DNA from: Diaporthe sp. PMI_573
Lineage: Eukaryota; Ascomycota; Sordariomycetes; Diaporthales; Diaporthaceae
DNA: 64,000 nucleotides
Direction: 5' to 3'
Assembly: GCA_021399435.1 (NCBI GenBank)
Contig: JAJTUP010000026.1
Span: forward strand, 620,001-684,000
The notes under the pieces were generated by a model. The model was given only the letters and a program-made list of their open reading frames with translations. It made no database searches and was not told where the DNA came from. Of this stretch, positions 1 to 64,000 are shown one piece after another (the stretch's first letter is position 1; each line of letters opens with the position of its first letter). Both the position numbers and the translations under genes were made by a program.

Positions 1-922
1 TAACACGGCCACGTCCTGAAAGAAACTAAAGAAACTAAAGACATCATTATGGGGCACCCGCGGTTTCTTTACCTTATACCGATTACCTACAGGATATTAT
101 CCCACGTGATGTTATCCCATAGGGGGCTATCCCCACAGGAAGTCATCCTATAGATGGTTGTCTTATGGGCGGTTATCCTACAGGAGGTTGCGCAGTGAGC
201 ACCACCCAGATGGTTCACCCCGTAGAAGCTGTGGCTGCAGAGCGGACACCTGAGCCAATATCTCATTTGAAGTTATGTAATAAAAGACATGTAAACTGTG
301 AGCCAGTAACCCGCCAAGATCCGAGTCTTATACAACTGCGTACATGTTCAATCTTCTTTCCTTGCAGCCAGTCGGAGTCCACACACGAGTGCTTAGTCCA
401 ATGCAAAGACATTGGCTGACAGACCGAGACCCCTCGGCACTCCACCCACTCGATGCTGGCCCTGGTCCTCTGGGACAAGGCGGGGAAGCCCCCCTGGAAT
501 TCGGCCCCCAGAGTCGAATCAGTGGGCCTGCCCATGCGAAACAATGCATCAAAGACCTGGGATTCAGGGGCGTGGTTCAGTAGTTGTCAACGTGATGCAG
601 GGAAATCGGAGACGTCTGTTGTCTCTCAGCCTCATCGATTTTGGCCAAAGCAGTATGCTTTTCATGGTCAATCAAATCATCCCTCATCGCTAGATCATTG
701 CACCCCGGTTGAAGCAGCGGCTCAGCTGGGACCAACGACTCAATACACAGCCTGGGATCCCCTCCCGGAGGTGTTGATGTCGGCATTGTTGGCAGTATCA
801 CTGCTGCTGCTGCTGGTAAACAAGCAAGACACCCCGAACATGTGCCAGATGCAACAAGACTCAAAGATTGTGTCATTTTTCAAGCACACTCGACCAACAA
901 GGCCTGAATTGCACCATATATC
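1..922. other. Left-edge non-coding stretch upstream of the Mpv17-family gene
   Basis: No reading frame here has an ATG and coding character that I trust. The stretch holds a degenerate 15-bp repeat at 83-187 (listed separately), which includes a CACGTG box at 103-108. The rest, up to the ATG at 923, is probably promoter and 5' leader of the downstream gene. Confidence 0.5.
83..187. repeat. Degenerate 15-bp tandem repeat, about 7 copies
   Basis: Copies start at 83, 97, 112, 127, 143, 158 and 173 and follow the pattern TTATCC(T/C)A(T/C)AGG followed by three or four variable bases. Unit length is 14-16 bp and no two copies are identical, so this is an old, diverged minisatellite. One copy (97-111) has turned into a CACGTG box. 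Confidence 0.75.
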
Positions 923-1681
923 ATGGCGCCCTCGCCCATGCTTGTGGCAACAACACAGGCCGTCAGCTTGTCCGCGGCATCCAACGTTGCTGCTCAGGTG
1001 ATCGAGATGTATCGAGCCGAGGTGAGTTGTAGCATGGGCTGAGCATACGTGGACCCTCATGTACTGTGGTTGCTGACAAGGTCAATCGCAGGGACCAAAG
1101 GCCCTGGACCTTCTTCAGCTCGGCCGCTTCGTGCTCCTCGGCGTCATGACAGCTCCGCCCAACTACCAGTGGCAGCTCCTTCTCGAAAAATGGTTCCCAG
1201 CTCATGCTCGTACCTCGCCGGCATCAGATAATTCCAAGGATGGGCGGGACATCGAGAAGGAGGGAGCGCGGCAGGTAGAGGATGCTCGTGGAAAGCCTAA
1301 GCTCAACATGCGCAACACCCTGGCCAAGTGGTTTGTGGATTGCATGACGGTGGGCGCCCTTGTCAATACAGTTGCGTTCCTGGTGCTCATGGGACTTATG
1401 AAGGGGCATGGGATGGGGCAGATAGGGGAAAACCTGAGGACTGTAAGTACCCTCTCATGCCAGTCCTTGCGTGACAGGGGCAGCACGGGCATTGAAGATT
1501 TATTCTTGCTGATGCCGTAGGACAGGAGACCATTCCCATCGTCGTGGCCGGATATAAGATCTGGCCAATCGCGTCGATAGTGAGCTTCAGCTTCGTGCCC
1601 GTGGAGAAGCGCATCGTCTTCCTTGGCTTCATTGGGTTCCTCTGGGGCATCTACATGAGCTTGGTGGCTGCGAATATATGA
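923..1681 (+). CDS. Mpv17/PMP22-family integral membrane protein
   Basis: Three exons (923-1021, 1092-1442, 1526-1681) join in frame to 201 residues. Introns of 70 and 83 nt have GTGAGT and GTAAGT donors. The N-terminus reads MAPSPMLVATTQAVSLSAAS, the first-helix pattern of fungal Mpv17-like proteins (P..TAT.QA..L...SN..AQ). A middle hydrophobic stretch follows (residues about 40-60, with APPNYQWQ), then a charged loop rich in K/E (70-110), and a C-terminal half with the family's IVVAGYKIWP and FVPVEKRIVF elements followed by a last membrane helix. Size and four-helix layout fit the family, whose members sit in the inner mitochondrial or peroxisomal membrane and have been linked to channel activity and mtDNA maintenance. 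Which organelle applies here cannot be told. The ATG at 923 was chosen because it starts directly at the conserved helix. The gene lies 723 bp upstream of rps15 on the same strand. Confidence 0.85.
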
Positions 1682-1710
1682 GGAACGACAACCCCAAAGG
1701 GTTCAAAGAC

Positions 1711-1735
1711 GTGACGTGACGTGACGTGACGTGAC
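1711..1735. repeat. Perfect GTGAC x5 tandem repeat
   Basis: Five exact copies of a 5-bp unit, starting 30 bp after the stop of the Mpv17-family gene. Every junction makes a TGACG half-site, the core bound by ATF/CREB-type bZIP proteins. Function is unknown and it may be a simple microsatellite. Confidence 0.9.
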
Positions 1736-2201
1736 GGATGCTCTCGCAGTGAGTGCATGCTCAGGTTGTGTATGATTAGGCATTATTCCGGGCCCCTCAG
1801 GTGAACACTCCCGCTGTGCTGTCAAATTGAAGATGGCTCTTTTTTCTCCTGCGACCAGGAGCCCAATTCTGCTGCTGTGTTCAACCACTGGGATTATATC
1901 GGGCTATATCAAAAGCCTCCTGGGCACAGTTGAAATGGGCAGTGGATGTTTGCGCGGTGCAGCGGGATACGCCTGATTTTCGGGCTGGTTGGTGACCGCC
2001 ACAACAGCCCTCGGGGTGGGCGAGTGAGATGGTGAAGGCCAAGTCCGACTGACAAGATAGTAACCCGTCCCGAACAAGTAACCTGAAAGTTCAAGGCTGT
2101 CATCACGGAAGGTACCTATGTCGGTGGCTTGGTCTATAGCTTTAACTGTTGCGTTAACTGCTGCCGAACTTTGGTCTTTTGGCGCCCGTCAGGTGACTGA
2201 C

Positions 2202-2207
2202 CACGTG
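2202..2207. promoter_or_regulatory. CACGTG E-box in the rps15 promoter
   Basis: CACGTG followed by ATC, about 200 bp before the rps15 ATG. CACGTGAT is a known preference of Cbf1-type bHLH factors. Similar boxes precede SDH1 (57800) and the Zn2Cys6 gene (37825). Binding is inferred only from the motif. Confidence 0.35.
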
Positions 2208-2403
2208 ATCAGGCCAGCACAACCAAAAATTCGAGCGAGCGGAGCTTGGTTCTGACCACTGGGCTTGGTTGGGCTGCGGCGGACGTCCCACTTGAACTCT
2301 TTCTTTACTCACCTTCGACAGACGACCACCGCGGAAATTTCGCTATTCGATACCAGCACCCTATCGGACAGCGAAATCTTGACAATCCAGACCAACCGCA
2401 ATC

Positions 2404-3243
<840 letters not shown>

Positions 3244-3909
3244 AATGGATGCGGTCTTTTGCGGGTGCTTTGCATTGTGTCGAAATGGTCTCGGCGAATG
3301 GTCATGGTTTTGCTTGGAACGGCAGGGGCACAACCACTATCTAGCATGATAAGTGAAGGAATGAAGCACACAAACATGTGCACTTGAAAGCAACGTCGTG
3401 CCCACGATCCGTGAGGGGGGGGGGGAAACCGTTACGTGAATCGGGCAACACGTCGGGGGAGGAGGAAGACCACCCGCGGCTCAGGTCGGGGCGAGCCAGT
3501 TCACCAAGTTGAGGCGATTAAATGCACAAGTCTGAATCCACCGGGTTTCAAGAACTGCTGGACGCACTGCGACGAGTCGTGCCATGTCATCAAATCCTTT
3601 GTGTTGTCCGTCCTCGTAATAATGTTGGCCGCTGCATGTAATTTACCATCAACGCTCGATGGGTCAGCCCCGCAGTAGCCTTTGTGGAGGCGAACAGTCG
3701 CCTCAACGCTCACCCATTGTCACGATCATCATGGCGCGGCGTATCGAGTCCGACTTGCCCCTTGATGTGACTCCATCGTCGCAGGCAAGTCTGTCCAGTC
3801 CAGACACAATGGCGGGAACACATGGAAATCGACTCTTTTTCTTGCTCTATTCTGCACTCGTTGGCCCATATGATACAAGGCTCACAGTGCCTCCTTTCTA
3901 AACCATTTC
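3244..3909. other. Convergent 3' flanks of rps15 and the complex I subunit gene
   Basis: Both neighbouring genes end here. A G-run lies near 3415-3425. I see no open frame starting with ATG that looks coding. Confidence 0.6.
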
Positions 3910-4641
3910 CTAATCCGTCTTCGCAAGCCCCAGCTTCTTTGCTTTCCTCGCCTCCTCGTCCAGATGCTGCTTTTGGTAGTGCTCTATGACCTTGTCCAGG
4001 TTGGCGTAGTGTCCGGCCGGGACGTTGTTGGGGCTGCCAGAGTCAATGAGCCTATTTGGGCAGAGTCAGCAACCATACCGTCGAATAGAGAATCAATTCA
4101 GTGAGATCAATTGCTAATGGGCCCAAAGAGGGGAAGGGGGTGGGGGGGAATCCAACGTACTCTGGCGTTCTCAGCTCGTACCCCGGGTCCTTCTGCGACG
4201 TCAAGAACAGATGCTTATCTCGGGCCGCCTGCTCCTTGATGTCGGAGCGGAGCGTGTTTCTGTACTCCCAGGTCTTCTGGGACTCGGCCCTGTAGCTGTC
4301 GATCCACTTGGCCAGGCTGGACTTGTCGTCGCGGGAGATGGAGTACATGAACATAGAGAAGCCGGCGGCGCCGAGTGCGATGTACAGGCCCAGCTGGGGG
4401 GAAGATGTTAGCTACTGGCTCTCCATCGTGACCTCTACCGTCTCCGGTAGGGACGAGCTTCTCCTCATGGGCAACGTACTCCTGGTGACTCCTCTACCTG
4501 CGGGGCGTGGTGGTGGTCGTGGTGGTCGCCGTGGCCATGGCCATGGTCGGATGCGTAAGATCGCGTGGCTTGCCGCGGGGTGATGGCTGCCGGCCGAGCT
4601 CTTCGGGCGACACAAGCCGCTCTTTGTCTGACGGCCAGCAT
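3910..4641 (-). CDS. nuo-17.8: Mitochondrial complex I accessory subunit (17.8 kDa type)
   Basis: Three exons on the minus strand (4641-4480, 4393-4161, 4051-3910) give 178 residues. The N-terminus (MLAVRQRAACVARRARPA) is rich in Arg and Ala and lacks acids, a clear mitochondrial presequence. A His-rich spacer (HGHGHGDHHDHHH, about residues 33-45) and one membrane helix (LGLYIALGAAGFSMFMYSI) follow. The matrix or intermembrane part contains ESQKTWEYRNTLRSDIKEQ, GSPNNVPAGHYANLD and EHYQKQHLDEEARK, which match my recollection of the fungal 17.8 kDa subunit of NADH:ubiquinone oxidoreductase. It should be a small single-span subunit of the membrane arm. The donor of intron 1 is uncertain: a GTAGAG 18 nt upstream would also keep frame and would remove six residues. 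The gene is divergent from SIL1. Confidence 0.85.
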
Positions 4642-5159
4642 CTTGAAGTCTGGTCGGTTTGCGCTGTCAATTGGCTCGTCTTCTCTTCGGCCGGAGTGGA
4701 CGCTCTCGATGCGACGATGCTGGGCGAACCCAAAGCTTCCCACCCGCAGGGCCCAGCTGCTGAGTCAGCGGGTCTCTGTCGGGCCTTTGGTTGGTCTGTG
4801 CTCCACTCGTCCCTGCCACTCGAGCTGGCCAGTTTGGTCAGCCGTGTGCCCACTGCCAAGTTGCCTCTTCTGAGGGCCTGAACGGGAGGCGATTGTGGCA
4901 TGGGAATCTGTCCTTTCTGAAGGCTTCTATTTCCATCTTTTTGACTCATCATCTTTTTTTATTGTAAACGTGGCTACTCAAAAGGTGAATATTTCAGGCT
5001 CTGCTTTCGCCCATGGCACATCCCAACAAGCTCGTTGATTAATTTCGTCGCACCCTCTCCAGCATCAACTCAGAGACGCATCTCACATCGGAGCAGCGCC
5101 TCACTCTTGTATAACGTTTTAATACAATTTCTCGTATACTGTCCCGGTCATATTGAACA
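4642..5159. promoter_or_regulatory. Bidirectional promoter between nuo-17.8 and SIL1
   Basis: This 518-bp gap separates two divergent start codons (4641 minus, 5160 plus), so it must hold both promoters. The SIL1-proximal part is AT-richer (4935-4990, 5100-5160). No sharp TATA box or known motif was recognised. Confidence 0.5.
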
Positions 5160-6413
5160 ATGAGCGGCCAAAACGCACCGTCAAAGCTTTCACCAGGGCC
5201 AGGTTTTGCCCTCTTGCTGTTTCTCCTCTTCGCCGTCTTGTCATTCGGCGCATCAGCCAGCACGGATTCCGGGGGCAACACAACAAAAGACGGAGAAAAG
5301 AGCGACTTGATCTGCCACACAGAAAATCCAGCCGGATGCTATCCTAGAGTATTCGAGCCAACGGATGAGTTTCAGATAGTGCATGAGGACCAGGAGATAC
5401 CGCCAGGGCTTCATGTCAGGCTAGACGTGAACACAGGGAAGAGGGAAGCAAAGATCAACGACCCGGATGAGGCGAACCCAGCGCTCGAGGGTCTACCGGT
5501 AGATTCGTCAGTGGTGGTTATCGACGGTCAAGAAGACTCCGAGGCGGAAAGCAAACCACAGATCCCAAAGGGCGCTCCCGAGTATGAGTCGGTGGGGAAG
5601 ATCAAGGAGCCCCATGACGCGAAACAGTCTTTCCATGACTCCCTGACGGTGCTCAAGACTCTCGCGCTCGACGACCGGCCGATAGGCGCGGCCCTGGACA
5701 TCCTGGACGACATCTCTCACGACATCTACTACGGCCTGAAGATCGCCGAGGACACCCGCGCGGTCAAGGAGCTGCTGTGTATGATGAGCTCCCAGGGCGT
5801 CTTCTCGAGGGGCGGGGAGGACGACGTGGTTAAGCAGGCAGGTCTGGCGGCCTCCATCGTGGGCTCCGCGCTGCAGAACAACCACAAGGCGCTAGAAGAG
5901 GTCGAGAATGCGTGGGACGAGATCAGCAGGACCAAGTGTGCCGGCACAGACCGGGACCTCAGCAGGGCGGTCTTCAATATGCTGACTCCGGATGTGCCCG
6001 CGGGCGAGGCCGCCAACGGGGCCGAGGCAAGCCTCTTGAGCCTCACAAAGGCCAAGACGGCGGCGCTGAGGGGCTTGATCAAAAGCCCTGTCATCCGCGA
6101 CGACTTCCTCGCGAACGGCGGCATGACGCAGATCCTGGAGGTCCTGGCCATCGAGAAGCCCGAGCTGGCGCCAGCGAGGCAGAAGCTCGCAAATCTCGTG
6201 CTGGACAACTTCCTGGATGAGAGCATGGGCGCCTCCCTCGGTGTCTGGCCCCGACCGGGAGAGGTCGACCACGACTGGGACTACAAGCTCAAGACACTTG
6301 CGAAGCTTCACAAGGCGGACAAGGACCACTGGAGCGCGGAGCTGTGGAAGAGGCTGCAGGAGCAGAGGAAGGCCGAGAGGGCACAAGCTGGGAGCTCGCG
6401 CAGTGAGTTGTAG
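5160..6413 (+). CDS. SIL1: ER nucleotide exchange factor SIL1
   Basis: Uninterrupted 417-residue frame with ATG at 5160. A hydrophobic signal or anchor segment spans about residues 16-36 (FALLLFLLFAVLSFGASAS). After it come ICHTENPAGCYPRVF and the family signature H-E-D-Q-E-I-PPGLHVRLDVNTGKREAKI (about residues 75-100), which is diagnostic for SIL1/SLS1. The C-terminal two thirds is alpha-helical and of the armadillo-like type that clasps the Hsp70 ATPase domain. The protein would release ADP from BiP/Kar2 in the ER lumen during protein import and folding. It ends in RSEL rather than HDEL or KDEL, so luminal retrieval is either by a divergent signal or by another route. The gene shares its promoter region with the complex I subunit gene to its left. 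Confidence 0.92.
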   Translation: MSGQNAPSKLSPGPGFALLLFLLFAVLSFGASASTDSGGNTTKDGEKSDLICHTENPAGCYPRVFEPTDEFQIVHEDQEIPPGLHVRLDVNTGKREAKINDPDEANPALEGLPVDSSVVVIDGQEDSEAESKPQIPKGAPEYESVGKIKEPHDAKQSFHDSLTVLKTLALDDRPIGAALDILDDISHDIYYGLKIAEDTRAVKELLCMMSSQGVFSRGGEDDVVKQAGLAASIVGSALQNNHKALEEVENAWDEISRTKCAGTDRDLSRAVFNMLTPDVPAGEAANGAEASLLSLTKAKTAALRGLIKSPVIRDDFLANGGMTQILEVLAIEKPELAPARQKLANLVLDNFLDESMGASLGVWPRPGEVDHDWDYKLKTLAKLHKADKDHWSAELWKRLQEQRKAERAQAGSSRSEL

Positions 6414-9400
6414 AGCAGCATTTCGGCGAGAATGATACCCCGTTAATATACATCAAGAAATATTTGACGATTGCTTGAGATCTGGGCCAAGGGGGTGTTG
6501 CCGTGATGTCTAGCTCACTTGTCCATCCCAATGTATCTTCATGAAGAGTGATCGTGGGCTGCCCACCAAGACCATTGCACCTGCTCACAGCAGCATCTTC
6601 AAAGGCGCTGGTTGCTGTCAATACAGCGGACGTGTCGCGGCTGACGTTCTTCGAGCCGCCGAATGTGAGTCTCGCTTAGATCCAAGCAGCTGGCCGACAA
6701 GCGCTCACAGCTGGAACGGTCAAGGCTGCCGAGACATTCGATATCACGGGATAGCCTCGCGCGCGGCTCACAAAGCTTAGCAACAATTCCATACCCCATT
6801 AGCCGTTAATCTCTACGTACGCGCCGTCCTGACGGGGTCACACGACCATAATCAGGAGATCCATCTAGCTCAGCGGCCGGTCTCTCCTCGTACAGGCCAG
6901 TCTCCAGCCAGCTGCCACAGATAGAACGGGCCGTATCTGCAGGAGCACCTGTACCTGTGAGTCGTATAACTCACCGCGGCTGGCCGCGACATATCCTCTA
7001 ACCACTACTAAATCACCTGCAGAGCTCCGGCCGTGTGATCCCAAATGATCTCCAGGGGCAGCCTCAGAGCGACTGGGGGCCAGGTGTCACGTTCCCGAGG
7101 GGATGACCAGAGCAGATCAGACATGCAGCATATCCGAGCATACAGGCCAGGCCGTGTTGATCATGGTCCAGAAAGCGATATACAAGCCAAAGACCTGCTT
7201 GCTCTGCCGTGTTCCACGAAAAAGGGATCTGTTTCTGCGGGCCGAATGGGAGGAGGTCGCTGAGACAGGCGGCACGGCCGAAACATTCGACGCGGCCGTC
7301 TTTCGAGCCGCGAACTGGGCAGATTTGGAGAGTGGAATGGGAAACAGCTCGTGTTCCTCCACGCGAGGAACGAACTCGTAGGTGTTGTCTTTGGCCCACA
7401 ACGCTGCGCGGTTCCCATTCCGCAGACAGAGCGTGAGAGTTAACGGTGGTCCTTGCTTCTTGTCTACTTGGGAAGAATGGGACTTCGCTCGTGCCTCCAG
7501 CCCAGCACGTCGACCGGCGATCTCCAGTGCTGAGACTGGCGGCGCCATGCCGCGACCATTGAAGCCGTGATCTGAAGATGTGGTCCGATGTCAATAGCCC
7601 TGACTTTGCCGTCCTCGACAGCCGGATCGACTGTGGTATGGACTCGGCCACGCAGCACTTTGCACCATGAGTTACGGGCCCGTCGGCTCGAGCGCTGCGT
7701 GCAAGGTCACATCAGTTAGCACAAATCTTTGGTGACCGGGATTCCACTGAAGCAACGACGTGTTCGATGTGACCCAGTAGCTCCCACTAGCCCGACGCTG
7801 CAGCCCTGGACCCTTCAAAGACGAAGACGTGACGCGGAGATGCCGAGTCTTTGCTCCCTTGGCTCACCACTGTGCTGATCAATTCGGTGAGGGCAGCAGA
7901 CATAGCACAGCGACCGATGATAAGGGGAGCCATGTGGCTGTGCCAGTATTAAGGGGAACGTGTGGCCTAATCGAGCATGTTCCAATAAGTTGGCGACGAC
8001 CAGCAAGTGCACGATCCCCATCACCGGAAAGGACCGCCATAACCGATCTTCGTGCCGTCGCAATCACCGAACCGACGGAATCAGGGATACACGAGTTTGC
8101 ACCGTACCCTGACGGGCCGAATACACACGAAGAATGATGAGCGCTCTCCGCTGCGAGGAGTTTCGGTTCAGTCTGGTCATTCCCACGTGGGCGATATGGG
8201 CGCGGGTAGCTGATTGGCCTCTCCGCAGGATGGAAGTTCAAAAACGTACCCATGCCTTGGCGAGCTTCGGGGTCTGAACCCTTCATGATGCTGCAGACGA
8301 TCTTGGGTTGGGTGGGGGGGTGTTTGGGTAGACGAACCTGCATGAAAAAGAGGACCGTTGCTGGAGTGCATTGCAGGCGGTCGCGACACCAGATCGATGT
8401 AACCATCCCAAGGAGTCGCCCTGCCAGTAGGTGGCATACTCCGTGGACTGCCCACCTTCCCAGGCCCAGAAACAGCATCGGGTGAGACACAGGTTGTCAA
8501 GGCCGTATCGGAGAGCTGCCTTTGACGGGTAAAAGCTCTTTCGATCCTGCGCGATGATCGACTTGACAATCTTTGTGGGACCGTTGGACGGAGCAGGGAA
8601 ACGCCTCCCTAGGCGATTTTGGTGACGGCTGCGCCTGGCTGTACTCTTACCACGGAGCAAGTGTTCATAGTCCCCTCGACGGGCCTTATTACAGTTCGTC
8701 TTATTCTCGCTTATGAAAAGCCTGTGCCTGTCTGTGCCTGTGCCACTGCTTGTGCATGTGCATACGCTTGTACGGCAAGGCGTAGTCGTCTTGGGAGACG
8801 ACGGGATAATCTCGGCCACACCCATGCGCGTTGCCGGCCCCTACGATACTGTAGGTTGATGGGACGAAGGCGTCTTCCTCGCGCGAGATCATGTTGAGAC
8901 CACCGACTGCTGCTGTGTATCCTCTGCAGGGGCAAGCTGCATGGTAACCGGCCACAAGACAGGTAGGTAAAAGTCGGTATACCGGCCGTCATGTCACGAA
9001 TGTGGTTCTGCGCAGCAAGCCACTCGCCAAAGTCCCCGGAGGCTCGAGTGGCCCACCTGTCACACCAACGCCCGATCAGCAAGAAGAGGGCATCCTAGGC
9101 CCAGGCAGGCCGGGCCAGCAGGCATGACAGACCCCAGGCGTAGCGGTAGAGCGCAGCGGCAGCAGACAGCACACTGGCTGGAGCTGAGCGGCCAGAACGA
9201 AGAACAGGCGGCAGAGGCGCACGGAAGGCGATGCTCGGCCGCAAAAGAAGGGCGGTACCCCGGAAGCGGAAATGATCGCCAAGGTGTCCTTCTGGCTGGT
9301 CGGCCAAATCTCCCAGACAGGGCCGGGCCAGTTAGGGCAGGATACACAACACTGTACTGTGTATGTATCTGGATGCCTGGGAGAGGTCTGGATGCCTGGC

Positions 9401-9640
9401 TGACGGCGGAGGGATCTGGCATGCAGGAGGACGTGCCCATGGTGCAGCAGAGCATGGGGCGAGGTCCGGTCAGCTACGACGGTAGGTAGCACTCGAGCCT
9501 GCTGATGGTTTAGGGCCAAAAGGAAAGGGATTTGATGAGCGCAGATGATTGCCCTTGCTTATTATGCAGGCCATGGCAGCACAGCATCAGGAGCATGCAT
9601 CCCTGGAGCCTGGCACAAGCCTGGGATGCGTGCTTGTTGC

Positions 9641-9682
9641 TTGTGTGTGTGTGGTGTGGGTGTGGGCGTGGGTGTGGGTGTG
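9641..9682. repeat. GT-rich simple repeat
   Basis: Imperfect TG and TGTGGG units, TGTGTGTG passing into GGGTGTGGGCGTGGG. No gene is associated. Confidence 0.85.
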
Positions 9683-11589
9683 GCTCGCCGCTCCTGGCAG
9701 TCTGGGCGTCCCAGCCCTTGGCACTCGCTGTCGATGGGCCTAGCGAGGGCGCCATCCCACGTTAGCATTGGACAGATCTCGGGAATAGCTTGACAATGAT
9801 GTCTGTGGTCTGTAGGCGGTGCGTGCTGACGGGGGGCGGGAAATGCGGGAGGTGGCACACTGCGGAAGGAATATGCCTAAAGCCCGGGGAAAGGGCAGGA
9901 GGGTCAAGCCACCAGACTGCGGAGAAGTGCGCAAAATTAATGAGGCCTCTACACACAGTACCGCCCACGAGGCCGTCAGGGCAGTCAGACGGGCGACCGG
10001 GAGCGTGTGTATCAGCCAGCCTCGCGTGGGCTGGCTCCCCCTCCCGGCCGGAACCCAACGGTGAAGATGACAGTGATGGCGGTGGTGGTGGTGGTGGTGC
10101 TGATGTGGCGGGCGGTGACAAACAATGGAAAGATGGCGATGGCAATGTCCGTGAATTCCAACAAGTTGCTGCTTTCAGAGACGCCAGGCACGCCAGGCAC
10201 GCCCTCAAACTGCCTGCCCGAGGATGGTCGGAAAAGGAAAGGGTAAAAGACAGCGAGGAGAGACAGCATCTGTGGGTGGACAAGGACAAGCCATCATCCA
10301 GCCGGGCCAGCAGAGCACACAGCAGCTGCACTGCACTTGGCCGCAATCAGCCGGCGCGGCAAGTATAATGAAACACGTGGTAGGGGCAAACTCGCTGCTG
10401 TGCAGTAGCCCGCTCGATACTCGGTACTTTTAGGCCACCTGTGCGCGATCCCCTGCATCCCTCGGGCTTTGAAAGGCTGCCGGGGCCAGGATACAGCCGC
10501 TACCTGGCTGTACGTGCAGCACGTCCAGCACGTCGTCCAGCACGCGGTGGGAGCACTGTGCATAGGTACAGTAAGCCGAGTGCAGATGGGCAGGTGAGCA
10601 GACGGGTTCTGCACTAGGACAACAAAGAAAAGGGCCAACGGAGACCACCTGGTGGGACAGGTACTGTGTATAGCCAGACTGAGACAGAAAAGGCCCTCGA
10701 CGAGCGAGGAGGGTGCCGCGGCGGCTGCCACTGCCACTGCCGTTGCATTATACGAGCATGTGTGTCCCACCTGCTGTCTCTTTCTTGCTCTTGTTCTTGT
10801 TCTTTTTCTACACGGTGCACGCCTCTACTTCTCCTCCCCGTCCCGCGTGCTCCATTGCTACTATTCCTGTGACCGGTCTGCTGCTGCGACGAACTCCGAG
10901 GTCCGTCCTGGGCAAATCCTCGGATCAGAGATCGCTATAGGCCAGGCCCACGCGTCGGGGCAAAAGAAAAACCTTGAAGGAACGGTGCATCGTGGCTCCT
11001 GGGAGCAGCCTGGGTGCACCTTCCAGGACGGGACGAGAGCAGCAAATCATCACATGGGGCAGGCATGGCGGCAGGTGGCAGGTGGCAGGCGCTCTTTGTT
11101 GAAGGGGGGGTGTGGAGGGCGCCGAGGGGGGCACGCCCCACTCGAGTGCGGCGGGAGCAACATCAGCATGCGAGAAGGCCTCGTGGCATTTCTGTTCGTA
11201 AAACTCTATGCACGGTCCAGCAATAACACCTGCGAGCAGTAAACACCGAGGCCCGCAGGCACGGAAGAGGTGCAAGGCAGGTACCGGCTGTTAGCCGATT
11301 GCGTCGGCCCCGTGCATGACTCTCGATCTCGAAATACATACTACGTAGGGTACCCGGAGGCTGGAGCCCAGACCTGCACATTGCCGCCAACCTCTTCCAA
11401 CTCCTCATGGTGCAGGGGTGTGGTGTGTGGGATTGTGGGTGTGTATGTTTGATGCCAAGTCCCGCAGGATGGATCGTCCGAGGTACGGGGGGTACCTGGT
11501 ACGGGGATACACAGCATCGCACGGCACGGCATACAGGCGGTACAGTAACTGGGTAACACGCCGCAGCAGCCACATCGGATGCTGCTCTG

Positions 11590-11611
11590 TAGGTACCTAG
11601 GTACCTAGGTA
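11590..11611. repeat. TAGGTACC tandem palindromic repeat
   Basis: Almost three copies of the 8-bp unit TAGGTACC, each containing GGTACC and CCTAGG palindromes. Related AGGTAC and CCTAGG words continue to 11650 and recur near 12330, 35300 and 52710, so this is a dispersed low-complexity motif of this genome. Confidence 0.8.
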
Positions 11612-11685
11612 CTGTTGTATATCGCACCCACCTAGGTGTCTAGGTACGTAGACAGACACCTCCTGCCGGTTCCTGTGCGAGTGTG

Positions 11686-11703
11686 CAGCAGCAGCAGCAG
11701 CAG
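11686..11703. repeat. CAG x6 trinucleotide repeat
   Basis: Six perfect CAG units in the distal upstream region of the bHLH gene. It is not inside a supported coding frame. Confidence 0.9.
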
Positions 11704-12480
11704 GTAGGCAGGGACGACGGCGAGGACGTGCTGCACCGGTGTACAGAGATCTCCATTTTCCTACGAGGGCGCACAGCAGCACTGCTTGCTGCAGTGTCCC
11801 TCCCAGCTGGCCTGCAGGCCTTCCCCGGCCCCTGCACTGCACCCACCTCCCACCACACACCACTCACCACTCACCACACACCACACCCCATCGAGCCAGA
11901 ACCACATTCGGCTTCGAATGCCACGCTTCCTGCCCTTCCTCGTCCCCATGCCCGCCGCCTGCAGCACGCTTTCTCGGCCGCCCATGCTCACACCCTGCCC
12001 ACGAACCCTGCCCCTGCCCACGCTTCCATCTGCTGCCGCTGGTTGTGCCCTTGCCCCTGCCCCCTGCCCCCTGCCCGTGGCCCTTCCCTCATTGTGCCTT
12101 CCCTTCTGGGTCTCGCGCCCCGTTCGCTCATGTCCACTCGGTCCATGTCTCCTCTCGTCTCTCCCCCAGTTTTCCCACCTACAGTTCGGCAAGTACCTAA
12201 ACTGAACCTGATCCCGCCCGTGCCCCTACGCAGGTCTGATACTGTCTGTCTCTGCACGGGCTGTCCTTCTTGTTGTTGCTTCGCTGCCATCAGCCGCTCC
12301 ACGACCATCTATGTGTGTACTGTGTATAGGTAGGTAGGTAGCTAGTAGTGGCATGAGTGAGGGCCAGATGCAGTGTGCCTCGTTGCCCCGTGCGCGTGCC
12401 GCCGTGCGAGTGTCAAGTGTCAGTGTCAGTAGGCTTGTGTGCTCTTCTTGTCCTCCCGTCCTTGGTCAATTTTGGCGGCC

Positions 12481-12513
12481 AAGTCCAAGTCAAGTCCAAG
12501 TCAAGTCCAAGTC
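12481..12513. repeat. 11-bp direct repeat AAGTCCAAGTC x3
   Basis: Three exact copies in the leader region of the bHLH gene, followed by AAGTCAGGTCGAATC (12509-12523). A close variant of this block recurs at 45550-45586 in the leader of another gene (see findings). Confidence 0.85.
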
Positions 12514-13776
12514 AGGTCGAATCAGGAAGAGCCATCCCGCGTGGCCCCAATCTCCCTATTGGTCTTCTGCCCCCCTTCGGGGCCCAATATCCTTTCCTGC
12601 ACACCATCCAGGCGAACCTAACTCCCCCGGCTTCTTCTTTTCCCTTCGGCCAAAGGTTCGAGTTCTTGGTTGATTCTCACAGCCTGGAGATCCCCTTCAG
12701 CAGAACTCAATTCCCACCCAAGGTGCTTACTGTGCTTACCTGGGCATTGAATCCTCCCACGGCCTCCTCCTTCGCCTCTCCTTGCTGCTACCACTGGGTA
12801 CCCTCGACCTCGCCTTCGCCTCATTCCCCCTTCTCCTACTCCTCGTCCTCGTCCTCGTCCTCCTCCTTCTTCTTAACCCTGATCTGACCCGTGTCCCTTG
12901 TGTGCCTCCTGGCTCTGTGCCCTGTGCCCTGCCCTGCCCTGCCCTGCCCTATCCGTCCAATATACTCCACTCGCCGGTACGGATCACGGAGCTGGTAACC
13001 ACCTTCGGATGTTAGTGTTCGGCACAAGCTGCTGAGGCTCTCGGTCATAATAAGCCTGCTGCTGCTAGTTCAGGTTCCGTGCGAGACCCATCAACGTTCG
13101 TCGCCCAACTAAAAAAAAAACCCACATCCACAACCACCCGCACCCACCACCAGCACACCCTTACACCCTTCCGCGCCCGTGCGAAATCGATTTGACCCAT
13201 CCTCGCTGGTCCTGACCCGTTCCCCGTTCCCCGTTCCCCGTCGTCTTGGCCCTGAATCTGAATCGAATCTGAGAGAGCGCAGAACAGACACAGCCTAGCC
13301 AGTCTCCGCCGAACCCACGCCTGGCTTCGATCGCCGTTGCCCTTCAGTCCATCTCGTCTCTTTGTTCATCAACCTCGTCGTTCATTCTAAAGTCGTTCAT
13401 TTCCTCCCCACCTGGTTGGACACACATATACACACATCCGCACTATAGCTACATGGGACTACACCCCGCCTTGTCCGTGTAATAGCACGCTGGCCCTTGC
13501 CAACCTCACCACCAGCGCGAATCGACTAACCAACCTCCCGCGATTTGAGAACACCACGAGACTGAAAATCAACCCATCCCGCTTTCAGTCCCCCCCCCTC
13601 AAGGACGTCACCCCTTCCGCCCCGCAATACGGGCCACGTCTTCCTCGCGCCATACGCACTTATTTTTCTCACTTTCCTCTCTATTGGCCCTCCGCACTCG
13701 TCTTTGACACAGGAACACAGAGGGAACCTCGCCGGGATTCAAGCATTCGACTTGAGCCCAAGGAAACAAATGCGCC

Positions 13777-15380
13777 ATGGCTACTACAGAACAGTCCCGT
13801 CCCGCTTCGCAGAAGCTTCCCGCAGGGCTGGCCGGTGTTCTAAATCCTTCCGACGACAATAGGGACTCGGCTTACTACTCGAGCACCGACGCATCTAGCA
13901 AACGTGAGTCGAGCCCTCGCGGTGGCGGTAGTGCTTGTGCTCAATTGACTCGAGAGCTGACCTTGCCCCCTTGTGCCGGTAGACACTTCAGCCGCGTCAT
14001 ACCATGCTGTCAATGTCTTCAGCCCTACGAATGGTGGCTTCCACCAGTCACAAAACGACAAGACGCCCTCGCCCACCACCACCAACCTGCTTCCGCAGCC
14101 TCTGATATCCCCCGTCACCAGCAGCATGAGCGTTGCGTCAATCGTGTCTCCGACCAGCCCTGCGGGCCCCGACGCACGGTATGTGGACCGCCACCTATCC
14201 ATCGACTCCGCCCCCAACAGCGCTACCTTGGCCGTCGATGCGGGCGAGCCCATGTCCAGGCGCGAGAGCGTCGACAGCCGCATGAACCAGGACTTTGGGG
14301 GCATGAGGCTCGGCGCATCCCCCTACGCGAGCAACAACCACTCTACGACCTCGATCCAAAACACGCTGCAACAACAACGGAATCCCAGGACGGGAGGCAT
14401 GGAGAGCTTGTCAGTCCACCGCATCTCAAATGGCTATCAGCCCAGCACCGAGCGCAACCCCATCGATGGCACCATCAAGGTCGTCCGGACCGCGCCGACG
14501 ATCACGGGCCCCACCACCGGCACCATCGCTCGCGCCGCCGAGCCCACCAAGGGTCAGGCTTGGGCCTTCCCGGAAGAGGAACTACATCGCATGCCGTCGG
14601 GAGCCCAGTCGCTCATCGACTCGAGGAGGAGCAGCGTGGCAGAGTCGTTTGCCAGCAGCCAGTGGACTGCCGAGTCGAGACTGCCACCAGGCCAGCGGAG
14701 GTTGGACGAAGGCCTCACACCTCCTGATTACCAGCGCATGTCGAGTAATTCGGGCGAGTTCCCCGCGGTCCACCACCACTCGCTACAACACAAACAACTA
14801 GGGGATCTGCAGGCTGAGGACGCCGCCGCGCAGGCTGGTGCACAGCCATACAGCAGGACACCGGAGCTGCGAGTCAGCCACAAGCTCGCGGAGAGGAAGC
14901 GCAGGACGGAGATGAAAGAACTCTTCGAGCAACTGAGGGATCTGATGCCGCAGGAGAGGGGCTCCAAGGCGTCCAAGTGGGAAATCCTGTCCAAAGGTCA
15001 GTCGAAAGCTCAACACGACGGTTTGAGGCGGAACCTTGACTGACCATACTGCAGCTATCACCGAGCACCAACGACAGTCTGACACTATCAAGTACCTGCA
15101 GCAGCAGAATCATACGATCGTGAGTGATGTGGACATGATGAGGCGCGAGCTTGCCGCGGCCAGGATGGAGAACTCGCAGCTGAGGGGGGAGCTGAGCGCC
15201 GGTTCCCACAATTCGGCACCCCCTACCGGCTCGTTTGCTCAGAAAGACGCCCAACGCCCAGAACTGCCTCCCCTGCGGTCGCTTAGCGGCGAGGTGCCTA
15301 CGGCTCCCGAGTCCATGGCAGGTGTCCAGTATGAGCAGCCTAGGTTCGCCGGCTACCGCGCACCCGATGCCAGATACTAG
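13777..15380 (+). CDS. bHLH transcription factor (class B type basic region)
   Basis: Three exons (13777-13903, 13983-14996, 15055-15380) join with phases 1 and 1 to 488 residues. The first 340 residues are Ser/Thr/Pro-rich and disordered, with short Gln/Asn patches. The DNA-binding region begins at about residue 341 with SHKLAERKRRTEMKELFEQL. His342, Glu346 and Arg350 form the H-E-R triad that reads CACGTG. Loop and helix 2 follow (MPQERGSKASKWEILSKAI), and the second intron splits helix 2. After it comes a coiled-coil-like stretch (IKYLQQQNHTIVSDVDMMRR and onward, to about residue 430), which should extend the dimer as in bHLH-zip proteins. It is a nuclear regulator. Fungal relatives are often filed as HLH factor GlcD gamma-like, and no target is known to me. 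The very long pyrimidine-rich upstream region suggests a long 5' leader. Confidence 0.88.
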
Positions 15381-17331
15381 AGGGCCAATGCGTGGGGTCA
15401 GTACCCTCAGCGCTGCTGACATACTGGGACCCGACACGAATAATGCTCTAAAGCTTGGGTGACTCTACCGTGAGATACGGCGCGCGACTGGATCTGTTGA
15501 TCCGTGATGGTGAGTATCGGACTGCGATGATTCGACCGCCAGCGTCCTTGACAACACAAGAACAAGCGCCTTTGTTTCATCTGGATCGTTCACTTCAATT
15601 TTCACAATGGGGATGATTTGATGGCGTACGAAATGACGATACCTTTTCTGGGCATTCCCTCGAGCAACTGGTGGATCAACCCCTTCTTCGCCAACGTTGA
15701 CGTGATCCAGAGTCTTGGATAACGGCAAGTCCACGAGCCTTCGCCTCTGGCCCTACGAGCCCCTTCGATTGTGGCAGCAAGCAGCACTCGTCCGTGTCAT
15801 GCCTCTTCATGGCTTGTTCCCTTCGGCCTTGGGCCACAGCGTCTCGCAGCCACGACCGGACCAGGACCATGGATCGCTCCACTCTTCCTCTTTCCCCTGC
15901 AGCAACCACTTTGCAGGTTTCTTTTGTCTATCCAGAAAGCAAAGAAGAGATGTGGCAGATATGCGGCCAACCGGGCTGTGCCCATTCGAAGGCTTTGGGT
16001 TTTTTTCTTGGTCTTCTTTTTTATGTTTCTCGCAGTGAGGAGAGAGAAAAGCGTCGGAGAGACTTGGGCATATCGGATTGCCACTTTTACTTTGTGTGTG
16101 CTCGGTTCTATGTTGATTGATGGATTGCATATACCCATTGTAACTTCACTCAGGCGTCTGTCCACAGTTGGTCGTGGTGGTGTGGGAGCGATTGTGTCTC
16201 AACACGGACGGGCCGTGTCAGCCCTGGGAGACAGGGGGGACGGCGCAATGTACAGACACTTCTCCTGAGGACTACTATTACAACCTTGCAGGACGGGCCA
16301 TATATTTTGGGATCGCAACTGTGCTTGCGAGGATATTAGGCAGTGGACTGGGGGATCAAAACTGGGGTGGGGTGGGGTGGGGTGAGGGAGGAGGGCCAGA
16401 CGTGTTGTTTGATCTGTGTCCAGGCCTAATGATTATTCGCCAGGAAGAGGGGGTCCCGGGGGGGGGGACCCGAGGCATCAAGAGGCCATCTTTATTAGAC
16501 GTACTGTGAAGATGTACAACCGCGTCTTGTCAGGCTGGCTCTGCTTGCCAATTCCAACCGAGAGGGCAGCACAGGGCTCTATAATCCAAATCAAATATAT
16601 TTATAAACATATATATGGCCATATATATATGTGGCTTCATACATCTCCACGACCATCGTGGTCCCTACCCGCCCCGAAACCATCGCTTTCATGCCGGATC
16701 TGGACCTGGATCTGACTGAATCTGGACCTCCTTCGGGATGCCCTAGTGTGCGCGGGCGGCCGTGTTCTGTTGGTTCTCAGACCGCGTCTCCAGATAGCTG
16801 GGCGTCTTCACATGCTAGAAATCTGATGTGAGCAGGCCTGGACCAGGGTGGGCGCCTGGAATCCGGGGACGGCGGCTCGAGTCGCGGAGGCTTACGGGCG
16901 GCGAGCACCTTGCGTCATGCTGAGTAGCCGTGCGTGGGTCGTGGGGAAACCCTACCTGGACCTGGCCTAACACGCCTAGCCGACCGCATGTGCCCGTTGG
17001 CCGACTGTTGTTCCTCAACCCGGGACACCAGTTGCCGCCCCTCGACATTGTTCAGTAATTTGCCGACCTGCTTCTCACATAGACGCATCTGGAGTCTATT
17101 CTTTGCCTCGAACCTGCCCCTGGTCGGGACTCTGCCTTGGTTGTTTCTCCTCCCCTTGCTCGTTGCGCGCCCAACGTCACCCGCATTTGGGGTACCACCG
17201 TGCCGGGGCAGTCGCCAGTGCCCATACCGTTGTGCCGAGGTAACGGGCTGAAGCAACTTGGAAGCCATCCCCCCCGCCGCCCCCTTTTCACGATAACGGC
17301 CAGCACGTACACAAGCACAGATTTCTCAATC
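15381..17331. other. Intergenic between the bHLH and PMP24 genes
   Basis: No gene seen. It holds a very regular G-quadruplex motif (16364-16382), a run of nine G near 16460, and a 20-bp AT palindrome centred on GGCC (16609-16628), which lies in an AT-rich patch and could form a hairpin. Confidence 0.55.
16364..16382 (+). other. G-quadruplex motif with single-T loops
   Basis: GGGGTGGGGTGGGGTGGGG: four runs of four G, each separated by one T, followed by further G runs (GAGGG, GAGGAGGG) to about 16397. Short single-base loops are the most stable G4 class. It lies about 1 kb after the bHLH stop and 950 bp before the PMP24 ATG. Confidence 0.8.
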
Positions 17332-18240
17332 ATGTCGTCCTCACTACAGGGCATACAGGTGAGCGCCTTACCCCAGTTGGTGGAGTGACATGATGGAGGC
17401 TCGGGGGTTGAGGACATGAATTCGGCGCATGCGAAAGAAGCACACTGCTGCGTTGGCTTGGGCCCGGCCGGCCATGAGCCATGAGCCATGAGCCATGAGC
17501 CTGAACTTGCGCTGACGCAACGCAGACCGCGATCGAGCGCATAATCCTCGACCCAAAATACCATGACGTCCTCGCCGTGCTCAAGGGCGCCCGCAACGGT
17601 GCCGTGTACGGCACCAAGGTGCGCTTCCCGCACGCCCTGGTCATGATCTGCCTGTTCCGGTCCGGCACGTAAGTTTGTAATCACGACCGACAACACCATC
17701 CTGCCCGCTGACACAATCCCCGAAAGCATCCGCGAGAAGGCCTGGCTCATCTTCCGCGCCACGTGCACGCACGCGCGCAACCTGGCCAAGTTCGCGACAA
17801 TCTACAAGCTGACGTGCCTGATCCTCAAGCACCTGGGCCCGACGCCGGGCAAGGAGGGCGCGCACGACAGCCTGGTGGCGGGGCTGGTGGGCGGGTACAT
17901 GGTCTTCGGGAGGCGGTCGCCGCGGTCGGGCCGCATCTCGAGCGTCAACCAGCAGATCGTCATCTACGTGTTCGCGCGCGTCGTGCTGGCGCTGGCCAAG
18001 CTGTCTGTGCGGGAGGGCTCGCCGTTCGCCCTGCCCGTCGTGTCGCGGGGCAAGGCCGCCGACGCCGTCAGCTACTACGCCTGGCCCGTCTTCGCCAGCG
18101 CCAGCTGGGGCATGGTCATGTGGCTGTTCCGCTGGCACCCCGAAGCCCTGCAGCCCAGCCTGCGGTCTAGTATGACCTACATCTACGCGCAGAGCGACCA
18201 CTGGGACGGGCTGAGGAACTATGTTTGGCATAACAAATAG
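17332..18240 (+). CDS. Peroxisomal membrane protein PMP24/PXMP4 (Tim17-like fold)
   Basis: Three exons (17332-17358, 17526-17668, 17727-18240) give 227 residues. The conserved core is present: KYHDVLAVLKGARNGAVYG, KVRFPHALVMICLFRSGT, REKAWLIFRATCTHARNLA, GPTPGKEGAHDSLVAGLVGG and SVNQQIVIYVFARVVLALAK. These are signatures of the PXMP4/PMP24 family, small four-helix proteins of the peroxisome membrane related to Tim17/22/23. Exon 1 codes only nine residues. Intron 1 (167 nt) contains four copies of CATGAGC (17473-17500). The last exon contains one arm (18027-18088) of a perfect 62-bp inverted repeat whose other arm lies just after the stop codon, so the transcript can fold back on its own coding sequence. 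The gene is convergent with the GT69 gene. Confidence 0.88.
17473..17500. repeat. CATGAGC x4 in PMP24 intron 1
   Basis: Four exact tandem copies of a 7-bp unit close to the 3' end of intron 1, about 25 nt before the acceptor at 17525. Confidence 0.9.
18027..18088 (+). repeat. 62-bp perfect inverted repeat, arm 1 (coding)
   Basis: Lies in the last PMP24 exon, covering roughly the segment that codes FALPVVSRGKAADAVSYYAW and a few more residues. Every base of 18027-18088 is the reverse complement of 18259-18320. Identity stops sharply at both ends. Confidence 0.95.
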
Positions 18241-18585
18241 GTGGGCGTGCGGGCATGTCGGGCCAGGCGTAGTAGCTGACGGCGTCGGCGGCCTTGCCCC
18301 GCGACACGACGGGCAGGGCGTTCTTGTACGGCATTTAGGCGTTTTGGAAGTGCTCATCTCTGGTTTTGGATGGTAGGAAGGGATAGGGGATAGGCGCAGG
18401 TGGGACAAGCACACGTAGAGTACCCCGTCCGACGTTGGGACAGCATATCACAAGACCTGTATAGATGTAGACAGCAAACAGCATGTGGTTCCGAAAACTC
18501 GTGGGCGAGGCTGGATTTTCGGTTTGAAGGTGTTTGTTTGGGTTCATTTCCTATCTTCTCTCGAATTTCTATGTGATGCTTGATT
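18241..18585. other. Convergent 3' flanks of PMP24 and GT69 genes
   Basis: This short gap must hold both 3' UTRs. Its left third is the second arm of the inverted repeat. The remainder shows no gene and is AT-richer near the GT69 stop. Confidence 0.6.
18259..18320 (-). repeat. 62-bp perfect inverted repeat, arm 2 (3' UTR)
   Basis: Begins 19 nt after the PMP24 stop codon and is the exact reverse complement of 18027-18088. The spacer between arms is 170 nt. In the mRNA the two arms would pair into a 62-bp perfect duplex that sequesters the end of the coding region. Confidence 0.95.
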
Positions 18586-19890
18586 TTATAAATGCCGCCA
18601 CCCGTTCATCCACATGATCTGTTTCTCGTTGATCAAGCAGGAAACCCCAGGCTCGCGCCGGGGCTCACCGTCAGGAGCGTCTGCCACCCACTGCCGCAGC
18701 CTCTTGGCGACGGTGGCGCCCTCGACGTGGTGCGAGAGGCGGGCCCTCCATCTCAACCAGCGATTGGCCCAGGCGCCGGCGACGGTCGCCCACGTACCCG
18801 GGAACCGCTCACCGTGCCGCGCGCGGACGACCTCGAAGGCCGGGGCGCTGTAGGCGACGCGCACGTTGGGGTTGAGCCACACGCCGCGGGCGGCCTCGGC
18901 ACTGAGCGGGTTGTCGGCGTGGACGAGGCAGCACTCGCTGCCCTCGAGGTGCAGGTCGGCGAGGGCGTCCGGGATGGCGCGGAAGCGCAGGGGCGGGTCG
19001 GCGCGGAAGGGGGCGGCGTCGAAGATGACCATGCCGTTCCAGCACGAAGCGACGCGCACGGGTTCTGAGCGCAGGGCCGCATCCCGCGCCGCCCCTCCCT
19101 GGAACCACGGCCAGTAGTTGCTGGCCGTCTTGCGGCCCTCGCCGTCGCGCAGCGCGAACGTGTCGTAGTAGGCCGGCGGATGCTTGTAGTCCATGCTGCA
19201 GGCGGCCGCGTAGGCGCCGTCCCGCGTGTGGAGCAGCGTCACAAAGTCCTCGACGTCGAAGATGACGTCGTTGATCCACAGCACCTTGTCGAATGTGACG
19301 CCCCGGCGCTCTTCGGCCTGGGGCATCGGCTCCATGGCGCGGTTGCGCTCGCGGGCGAGGTACGTGATGCGCCGCTTGTCGTAAACCTTGTCCTCCTGGT
19401 TCCAGATCCAGCCCTCCTGGCGCGGGGCGTCCGGGGCGGGGCGCGCCCACATGTCGTCGAGCTGCTGCCAAACCGTCTGCCCGAGCGTGATGGTGTTGGG
19501 GACGTGGCGGTCGTCCAGCTGGGCCTTGAGGGCCGCCAGCTTGTCCTTTGTGTCGTCCTGCGAACCGGACTCGAGGGCGGAGAAGTACACATTGGCGGAG
19601 CCGAGGTAGTCGACGAGGGCGAGGACGGCGGCGCCCCACTCGGGTAGGATCGCGCCGGTGTTGCGATGGACCGAGACTATGAAGAAGGATTGATTGCCGC
19701 CGCTGCCGCCGCCACCGCCGCTGCTGCCCGGAGCGTGGCGCTCGAGGGAGGAGAGAGTCGTTCGGGAGGTGATTGGTCTGTGGCGGAGGAGTAGGATGAC
19801 GTCGATGGCGAAGAAGAACAGCAGCAGGGCGAGTATGGAACGCCTCCTCTGTCGCAGGCGCCGGAGGAGTCGTCGGGAGGAGATGATCAT
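18586..19890 (-). CDS. GT69-family alpha-1,3-mannosyltransferase (CMT1/CAP59 type)
   Basis: Single exon of 434 residues from the ATG at 19890. Frame stays open upstream of it but has no other ATG. A short Arg-rich cytosolic tail (SSRRLLRRLRQRRRS) precedes one membrane anchor (ILALLLFFFAIDVILLL, about residues 18-36), then a Gly/Ser stem: a Golgi type II enzyme. The luminal domain carries the family pattern: SFFIVSVHRNTGAILPEW, ALVDYLGSANVYFSALESGS, RRITYLARERNRAMEP, FDKVLWINDVIFDVEDFVTL with acidic residues fit for metal and sugar-nucleotide binding, ACSMDY, and the C-terminal SCWNGMVIFDA and GSECCLVHAD blocks. Cryptococcal relatives build capsule mannan. In ascomycetes the acceptor is not established, probably cell-wall or secreted glycans. 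Confidence 0.85.
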   Translation of the reverse strand: MIISSRRLLRRLRQRRRSILALLLFFFAIDVILLLRHRPITSRTTLSSLERHAPGSSGGGGGSGGNQSFFIVSVHRNTGAILPEWGAAVLALVDYLGSANVYFSALESGSQDDTKDKLAALKAQLDDRHVPNTITLGQTVWQQLDDMWARPAPDAPRQEGWIWNQEDKVYDKRRITYLARERNRAMEPMPQAEERRGVTFDKVLWINDVIFDVEDFVTLLHTRDGAYAAACSMDYKHPPAYYDTFALRDGEGRKTASNYWPWFQGGAARDAALRSEPVRVASCWNGMVIFDAAPFRADPPLRFRAIPDALADLHLEGSECCLVHADNPLSAEAARGVWLNPNVRVAYSAPAFEVVRARHGERFPGTWATVAGAWANRWLRWRARLSHHVEGATVAKRLRQWVADAPDGEPRREPGVSCLINEKQIMWMNGWRHL

Positions 19891-20713
19891 GGCAGGTGGG
19901 AAGGCGTGGTGGTCATGACTGTCTGCAGGGAGAGTCTTGGCCACGAGAGCTTCCAGAGGCCTCGAGAGGGCTGCTTCATATTTGAGCGAGGTCGTCAGAG
20001 GAGATGGAAGTGAAGGTGCTCAGGCTCCGTCGCAGGGGTGCAGGGGCAGTGCAGTGTGCAGTGCGGCGCACAAGCAAAAGCCAAGGAAGGGGAACCGAAA
20101 GGGAGGCAACGAGGTGAGCTCTGGCACCTGACGGCGGGCGAGATTGTCGCAGGATCACAGCGCTACCCACCGGGTGAGCTCTCCGTCCAGCCCTCCGTGG
20201 GTTGCGCGCATGCGGCCAAGGCTCGTAGCTGCCTGTAGCTGCCTGCAGGCGTGCAGGCGTGCAGGCGTGCGCGAGTGGTCTGGCGCAATCGGGTGGCTCC
20301 TTCCATCACACCTGTTGCAGACCCCTGCTGCCCTGACATGGGACCTCGCCCTTGCACGCCTGGGTGCCCAGAATAAAGGTCGTCTCGCTTGTTGTTGAAC
20401 GAAAGTGACCAGAGAGATCCATATCAAATGAAGTGCGCACATGATGAGCATTGCTGTCTGTTCTAAATCGGTCCCGGTGCAGCGTTCCGCGAGCAACGTG
20501 CTGCACGAATGTGAGACAATGGCGATGGGCACCCTCGAGAGATATGCAGCGGGGCCCGTCTCACAGCGCTTGCGAGCACGAGGACCTGACCTCGTGGTGA
20601 TACAAAAAGACGGCAAAATACCTCGCCTTGACATTGCTTCTGCATGCTCCACCACTCTATCTGCTCTGCCGTAAACGCCCAGAGACTCATCACAGACCCA
20701 GGGAGGACAGGCC
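19891..20713. other. Intergenic between GT69 and aldolase genes
   Basis: Promoter side of the GT69 gene and 3' flank of the aldolase gene. It contains three copies of GCAGGCGT (20245-20268). No coding frame is supported. Confidence 0.55.
20245..20268. repeat. GCAGGCGT x3 tandem repeat
   Basis: Three exact 8-bp copies, preceded by a doubled GTAGCTGCCT. No gene is associated. Confidence 0.85.
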
Positions 20714-21903
20714 TCACGCAAGCCCCGCCTCAATCTCCGCCAGCTCCTCGAGCGTCTCCTGGATCGCCTTCTTCTCGTCAGCCGACGGCTCCAGGTACGG
20801 CCTGCGGGGCTTGAACCTGTCCGCGGCGTTCCCGAGGCCGGCCAGCTTGGCCGAGTGCATGGACGCGGCGTACTTGACGGCCGCGATGCCCGCCTTGCAC
20901 GGCTGCTCGGCCAGCGCCGCCTTGCGGTGCAGCGCCATTGCCTCGTCCGTCTTGCCCTCATGCCAAAGCTGGTAGATGCGCGAGATGGTCCGCGGGAACA
21001 CATTGGCGAACCCAGCGATGCACCCTGCCGACCCGCTCGATAGCCCGCCCAGGAGGAAGTCCGACTGCCCCCCGAACGTCGCGAACTCGTCCGGTGGGAG
21101 CACGGCGGCCAGGCGCACGATCTTGGCCACGGACCCGCACGTCAGCTTGACGCCCACGATGTTCGAGTGCCGGCGCGCCAGCTTGCTGATGGTGCCAGAG
21201 TCAAGGTCGATGCCGTTGCAAACGGCCGGGAAGTTGTAGATGACAATCGGCAGCTTGCTGCTGCCCGCCACGTCGTCGAAGAAGCGCTCCACCACCGCCG
21301 CCGTCGTCTGCTTGCCAAAGTACCCCGGCGGCAGGCACAGCACGTAGTTGGCCCCCGCCGCCGCCGCGTCGTCGATGAACTCGAGCACCTGCCGTGTGGA
21401 GTGGCCCCCGACGCCCGCCATGATGGGGTAGTCTGGCCCGAGTGCTTTTCGCGCCGTGGCGAGCAGCTCCTTGCGCTCCTCCCTCTTGACGGCCGGGGGG
21501 GCGCCGTTGTCAGCGGGGTGCACCGTCACTGCGTCTGGGCCTGCGTCTGGGCCTGACACTGGGCCTGACACTGGGCCTGGGTACTCACGGTCAGGAGGAA
21601 GGTCTCCGCATTCGTTCCGAGGATGACCAGCCCGGTCAGTCCTGAGTCGGCGAGGTACGAGTAGTACTTTGCCTGGTCATCAAGCTCCAACGTGTCCGTC
21701 TCAGGGTTGAACACTGGCACGCTCAGAGTCAGCGGATCATGCTGACAACCAAGTTTATGAGAAACAATCTGCCACGGGCACGGCAATCCTGTGGACAGCT
21801 CAGCCAGGGCGGGCTACGCCGCCTCTGACGGAGCGCATGAGGTTGACTAACAAGTCACGGCCGGGCACCACACGCCGCTTGGGGGAATCTTCGAGGGCGC
21901 CAT
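20714..21903 (-). CDS. DapA-family aldolase (HOGA / deoxy-sugar acid aldolase type)
   Basis: Three exons on the minus strand (21903-21852, 21713-21589, 21484-20714) give 315 residues. The N-terminus MAPSKIPPSGVWCPAVTLFN is reached only by placing a first exon at 21903, where a GTTAGT donor joins in phase. The fold markers of the class I pyruvate aldolases are all present: GTNAE at 50-54 (counterpart of the GTTGE loop), the Tyr142 in IYNFPA that relays protons, and the Schiff-base Lys172 in GVKLTCG. Members include 4-hydroxy-2-oxoglutarate aldolase (hydroxyproline breakdown) and the fungal 2-keto-3-deoxy-L-galactonate aldolase of galacturonate use. Substrate cannot be told from sequence alone. 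Intron 2 (104 nt) is made largely of CAGGCCCAG-type repeats. No other pectin-pathway gene lies nearby. Confidence 0.88.
21536..21578. repeat. Imperfect 12-bp repeat inside an aldolase intron
   Basis: Four copies of about 12 bp (GGGCCTGCGTCT, then GGGCCTGACACT variants) fill the intron between 21485 and 21588. On the coding strand they read as Gln/Ala codons but run into a stop, which supports an intron. Confidence 0.75.
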
Positions 21904-22746
21904 GCTCAATGTATGCGTTCCAACACGGTGAGTAGTACCAAGCTCGGGTTAGGTTTTCCAATGGCCAAAGTAAAAAGAAGTGAACACACCTGGGGCACCA
22001 GTCAACAGCAGCTTGGTCAAGGCCAAAGTGAGGGGAGAATCCCATTTGACTGATTAGGCGGGTCAATCCTTACCGAACGGAAGAGTGCCCGACCAAGACC
22101 CCCCCCCCCCAGCCGATCACGGAGTTGGCACGGCTACCGACGGGCACCCGGGTGTTGGCACCGGAGACCGGAAAACGGGCACTTGTTCGTCCCCTCAGGA
22201 CCACAGTATCCGATCTTTCTGTGGACAAGAATCGCTATCCCCTTGCCAACTGTGACACAGTCCTGCATGAGCGTCGGCATCTGCTCTCGGGGGGCGGGGG
22301 CAGTCATCTAGTCACAGAGAGCCTCCTCTCAACGTCCTCCACCACTAACGACGTGACTTGAGACCAACACTTGCCGGAGCATGTCAGTGCGGAGCGAAAA
22401 CGTGGCCATCACACGGCATAACCACGTCCTCTTTTACACAAGAACACACAACAGTCACGGAACCAGGAGACACTTTGACGGTTGCTGCGCATGCCCAAAA
22501 AGGATGGTTATGTCCGCGCTGGATTACATTACTCCTGTATGCTACGCTACGCCTCCCGCCCATGACAATTCCCATGATATCTTGTAAACCCCACACAACC
22601 GCAAGCCTGAAGCCTATATGCATGTAAATGACCCACCAGAAAACGCCATCATGTCGATGTGATCACTACCACGAGCGATCATCGCCCGGCCCGTGTTCTT
22701 GGACCAGAGCCTATCGCACCTCAGCTTCACTCCACTGCCACAGCCC
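21904..22746. other. Intergenic between aldolase and palF genes
   Basis: Promoter of the aldolase gene and 3' flank of palF. It has a C run near 22100-22110. No gene is supported. Confidence 0.55.
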
Positions 22747-25198
22747 TCATCGCTGATACGCCGGCAGAGGCTCCAATGACGCCGTCGGGGCTTGGTGTGC
22801 GAAGTACGCTCCGTACTCGTCCTCCTCTGTGAGGATCGGTGCCGAGGGCCCGTCGACTACTGGCGGCGCACAGGGCGCGGAACTGCTCCCAACCCCGGCG
22901 TCGTCCTCCCCGGGGAATTCGGGCGGAGCGCTCGCCTCTGCCAGTAACCTCTGCCGCTCGAGCTCCTGCTTGTCGTCTGTCGAGCTGCCGTTCGCCCCGG
23001 TTGAGACCGCTACTAGGTCGTCAAGCGTTGGCGCTGATGGGGCTGCTTCGGAGGCCGGGGCCAGCGGCGGAGCTGAAGGTGCGGTGGGGGCAGATGGGCC
23101 GGCTTCGTCGTCCCCGCCATATGCTGCTGGCGCTGAAGGTCCTGCTGTGGGTGCTGGCGCTTCGGGTTGGCTGGGCAATAGTCTCTGCTCTGCTCGTCGT
23201 ACCCTTTCCTTCTCTGAGAGGCCGCTCTCATCTGCGAAGTCTGGCGGTGGCGGTATGTAGTGTGGTGCTGGTTCGGCCGGCTCCTGAGACCCTCCGTTCC
23301 AATACGGGTATTGAGCTGCGGGCTCGCCAGGATATGGAACGTATTCCTGTGTGTATGCTTCCTCTGCACCGTAGCCTTCCTCTTCCCATCCTGCAGGCCA
23401 CGACCCGTTCTCATTGTAAGCCGCGCCGTCCTGCCCTGCATTTGAAGCTGATGAGACCGCCTTGCCACGCCGGCTAGTGTCCGTGGTCCCCACGACCAGC
23501 TCAAAGGAATCATATATGACACCTTTCTCCCGCTTCAGGGGGTCTGTGTTGACCAAGCTGCCGTCAAAGGACGCGAGACTAGCCACTGCCTCCCTGCCTG
23601 ACGTCAACACGCCAGCAGCAGGGCCGACCCTTGGGTTCTGCTGTATTTGTATCGCGTTTGCAAGCTTGCCGCCCAGGTCCACGATGACCTCTAGTCGGTA
23701 TTTGAAGCTGATCATCTCCCCGGGAACTCCTCTTATCGAGGGGAATGAGTTCTCAGGTACCCTGACAGAGGTCATCACGCTGGCAGTCAGCGTGGCAGGG
23801 TCGATGATCAAGGGGCTGAATGCCTGTGAGAGGTCTTTCCGGAACACACTGCATGTGCCAGCCGATGATAATGACAGCCCGCCTAGGCCGGTCTTTGACT
23901 TTGGGTAATACTCCTCCTTCTCCAGCCTCCGCTGTTCTTCCTTGGATATATTCTTGAACAGCGCAACCGGTGGCGCCGAGTCCACGCGGCCTTGCCTGTA
24001 CAAAGTCACAATGACTCCGTACAGGCTCTTTATTCGTTTCGTATGCTGCACGTCTACCTTGACGGATATCGTGTCGCCGGGTAAGCACCCGCTCTTCATA
24101 AGCTCGATCTTTGTTGTGATCGTCTTGTCCTTGGAGGAAACGGATTTCCTCGATACGCCCGCCTGGACAGTTCCCAGGCTGCCCGACTGGTTTGGGTCTG
24201 CGCGTTCTCTCGAGCTCAGGCCAGTGCTTCCGCTCACAGCACTGTCCCCGCTCACTTCGCTCCTCAGGTCACTGTTGACAGGACTCCTCGGGTTTTGGTG
24301 TGCATCTTGGTTTGCATCGTCTGCGACAAGAGATCCCTCTGTTGATGTTTCCACCGCTCTCGTCGAGTCGAAATCCGATGAAGACTCGCCCGCACCGTCT
24401 GCTGTGATGGGTGTTCCTCTTTCAGAGACGGTCGAACCTGCTGGCTTCTTCTTCTTTGATCTTTTGGAAATGGGCTGCAGGTAGATTGTTCGGGGGCGGG
24501 GCGCCGGAAGAGTGCCAACATCAACCTGCTCCACCAGTTCGATTTTGCGATCACAAGTTGTTGTCGCATTTATGGAAGTCGGCCTGGTCAGCGTCGCTAC
24601 AATCGTGTACCCGATGGTCCCTCGTTCGAACTGCGGAAGTATTAATAAATCATGGTCTGGGTCAAGAGCGGCGATGCGCCGCCGGAGAAATCACATGCTG
24701 ATGGCGAGAACCATTGGCGCTTACATCAATGCTGCTGGGCAGGTCCTTCTCGGGGAACAACAGGTCAAAGTTGAATTCGTATCTCCCCGATTCCAGCCTC
24801 CCATCGGCGCAGAGGACCTGCTCATCCTGAAACAACGAGGCGTAGCCGTTGCCGAGGAATCTGAACTGAGAGATGCCGTCTGAATCGAACTCGGAGGGGT
24901 TGACTGGCTCGTTGGCCGCGTTTGGGTTCTTGTAGACTCGCACGTAGCCACGCAGGGCGACGGTCAGGTGGGTGACTCGGATGGGCTTGACGAGAGCCAG
25001 GACCACGGCGCCCCTCACATTGTCGCCGGCGGCGTACTTGCGATGTGGCTCGGCGGGGCGGATGTGGAAGTCGACGACGTTGCGGGTGCTTCTGGAGCGG
25101 ATGGGCAGGGCGAACCTGCTGAAGAAGGAGCGGCTCGAGGGTTGATGTTGGTCTTCCAGCGTGGTCGAGGCGTTGCTGGTCCCGGATAGGGCTACCAT
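22747..25198 (-). CDS. palF: pH-response arrestin PalF/RIM8
   Basis: Two exons (25198-24725, 24630-22747) joined in phase 0 give 785 residues. The N-arrestin domain (about 37-190) starts STRNVVDFHIRPAEPHRKY and includes KPIRVTHLTVALRGYVRVYK and LPSSIDFERGTIGYTIVATL. A Ser-rich linker follows, then the C-arrestin domain (about 328-540) with SGCLPGDTISVKVDVQHTKR, YGVIVTLYRQGRVDSAPP and TGLGGLSLSSAGTCSVFRKD. These match PalF of filamentous fungi, which binds the ambient-pH sensor PalH and recruits ESCRT so that PalB can trigger PacC cleavage. The acidic, Pro-rich tail carries five PSAP motifs (near 656, 670, 676, 689, 753) and a terminal LPAY. ATG at 25198 was chosen because the earlier in-frame start is only GTG. 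The upstream region holds paired TGCCAAG sites. Confidence 0.93.
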
Positions 25199-25611
25199 CT
25201 GTGCAGGACTGGGGGTCACGGGGGGGCTCGCGACGGGGTGGCCTCGTCGTCCCCGTGCCGTGCCTTACGGAAGGTGTCGGTGGGTTCCAGATTGACTGGA
25301 GTGGGTGGGTGTCGGGCTTTGGCGGGTTTGTCGTATTGTTGGGATCGTGTGTCGGTCGGGCTCCGTAGGGGCGGTGGATCGCCCTGGACGATGAGCGAGG
25401 GGTGGGTGATTAGGCAGTAGTTGGATAACAAGATGGACCGAGAGCTGGGAAATGTCGAGTCCTTCCAAAGTGCCGACTGTCCCCTCCACGGTCTTGGCCT
25501 GGAGCTGAGCCACCGGAGGCGACGAGGACAGCTGTGGCCAGTGACGGCGAAGGTGAGGAGAATCGGGGGGGGGGGGGGTGAAGACAGAATGCCGCCACAC
25601 ACGCGCGCGAT

Positions 25612-25706
25612 TACACACACACACACTCACACACACTCACACTCACACGCAGGAGCACACACACAGGCACACACAGGCACTCGCACGCGCACGCACACGC
25701 ACACAG
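25612..25706. repeat. CA-rich microsatellite upstream of palF
   Basis: Irregular run of CA dinucleotides interrupted by CTCA, GGAG and CG steps. It lies 415-510 bp before the palF ATG. A run of 14 G sits at about 25565-25578. Confidence 0.9.
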
Positions 25707-25814
25707 CTGAGGCCAGAGCAGTCGGGGTCGTTCAGCTTGTAGGAGGCTCGCGTGGGCTGCCGAGTGCCGGGAAGAATGATGTATAGAAGAAAGGAATGGG
25801 TTCGTTGAGCGGCA

Positions 25815-25821
25815 TGCCAAG
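25815..25821 (+). promoter_or_regulatory. PacC/Rim101-type site 1 (TGCCAAG)
   Basis: TGCCAAG is the core recognised by PacC/Rim101 zinc-finger factors. It lies about 620 bp upstream of the palF ATG, paired with a second copy 20 bp away. Binding is inferred from the motif only. Confidence 0.45.
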
Positions 25822-25834
25822 GCAAGACAAGACT

Positions 25835-25841
25835 TGCCAAG
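25835..25841 (+). promoter_or_regulatory. PacC/Rim101-type site 2 (TGCCAAG)
   Basis: Second TGCCAAG, same strand, exactly 20 bp after the first (about two helical turns). Together they make a plausible feedback element on palF. Confidence 0.45.
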
Positions 25842-26314
25842 AGGGAAAGAAGTACACTGTCAGGACGGAAAGCCGCGTGTAGGACCTGGACGGGCGGACG
25901 GGTCGAGGCGACAGGTTGGTTTTGGGAAATGGGGCGGGCTTGCTGCTGGGTGGGTTTGGTATTGTTTGGGGTTGTGCAGGGGGACGCTGACGGGGAAGCG
26001 TGCAAGTGAAACCTGATACAGCGAGTATTCGAAGGGGACACGGGTGACCGATCACTAACGACGGGTGACTGGGTGGAGGGACCGGCGGGGAGAGAGGGAG
26101 AGTGTGAGGGAAGAGGGGGAGGACGGAAACAGTGAGCGTGGATGGTGAGTGGTGAAGAGAGGGAGAAACACTTGGGATCAAACAAGCTACGCGGCAGGAC
26201 AGGACGGACGGCCGACCTTGAACACCACCGACCGACTGTTCCGTCCCTCGTTGCCAGCGCGGTCGGTATCTACCTTTCATGAACAATGATCTGATTACAT
26301 TCACATTTACGTCT

Positions 26315-26338
26315 CTGTCTGTCTGTCTGTCTGTCTGC
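26315..26338. repeat. CTGT tetranucleotide repeat
   Basis: About six tandem CTGT units. A further short CTGT run is at 26559-26570. Confidence 0.9.
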
Positions 26339-26763
26339 TCTCTGTCCCCCGCCCCCCGCCTCGGCCTGCTCCTCGGTGCTGCTCCTCCCTCGGACTGCTG
26401 CTGCTGCTGCCTCCTCTTCCTCACGGCATTTCGGAAACAAGGGGAGGAACCGGATCTGCCCCGTCTCTTCCGCGCTACGTCGTTGTGCTGCACCTGCACC
26501 GCTTGTGCCTTGCCTCGCATGCGGTAGGCGTCTGGACAACAGAGCCGGGCGCAGGTGTCTGTCTGTCTGTCGGGCCCAGCAGGTACCCCGTACCTGTCTA
26601 TACCTGTGCCTCGTACCTTCCTCTCAAGAACCTGGCACAATCGCGGGGCAACGGTGCTTGAGCGATGCCCCTGCCCCCCCCCCTGCGAATCCTTCTCCTC
26701 CACCTCTCTGCAGTCAGTCACTCACCCCGTCAGCCATGGAAAGCCATCGACAAGAGGCAGTCG

Positions 26764-26869
26764 GTCAGTCAGTCAGTCAGTCAGTCAGCGATCAGCATCC
26801 GCATCCGCATCCCCATCAGCATCCACATCCCATCAGCATCAGCATCCGCATCAGCATCAGCATCAGCCA
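26764..26869. repeat. GTCA run followed by CATCNG hexamer-like repeat
   Basis: GTCA x6 (26764-26787) is followed directly by irregular CATCCG/CATCAG units to 26869. It lies in the distal upstream region of palF and is not in a supported coding frame. Confidence 0.9.
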
Positions 26870-29422
26870 TCTTTGCGAGTCCTCGAGGGAAAAGGCACCA
26901 ATGTCGGCAGTTCAATAGTATTTGAATTATTAGCCTGCTAGGCTACTGGGTAGTTTCCCGCCTCCTGGGGACCCTTTCCCTCCAGGGCCCTCCAGCACTT
27001 GTTCCAGACCTGCCTCGTTCGGCCGTCGCAACCACGGGCCGCAGTGAGCTTGAGCAAACCTTCTAGCCGCTGGCTAGCCTGCTTCAACGCCTGGCTGGCT
27101 GGCTAACCGGAGCTTTCCTGGCAAGGTGGCTAGTCCCGGCCGTTGGCAATCGCAGCCTGGGAAAAGTGCGACCGATCCTCCCCAGCTCCTGACCAGCTCC
27201 TGACCAGGCCGCCCACCCGAATGAACCATCGTCCCATCTTGGTCTCACCCTCACACTGACTCCGTGCCTTCGTCGCGCTCATCGGGATACGCCGTTCTGC
27301 AGCGACGACCTGAAGCCATTACTTGCTTCGAAACACCCAAGTCAGGCATCGTCGGCGAGGATTCTGCCAGTGAATCGCCCCGTCGACCTCCCCCACCAGA
27401 GCCTCTACGGGGCTCGGTATGGCCACTCCCGGGTTGTCGAGTCAAGGGACCCCGTGTTGAAATCTCCATGTCCTTTTTCGACCCGATCGTCATTACCAAG
27501 GCGGGTGCTCGAAGATCCAGTCTTACGCGTCACCAAACCTTGAGTTGCTTGTTTGGCTTTGACAATATCTCCGCCTCAAGGTCTGGTTGAAGTCTAAAAA
27601 TTGTCGGGCTGCCGACACGCATCCCTTCATTGATCGAGCAAGCCCCCGAACATTATCGCCCTCACCATTGAAGCGAGGGCCCACTACTGGAAACCTTAAT
27701 TCATCGCCCGTTCCACCTGGGCACCAACTCAGGCGATCAAGATGCTGCCAATAGCTCCGGGCAGTGTGTCCTATTGTTGGCCCGCGCCCGTCGCCAGAGC
27801 CTGCGCACCACAAAAAAAAACCCCAAAAAAAAGGTCCATGGTGTCACCATGACGCCCAAAATAATTCCGGGTCAACACGCCTCTGCGGTTGGGCGCCTCA
27901 AGAAACATCCGCTCGCACTCGAAACGACCAAGTCTGGGGTCCGGGAGCGTCGTTTCTATCTTGCGGGACAGGCGCAGGCCACTGGTACCTGCCCAGCTAT
28001 TCTGCATATAGCGCGGACTTTTTTCGACTCTGCTAATCTTGGAAGCATCGACTGAATGGGCCGATCTGGCTGGCTCCAGATCTTGGCTTTCTCTAGCTTC
28101 TTTTTTGTCTGCGTGCTTCTCTCACTTCTCATGCAGGGCGCCCAGATCCACGCAACGGCACGCACATGGGCGGGCATGGCCAAGAATGTTGCACGACACC
28201 CCCAAGCATTTTCTCTCCAGCACTTGTGGCCTGTCCCCCAGCGATGGGTCCCCTCCCCCCTCAAGCTTCATGGTCTCGCCCGAAAAGCTTCATTTCCGTA
28301 GGGCTGGCAGCTCTTGGCCTTGGTCGAACAGCAACACTATTTATAAACCCGATCAATGCTCTCTCTAAAAGCTTGTCGTTTGGCGTCTCAGACATCACCA
28401 CTTAACCTGCACTCATGTGCATAATTGGCTCTGGTCACCATAGCTGGCAATGCCGTCCAGCGCGTTTTAACGACAACTGAGGCAATGTTTGGCTCGCTTG
28501 TCCTTTGAAAACCGCACAGAGGTAACGAAAAAGAAAAAGAAAAAAAAAGAGAGAGGGGGGGGGATAACTGGTACCTCAGACGGCCGGCTACCCGCCTGTC
28601 ACCTGTGTGGCAAGCTCCACCGGACTTGCATTGCGGACATCGGTTGGTGTTTGACAATTTGTATCAGCGCCGCCAATTGGATACGACCCGTGAGCCGAAG
28701 ATCTTCGCAAGCATGTGCCACCTGCACACCACAGCACACCGGTACGTGTTATCGTCCGACAAACCCCTCGCATCGCTTGTACGTGTCGATAACGGCACAT
28801 CGGCAAGTCGATGGCTTTGATTCGAAGCCCGTTGCTCAATTGTACGCGGTGGCAGCAGAGATTTGTCAGAGACCAGGCACAGTCATGCTGACCAGGACTC
28901 CTCCAACTGAATGCCGGCAAAGCACAATCCAATCTCTCAAACGGCGCGTGACCGTCCGCGTCCTCGACCCTCGACAACTACCACCATATCCAATGTGTGT
29001 TGCCAAGCCACCTTGACAGGTCTGATTCTGCAACGACTCCGTCCGACTCTATTTCAGTCGCTCTGATGCAATTTACTTGTCACTGTTCACAAACATTTCG
29101 AGCCTCTCTAAATATAGGGGAAAAAATCCACAATTCTTTCGTCCAGGCCGCCAATGAACAGATTGAACTCGACATCGAATCTATCTCTCACCAGCACTGC
29201 CTCGCCCTGGGACGAACCTCGTCTGAAGAAGACGGACAAATTGACCACCAGAAACACTTCCCGCCGAGCCTCAACTAGTCGTCTGGGCCTACGAAACAAA
29301 TAGCTCACGAGAGCTGCCGGTTCTGAAATTTTCAGAAGCTACAAACGGCCGACAAGCCCTGTCCCTTTTCAAACAGTCAGCAAGGTTGCCTGTCCGTAGG
29401 TACCTCTACCCCGCATGACCAA

Positions 29423-29725
29423 ATGTGCTGCTGGGAGTTCAAATCCCGTCATTATTGCAAGCACTGCAGCATCCCAATGTACTGGGCCCCGAGCCCCGGA
29501 CGCATCAAGCTGTGCTTCGGGGCTAGGACCATGGGCGGCGGCAGGCCTGGGCGGTGCGTGATGCAGAACATCGAGCTCCTCGAGGACCGCCAGCTCTTCA
29601 CGGCCTGCTGCACCGACTGTGCACGACTGACCTCTCATGGTGTACTTCCGCGGCACTGGAGGGATACCGGGAGTGTTAGGAAACCCGGCCGTTGGTGGAG
29701 GCGTCTCGCTAGATGGAGCCAATAA
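29423..29725 (+). CDS. Possible small Cys-rich protein
   Basis: ATG-started frame of 100 residues. The first 65 codons strongly prefer G or C in the third position, as real genes in this window do, while neighbouring frames do not. The protein has Cys at 2, 3, 12, 15, 31, 45, 61, 62 and 65, including YCKHC and ACCTDC, so a small zinc-binding or disulfide-rich fold is possible. There is no signal peptide. The last 35 codons lose the codon bias and become Arg/Trp-rich, so the true end may be an unseen splice. I do not recognise a family. Confidence 0.4.
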   Translation: MCCWEFKSRHYCKHCSIPMYWAPSPGRIKLCFGARTMGGGRPGRCVMQNIELLEDRQLFTACCTDCARLTSHGVLPRHWRDTGSVRKPGRWWRRLARWSQ

Positions 29726-30639
29726 CCCGGCTCGGGGGGACGTTTTCGTAAGAGAAGCAGTTCATATGTTTGAGCGAGGTGGTAAGTTGCGACCGTAGGA
29801 CTCAGGATCCTCTGCTACGTAACCGTAAAACTTGATTGGCGGCCATGACTGTTGGTTCAACCAGCCTTTGATTCGCCTCCCTGCCGCACGCATGGCACCT
29901 GGACGACACTGGGCTCAACATAGGCCCACTTGTGCTCAGCGACAGCGAAATTGTGTTCGGTCTATCCAATGGCACGCGCAGCACGGAGTCCATGCTGTGC
30001 ATCTGTCCAGGCCGTATCGTCTGTCACGTCTATGGCCACCTGGTGCGCAAAGATGATAATATCATTTGCTCTATCTGCCCTTGGGATGTTCGCATTCCAA
30101 CCAACAGGTATTTCCAGGCGCGCACAAATCCACAATACTAGAGTATTACAATATGCCATGAAAAGTAATAAGCCAACTCCTCATCTTGACCTGATGCGTG
30201 ATATGATGCGTCCACTGTGCGCTCCCTTCGTTTTTGTTCTTCGCAAAGCAGACATGATCCTTCCCTCCCGTTCCAAACCTTGCCGCCATGCATTTTCTTA
30301 ATCAGTGGAGTTTGAATGAAATGTGCAAAAGACGATGAATGACGGTTGATGATGATGACCCAGAACGCCGGGACAAGGGATGAGCGAGCATCCGTCCTCC
30401 TCCCTTTCCGTATCAGACTCCACTCGTCGCCCCCTACCTCCCTTTCCCCGCCGCCTCGCTTAATTTCTAATTCAGCATTGAAAGCTCACGCTCCGGGCCT
30501 TTTGCCTCTCTTCTCCAAATCCTGCTCTTGCCTCCGCTTTGTCGTGGTTGTGACCACCGAGAACAGCAGGACCGCTGCCGCCACCACCCGAGGTTCGCAT
30601 CCCGCAGTGCTCGTGCTCAGAAAGGTCTTCCGGGATCAC

Positions 30640-33600
30640 CTAGAACCCGAACTTCTTCTTCTGCTTGGCTGGCTTCTGCTGATTGCTCATGTCCTTGAGG
30701 ATGTCATCGAACGTGCTGCTCAGGGTGTGACTGTGACCGTTGCCGCCGCCGCCTCCGACAGGCTTGCGCGCGGGCACCTCGCCGCGCATATTGTCGACCG
30801 ACTTGGCGTTCCGGATGGTGCCCGGCGCGGACTCGCCCGAACTCTGCGGCCGCTCGGGGCCCAGCGAGTCCTGCCGCTGCGCCACCTGAAAGCTGTACAC
30901 GCGGCTCGAGCGGCGGTCCACGGGCGCAGCGCCCACGGGGGGGGGGAGCGGCTCGAGGGCGGATAGGCCCGCGAAGCTCGCGCGGAAATTGGACCCTGCC
31001 CCGCGGCCGGCGGCCAGACCGCTGTTGGGCGAGATGACGCGCCTCTGGGGGCCCGAGGCTGGGGACGCCGGCGCCGAGCTCACGGGCGAGTTGCCGTTGC
31101 TGCTGTGGTAGCCGCCTGTTCCGCCCATGCCCATTACGGGGTCGTTGTCCTCAAAGACGGCGCGGGGGGCCTCGAGTGGTGAGTACGCGGAGCCACTAGC
31201 CCCGTCGGCGAGCGGTGGTGGTGGTTGCATGCCAACCAGCCCGGCGGCGCCGCCGTTCACCTTGACCTCTTCCCATGCCTTGGCAGCCTCCCAACAGTGC
31301 GAGCGCTCGAAGGTGCCCTCCACGGAGAACATGACCACGTCTGCCGAGAGCTCAACCTTGACCTGGGACCCGGGGAGCTGGTACCAGGCCTTGCGGACCT
31401 CACCTGCCTCTTCAAGCCACGGCGGGTTGCCCATCGGCGGCTGGCAGAGGAAGTACTCGACGCCCTCGGTGAACCGCAGATCAGGCGCGTCGATGACGAG
31501 CAGCGGTAGTGACTGGATGACCACGTAGAGGAAGAGCCACATACCGAGGCGATTGTCAGCGAGCTCGGCCTGAGACTTGCCCTTGGCCTGATCGTGGTCG
31601 AACTCCTTGAAGTGGAGGAGGAAGGGCGACTTGATGCTGTCAGCGTCGAAGTTGTAGGACTTGTGCATGATGAGCTGTAGCTCGTGGTCCTTGATGTTGC
31701 GGTCAAACTTGAGCTGGTCCTTTTCCTTCAACTCGTCGTACTTGACCTGCACAGTCTTCATTGTGGGCAGTATGGGGATGTCATATGGAATTGGAGGCAA
31801 GACCGGTGGTGAGGACTGGTCGAATTCTGTCAGCAACTTCCGCAGGGCCCTGATGTGCTCGTTGGACTCCTTGTCCGAGACATCGTCGACGGCTTGGTCG
31901 ATGACGCGTGGCGTCACCGAGTCGCGATCCACCAACAGGTCGTAGAGCGATGACAGGTCCGCATATAGCGTCTTCAGGACAAGCCTGTTCAGGCCGCTTT
32001 CCGAAAATGGGTTCTTCTTGCTTCTTGCCTTGGGCGGCCAGGCCCCAAACAGGGACTTGTAGTACCCAAGGGTGAAACCTCGCATCCTCGAGAAGGCTGA
32101 CTTCCACCGGTTGAAGCGCACGTCCTTGAACTCGGAAGACCCTGCGACGCCAGAGAAAAGAGCCGGGAACTCAAACTCCTCCAGCCTGGAATTGACGTTG
32201 TGCTGACGGTTCAGCAGGTCCAGGTTTGACCGCTCGAGACGGCGCCACACCTCGGGGGACACCTGCTTGGCCAGTGGCGACTTCAGGGAGACGATTGCCT
32301 GCCATTTGCCAACGGCGTGCGTGAAAGCCTCGTTGTAGAGCTCCCAGCACTTCATGCGCTCGCCCAGGATTACGGCCTCTAGCGTCTTTTCACGGCTGTG
32401 CCGTACGTCAGCAAGCGAAAGCTGAGACATGTAGAAGCCAAAGCTCAAGTCAACGCCCTCGCCCCAGGTCGTGCCATCCATGCTCATGAAATCGAACTCC
32501 TTCAGCAGTGAGGAGATCTCGAGGAACGCGGAGAAGATCGTTGGCCGGAATTTGGTGGCGACCAGCGGTTGTCCCGTCAAGAAGGCGAAGAGATTTCGGA
32601 TCGCAATCAGGCGCTGTAGCTCGGGTTGTGTCTTTGGGTCTTGGGAAGCAAGCTGGTCAGGGGCCGCGGGGGGAAGGTACAGCCGAACCACCCCGTCTGC
32701 GGGCTCAGGCATCAGTTGTTGGTGCGGCTGGCGATCGGCGTCCTGGGGAATCAAGTTGTCGCGTCCATCAAAACTCCTCGATCTATCCCTCGCGGTCCTG
32801 CTGCTCTCCAGGTCTCCCTGAATCAGCTCGTGAAACACTATCGAGGCCTCAATCGCTTGCGATGAGACCTTGAAAGACGGCCCTTTTCCGCTGGCCTTGG
32901 GGGAAAGGTACACAAGGACATCGCCGGTCTCAGTCCAGAGCTCGGGAACCTGTCGTCACTGTCAGCACCTGAGTTATGGCACCGGGGCTGCCCAGCATCC
33001 TATTACCTTCTCATTGTTCGCCAGGAACGCAGTGTTATAATCAGCCTGGTTGTCGGCCGACAAAATCCACGCCTTGCTCGGAGACATCTTCTTCAGGTCC
33101 TTGGAGCTGGAGCTCGGCCGCCCTGGCAACCAGCTCCTTCGCAATCTTCCTCGGCTGTCACCGCCGTCATTGGACTGTTTCGACATGGGCCTAGGGTATG
33201 TGACTGCATCCGCAGGATTGGACACGGCCTGGGGGCCATCGCTCAGGACTTCCCTGTGCGTCGACGGTTGCGCAGAGCTGCTTCTTACGCGAGAGGCCGG
33301 CGAAGAGCGCCTGGTTGACTGTAATTTCGTGGGCCCATCTCTCCTGTCTGGAGAAGACTGGTGAGCAGAGCTGCTGCGCGCGCTTCCTCTGGATTTTGGC
33401 GCAACAGGTGACACGGGCGTAGGTGGCTGTTCCTTTGGCAAAGGGTCCTTGGGAGGTGGTGGGGGGGCGCCGTCGGCGGACACGGCCCGGGGTTGTTTCT
33501 GTATGACTTGAGGCATGTCGGCGCCGGAGTGAGTTTCGGCTCCGGTGTCAGCTGCCTCGGGGGACTCGGTGCGCTCGACACCAAAGTCAAAGTCGTAATC

Positions 33601-34113
33601 GGAGACCTGGGTTACCGGGGTCTGTATGCCGAGTCCTCCTGCTGCCCCTGGAGAGTTGTCGATGGTAGAGACCGAGTCGTGGGGGTTTGAGGAGGAGTTT
33701 GGACTGCCGTCGGAGGAGGCTGGCCTGGTTGCGAGCTCGACGGTCGAGGCAACGGGTCTCCGCGGGATAGGCTCTGTTCTTAGGTGTGAAGGAGGCAATG
33801 CCTCTGTTGCTGTCTTGGGGCGCAGGCTGGGGACGGGTTCGGCGGGTTCGGCGGATGTCGAGCCGCGGGAGCTGGGGGTCGCAAAGAAGGACGTCAGCAC
33901 ATTGAGCCTCGACTTCCTCCTCTGTAGCTTCTTTGCGCCTGACTCGTCAGCGCCCACTGTGTCGACGGAGCCCGCCCTCGCTAGCGAGGAGCCACCAGGA
34001 GACTTGACGTCCCTCTCATTGGAGGAGTTCGAGAGCAGGCTGTGCACGGAGGGCAGTGAGAGCAACGAGGGCCGGCTGCTCTTGGAGGAGCGGGACGACT
34101 TGCTCAGCGGCAT
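30640..34113 (-). CDS. Large conserved fungal protein, DUF8004 type
   Basis: Two exons (34113-33007, 32949-30640) joined in phase 0 give 1138 residues. Residues 1-340 are Ser/Pro-rich and disordered, beginning MPLSKSSRSSKSSRPSLLSL. The conserved part starts near 345 with SKAWILSADNQADYNTAFLA and NEKVPELW, and runs to about 930. It includes RNLFAFLTGQPL, FMSMDGTTWGEGVDLSFGFY, EFEFPALFSG, YYKSLFGAWPPKARSKKNPF, SGLNRLVLKTLYADLSSLYD, FTEGVEYFLCQPPMGNPPW and SHCWEAAKAW. This order of blocks is what I recall for the fungal DUF8004 family; function is unknown. The C-terminal 200 residues are Gly/Ser/Pro-rich and end with a Lys-rich KKKFGF. No signal peptide or membrane segment was seen. Confidence 0.82.
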
Positions 34114-36286
34114 GCTGGGCAGGCGGATGTGGAGGAGGGCGGTGTCTGTCAGGTCTTGTTGGAGGGCAGAGTGACGCAAGCAAGCAAGCCCTTGCGGACG
34201 GGCGAAGGCATGGAGCAGGAACTGGGCAGGAACAGAGCAGGAATCAGAACAACAACAAGACCGCACAGCAGATACTAACCAGGACTGAAGGGCTGGGACG
34301 AGATCAGGAGCCAGCAAAGGGTATAACAGGCCGAGAGGGCTGGGTGAAACGGCGAGCAGTCCGGCGTGTGTGGACCGTTGGAGGACCGTCTGCACAGCAG
34401 GCGTACTGTTGTGTCTGCTGGGGCTCAGTTCGGGATTTCGTCAGAGGCTGTGACGCGTCGAGCGGGCTCGGACGGACGGGCAGTGTGGAGCAAGGACTGT
34501 CCAAGGTGTGACGGCGACAAGCAAAGAAGCGAGGTTCCGTTGCGTTGTGATCCTGGTCGGCCAATATAGGACAGGGTTGTCTGGGTGGGGAGGTTTGATG
34601 GGGGAGGGCGGGCGAAAGGTGTTTCTGTAGTGGATTGGGCAACTTTAACTGGGAGAGATGCGCGGTGGGAGAGCGTCGTGCCGTGCGAAGCGACGTATCG
34701 TAGTAGACTACGTTACGGGCCAGGTACTGTGGGGACGCAGTTATGGCAGCGTGCTTGGTGGTCTTGGTGGTCTTGGTGGCCTGGTGAATCAGCACGAGGA
34801 GCAAACAGGCAGATCTACGTGTAACGGCCCAGGTTCTGACAAGTGACAAATGATGAGCATGGCCAGTACGGAGGACGGGACCAAGAGACAGCCGGGAAGG
34901 GATGCTGTCCGGGAATACGAAAGTGGCCGGCTGGGGGCGAGGCGCAGAGGAGCGAGGTGAGGCGATGTGAGGCGTTGTTGGGTTTGTTGGATGTTTATTA
35001 AGGGGATGGGATTTTTCTTCCCCCTCTTGGGAGTCTTTGGGACTGCTGTCGGAGCTAGCAAGTTCACCAGCAAACCTTGAAGATGTCATGTCATGCCCCA
35101 ACGGGACTGGTATGGCCTGCAGGCGCATGCAAGTGCCGTGGATAAATGAATGGGAAAGCCATGCAGTAGTGTAGACTGTAGCTGTGTGAGTGGCGGGTGG
35201 TATCCCGTATTTGGGTGGCCGCCTGCGATCACCTCCCGACAGCCCGCAGCTGGCAGGGGGGCACTTGACCTGGTTGGCCCATCACGAGGCGTTTCCCTAC
35301 CTACCTAACGGTACCTGGGTAGGTGCCCAGGTGGTCTCGGGCGGCCGTCGAGTCGATAACCTCGCCGCTTTGGAGTTGACTTTGCGCTGCCGGCTGCCAG
35401 TGAGTTTGGTGTTTGGTGACCAGATGGAGCAGGATGCCCGGATTCCCGGATTCCGTCATCTTGCCAAATCCAAGATCCTGCTAGTCCACACGCCTGCTGG
35501 CGGAGGTCGCAATTGGCTGGGGCCTTCTGCCATGACCTGCATGCACTGCGCTACACAGTACGAAACGGATGCTGGTGGGGTAGGCCTCTGGCCTGTTCCT
35601 GTTTGGTAGCGTACTGTGTAGCACCCAGCTGGATGGGCGACACGTTGGCCGTGCGGTTACCGTCCCACGGGTCTCAACGTCGTACTACAGTAAATTAGAG
35701 GTCAAAGTTCTGAGCGGAACGTCGACTGGTCCGTCTTCTGGAACGCCTCGGAACGCCTGAGCGCACGGGAAAGGGGTGTTGTACCTCTCTGCTTCTTGTC
35801 CCAATGACAAAGACAGGACGAGGGGTGAGAACTGAAAGAGGCCACCATCGGGGTCGGGTCTCGTCTTCAATGCATCTATTTTAGGCACAGTAGCTGGCAT
35901 GGTCGCACGTTACTCGGTCCTGAAGTGCTATTGTAGCGCTGTCTCTGTGGAACGACAAGCGTTTCTTGCCTTGCCTGCCTGTGTGCACAGTCGACTTGAG
36001 TTCGCGTGTGCCCCTTTTCGACAGGCTTTGCCTCCGAGGCCTTCTAGACCCCAGGGTCCTCCTCCATGGCTGGCATGGCTGCATGCATGGATGGGCCGTT
36101 GGCATCTAAGGAAGGTTGCCATCGTCGTGGGCACGACTCAGGGCTGGTGATGCCTTTAATGAGGCTGCCCCGGATCGCCTATCGAAAATCCATCAAGCCA
36201 TCGCAGATCATCCCGCCCTCCCGCCAGCCCGCCTACCAGCCCGGCGCCACGATATCACCTCTTGGCAGCGACTCTTCCTGCCCCAT

Positions 36287-36371
36287 GGCCTGGCCTGGCC
36301 TGGCCTGGACTGTGCTCTCTGCTCTGCTCTGCTCTGCTCTGCCCTGCTCTGCCCTGCTCTGCCCTGCTCTG
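36287..36371. repeat. Adjacent pentamer repeats GGCCT and CTCTG/CCCTG
   Basis: About four and a half GGCCT units followed, after four bases, by roughly eleven CTCTG or CCCTG units. No coding frame is supported across them. Confidence 0.85.
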
Positions 36372-37824
36372 GCTTCTGCGCTGTGGCCTCGAGGCACAGC
36401 CGGCACGGCTCGCCCTCGTCCGGGTCCCCATCAGCACCACCTCAGATGTCCCACGGCATCGGCCCGGACTCGTGCGCAATCCAGCCCATCGCAACGCAAT
36501 TAAGCTGCGCCCACAGTGGCGGCCCCCACTCTCTGCTTCTCTGTCGATTGCAAGCTCGCCTGTCTGGGATACCCCATCAGGACCCAGGGGCTGAGAGCCT
36601 GATCGGCACTCCATCTTCTCTCCGTTTCTGCTGCCACCGTTTCCCCTCCTGCACAAATGCAGTGCCACGGCAGTTGCCTCCGGGACCATACAGGACGCTC
36701 CTGAAGTTGCGAGCAACGGCCCCAATGGGCAAGTGCCCTGTGGAGCCCAGCAGCGATCATCCCATTACTGTAGATCACTGCCTCGTTATTCGTGGCCCAG
36801 CAGGCGTGCCTGAACCTTTGTTCTGGGCTGGCGGTTCCTGGCGACCAGACACCAGAGAACACCCACCCGGACATGGCTAGTTTCGATGTGCACAAGACTG
36901 CCGAGCGCCTTGGTTGGCCTCAACAACCGCACGTGTTGCACAGCATCCGAGCTGCTAATTCCGCTTCTCTGTTTCTCGAGATGGGACAAGTCGCTAGCGC
37001 CCGCGATGCAATTCTTCAGTCTTCCCGGCGAGGCCGTGCGGTCGACGGGACCAGAGCAGCAAAGGTACCACAAGGCTCCAAGCTTCGTGTTTTTGAGTCA
37101 GTCCTGACAGCTTGACAGGTCGCTCTGCGAACGAACGCCCTGACGATCCTGCAGGTCATTGCTTCTTCCTGCCAGTACACAGTAATGGTGATTGCAGGCA
37201 GCCCTCCTCAGGTTGGGCGGGGCCGACCCACCCAGCCCACCACGCATCGGCATCACGTATCATCCATCCACGGCCGCCCTGCTGGCCCCCGTCCCGCGGA
37301 CATCAAAATAGGGCAATGAGACGATCGTATTCACTTCAATCACTTTGATGGGCATGGAACTACACTAGTGCCCTGCCTGTTCTCTGTGACGTCTCGTCAA
37401 CTAGAACCGGGCCGGGCCTCATTTCGGTGCTGCGTGCGCTCTGTCACGTCTGTCCGGCTGTCACTAACAACGCCTTGGCTGCCGCCGTCTTACTTCAGCT
37501 GACCTTCATTCCTGCAACTTGCTCCCGCGTCCGTCATTTTTACTACACAGTGAGCAGTTGAGATGCACACGGCAAGCCCGAACATGTCACCTCGCGCCTC
37601 CGGGACAGAGCTGCGCAGATCACGCAGCCTCCGGGCTGAAATAGGGTCCATCTGTCTCGAACGGCTTCCTGTCAAAACCAGCAAGGCCACTGGACGCTGT
37701 TAATGAAGACCAAAGCACCGCCTTGCCTCGTAGACATGCAGCTACCGATGTGGACTGCAGCAGCCTGCAGCTTTCTGCAGCCTGCTGAAGCTGGACGCTT
37801 TTGCGCCGGTGCGTACAGATGGTA

Positions 37825-37830
37825 CACGTG
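37825..37830. promoter_or_regulatory. CACGTG E-box upstream of the Zn2Cys6 gene
   Basis: CACGTGATG, 242 bp before the ATG at 38067. It has the same extended core as the boxes before rps15 and SDH1. Confidence 0.3.
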
Positions 37831-38066
37831 ATGCCTCATGCAATCTTCGGTCCAGCAGAGCCGCGTCTCACAGCACAGTCCTGGCGAATCAGGAGAGGCG
37901 ATACTATGCCGTATAAGTGTGCAGCAGTATGACTTACCATTCGACTCGCGCAGTGATTACCCTACCTGTTGCCAAATAGTCAACTTTTTCAGGCATCTTG
38001 TTTTAACCTCTCCCATGTTTCTGATTGACCTGGGCGTTGGTCAAGTGACTCCTGCCTGTTCAGCTC

Positions 38067-40239
38067 ATGATGAAAGCCGTCTCACCCAAAGCTGACGCAC
38101 AGGTCATACCTGGCGAGATTCAGACTTTTATTGAGCAGCTTCAGTATGACGACGACGACGACTTCTTCCGTCAGTACTTGCACCTACCGAACGATGAACC
38201 ACCGGCCTATGTACAACCATCCGTGGACGGCCGTGACGACACCTCGACCTACCTTGGATCCGAGGGCCATGTACCACCGTTGACATCCGGGCAAACTCTT
38301 TCGCCCTCAAGCCGTAGCAGGGCATCACCATCTTCCCCAGGCCGGCTGGAAGATGCTGACTCCCAGGCCGTACTCAGCGCGCCATGGCCTAGGGGGGGCT
38401 TCGACGATTTGGATTCCATCGACTGCTTGCGGCACGTCGGTGGCGGTCCAGAAATACTTATTCAGGAACCAATATCGGCCCCGCCAACACGTATAGAGGA
38501 GGATGACATGTCTATCAATCTGTCGCCTCGGGGTCCAGGCCATCCCATGCCCGCCTTAAATTCAGCTCAGGCAATGCCAATGAAACGCGGCAGGAGCAAC
38601 CCGCTGTCTGGAGAGAAGCGCGCCAAGGTGTCCCATATGCGCAAGATCAAGGCTTGTATGCGCTGTCGCATCCGCAAACGAGAAGTAAGACAAGCAGCGG
38701 CTCGACCTTTCCCGGCAATGCGTTTCTTGCTGACTCTCAGGTAGTGCGATGAAGACACGCCTTGTAAGCATTGCAGAAAGGCGTTTCCAAAACAACAAGT
38801 CGTGTGCGTTCGGGAGAAATTGTCGGGTGTGCGTTTCCCTGATGACGACCAAGGCAGTGAGTTGGGCCCGCCTTGTCCTTGGCCTTCCTTGGTACCGGCT
38901 GCTAAACCGTGTCTCAGCTGACATATGGACCCGGGAGTCGATGTGCGTATCGTTGCTGCAGCAGAATTGGCAGTTGTGTGGAATTCCATGCTCAGTTGTC
39001 ATAAGATTCAACCAGGCGACCGACTCGCCCGGGCTAGCTCTGACGCTTCAGCCTTATGTTGTCAACGCGAGGCCCTTCGCGCCTGCTACGGGCTACTTAT
39101 CTTCGCCAGTATCCGCTGGAATTGGCGGTGCTTCCATGTCTACGTGGGGCGGGGCCGGTGCGCAACCGGCGCCAAACACGGTGATGGGGTTCTGCCTTGC
39201 CCCAGGGCAGGAGCACTTGCCTCACGACTTGCTTGGGTGGGCGGAAAGGCAGCTATCAGGAGAACTGTATGACAAGAAGGCGCCAGACTTCGAGGCCGCC
39301 ATACTTTCCTTTCTCTTAGTATACAGGGACAGCCCATTAGACGTACAAGGCTCCTCCTCCAGCTCCAGCTCCGGGAAGAGAAAGGCCCTAGCTTGCGTCG
39401 ACCCAAAGAATCTTGTTCGTAAGATCTGCGAGATGAGGTGCTGGTACTTGATCTGGCAGACTTCCAAGCTTTTCGCATACACGCGTGGAGGAGCACCTGT
39501 TCTGGGCGGACACGACAAGCACTCGAGACTGCCACCAACGGCGCTCTGGGAACTCAGGAAGATAACCACCGAGGGGCTTATCGCCTGCGAGAAGGAGATC
39601 CTGCTGGAGCTAGACGAGCTGTCTCCGGACGGGGCTCGCCTGATCGAGCTGCCATTATGGGCTTGTATATGGCAGATGATTCTCATCTACCGGCAATTGG
39701 TTGCTGGATACTCAAATCTCGCCCGCAGCCAGCTGGTTTCCTCGGTAGACGGCGGGAAGGCAGGTAAGTGACAGCCACATTCACTTGTTATGCTTCAGGT
39801 CTTTTGGCATGGGACACTTCTGATTGACTTGACCGGCTTTCAGGTTCCAATGAGGTATCGGCGTTGCCAGTCGTGGAGCATCTCTGTCGGCTGCTGGTCA
39901 TTAAATACAATGCATATTTCGGCTCGACGTCGCCTATCTACCCTAAAAATGGCCAGCCATCGACGACTGAGCTGCTGGCAGGTGATGAGCATCTCAGACG
40001 GGAGTGGGACAACGTGTTACTGCGCCGGAAAGAGTTTTGTGAGCATTAAAATCCTACGTGCCCCGGGGCGTCTTCCGCCGTCCAGATCATCGCAGCATTA
40101 ATGAACGCCTTGGGCTGATCTTTGCCCCTCAGATCTGACGATTGCGAACGGTGTGGCGTCTGACGAATACCTGAGGCATCTTGTCATCGATGTCGAGAGT
40201 ACGCTTGAACATCGGCTGCGAAGGAGGCCAAAATCGTAG
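38067..40239 (+). CDS. Zn(II)2Cys6 transcription factor with an internal zinc cluster
   Basis: Five exons (38067-38684, 38745-38856, 38918-39763, 39844-40038, 40133-40239) close in frame to 625 residues. The N-terminal 190 residues are acidic, with a DDDDDFF patch near 30, and Ser/Pro-rich. A basic run (MKRGRSNPLSGEKRAKVSHM) leads to the zinc cluster: Cys197, 200, 207, 213, 216 and 227, as CMRCRIRKREC then DEDTPCKHC. The first intron falls exactly between Glu206 and Cys207. The last Cys spacing is 10 residues (usual 6-8), followed by VREKL. The remaining 390 residues are helical, with no membrane segment, and contain CWYLIWQTSKLFAYTRG and LPLWACIWQMILIYRQLV. The cluster in mid-protein and the short tail differ from classical Gal4-like factors. 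Targets are unknown. Confidence 0.82.
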
Positions 40240-40629
40240 ATTATCCGCCCCCGTGACACTTCTGCATGTCGCGTGCACCGACCAGTCATTGCTCTCATCA
40301 GCATGTGCTTTTCAACAACGTACTTCGTGGTACGCGGCATCACTACTGGGAGACTTGCCCTTGATCTGCCCCAAATGGCCTTTGTGCTCAGATCCTGGAG
40401 ATCCGGTCACATAACTGGACGGAAGCGGGGACAGAGGCATCGCGCATGAGCGATGGCTTCTAGATCTCGATTAACATTGAAAACATCAACGCCACTTCCC
40501 TAGCAATGCAAAGCACATACGGCCAGGTTATTTTAGGCCCTCGCATGCTCACGACACCGGTTCAAACCAGGAATCAACCGCCAACCAAAACAGGATCGAA
40601 CCATCAATTTCCATCCCTCCGTCGCGATG
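40240..40629. other. Convergent 3' flanks
   Basis: Gap between the stop codons of the Zn2Cys6 gene (+) and the O-fucosyltransferase-like gene (-). I see nothing else in it. Confidence 0.6.
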
Positions 40630-42242
40630 TCAAGGCCACATTCCATAGTACATGCTCACAGCCCCGCCCGAGTCGCCAAACAGCTTCGAATACCTGTCCT
40701 GCCACATCATCGTCCCGGGCTTTCCGGGATCAGAGCTCGGCACTTGCATGAACGCCCCGTACTCGGCACCGACGCCGTGGCTCCCGCCGCCATATGCGTT
40801 CCCTCTCCGCAGGGCTAGGTTCCACGCGAAGCTGCTCTCGACGATTCCCAGCACGAACCCGGCGCGCAACATGATCTCGTAGTCAACAAGCGACCTCTGG
40901 TCCCACGTCAGGCGGTTGTTGAGCACGGCCACCTCCGCCGGCGCCAGGATGTCCCGCTTCGTGACGACTGTGGTGCCGAGCTCGGCGGCCTTGGCGGTGA
41001 AGCGGCGCACGTCTGCATCCTCAGCTTGCAGGCCCGTCGCCAGGTATACGACCCTCCCGGGGCCCTCGGACGCGCCTAGGTGTTCGAGAAACCATGTCGC
41101 CTGCGCGTTGTAGCCGGGGAAGAAGGGGCGATCGGGTGGCGGGCCGCTGTCGTCACCGTGGGCGGGCGGGGGCGCGACGTCCTTCTCGGTACGCAGGTGG
41201 GCGCCCACAAAGCGCGGGTTCTTGTCCTGTGCAGGGTTGTGGCCGATCCCTCGGCGCGGGTCGAGCGGTATTCCGAAGCGGCGGCCGAGCTCCCAGAGTC
41301 CGGAGGCGGCCAGCAACCTGATGTCTTCGCGCACGCGCAACAGGCGACCGAAATCCCGGCGGAAGGCCTCACCGTCGTAGTGGACCGGCCAGGTGAAGAT
41401 GGTCTCCTGCAAGTCGACCCGCACGGGGTAGTGACGCCGTTCGAGGGGCAGCTCGCGCTCATACAAGTCGGCGAACCGGCGCGTCAGGTTCTGCGGGTTC
41501 GCGAGGATTGAGGTGTGGGTGCCGTTGAGCACCGCCATGTTGTCCGTCAACATGCCCATGCTCACCGGCACCGGCTTGAGCAGGCTCGGCTTGTCATATA
41601 GGTCGTCCAGGGACCTGTGGACGCGCATCTGCGGGCAGTGCGTATGCAGGGAGGTGACCAGGTGCTCGGACGAGAACATGTAGTCCAGGGGCTGGCCCTT
41701 GGCCTGCTGCTCGCCGTGGAGGTTGGAGATGTCGGCCGGAGAGCGGCGCGTGATCCGGGGGAGGACGAGCTGCGCTGGGGGAGGGTGGAATGTCAGTGTT
41801 GACAACGGCAACGGCGACAGGCACACGGTTCATGTAGCTAGCTGGCCGGTTGTGAAACAACCCAACCGGCCGAACGTATTGACTGACCTCCTATCTCGAT
41901 CGCGAAGCGTATGCAGTGCAGGAGTCCATTTTTGACCTCGCCCACGCCCCCTGGAATGGGCGCACACGTCAGGATGAGGGCCTTGTCGTCCGGATGCCAG
42001 TCTCTGCCGGCACAGAGCCGCGCCAGCTCCGTGCCTTCGAACCTGCCATCAACCTCGTTCTCGAGCAGGTCCGAGACGAACAGCTTCTTCTCGTCCTTGA
42101 AGCTGCGCAGGACCTCGGCATACCGGTCGCGGACCTGATTTTCCTCGAGGTCCGAGATGAAGTACAGGAGGAGCAGTGCTGGCACGAGGTACTTTGCGAT
42201 ACGGACGAGCCGGGGAGCGTCCAGCAGCTTGGGTCTAATCAT
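40630..42242 (-). CDS. Type II membrane protein, putative O-fucosyltransferase fold
   Basis: Two exons (42242-41888, 41774-40630) joined in phase 1 give 499 residues. A short N-terminal tail is followed by one anchor (RIAKYLVPALLLLYFISDLE, about 14-33). The luminal part has features of GT-B O-fucosyltransferase-like proteins: CAPIPGGVGEVKNGLLHCIR near the start, where a nucleotide-sugar glycine-rich segment is expected; AQLVLPRITRRS; PRFVGAHLRTEKDV with the conserved His-Leu-Arg; VVYLATGLQ; and the late VDYEIMLRAGFVLGIVESSF then AWNLALRRG. Fungal relatives are numerous and uncharacterised. A Golgi glycosyltransferase role is likely but donor and acceptor are unknown. Remote fold recognition is needed, so the family call is moderate. 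Confidence 0.65.
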
Positions 42243-44762
42243 GGTCTGTCTGGGGGTCGAGGCTCCGAGTAACAGGTCAAGGGGGCAAGCCTATAGCAAG
42301 AGGATTCCACTACGGAGAGGTGGGATGTGTTGGGTGGACGATGCTCATTGCGACTTGCCACATCGTCAAAAGACCACCACCTTCGGCTCCCTTGGAGCTT
42401 TACACGGAAAGGTTCAGCAGATGGGTGAGCATTGTCTCACACGGGCGTTGCGGGCGAGAGCTCTTCCCCCTTTTGGGAAGTCATGGCTTCAGCTCGTTCG
42501 GGATCAGATCGCCTGTCCCCGTGTTCCCCTTCCCCCCCCCCCTTCCCAAAAAAAAAAACTCTTCTAGATGCAGATAATCAAGAACCATCAGGATAAAGAA
42601 GCTTCACGGGGCGGGTGCGTGCGCACAGGTGGGACTGGGCATGTATCAAGCTCCCGGCGCCGACAAGTTGGAAAGTTCAGCCCGGGCTTCGGATACGAGG
42701 ACTCGGTTGGGAGAGGATGGGAGGCATTGTGCCGTTGGTGCGTATGTTGTCATTGGGATCCGAGCGCATGCTGGCGGTTCCTTCGTGCGCTACCCTGCCC
42801 TCCGCTGTCGGCAAGTGCTGGGCCTCCTCAATCATGGACTGCGATCTTGTGTTGCCGGTGCGCTTAAATTGCCAGAGTTCATGAGGGCCTGTGGCCGAAC
42901 ATCTGGCCCGCGGCGGCTGATGCTGCTGCTGGGGAGACCAAGACCAGCTCGACCTGGCCGCCCATTTCTCAGCCGCCCCTGTGCAAGTCTGTGCGACACT
43001 AGCTTTGTGCCACAGGTTGCAGCACAGCGCCCCATTTGGTCGTGTTTTCCTTTGAACAGCGGAGGTGAGAGCGGGGGTGAGTTCATCTCGTCTTACCCAG
43101 ATCGGTTTTCTCGGCCGAGGCGGAAGGAAGACGGCGACAAAGAAGCCCGCGATGCACTCGACCCCGATGTTCAGGTTGCTGCTCGGATTACTCGCCCTGG
43201 CAGCAAGGTCCAATGCCAAGCTACATGTGACATTCGCGCTACTGGCGGTCATCGACAGCGGCAGAGGAGCCGGTGTTGTCATTGACTGTAGTAGGCTCTC
43301 TCTGAATGACAGCCGACAAGCCCAGGCCCATGGCAAGGGATGATTGATGGACGGGGCACGGGTGGGACCATCCGCTGATCAAAGGCTGTTCGACTCCCAT
43401 GTGCCGAGAGGACCCTGGGAACGCGGGCGCCACCAACGTGGATTGGTAGGCTGTACTTGACGCTTGACAAGGCCCTCAAACTCAATCTCGACCTGCCCGG
43501 TCGGGTCGGGTCTCTCCCTGTGCCACTGATCCCCTGTCATATAGACAAGGAAGCAGCACACACAGCTACCATTACCAATTACTGTAGTATTTTTTTTTTG
43601 CCCCATAGCAGTACGCGGGACGGTCGAGGTTCGTACCGCGTTCGCCCTCTTTGCATTACGCGCCCCGGGGAATATGGTTTCAGGATTTATACCTACAATA
43701 TTTGTTTCGTGCTTCTGACCAAGTAACGGCCCGCATACCAATATCAGAGGCGGTGTATAAGCATACTAGCGACTATCAACCTCGCCCGCATCGGCTGGAC
43801 CTGGGCCTCATCTCGCAATGCACTCTGTGATGGGCGCCCAGGGGTGGGCCGGGGGGGCAGGTTGGGATACTTCAGACGACAGCTTCTGGGTGTACACAAG
43901 GATGCCCATCGAGAAGGGTGAATGGGGCCGCCGTGGAATTCTGCAGGCATGGGTGGGTGTGTGGGTAGCCGTGGTACATCAGAGATCTCTTGGAAGCAAC
44001 AGGCTAGCATCCACCGCGTGTCTGTTTTCGATCTCGATGGATGGATTTGACTTCTGGGAACAGAGCACGACACACAATTTCTCATAGGTGCGGAGCATTG
44101 TTGGCGTGAAATGGCCACTGCGGAGTCTTGAATACTTCGGCCGGGAGTGGTGTGCTGTTTCTGTTGTCAAGTCCATCTGGCATGCCGCTTTACGTTGGAA
44201 CCTGTGCAATCAGGCGAAATGCTCGGCTCTCGGGTAGTATAGTGTTGCGATACGTGACATGGCAGCCTGCATTGCATGTCATGTGCGCTTGCCCCTGCGG
44301 GAACACCGTTTCTGTTCGTGAGGACTTGGTCTGGTCGAGTGAGTGTGTGGGTGTGTGAGTGCGAGGTCACACACACGCACAAAGAGACATGGCATGATTG
44401 AGGTTGGGGTGTGTGTGATATCTCATTGCAGCTGGCCGGCGCATCCTGCCTCACGCGAGGGTAAGGGTGGGCAGGCAGAACACGAGGGGAGCTTGGGGAG
44501 GCACATCAGAACTGGATGGCTTGACCTGTGAGACCAGAGTCCTGGAACACCGGCCGGATGCAGAGGCGTCACGGATGAGGACCATGCCAGTCCCCAGGAA
44601 CAATGAGCGTCCTGCTGACTCCACCGTAGGGCAAAGGATCTCCTGTTGTAAAGCTGAATGATGCTATTTGTGGTCGACAAGATTAGAACACCAGTTGGTA
44701 CACGCCAGACTACTGTAATTAGTAGCCACACAGCCGAGTTGGCCGAGGTTGAGGATCACGAT

Positions 44763-44789
44763 GGGGACGCTGGGGACGCTGGGGACGCT
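44763..44789. repeat. GGGGACGCT x3 tandem repeat
   Basis: Three exact 9-bp copies. No gene is associated. Confidence 0.9.
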
Positions 44790-45345
44790 GGAGGATCGAG
44801 AATCGAGATACAAGAGGGTCCAGAGGCCGCATGGCAAAAGCGGGCCCACTGGGCGGGCTGTGGGCAACAGCTCCGAAGAGGGCGACGGGCGAGCAAGTGC
44901 TTCGCCACCCATTTCCAACGCGTTTTTGCGCGTCGATCTCGCGTCTCGACCAGCTCTCTGCCGCCATCTCTGATTGGACGGCGTCTCGGGGCTTGCGCGT
45001 GCCTGACCAGCCGCCGTTTTTCGATGCCCATTCTGCTGCAGCCTGCAGAGAGACATCTCTACATCTACACCTGCTCATGTTCACTCTCCTGCTGACGGGG
45101 TCGTGGGCTCGTGGGCTGCTTCGTTCATTCGTTGGTCCGTCACTCGTTTTTTGTCGATGCTGTGCTGCTTGTTAAACGGTAAACTCCGTCTGCAGGTCCG
45201 GGTCCTGGTTCCAGGCCAGATCCACCCCCCAACAGCATCTTTCTCAGTTTCGCATTGCTCGGCTGCTAAAAGAGCATCTCCCAGAGTAACCCTGACCCCT
45301 GGGGACTGAATCCTGCCCCAGCCCGCCAGCCCCTCCCCGTCCTGG

Positions 45346-45381
45346 CTCCTCCTCCTCCTCCTCCTCCTCCTCCTCCTCCTC
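45346..45381. repeat. CTC x12 trinucleotide repeat
   Basis: Twelve uninterrupted copies on the plus strand in the leader region of the gene starting at 47463. It is a perfect purine/pyrimidine mirror tract. Confidence 0.92.
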
Positions 45382-47462
45382 AGTTCCCAGCTCCCAGCCT
45401 GCGTGGGCCCCACGTCTTGCCGTCCGAAACAAACCATCGTGAGCGCACGGCCTCAGCCGCCCCCAGCACACAGGACAAGGCACTCAGATCTCTAAACCAT
45501 ACAAGAGCACAAGACCACCGAGACGTTCTGTCTCACCCTCGCTAGCCCAGTCAAGTCAAGCCCAAGTCCCAAGTCAGGCTCGAATCCTCGCTCCTCCTGT
45601 CTGTATTACCGTATCTTTGGAGCCCTCACCTAACAACCTCGACTCCACCTGCCTGCGTACCCCCCCCCGAAAAAAAGGCCCCCCCTTCCAAATCCACCAA
45701 TCCACCAATCCACCTTCACATCCACCCATCAACAATCCAGGCCTGATCCCTCGACGTCCGCGTCCCGTCACCCACCAGCTGCCAGGTTTGCCAGCACGGT
45801 GCACTTGGGGGCAACTGCGCTTCAGCTGCGCCTTTGCTGCACTCGTGCCGCCGTCTGTTCGCCTCACCCTCGCCTCGACTCGCCTCAACCTCGGATTACC
45901 TCAGAATCCAATCTTGCCTTGCGCCTTACATGCCTGCCTGCTGTTGATCTGGTCTCTGTCTGGCGTCGATCGGACTGTTTATTTCTTCTCTACCTTCCTG
46001 CAAGACATCCTCAGCGTTTGCACGGATCAGGGCATCGGCCACCGGCACATTTTTGCTGCACCGCACCCCGTCGCCAACTGGCAAACAGCAGCCCAGCCCC
46101 AGCCGACGACACCTAAGTGGCCCCTTCTATCTTCCTGTCTGCCCGTCTGGCTCATCCTCGACTGCTTTTACTGCCAGGGGTGTTGTTGATACTGCCGCGC
46201 CCCTCAGACCTACCAAGCATCGCATCGCATCTCATCGCATCGCATTGCCCCGCGGTGCACCGCCATCCTTTAATACATTAGACGCGTCTGCCAGGATCGT
46301 TCAACACGACGTCGAGCTGCCTCCTTGCTCAGTGGTCCTTGTCTCCAGCTACCTCCTAGCTCTCCCGAGAGCGCATTCGGGTTGTTAATACAGTCTCGCC
46401 AGAGGCTTGGTTCGTGACTACCTGCAGGCAGAAGAAGAAACTGGACGATTCCCGGTCGCTTATTAAAGCCACGGCTCACATATATCGGGATCCCGTCCAC
46501 CTGCGCAGCCCAGAGTTTGGCCTCAAGGGTTGGCGCACGTCTGTGCTGTCTGCAGTATTGATCGGCTTAATCGAGGACCTCACTCTCTCATCACTGGTCA
46601 TTGTGTCCCATTACGCCGTCCGGGATCGCATGCAGGCCGACGACCAGGGTTGAAGGTACGTGGGTACGAGTAGATGTGATCGCTGCACGCCTCCACTGCC
46701 TTTAGCATCCTCCCGCATCCGCTCCACGCGCCGCAGTGCCTCCATCCTCCTTCGGACCCGCTGTCCCCCCCCGCCAATACCACTATACCACCGTCCCCCG
46801 TCCTCTTGCTGTCAACCAGGGAACCCAGAACGTGCGTGCTGTTCCTACATATTCATACATCCCGCTCATCGACCATCCCGTGTTCCCACCACCACCCACC
46901 CCCCCTCCCAACCCAATCTACATTCTTCCTTTTTCCCTGTGTATCTGTCGCATTTGGCTCGACGGCGACGGGTCGGCCATCAACTCTCCCCGCTCGTCTG
47001 TCTGTGACGGCTCACCTGCCTGCTTCCACGATCTTGACGACTCAATTTCCATACATTTCCTTTCGTCTTTATCACGACTGATGTCTCTTTCATGATGTTT
47101 TCTTGGACGTCTTCACCGAGTACAATCTAACCGGACGGTCTAGCCCTTTCCCGCCTTTTGGGAACGAACCCAAAAAAGCCCGTGGCGTCTTACAGAAACG
47201 GGACACAACAGACCAGCCACCCGATTTTGGACGTTCAACGAGATTCGACACGAACTTCCCTTTATTAGTAACACATATCTGGCGGGACACTTTACTTGGC
47301 GGGACCATTACCAACTTCTTGAGGACCAAGCATCACATCTCATTCGCGCGCAGGCCATTGGCAGCACTTTTGAGAGCATTCCTCTCTTTAGACCTTGACG
47401 GGTACACGCTTTGACGATCTCATGACCCGCCCCGTCTTCTGAACCGGACTGTAAACTGAGAC

Positions 47463-49329
47463 ATGATGAGTGGAAACATGGAGTCAGGGGGTTTTTTCCC
47501 TCCGCCACGGTCGATTCGGCCCACAGAGGACCCCAGAACCATCTGCAGAGGCCGAGAGCCAGGCACCTTCTACACCGAGACCACGCCTCAGGTTAAAGCG
47601 GCGTCACGATCCTCAACACCTTGCCGCGCCAACACAACAATTCCTCGCCTCAGTTGCTGCCGCCGACGTACCAATACCGAGCGTCGAGGAACCTGCAATC
47701 GCCACGTACGGATCCGATGTCATGCCTTCTTGGAGTGATCTGCATTACCCGGAGGAGGACCCAGATATCGAAGATGGTCTCCATATCCAGTATGACCACC
47801 ACCAATCATTCACGTCCCCAAAGACTCCTGCACCAGGAGCCCCTCCCTCCCTGACGCCCTCGAGATACCCGGACTGGGCAATCGATTGGATGAGCAGCTC
47901 TGAGTCGAGTCCAGAGCCCGAGTCCCGGCCGTCCACAGCCCGGTCACGCACGAGCACATCGTCATTCAGCCAGTTGTCATCGTGCTTCTCAGATGATGAC
48001 TTACATTTCAGCCCGGAGATTGGTGACTCGGAGAAGTTCATGTGTGTCGACTCGGAAGCTGGCCAGACGGAGAGCCTACAGCCCCCAAGTACGACGAGGA
48101 TAGCCCGCAAGGCCCCGTGGACACCGGCAATGATCCAGCATTTGTGGGCGACGTACAATCTGTATCTTTCGGACCCACGTGTGACACCCTTCCAAATCGG
48201 CAAGAGCGGCATCCCACCAGAAGGCGTGTCCAAGAGGGTGGCTCGTCAGGCCATGCGGAGTTGGAAGGGGTCAAGGACGGTGGGCAAGGCCATGGGCGCC
48301 TCGGAGGCAAGGAGCGGTAGCTCAACCCCGACGGCGCCCGAGTCGTCCGGCGTGTTCATGCAGTGGCCACACACGGCTGCGGCCACCCGAGCCCACCTGA
48401 GGGCTCTCTGCAAGCAGAAGGCTCGTGGACCTGACGGAGGCAAGATGCGGTTCTCTTATTTCTCACGGAGCCCGACGCCCTTGACCGACACCACTGTCCG
48501 CTGGGCCCGCCGGTCGACACCCAGCTCCGCAACAACACCGTTTGAGACTCAGGAGATGGCCAAGTCTCTGGCAATGAGTACTTCGGAGACCATGACACCT
48601 CAAGGCCCGCTTGCGCAGTTGACCACCGCGCCGGACTCACACGCCCCGACGATGCCACCCAACCTAGATCACGTGCCACAGCCGGATGTCGACCTAGAGC
48701 CTTCGATGGTTGAGCGTCGGCGTCTTGGCTCACCGGTCAACGCGAAGAGCTACGGGCCAAGTTCTTCGACATCCTTGTTGGATGTATTTGGGCTTCCTGC
48801 CGACGTCGGCCAACGGCAAACCAACACCGTCGGACCTCGACGGACACTCCAGTCACCGGTCAGGCTCAGCCGATCGTCAACACAAAAGAGGAAGACGCGG
48901 CAGGCTCACGAATCTCGCAAGCGTCCGAGCCTCTCGCTCGACACCTGGCTCGACCCTCGTATCCTCGCTGGTGACTCGAGCAAGGCCGAGGACGCCTTCT
49001 TCGCCTCTCGGCCACGGGCACCGCTGTCGTTTGACTCGGCACAGCCAACAGCCCGCCCGGCCGTGATTCCTATAGCCACACCCCCACGATTAGGCTCCCC
49101 CTTCTCGGCCTCCAGCTCGATGAGCTTCAGCGTCCCAAACAGGTTCAGCCAACCCGCGGACCTCGACCCCGCCATGTTCGCACGGCGCTTCTCAACCGTG
49201 CATCAGCCTCGCGGGACGCATCCTACCGAGCCAGCCAGCGTCAACCTGGCATCGCGGCTCGCCTACCTTGACCACCGCCTGAAGGAATTCAACGCTCCCA
49301 CTCGTCGGCAGTCCGAGTCACCTTTCTGA
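47463..49329 (+). CDS. Ser/Pro-rich fungal protein with a conserved W-x-x-A-M block; function unknown
   Basis: A long frame is certain from 47549 to the TGA at 49329. It has no in-frame ATG near its start, and a TGA sits at 47467. My model starts at ATG 47463, ends exon 1 at 47490 and removes a 58-nt intron (47491-47548), giving 602 residues. The donor (GTTTTT) is weak and no branch site is obvious, so the start is tentative. The N-terminus has LRLKRRHDP and PTQQFLASVAAADVPIPSVE. A conserved block at about 196-255 reads RKAPWTPAMIQHLWATYNLY, LSDPRVTPFQIGKSGIPPEG, VSKRVARQAMRSWKG, then WPHTAAATRAHLRALCK. It is basic and helical, so nucleic-acid binding is conceivable. The rest is Ser/Thr/Pro-rich with many SP/TP sites. 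I recall similar blocks in filamentous fungi without assigned function. Confidence 0.75.
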
Positions 49330-50512
49330 TTCACACGTCTCTTTACCGCTTTCACCTTTATAAATTTCATCCCGCTCTTCTTTGACGATATCATGATTTG
49401 ACGCAGCCACGGAATCATCCTTGGTACGGCGAATTGGGTCGAATCTACAGGCGAACATGGGAAACAGGACCCTGGTCACAGCTTGCTCGGCGTTCACGGC
49501 CTGCCGTGGTTACAAGTGCACGGATGGCCATTCTAATGAAAGTAACACATGAAATTTCACGGCTCCACGATACCAAGGTGGGGAGAACTGTCCACAATAC
49601 GGCTCACAGCCCGACTCTCTTTCTTGATGATATTCACTTGTTTCTGGTCTCTTTTTCCTGTTTGTCTGTTTGTTTGTTTGTTTGTTTGTTGGTTGCTTGG
49701 TTTGTTGGTTGCTTGGTTGCTTGGTTGGTTGCTTGGTTGGTTGCTTGGCTGGTTCGGTTTATCGGATGTTTTGAGCTTGTTCCACGGAATGGACTGAGGT
49801 GGATGCATGCGTGAAATGAAATTCCACATCTGGGTTTTTTTGGAAAGGGAGGGGGAAGGGGTGTAGAACTGGAGTTTGGATTTGAGTGGATGGAATTCCC
49901 ACTTTTTATATACACGGATGTCTATATATTCTGATGAGCCCGTGAGGCACAAACAGCTGTGATGAGGACCTACTCTTTCTCAAACAAGATGACGATAATG
50001 CTCACAGAGCGGGTCGCAGATCAATCAAACGGGTAATTTTGGCAAGACTCTTGTGCAGGTGCCCGCGCAGAGGAGGCGTGACCGTAGAGAGTGGGAGTCG
50101 CGGCAGTAAACCACTTTTAAGCATGCGAGGTACTCTGCAATGGCAGGCGGGAATGTCATGGGAATCCCATCCTGCTCGGAAAGACGTCAATCTCGCAGTT
50201 TCTGGGGCCGAGGGTCTGGGTTGCGGGAGCTCCACCCAGGCAGGGACAGGCTGACAGGCCGACAGGCTGGCAGGCTGGCAGGGCTGAGGAGAGTTCAGGC
50301 CAGAAATGCCTGCCGCAGACAGCAACGCGCAAACCCGCACCAGGGTCCTCGGAAGCTCCGCGACGTGAATCCCACTCACTCAGTCCAGGGCGCTGTCACC
50401 CGGGCTGTCTTTGTGTCCTCTTTATGCGTCTGTTTCTTTTCTCTTTCTTTTCCCGCTTCCCTCCCCGTAGCCTCGCGCCATCGTGCTCTGCCGCGGATTA
50501 AATGAGGATATC
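49330..50512. other. Intergenic with TTTG/TTGG repeat
   Basis: Holds the 3' flank of the previous gene, a tetranucleotide repeat tract (49661-49756), a CAGGCTGG/CAGGCTGA cluster (50246-50285) and the PER1 promoter. No gene is supported. Confidence 0.55.
49661..49756. repeat. TTTG then TTGG/CTTGG tetranucleotide repeat
   Basis: TTTG x7 passes into irregular GGTTGCTT units for about 96 bp. It is a strand-asymmetric G/T tract. Confidence 0.92.
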
Positions 50513-51710
50513 ATGAAGACGACAGGAGCGGGCAGGATACGGCCCCGGCCGCTCTTCCTCGCCCTCGCCATCTGCGTGCTGCTGTTCTGCGCCGGCGTCC
50601 ACGCCTCCATTGGCGATCGGCTGCCCGAGTTCCGCCAGTGCGTCGAGGTTCGTGACCATCCAACAGGGAGGGCGACGTACACCCCCGGAAGAGGATCGGA
50701 GCTGACCGTAACTATGAGCAGGTCTGCAAGGAGGAGAACTGCAACCCGAACAAGCCGCAGGCCCCGATCCGTGAGACATGCCCCAAATCCCCCTTTCAAA
50801 GCATGCGGGCCGGCTAACCTTGTTCGACCTCTCCCACAGCTCTCCTCCATCGCCTCCTCCTCTGGGACTGCCCCCAGGAATGCGACCACGCCTGCCAGCA
50901 CATAACCACGGCGGCGCGCGTGTCGGCCGGCCAGCCCGTGGTGCAGTTCTACGGAAAGTGGCCATTCCGCCGCCTCCTGGGCATGCAGGAGCCGCTGTCG
51001 GTGCTCTTTAGCATGGGAAACCTGTGGGCGCACGCGGACGGGCTGCGTAAGGTGCGGGCCGCAATCCCCAAGTCGTACACTCTGCGGCCCTTCTACGTGG
51101 TGCTCGCGCACGTCGGCATCGCCAGCTGGGCCCTCAGCTCGGTTTTCCACACGCGCGATTTCGCCGCCACCGAGCAGCTCGACTACTTCGCCGCGGGCGC
51201 CAACGTCCTCTACGGGCTCTACTACACGGTAGCCCGCCACTTCCGGCTGGACCGCCGCGCGCCACGGCGCCGCAGCCTCCTGCGCGCCTGGTCCCTGCTC
51301 TGTGGTGCCATGTACGTCGGCCACGTTGCCTATCTCAAGCTGTGGCGTTGGGACTACACCTACAACATGGCCGCAAACGTCGCCTGCGGCCTCGTTCAGA
51401 ACGCCCTGTGGTCATGGTACTCGTGGGTCAAGTACGTGCGCACGGGGCGTAGCTGGGCCGCCTGGCCTGGCTTCGCCGTCGCATGGATCATGCTCGCCAT
51501 GAGTCTCGAGCTGTTTGATTTCCCCCCGCTGTGGGGCAGCCTCGACGCTCACAGCCTGTGGCATCTGGGGACCATCGGGCCTACGATACTGTGGTACAAG
51601 TGAGTTGCTGCGCCGTAGTTGTTGTGTCATCTGTGCTGACAGTCTTGTGTGGCAGTTTCCTGATCAAAGATGCCGAGGATGATTTGGCCAGCGAGAGGCT
51701 GAAGGCTTAG
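50513..51710 (+). CDS. PER1: PER1/PGAP3-type GPI-anchor lipid-remodelling protein
   Basis: Four exons (50513-50647, 50722-50770, 50840-51599, 51656-51710) join with phases 0, 1 and 2 to 332 residues. A signal peptide (PLFLALAICVLLFCAGVHAS, about 13-32) precedes a Cys-rich luminal segment with the family pattern: FRQCVEVCKEENC, then LLLWDCPQECDHACQHI. The sequence KWPFRRLLGMQEPLSVLFSM leads into about seven membrane helices, with conserved SSVFHTRDF and YVGHVAYLKLWRWDYTYNM, and EL-FDFPPLWGSLDAHSLWH, whose His residues resemble the metal-dependent hydrolase (CREST) superfamily. PER1 removes the sn-2 acyl chain from GPI anchors in the ER. The C-terminus is short and charged (KDAEDDLASERLKA), with no KKXX signal. 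Confidence 0.93.
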
Positions 51711-54700
51711 GCGGTCTCAGAGCCGGAAGGGGGTTCAGACAGGAGTGCGAGAGGTGTCACCCTGCGAGGAGACAGGGTGGAAGACATGGAGCAGAGGAGG
51801 AGGGACTGTCTGTGTCTGGTGAATCAGCCGCATGAGATATAGAATAAGGCCAGCACTCGATCGTCTCTCTGCAGGGTTCACGGTACACGATGGGTCTGTT
51901 GTCTATCGCATTTCAAAAATACTTGTCGCTATCTACGCATGGTCCAGGTTGTCCAATGCGAGGAATAGATGCTGAAGTACGACAGGCAGGACTGGGCTCG
52001 GTAGACTCCACCCTTGCATTCCGTTTCGGGCTAATTGCGGACGGTGCTCAGGACGTCGGTACTATCTCTCTGGGCCATCAACGTAAAAAGGAAACACGGT
52101 AGGGGCCTGAGACAGCACCACGAGCGGGATGGCTCTGGTGCCCCATCTCCAGGCGCTTGTAGATATGTCAGCCCATCCTTTGCCAGGCTCTGTAGAGAGG
52201 ATTTCGCTCGGGTGTCCGCTAAGCGGCTACACCATCTTATGAAGTGGACCACCTGGGCATTTCTCACTGTCCGAACTCCTGTGAGATTACCCAGGTACCA
52301 AATTATCAAGTAACCTCCTAGGGAGTAACCTCCAGTATGATAACCAGGTCTTCGGTGACCAAACCACAAGGGGCTCCGCAATAACACTCTCATGTCGAAT
52401 TTGTGAGAATCTAGCTGTGTTGCTATAATAATGTATGTGACATCTGCTATCCTCACAGAACACGACCGTATAGATATTTAATCAAGGAACGCTTCATTTT
52501 GATCCCCTAATTCATATCGATCCTCACAGGACCCAGGTGAAAAAACTCGAGGGTTTCTTTTTTTCATGTGAAGAAATCCAGACATCACTTGTCGAAGAGA
52601 TGCGACGTTTTTTTTTGTTTTTTGTTTTGTTTTTTTCTATGCCGGAGAGGTATCCTAGTATGAAAGTTAGTGGAAGAACTGGGCGGAAAGCATTGAGATC
52701 TCAAATACCCACCTACCTAGGTTAGGTGTTTTTTGCTGCTGTGGCCCGGTTGATTGGAAGCGTCGATGTAGGATCTCAAGCGCGAGGCTTAGCCCAGCAG
52801 TGCACTTCAGGGACCAGATATTTTCCAAAATAGGGGTATCATTTTCCATTGCTTATTATTTGCTGCTTTTGGTATGAGAGATGTTTTTTAAAAGAAAGAA
52901 AATAGTCAAAGAAATAGCTTAATGTACAGTAGGGCTCTTCAAGTGCTTTACAGTAAATAAAGAATACTAATAGACCCCGTTATTTAGTAAATAGCTATGA
53001 TGAACGGCGAACTCGGCAATCATAGTCATTGACGCTTATATAAGCACCAGCACCAGCTCGGTTAAAGAAGATACTATAAACAATGACATTTTTTACAATG
53101 ATGTAGATTGATCTATTACCATTACAGGTTATAGTTGTCAACCTGGCCTAGGGGGTACGTCAGAGCCCCTGTCACAGTGCTGGGGGATAGGCCATGTTTA
53201 TTAACTTGTTGTTGTGTGGAGGAGAGAAGATAAGAAACTATAAGCTACAGGCAAATCTGTGGCGTTTATATAGTCGGCCGTGATAGGTAGTGGGTGCCGT
53301 GACAGCCCACTAATTTCTATTGCAAGACTGCCAAATACTATTACTATAATGTCGAGGCTGAAGCAATCTGGGTGTTGCGTGTAGGATATGATAGATTGAT
53401 CCAATAGGGTTGACATGGCGAGATGTTTACCGACTGGACGATCATGATCTTGTAGAGCATAGCAATGTGACGTATGGAATTATGGCCAAATGACTGCGCA
53501 GCGTGGATGTATGCCAGACTTACATTGTCTTCTCCGTGGATGTCTCATATTGTGCGGCTTAAAAACCTGTTCATCCCGAAATACCTTATCTAATAGTCGT
53601 GCTTTTCTCCAGAAGACATGCACATGTGTGCATGGCTACAGAGTATCCCAGAAACGGGCAAAAAGAAGAGAGGCACTGCGTTAGATCTACAAGATCTCAC
53701 CCCAACTCTTCACGGGAGACTGATTATCGCAACGGCAGTAGTAGTGAGTGGTAGTGGTTTCTCGGTCGCCCCCCCCCCTCACCCGTGAAGACCGTTGTAG
53801 GTCAAGCCTCACATACAATTTTGGATTCGTTAACTTATCTCATTGCCAAGATCAACTTCGACCACTTTCCCCCATGCGTGGGTTGAGACAGCCACCCACA
53901 ACGACACTGTCGTTGTCAGTCCAAAGTGGTTAGACTTTTGTTGATACGGAAACAGCTTCACTATCAAACATATCTCACAGTACTATTATTGGGCAACGTG
54001 ACGTCCAGAGGTTTCACCTTGTACAGGACATCAATTTAAAAAGGTATGAAAGATATTGGGCTACTCTTCGGAACCGTTGAGAGCTGGGGTGTTCTCTTGT
54101 GACGAGTCACGTTTTACGGTCTCTCAGAGTACATTGGGGCTTCTTACGGCCCTGCGACAGGGCACTACAACAACTTAGACGGGAGATTATGTAAGAGATT
54201 TATGCCAAACACTACTCGTAGGAATATATGCCTCGGACTGACAAGAATCGTAGCCGGTCATGAACGCCTTTAAACACAGGCAAAACGAATCTTTCACATG
54301 CTGTAATTTCTACAAACTGAACATTTACGCTCCAAACAATCACCAGCGTGATGCCTGGTGGACTGATGAAATCATCTGATACAGCTAGCCAAGAATGGAA
54401 GGGAGAGAAGGAAGAGGGGGAGGCAGGCGGCTCACGCAGCCGCCAGGGGAAATTAAACAGCGGTGACCCGGTGTCGGGAAACTTTGTGGCGGCTGTTACT
54501 GGAGCACTGGAAGACACTTGTCTGTGTGGAAACCAAGAGGTCTGCCTTTTTACCGGGCGGACACTAGAAACATGGGGCCGCCATGTGAATCCGATCGAAG
54601 GACGCCAACCTCCGGCAAGATCAGAGTCGAAAACCGGGACAATACTCTCGGAACTCCACGGGCTGGGCACAACACGACTGGCTGATTCTAGGTCGGAATG

Positions 54701-55998
54701 CTGCAAATCGAAGTGTATCAATCGATTCGGTCTACTGAGGATGTGACCCAGATGGCACGCCTTTCCCTCCGAGTTAACTCCCCCGCTTCCACTTGATCGG
54801 CTCGTAGCCTCTAAAGATTTGGTTTCGGTGTGAAGACATAATCCCACGCATCAGAGCGCTCTCGCGGATGATCGGGCTTGGCCTGCTGATCAGCAGGATG
54901 CCTAATTCCTCCGTCGAAGGGTCGATCTGTTCCACAACATATGCAACGCGTCAGCGGTGAACACCCTCTCGATGCCCACAGAGAGCACATGACTTCTGCA
55001 CGTGAAAGAAGGCCACGTATAACCAGTACAGAGTCTCTTGAGGATAAGTTCGTCTTCACAGGAAATCTAAATAATGGTTTATTGCTCTGGTGCAGGTGTC
55101 CAGATCAAGACCACACAGAGCTGTTCAATCCAAGCTTGCTGATCAGCCTCACCGGACCGCTGGCCCTCTTCTCTCGACGGCTTCTACACAGTAGGGGTGT
55201 TGCATACGCAGTGTTACCTACCACAGGCACTTCAAAACGTGCACAATGCAAGATGAGAGATCGTGGAACGATCGCGAGGATCCAATCGCGAACGTTTGAT
55301 CGAGACAAGTGCACGACAGCTTTGAAACCCAGCAAACCAAACTCGACGGCGCAATCCCGACCCGTGGGAGATGGGCGTGGTTCCGGGCACGCGGCAGGTG
55401 TGCCCATCCTTCAGGCCCAGCCAAGGCCAAACCTGCTTGGAACATGTCCGGAAAAAAGCACGTTGGTTCCAAAACATGGATGGGTTCGCGGGAGAATTGG
55501 GTGGGTCTTGGTCTCAGCCTCACCCGCGGCCTACCTATTGGGTATGGACTATGCAGGACACCACGAAAAAGCAACGCCGCCTAGCTGACAGCGGTTCCAC
55601 CACCCTTGCACCACCACAATGAGTCTCGTTGTCATGACAGACTGGCCAATATGCACGCTGGGCTATGCGACGGGTCAAAAAACTATTGAGCGCGAGGATA
55701 TTGACAAATTGTGAGCGCGCGCCACACAGCCCTGCGCGTACTGGTGCTTTCGTCATGAGGGCTGAGCAACGGGTGTGATGACTGCCATGATTTGCTGGAG
55801 ACGCCGCAATCCCCGTTAGGACGTGCCGAGAATTCGGGCGAGGGCACTTGAGAGGTCTGGCCGATATCCTCGTGGTGGCTGACCAAGGCCGTCCCATCGG
55901 GGAGACTGGTCCCTCCAGGCTTTCTTGACCTTCTTATAGCCACTGTTTCCGCCGCCACAGGGTTCAGCTATATCACACAACTCCTGACACTCGCAGAC
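51711..55998. other. AT-richer gene-free stretch
   Basis: From about 52.3 to 54.2 kb base composition shifts visibly to A and T, with poly-T runs (52555-52640) and many TA steps, and open frames become short. This looks like decayed or RIP-mutated repeat DNA, although I found no clear terminal repeats or transposase remnant. At 54.2-54.85 kb two overlapping opposite frames (131 and about 200 codons) have no recognised domain. Palindromes TGCTGATCAGCA-like occur at 54882 and 55137, upstream of the bZIP-like gene. Confidence 0.5.
54882..54897. promoter_or_regulatory. 16-bp perfect palindrome CCTGCTGATCAGCAGG
   Basis: Contains two inverted TGCTGA half-sites, the half-site of Maf-type bZIP elements, without the usual central C or CG. 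A second copy of the core (TGCTGATCAGC) is at 55137-55147. Both lie 0.85-1.1 kb upstream of the bZIP-like gene. Any regulatory role is inference. Confidence 0.35.
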
Positions 55999-57298
55999 AT
56001 GAACCTGAGCGATTGCAAACTAGAAATCGGCGAGGCTTGTTTTCGTTGGGAGGACGAGTCCCCCATGAGGAAGAGAAATCGATTGGCCCAAAGGGAATAT
56101 CGCAAAAGTGTGTCACTTTGGTACTCTCAACTGTGAAAGTTATTTCTTGCTAACCTGGGTTTCCGGCACAGGGAAAAGACGTGCTTCCCGCCCCGGGCCA
56201 AAGGAGCTCGGTTGCAAGACCGAGTCTCCTCCACCAACGCGAGCAATCCTTCAGAGTCGTGACACAGAAACGGGCATCTCCTCTATCATGCAACCTACCA
56301 CGCCCGTTGGTAACCTTGGATTGTCAGCACTGGAACTCCAAGCCTTGTCAGTCCGTGCTCAGCTAACGGTTGCCATTTGCCTCAGTGAAGCAGACCAGGC
56401 CACTCTTGTCGAAGGTGCCAACGCTGGCCGTTCTAGGGACAATACTATGAAGACCGGGTGCGCATACAAACGTGAGGAGGCGCCGGCTTATTTCCCATTC
56501 GCAAAAAATCCTGGATTCTGGCATGATCCAGCTCTTTGTGGAGGACTCCTCGGAGCAGAGAATCTTGATCCAGAGACAAGCGAACATCTCTGGCTAAACG
56601 AACAAAGCCTGCCCATATCGAATCCAGAGGCTTGTGTTGGCCCGCGGGCATCCGTCGATTCTCTGGTCGAGGCTGTGAACCCGTCAATAGCTGACACTTG
56701 TCATCTTCCTGCTTGTGTCGCGACTGATATCGTTGGGTCGATGGACGATGTGATGGGAGGAGGAGTCCACGACGGCGGCATGTCACGCGACCGTTTTCAC
56801 CACGCCGGCGCCACTCCAGCAAACCCCGAAGACCGCTTTGGAATGATTCCCGAGACTTGCGAAGCAACAGAATTTCCAAGCACAGACTTCATGGCGACGG
56901 AATACTACACTGTCTCGTTTCCTGCCAGCGGTTATTGGACAGCTACCCAGAGTCGCAGCAGGTCCCGGAATCTGCCGGAGCTCCTGGACAATCTTTGGGT
57001 GGCTTCCTCGCCTTGGGCCCACGAGAGGGAGGATCCTTGGACTTTTGATGAGCCAGACAGATTTCGCGAGCGAATGTTGAGGCTCGCTGAGAATATACTC
57101 ACCAGCGAAGTGGATGGGCTGGGGATGGCACAAGGGGATCAAAGTGCGGGAGTCGCCCCAGTCTTGGTTGAACAAAGCAGCGTCGGAATGGGCCCGGATG
57201 GTAACTCGACAGCTTCTCGTCGGGTCCTCGGAGAGATTGAGAGTTTCGAAGAGCTGAAGCCACACCCATCCTACTGGCTGACCAATGGCAGCATGTAG
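55999..57298 (+). CDS. bZIP-like regulator with a basic region but no clear zipper
   Basis: Two exons (55999-56107, 56172-57298) joined in phase 1 give 411 residues. The basic region is RKRNRLAQREYRKRKRR at about 24-40. Asn27 and Arg35 satisfy the N-x7-R rule of bZIP proteins, and RLAQREYR is typical of fungal bZIP factors. The 64-nt intron falls inside this region after Lys36; without splicing the frame is broken before the helix. The expected leucine heptads after residue 41 are missing: the sequence turns to RASRPGPKELG, with Pro and Gly. The rest has no recognised domain and contains acidic and aromatic segments (EYYTVSFPASGYW, LLDNLWVASSPWAHERE). It may be a short bZIP-like factor of the fungal type that lacks a zipper, or a degenerating one. 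It borders the AT-rich stretch. Confidence 0.65.
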
Positions 57299-57799
57299 GA
57301 AATAGATACCTGCCTCGTCTTTTTGTGTCCAGGTTTCCGAGGCTTTTCAGGGGATTAAAAACGTCCCTGGCATCTCACCAGGAGACTGCCCGGTACAGCT
57401 TTGTGGAAGTTTGAGACCGCGGTCGTTTAATGCAGATGCAATCAGCTCTTACATTGCCAACTAGGGAGTATGTTGAAAGAGAGCCCATAAACCTAAGGGT
57501 GCACCAAGGGGGGTTTATTTTATATATTACACTTATAATTGCTTTTGAGGACGACCTCGTTTGTATCGTGACGAACAAGCTGCTCTGAGCTAGTATCCTC
57601 GACCACGGCTGGGCATGGTGCCTGTCTCCACCTGATAGAGCGTGGAGAAATGAGCATGCGCTGCTGCAGCTTGAAGGGGCCCCAGCAACTGATGTCCTCC
57701 TATATAACAAGTCTTACATGGAAATGAACATTGCTAAGAGAACATGAATGAATCATCACTCGAACCTGGATTTCACCCTTGGACCGTTTGAGGCGGCGG

Positions 57800-57805
57800 C
57801 ACGTG
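57800..57805. promoter_or_regulatory. CACGTG E-box in the SDH1 promoter
   Basis: CACGTGATT, 266 bp before the SDH1 ATG and 8 bp before a G-run cluster. It matches the extended core seen before rps15. Confidence 0.35.
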
Positions 57806-57812
57806 ATTGACA

Positions 57813-57838
57813 GGGGGGCAGGGGGGCAGGGGGACAAG
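57813..57838 (+). other. G-run cluster with G-quadruplex potential
   Basis: Runs of six, six and five G separated by CA, followed by AAGGTGAGG. It could form a G4 or bind a C2H2 factor. It lies 230-250 bp before the SDH1 ATG. Confidence 0.55.
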
Positions 57839-58065
57839 GTGAGGCAGGGAGATAGAGGAAGTCGGCACTGCCTCGGCTATTCCAGGAATAATAAGCCGAC
57901 GGTGATTGGTTGCTTCCTCAACGTTCCGGCTCTGCGACCTTTCTCCAACACCATCCACTCTCCCAAACCGCACCTTCTGTGCACACGACTTGCAGGGCGA
58001 GACTCTTGTCTACTGGAACGCATCTCTTGCTCGTTTTGACCCTCAGACCGGATCTCGTTTCGACC

Positions 58066-60383
58066 ATGGCCCCAACAATGGCTATGAGAAGGCTTCTTTC
58101 GACGCCGGCCGTGAGCTTTCACCCCACCCTCTGCCCTTGCCCAGCTGCATGCGCGCTCCGTCCTGCTCGCCTCCAGGCCTGCGACGTCCAACCTGTTCAC
58201 CAACAGGCAGCTAACACAAGACCACACACAGGTGTCTCGCCTGGCGAGAAGCCAATCGAGGGCATTCTCTTCCACTCCAGCAGCTGGTATGCTTTTGCCC
58301 ACCACCCGTCGCCTCTGATCTCGGATCTCCCGAAACTGACAGGACCGTCCACAGCCAAAATATTCGCGAACCGACCTCTGCGAGCCCAAGAGGCTTCACC
58401 TTTCGTCAGCACCAAGTACCCAGTGATAGTGCGTCCAGTCGATCGCCCCCACCGTACCTGCGCCCATACGCGCGTCGGCTGACATGAAGACTCACAAAGG
58501 ACCACGAATACGATGCCGTTGTCGTCGGTGCCGGCGGCTCCGGCCTGCGGGCTGCCTTCGGCCTCGCCGAGGCAGGTTTCAACACCGCGTGTATATCGAA
58601 GCTATTCCCTACGAGAAGTCACACCGTCGCCGCACAAGGTGGAATCAACGCAGCCCTGGGAAACATGCACGAGGATGACTGGAGGTGGCACATGTACGAT
58701 ACCGTGAAGGGCTCAGATTGGCTTGGAGACCAGGACGCCATCCACTACATGACACGAGAGGCGCCCGCCTCCATCATCGAGCTCGAGAACTACGGCTGCC
58801 CTTTCTCACGGACAGAGGATGGAAAGATGTAAGCTTGCCTCGGTTCCGCTGTGGAGAGATCGTGGCTGACTTGGGTCACAGCTACCAGCGTGCCTTCGGT
58901 GGCCAATCCCAGAAATATGGCAAGGGTGGACAGGCCTACAGGTGCTGCGCTGCCGCTGATCGAACTGGCCACGCTCTGCTGCACACCCTGTATGGCCAGT
59001 CCCTGCGACACAACACCAACTACTTCATCGAATACTTCGTCGTCGACCTGATCATGGAGGACGGTGAGTGCCGGGGTGTCCTGGCCTACAACCAGGAGGA
59101 TGGTACCCTGCACCGTTTCCTCTCCAACAACACAGTTTTGGCCACGGGCGGCTACGGGCGAGCATACTTTAGCTGCACCTCTGCACACACGTGTACCGGT
59201 GACGGCATGGCCATGGTTGCCCGTGCCGGCCTGCCAAACCAGGATCTCGAGTTTGTCCAGTTCCACCCCACTGGTATCTATGGTGCTGGTTGCCTGATCA
59301 CCGAGGGTGCTCGTGGCGAGGGTGGTTACCTGCTGAACGGCCAGGGTGAGCGTTTCATGGAGCGTTATGCACCAACGGCCAAAGATCTTGCCTCTCGCGA
59401 CGTCGTCTCCCGGTCCATGACCATGGAGATCCGCGACGGCCGCGGTGTTGGGCCCGAGAAGGACCACATTTACCTCCAGCTCAGCCACTTGCCCCCAGAG
59501 GTTCTCCACGAGCGTCTGCCCGGTATCTCCGAGACGGCCAGCATTTTCTCCGGTGTCGACGTTACGAAGCAACCCATTCCCGTCCTGCCCACCGTCCACT
59601 ACAACATGGGCGGTATCCCAACTCGATACACTGGGGAGGTACTCACTGTTGATGAGAGCGGCAACGACAAGGTCGTTCCCGGCCTGTTCGCCTGCGGCGA
59701 AGCTGCTTGTGTGTCCGTCCACGGAGCCAACCGCCTGGGAGCCAACTCCCTCCTGGACCTGGTCGTCTTTGGCCGTGCTGTCTCACACACTATCCGTGAT
59801 AACTTCACACCTGGCGCCAAGCACAAGCCTATCAGCGCTGATGCCGGCGCCCAGTCAATCGAGATGCTCGACCAGATCCGGACGTCCGATGGACCAAAGA
59901 GCACGGCCGATATCCGTCTGGCCATGCAGAAGACGATGCAGACGGATGTCAGCGTTTTTAGAACACAGGAGTCCCTGGACCAAGGAGTGGAGAAGATCAC
60001 CGAGGTTGATGGGATGTTCAAGGATGTTGGCATCAAGGACCGCAGCATGATCTGGAACTCGGACCTCGTCGAGACTCTGGAGCTGAGGAACCTCCTGACC
60101 TGCGCGTGAGTAACGACCTAGAGTCGGGTTTCTTGTGGGGATCTACTATACTGACGACTACAGTACTCAAACCGCCACCTCTGCAGCCAACCGAAAGGAG
60201 TCTCGTGGTGCTCACGCCCGTGAAGATTACCCCGATCGTGACGACGTGAACTGGATGAAGCACACCTTGTCTTTCCAGAGGGAGCCCCACGGCAAGGTTG
60301 ATCTGGCTTACCGCAAGGTCATCGGCCATACGCTTGACGAGGCCGAATGCAAGGCTGTCCCTCCATTCAAGCGTGTGTACTAA
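58066..60383 (+). CDS. SDH1: Succinate dehydrogenase flavoprotein subunit, mitochondrial
   Basis: Six exons (58066-58110, 58232-58286, 58343-58428, 58500-58828, 58882-60105, 60164-60383) give 652 residues, the normal fungal size. The presequence is [15 protein letters not shown] then [18 protein letters not shown]. Exon 2 is placed at the acceptor after GCTAACAC (a good branch site), because the alternative 34-nt intron is too short. The mature part has the FAD site VVVGAGGSG (72-77), covalent-FAD His103 in [10 protein letters not shown], substrate-site segments QFHPTGIYG and [14 protein letters not shown], and the C-terminal [17 protein letters not shown]. It oxidises succinate to fumarate in complex II and the TCA cycle at the inner membrane. 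All key residues look intact. It ends tail-to-tail with the MaoC-type hydratase gene. Confidence 0.97.
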
Positions 60384-60905
60384 AATATGTTAGTAGCAGA
60401 AATCGCGTTGTCGGGAGCATAGACTTGGTTTCGGATTCGCCGCATGGCCTGGGATATGTGACACGATGGAGTGCACAATTAGGATTTACAGCCGTCCAAG
60501 GTCGGTCGGTCACTTCGCCATACATGAGAATCGACCAGGCAGGTCAGTGGTGGAGGAAGCAGATGGCGAAAATACTTTGTTATAATGTCATTTTAGGCAT
60601 GTGTATATGGCAATCAGGCCAACGTGCGAGAGCAAGATTTGCTAGGATTGTACGGGGTTTACAAGCGTCTTCGTTTATCTGACCCACGCCTCGAAGCACT
60701 GTCGGCCTCGAGGAACAGGACTATCGCTCGATCGACCTCGGGCCTGTGGTCTGTCGTCAGGTTGAGACAACGCCTGACAAGGGCTGTTGCCCCGGAGCTC
60801 AACCTTTAAGTGTATCTTGTTGCTTGTCTTGAAGACCCCGGGTCTGATACACCGGAATGGCCCAAGCACGGCTATTCCAATACACTGGTCTCCGGATACA
60901 CGCGA
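60384..60905. other. Convergent 3' flanks of SDH1 and hydratase genes
   Basis: Only 3' UTR-like sequence between the two stop codons. No gene or clear hairpin was noticed. Confidence 0.6.
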
Positions 60906-62047
60906 TCATGGGGCTGCCGATATCGTGCCCCTCATGTTGATTGCGCCGTTTCTTGCAACGACAATGTCCCAGGTCTTCTCGTCTTCAGCAATCTCCTTGA
61001 CCAACTCTGTACGAACCGCATATTCATCACCCGCATAGAGGGGCGAGAGTGCGCGGTAATTGATGTTGGCCGGTTCCTTGCTAGCGCCATGGACGTCTCG
61101 CCAGTAATCCATCATGGCGATAAGATTCAGTGGCCCATGGACAACAGCAGCTGGGTGGCCTTCAATGTTCCTCGTCCAGCCCTCGTTGTAGTGAATCATG
61201 TGTCCGTTGAACGTCAGCGCAGAGAACCGGAACAGAGCCACCGGCGACCACTGGAACTTGCGCTGCGGTATGTCTGGTTACACGGTCAGCAGATTGCCGT
61301 ATCTTGACAGGGGAAATTATCCAGTTCCAAGAGCCTCGACACGCCCAACTCACCAGAGCCATCTAGGAGCACATCCTCTACCGTCGAGTGCCGCCCGACT
61401 GCGCCTGGCACAACGCCGGCCACCTGGGCGTCGGACCTGGCCAGGGCCTCCCTCGGTGGCGGCCTGAACACCCAAGCCCTGCGGTCCACGAGGGCCAGCC
61501 CAGCCGGACCCCAGAACTCCTTCTCGACGTCGACGAGGACCATCTCGGAGCCGTCGCGGCTCCGCTTGGACGCCGCCCCCACCAGCCTCGTCCGCTCCTC
61601 GGCCTCGTCGCCCACGCGCAGCGGCGGGCGGCCTGACGTCCAGGCCATCCGGCCTCCCGCCCACATGCGGCGCGAGAAGGGGCCCGGCGCGTTGAAGGTC
61701 CTGTCCGTGCCGTCGGGCCCAAGCTCCGACTCCAGGCTGGCTGGCGAGAAGTACACGAGGTGGTAGCCCGGCGGCAGTGGGGTCCCGCGAGGAGGCGGCC
61801 CCGCTGTCACGTCCAGCCCCGGGTGCAGTTGCGGCCGGTTGAGCGTGAGGCTGAGCTTCTGGAGCTGGTGCCCGTCCAGGACCTGCCGCTGCACCCTGGT
61901 CTGACCCTCGAAGGTGCGCAGCATCTGCTGGGCTGCCTCGGCGGCTGTCATTAGTGTCCTGCGGCCGCCGCAGCCGCCGCTTCCCCGGCTTGCCTGTCCG
62001 AGCAGGCGGAGTGTGGTGCTGGAGGAGCAGATAATGAGTGCTGCCAT
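60906..62047 (-). CDS. MaoC/FAS1-like hydratase (mesaconyl- or itaconyl-CoA hydratase type)
   Basis: Two exons (62047-61354, 61273-60906) joined in phase 1 give 353 residues. The N-terminal 40 residues are rich in Ser, Arg and Gly and lack acids (MAALIICSSSTTLRLLGQAS), which suggests a mitochondrial presequence. The first hot-dog half has PLPPGYHLVYFSPA and MWAGGRMAWT. The second half has FRFSALTFNGHMIHYNEGWT with the hydratase Asn/His pair, and GHPAAVVHGPLNLIAMMDY. This double hot-dog layout is the FAS1-like dehydratase group, which holds mesaconyl-C4-CoA hydratase and HTD2-type enzymes. It would add water across a 2-enoyl-CoA. The class III CoA-transferase gene lies 548 bp upstream on the same strand, which favours a C5-dicarboxylate pathway over mitochondrial fatty-acid synthesis. 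Confidence 0.8.
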
Positions 62048-62595
62048 AGCGAGTCACTCAGTGGCCCCTGGCGGACTTGAGTATTTCACTGATATTCATC
62101 AGCTTCTGAAAGCTTTGGAGGCAAGTATCCGGATTCCTTCGCTTCGCGTTGTCGTCCGGTCTGTGTAAAGTGTGGGACAGAGAAGTCAGTGCTGAGGCCG
62201 TTGTAAATAAAGCTTCCCTGATTAACAGCCTCCAGTATGTCCAAGCTGTAAGGGAGAATATCCTAACTCTAACCTGTAGACTTCCTGTACTCTTCCCCAG
62301 GTTGAGGGGTCTTTTTTTTGAGCCAAGAACGGCGATCCGGCCCATTTAGATAACCGGGCCTCGGTTATATGCTTTTAAGCTGCCATTTCAGGGGCTGATC
62401 TCCATTAGGGAGGACACAAAATCACCGATGTCTATGATTGCAATAATAAGTAGAAATAATACAACAGATCTTAACTAGTCTAATGTGGAGCTAAAAGCAA
62501 AATTCCCCTCTCTACACCAAGCATTGCAGAACAGTCATACCTCTAGCCCAGACGTGCGTGTAGATGCTATCGGTTTACCAGGTTCGTATTCCGTT
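62048..62595. other. Gap between the hydratase and CoA-transferase genes
   Basis: Both genes run leftward, so this is the 3' flank of the transferase and the promoter of the hydratase. It is AT-rich at 62390-62480. No gene is seen. Confidence 0.6.
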
Positions 62596-64000
62596 TCAAG
62601 CCTGCCCCATCGCGAGTTCGGCCAGGATCTTCTCATTGTGCTCACCCAGAGCAGGCACAGCGTCCATCCTCGCCTCCTCGACCCCTCCAAACCCGGGCGG
62701 TATCAGCGCCGGGACCTGCCCAGCCGGAGTCTCGATTGTGGTCCACCGCCTTCGCGCCCTGAGCTGCGGGTGCTCCCAGACGCCCCGCATGTCGTTCAGC
62801 TTGGCGTTTGCAATGCCGGCGCGCTCCAGCCTCGCCAGCAGCCCGGGCGCCGTCAGCCGCGAGAACACCTTGTAGATTATGTCCCTGAGCTCGTCACGGT
62901 TCTCCACCCTGAGGGTGTTGGAGTTGAACCTCGGGTCCGTCGCCAGCTGTGCATCCTCGAGCACATCGCTGCAGAGCTTGGCCCACTCCCTCTCGTTCTG
63001 CAGGCCCAGCATGACCGACCCACCGTCGCCGGTTGTGAACGGGCCGTAAGGGTAGATTGTCGAGTGGGCAGCCCCGACTCGCTTTGGAGGCGCCTGGCCC
63101 TGGTAGGTATAATACAGCGGGAAGCTCATCCACTCCGCCATGCTCTCCAACATGGAAATATCGATGCGCTTTCCCTTCCCGGTCCTTGCTCTCTCGATGA
63201 CCGCACCGAGGATGTTCGTCAGAGCATACATCCCCGCCGAGATGTCAGCGATGGAAATCCCAACTTTGGCAGGCTCGTCTTCCGTCCCCGTCACGGACAG
63301 CAAGCCCGCCTCGGACTGCACAAGGAGGTCGTATGCCTTCTTGTCTCGGTAGGGCCCATCTGACCCATAACCGCTGATATCACAGACGATAAGCCCTGGG
63401 TTCTGTTCCCTGAGGGCCTCCCACGACAATCCCAGCCGCCGGCTCGCCCCGGGCGCAAGGTTCTGCACCAGCACGTCCGCGCGGCCCACCAGCGCCCTGA
63501 GAATGCCTAGATCCCCGGGCTTCTTCAGGTCGAGCGCGAGGCTCTCCTTGGAGCGGTTTGCCCATCTGCAGCATTTGGAGTCATCTATCAAAGCACCAAT
63601 GAGGTAGTTTCGTACAAATGGGGGCGGGGAGGGGGAGGGCCACAATGTGGCCATGGCCTGGCTCAAGGCCAGCTGCCTGGCAAGTCCTTCGAGGCACATG
63701 CCGCAGATGAGAGAGCCCTCATCTGAAGGGGTTCAAGACTGAATCCAAAAGCTGCTTACACAAAGTGTGACGCCTGGCCCTTGACCCGACTGTCGTACGC
63801 CCGCGCGAAGTCGCCCACCCCGGGCCTTTCCACTTTGATCACCCTCGCGCCCAGGTCCGCGAGCTGCCTCGTGCAGAACGGCGCTGCGATGGCGTGCTCT
63901 AGGCTCACGACCGTGATGCCTTGTAAGGGGAGGGGCTTCCCGGCTGAGGAGGAGGAATTACTACTCATATAGCGCCTACTTGCTGTCGAGAGCACACTGG
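62596..64000 (-). CDS. Class III CoA-transferase (CaiB/BaiF family), 5' end at or beyond the window edge
   Basis: Two exons (from the edge to 63760, then 63565-62596) joined in phase 2. From the first in-window ATG (63968) it has 392 residues. The frame stays open to 64000 and reads SVLSTASRRY before that Met, like the end of a mitochondrial presequence, so the true start probably lies outside. Family marks: GITVVSLEHAIAAPFCTRQL, LGARVIKVERPGVGDFAR, FVWANRSKESLALDLKKP, VLVQNLAPGASRRLGL, and the catalytic Asp149 (counted from Met63968) in KAYDLLVQSEAGL. These enzymes move CoA between dicarboxylates through an aspartyl-CoA anhydride. SUGCT, itaconate and mesaconate CoA-transferases and also alpha-methylacyl-CoA racemase share the family. 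Pairing with a MaoC hydratase suggests itaconate or mesaconate activation with succinyl-CoA. Confidence 0.85.

What the first reader, a model, noticed from the sequence alone, without database searches (positions are those of the whole stretch)
18027..18320. Perfect 62-bp inverted repeat joins the PMP24 coding exon to its own 3' UTR
Bases 18259-18320 are the exact reverse complement of 18027-18088, base for base, and identity ends abruptly at both sides. One arm codes protein, the other begins 19 nt after the stop, and the spacer is 170 nt. The mature mRNA could fold into a 62-bp perfect duplex, which might feed Dicer, block the ribosome near the end of the frame, or mask 3' UTR signals. Zero mismatches imply a recent event, active conversion between arms, or an assembly or library foldback artefact. 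No feature type in an ordinary annotation would record this.
Basis: seen in the sequence. Interest (0 to 1): 0.75.

Follow-up and report, generated by a model that had tools for sequence, protein, structure and literature searches.

The report
Template-switch inverted repeat, PMP24 gene end
A Diaporthe-like fungus carries a 62-base piece of a peroxisomal protein gene copied backwards just after that gene's stop codon, most likely a copying slip during DNA replication that happens to give the messenger RNA a very strong hairpin; it is a clear example of a known kind of mutation, with no evidence yet that it does anything.

Summary
The gene is an intact, single-copy fungal PMP24 of a Diaporthe-like ascomycete. 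Arm 1 is coding and is inferred to be the source; arm 2, in the 3' UTR, the copy. Searches of the 83.7-Mb assembly find only these two places, so it is no dispersed repeat. Best reading: one replication template switch wrote 62 nt of exon backwards into the 3' UTR; great-ape template switches reach 128 nt, so it is long but in range. The mRNA would fold strongly (z -12) and the genome encodes Dicer and Argonaute domains, so RNAi processing is possible, but nothing shows it. Zero mismatches bound arm divergence only below about 4.7%, so 'recent' is loosely supported. No sister-species DNA, sequencing reads or small RNAs were available; an assembly fault is unlikely but not excluded. New member of a known kind; modest interest.

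The parts
17332..17358 (+). PMP24 exon 1 (predicted)
   Evidence: with this exon fixed, one tested splice combination gives a complete frame of 227 aa; P0001 and P0002 match over 100% of it
17526..17668 (+). PMP24 exon 2 (predicted)
17727..18240 (+). PMP24 exon 3 coding part, stop TAG at 18238-18240; Tim17/Tim22/Tim23/Pmp24 family (PF02466)
   Evidence: C-terminus RN(F/Y)xWHN(K/Q) in all 16 sequences aligned (15 of the 120 listed relatives plus this one)
18027..18088 (+). arm 1: coding, inferred source, residues 157-178
18089..18258 (+). 170-nt spacer: C-terminal coding sequence, stop, first 18 nt of the 3' UTR
18259..18320 (-). arm 2: exact reverse complement of arm 1 in the 3' UTR, inferred copy
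18586..20019 (-). convergent neighbour open frame (CAP59_mtransfer, PF11735); 345 bp lie between the two stops, so the 3' UTRs may overlap

Best explanation
A single template-switch mutation in DNA replication made this inverted repeat. While the 3' UTR was being copied, the growing strand left its template near 18258, used the coding stretch 18088 down to 18027 as template (its own folded-back nascent strand, or the other strand of the fork), and returned after 62 nt. The coding arm is the source and the 3' UTR arm the copy. The gene product is unchanged. The mRNA gains a 62-bp perfect stem by accident, probably without a selected role. SHOWN: the perfect repeat, its ends, its being found nowhere else in the genome, the intact conserved gene, the predicted fold. 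INFERRED: direction of copying, single event, strand route, lack of function.
For: Perfect 62-bp repeat with abrupt ends; a gapped self-comparison of 17501-18600 gives one long match that ends exactly at the outer ends of the arms (E 3e-28), the rest being 11-40 nt at E 0.098 or worse. Arm 1 encodes residues 157-178 of a protein conserved on either side (15 relatives aligned; P0001 96%, P0002 Diaporthe australafricana 91%), so arm 1 is taken as ancestral. DNA searches of the own genome find the arm at these two places only (the tool scores only best candidates), and half the arm with up to 3 mismatches occurs once forward and once reverse, control 0 and 0. PMP24 is single copy (two exon matches plus arm 2 read on the other strand). 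Of 9 antisense frames found in distant fungi (E up to 1), two (P0125, P0127) span the arm-2 position and one (P0128) part of it; none aligns to the arm-2 segment. Literature: short-range template switching in great apes mostly gives single inverted repeats (types 1-4-3-2 and 3-2-1-4), copied length median 12, maximum 128 in 1503 events (PMC7954356, passages); template switches are also described in yeast coding genes (PMC8604942, passages).
Against: No sister-species DNA, so the 3' UTR before the event was not seen. No convincing junction microhomology: best flanking matches 4 nt (GGCG) and 5 nt (ACGGC) in 30 x 30 nt comparisons, and neither sits at the junction itself; about what chance gives by my estimate, which no call tested. 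Copied length 62 is far above the great-ape median, and the yeast study looked only at spacers up to 70 nt, against 170 here. No second perfect repeat of 19 bp or more in the 170 kb outside the window, so there is no sign of a frequent process.
Confidence: 0.72

Rival explanations
1. Functional cis hairpin: the coding exon and 3' UTR pair in the mature mRNA, making a Dicer substrate or a translation-coupled stability switch that tunes PMP24 mRNA; perfect pairing is kept by selection or by repeated arm-to-arm copying.
For: Fold of 18000-18420: -259.9 kcal/mol against -188.2 (sd 6.0) for 100 shuffles, z -12.0; arms plus spacer -223.6 against -135.2 (sd 4.0) for 50 versions with a shuffled arm 2, arm duplex alone -157.4. 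Genome encodes RNase III domains (13 matches), Dicer_dimer domains (6 matches, five above 70 bits) and Piwi domains (13 matches). Hairpin RNA silences genes through Dicer and Argonaute in Fusarium graminearum (PMC4515635, passages).
Against: The strong fold follows from any perfect inverted repeat and is no evidence of selection. A perfect self-targeting hairpin would be expected to lower its own mRNA. No small RNA, expression or arm-conservation data. No Rfam match in the window.
Confidence: 0.1
2. Assembly or library artefact (fold-back chimera or mis-join) placed a false inverted copy in the 3' UTR.
For: Zero mismatches; no reads were available to check.
Against: Both arms have unique flanks and the copy is a 62-bp stretch inside a 922-kb contig; no N in the 234 kb held. 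A fold-back read artefact usually gives one junction running to a read or contig end, not a short inverted insert with two junctions (recalled). No second perfect repeat of 19 bp or more in the 170 kb sampled outside the window.
Confidence: 0.1
3. Older, shorter imperfect inverted repeat made perfect by later arm-to-arm homogenisation.
For: Template switching between existing near-palindromes is well described (PMC8604942, passages).
Against: Identity ends abruptly and the gapped self-comparison shows no degenerate extension outside the arms; needs a second unproven step.
Confidence: 0.06
4. Mobile element termini or MITE.
For: Inverted repeats are typical of such elements.
Against: Arm found at two places only in the genome and most of the spacer is conserved gene sequence; by contrast the inverted pair at L014:5477-6270 has 83 matches with only 40 of 335 candidates scored.
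Confidence: 0.01

Closest known systems
Short-range template-switch mutations (four-point model), PMC7954356 (passages seen)
   Same: Local reverse-complement copy with perfect arms and abrupt ends; single inverted repeat outcome
   Different: 62 nt against a median of 12 (maximum 128) in great apes; ancestor sequence not available here; source in an exon, copy in the 3' UTR
Template switching that creates or maintains RNA hairpins, PMC8794818 (passages seen)
   Same: A replication error yields a ready-made perfect RNA stem
   Different: That work concerns rRNA hairpins, mostly compensatory changes in existing stems with short loops; here the stem is new, long and in an mRNA, with a 170-nt loop
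Small inverted triplication (SIT), PMC13334657 (abstract and passages seen)
   Same: Short inverted copy ascribed to a replication error, hairpin-forming
   Different: SIT has a duplicated-inverted-duplicated order; no third copy was found here
Inverted-duplication origin of microRNA or hairpin RNA genes (plant model, recalled)
   Same: Inverted copy of a coding stretch forms a perfect hairpin matching its own gene
   Different: In cis within the same mRNA; no small RNA evidence

Membership tests
Short-range template-switch mutation | Perfect reverse-complement copy of nearby sequence with abrupt ends | tested here: met
Short-range template-switch mutation | Copied length within the observed range | tested here: met
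   62 nt; reported maximum 128, median 12 (PMC7954356)
Short-range template-switch mutation | Ancestral state without the copy, all changes explained by one event | tested here: inconclusive
   Only antisense frames of distant fungi: 2 of 9 span the place and 1 in part, none aligns to the copy; no sister DNA
Small inverted triplication | DUP/IN/DUP, three copies | tested here: not met
   Two places only found in the genome
MITE or transposon termini | Dispersed multi-copy element | tested here: not met
Hairpin RNA / milRNA locus | Long stable stem in a transcript | tested here: inconclusive
   Predicted fold z -12.0; that the transcript extends over arm 2 is inferred, no RNA data
Hairpin RNA / milRNA locus | Dicer-dependent small RNAs from the stem | not testable with these tools
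   no read data
Known structured RNA (Rfam) | Match at the gathering score | tested here: not met
   0 matches in 64000 bases
PMP24 / Tim17 family protein (host gene) | PF02466 match over cut-off | tested here: met
   55 bits against 32.7

The most novel reading that the evidence does not exclude
The repeat makes PMP24 mRNA a translation-gated self-silencer: ribosomes crossing the last exon keep arm 1 open, and when translation slows, the coding exon pairs with its 3' UTR and the 62-bp stem is cut by Dicer, giving siRNAs against the gene itself. A single replication slip would have created a complete regulatory switch in one step.
Probability: 0.04. Interest if true: 0.75.

Novelty: new member of a known kind. 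Interest (0 to 1): 0.27.

Why it matters
It is a clean and unusually long example, in a filamentous fungus, of what looks like a replication error turning a coding exon and its own 3' UTR into a perfect hairpin at one stroke. If sister strains differ at this site, it offers a natural experiment on whether a newborn mRNA hairpin is tolerated, silenced by RNAi, or lost. It also predicts a hazard: inversion of the 170-nt spacer between the arms (an outcome known for inverted repeats in yeast, PMC8604942) would destroy the last about 50 residues of PMP24.

Tried and rejected
Transposon or dispersed repeat: rejected by copy number. Small inverted triplication: rejected, no third copy found. A known RNA family: none. 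A larger decayed inverted duplication: the gapped self-comparison gives one long match ending at the outer ends of the arms and otherwise only short matches at E 0.098 or worse. Junction microhomology and flanking direct repeats: matches of 4-5 nt only. Relatives' 3' UTR DNA: no fungal genome collection was on hand and the own-genome tool says it has no relatives, so I searched for antisense frames as a stand-in; this reached only distant fungi. A near/far control of imperfect repeats showed two inverted repeats of score 20 or more within 1 kb in 234 kb (this one, and the multi-copy pair in L014, which is listed in two distance bins) and none in the three farther bins; its direct-repeat rows include self-matches and were not used. 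A solved structure for PMP24: none by sequence at E 0.001. RdRP search (PF05183) did not complete. No structure prediction was run because the protein is intact and not in question. Paper searches seen as listings only: Diaporthe, genome assembly, 83.7 Mb: 0 papers; inverted duplication and microRNA in a fungal context: 33 papers, 10 listed, none used; 10 papers, 8 listed, none on point; Diaporthe, genome size, Dicer, Argonaute: 4 papers, none on point; 52 papers, 8 listed; one, PMC4515635, then read in passages; template switching, inverted repeat, filamentous fungi: 5 papers, none on point by title and start of abstract. One search (66 papers, 15 listed) gave the four template-switch papers read in passages.

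Full report
What is there. Arms 18027-18088 and 18259-18320 are perfect reverse complements of 62 nt, 170 nt apart, and are the only inverted repeat of 25 nt or more reported in the 64-kb window. By base composition the expected number of such pairs within 500 bp is about 7e-30, so it is a copy, not a coincidence.

The gene. With the first exon fixed at 17332-17358, one of the splice combinations tested gives a complete 227-aa frame: exons 17332-17358, 17526-17668, 17727-18240. It matches PF02466 (55 bits, cut-off 32.7) and fungal peroxisomal membrane protein 4 / PMP24. In one search (1356 proteins, best 120 listed) the best named hit is Diaporthe australafricana at 91%, after an unnamed protein (P0001) at 96%; Cytospora and Cryphonectria follow at 78-81%. 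The genome is thus Diaporthe-like; the species is not established. The C-terminus is conserved in all 16 sequences aligned, 15 of the listed relatives plus this one, so the stop is taken as the ancestral one and the protein as intact. PMP24 is single copy in the 83.7-Mb, 217-contig assembly (the third, weak match there is arm 2 read on the other strand).

Direction of copying. Arm 1 touches residues 157-178, with L159, P160, S172 and Y174-V178 invariant in the 16 sequences and variable positions between. Arm 2 lies in untranslated sequence. The simplest inference is that arm 1 is the source. As a stand-in for relatives' DNA I searched for antisense frames covering the gene end. Of 9 found at E up to 1, two (P0125, P0127) cover the place where arm 2 lies and one (P0128) covers part; none aligns to the arm-2 segment. 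These are distant fungi (50-62% identity over the aligned antisense frame), so this is weak support for arm 2 being derived.

Uniqueness. The DNA of the locus finds only itself and the two arms cross-matching (best candidates only are scored). Half the arm with up to three mismatches occurs once forward and once reverse in the genome, control 0 and 0. The one other strong near inverted repeat in the 234 kb surveyed, L014:5477-5708 with 6036-6267 (200 of 232 matching; 28 of the 32 differences C-to-T or G-to-A from first to second arm), belongs to a dispersed repeat (83 matches with 40 of 335 candidates scored). So the PMP24 repeat is of another kind.

Age. With 0 of 62 differences, the 95% upper limit of arm divergence is 4.7%. 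That does not demand a very recent origin, nor conversion between arms; arm 1 is also partly held by protein constraint.

Mechanism. A short-range template switch explains all of it in one event: switch near 18258, reverse copying of 18088 to 18027, return. Because the source lies behind the switch point for a strand growing left to right, the nascent strand itself could serve (intra-strand); the inter-strand route is equally possible. Great-ape data give a copied length of median 12 and maximum 128, with the majority patterns giving single inverted repeats (PMC7954356, passages read). Clear microhomology at the junctions was not found, and the sister sequence needed to place switch points was not available.

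Consequences in RNA. If the 3' UTR includes arm 2, which begins after 18 nt of 3' UTR, the mRNA folds to -259.9 kcal/mol over 421 nt (z -12.0 against 100 shuffles). This follows from the repeat and is not evidence of function. The genome has RNase III, Piwi and Dicer_dimer domains, and hairpin RNA is processed through Dicer and Argonaute in Fusarium graminearum (PMC4515635, passages), so siRNA production is plausible but unshown. The convergent CAP59-like frame ends 345 bp away, so antisense overlap is possible too.

Verdict. Real in the assembly and correctly described; most likely an ordinary though unusually long template-switch product in an ordinary gene. Interest is modest because neither function nor conservation could be shown; an artefact cannot be fully excluded without reads.

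Noticed in passing
own genome G000: C14:132788-136051, C153:402902-406165, C42:65798-69005 (L030, L033, L031): Three Dicer-like gene copies about 99% identical over 3.2 kb, beside a 74-77% relative (C174), a further Dicer-like gene (C134) and fragments on C9 (100%), C172 (99%) and C139 (94%): recent amplification, perhaps as cargo of a mobile element (the cargo idea is untested).
   Followed up: partly
own genome G000: C30, C166, C151, C213, C156, C200, C202 (L041, L042, L037, L039, C156 not fetched, L040, L036): Seven Argonaute (Piwi) loci 85-100% identical to L041 over 2.6-3.8 kb, plus a 1.2-kb part on C212 and shorter fragments on other contigs; a striking expansion of RNAi genes.
   Followed up: partly
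L014:5477-6270: Two inverted copies of a roughly 245-bp dispersed repeat whose copies match the query in both orientations (palindrome-like); differences between the two arms are mainly C-to-T and G-to-A, as repeat-induced point mutation would give.
   Followed up: partly
window 52001-54000: GC falls to 45% against 57.9% for the window; no open frame of 150 aa or more is listed between 51603 and 54212.
   Followed up: no
window 18241-18316: A weak intron-like layout in the 3' UTR: GTGGGC right after the stop, CTGAC at 18276 inside arm 2, AG at 18315-18316 (sequence); splicing there would remove most of arm 2 from the mRNA.
   Followed up: no
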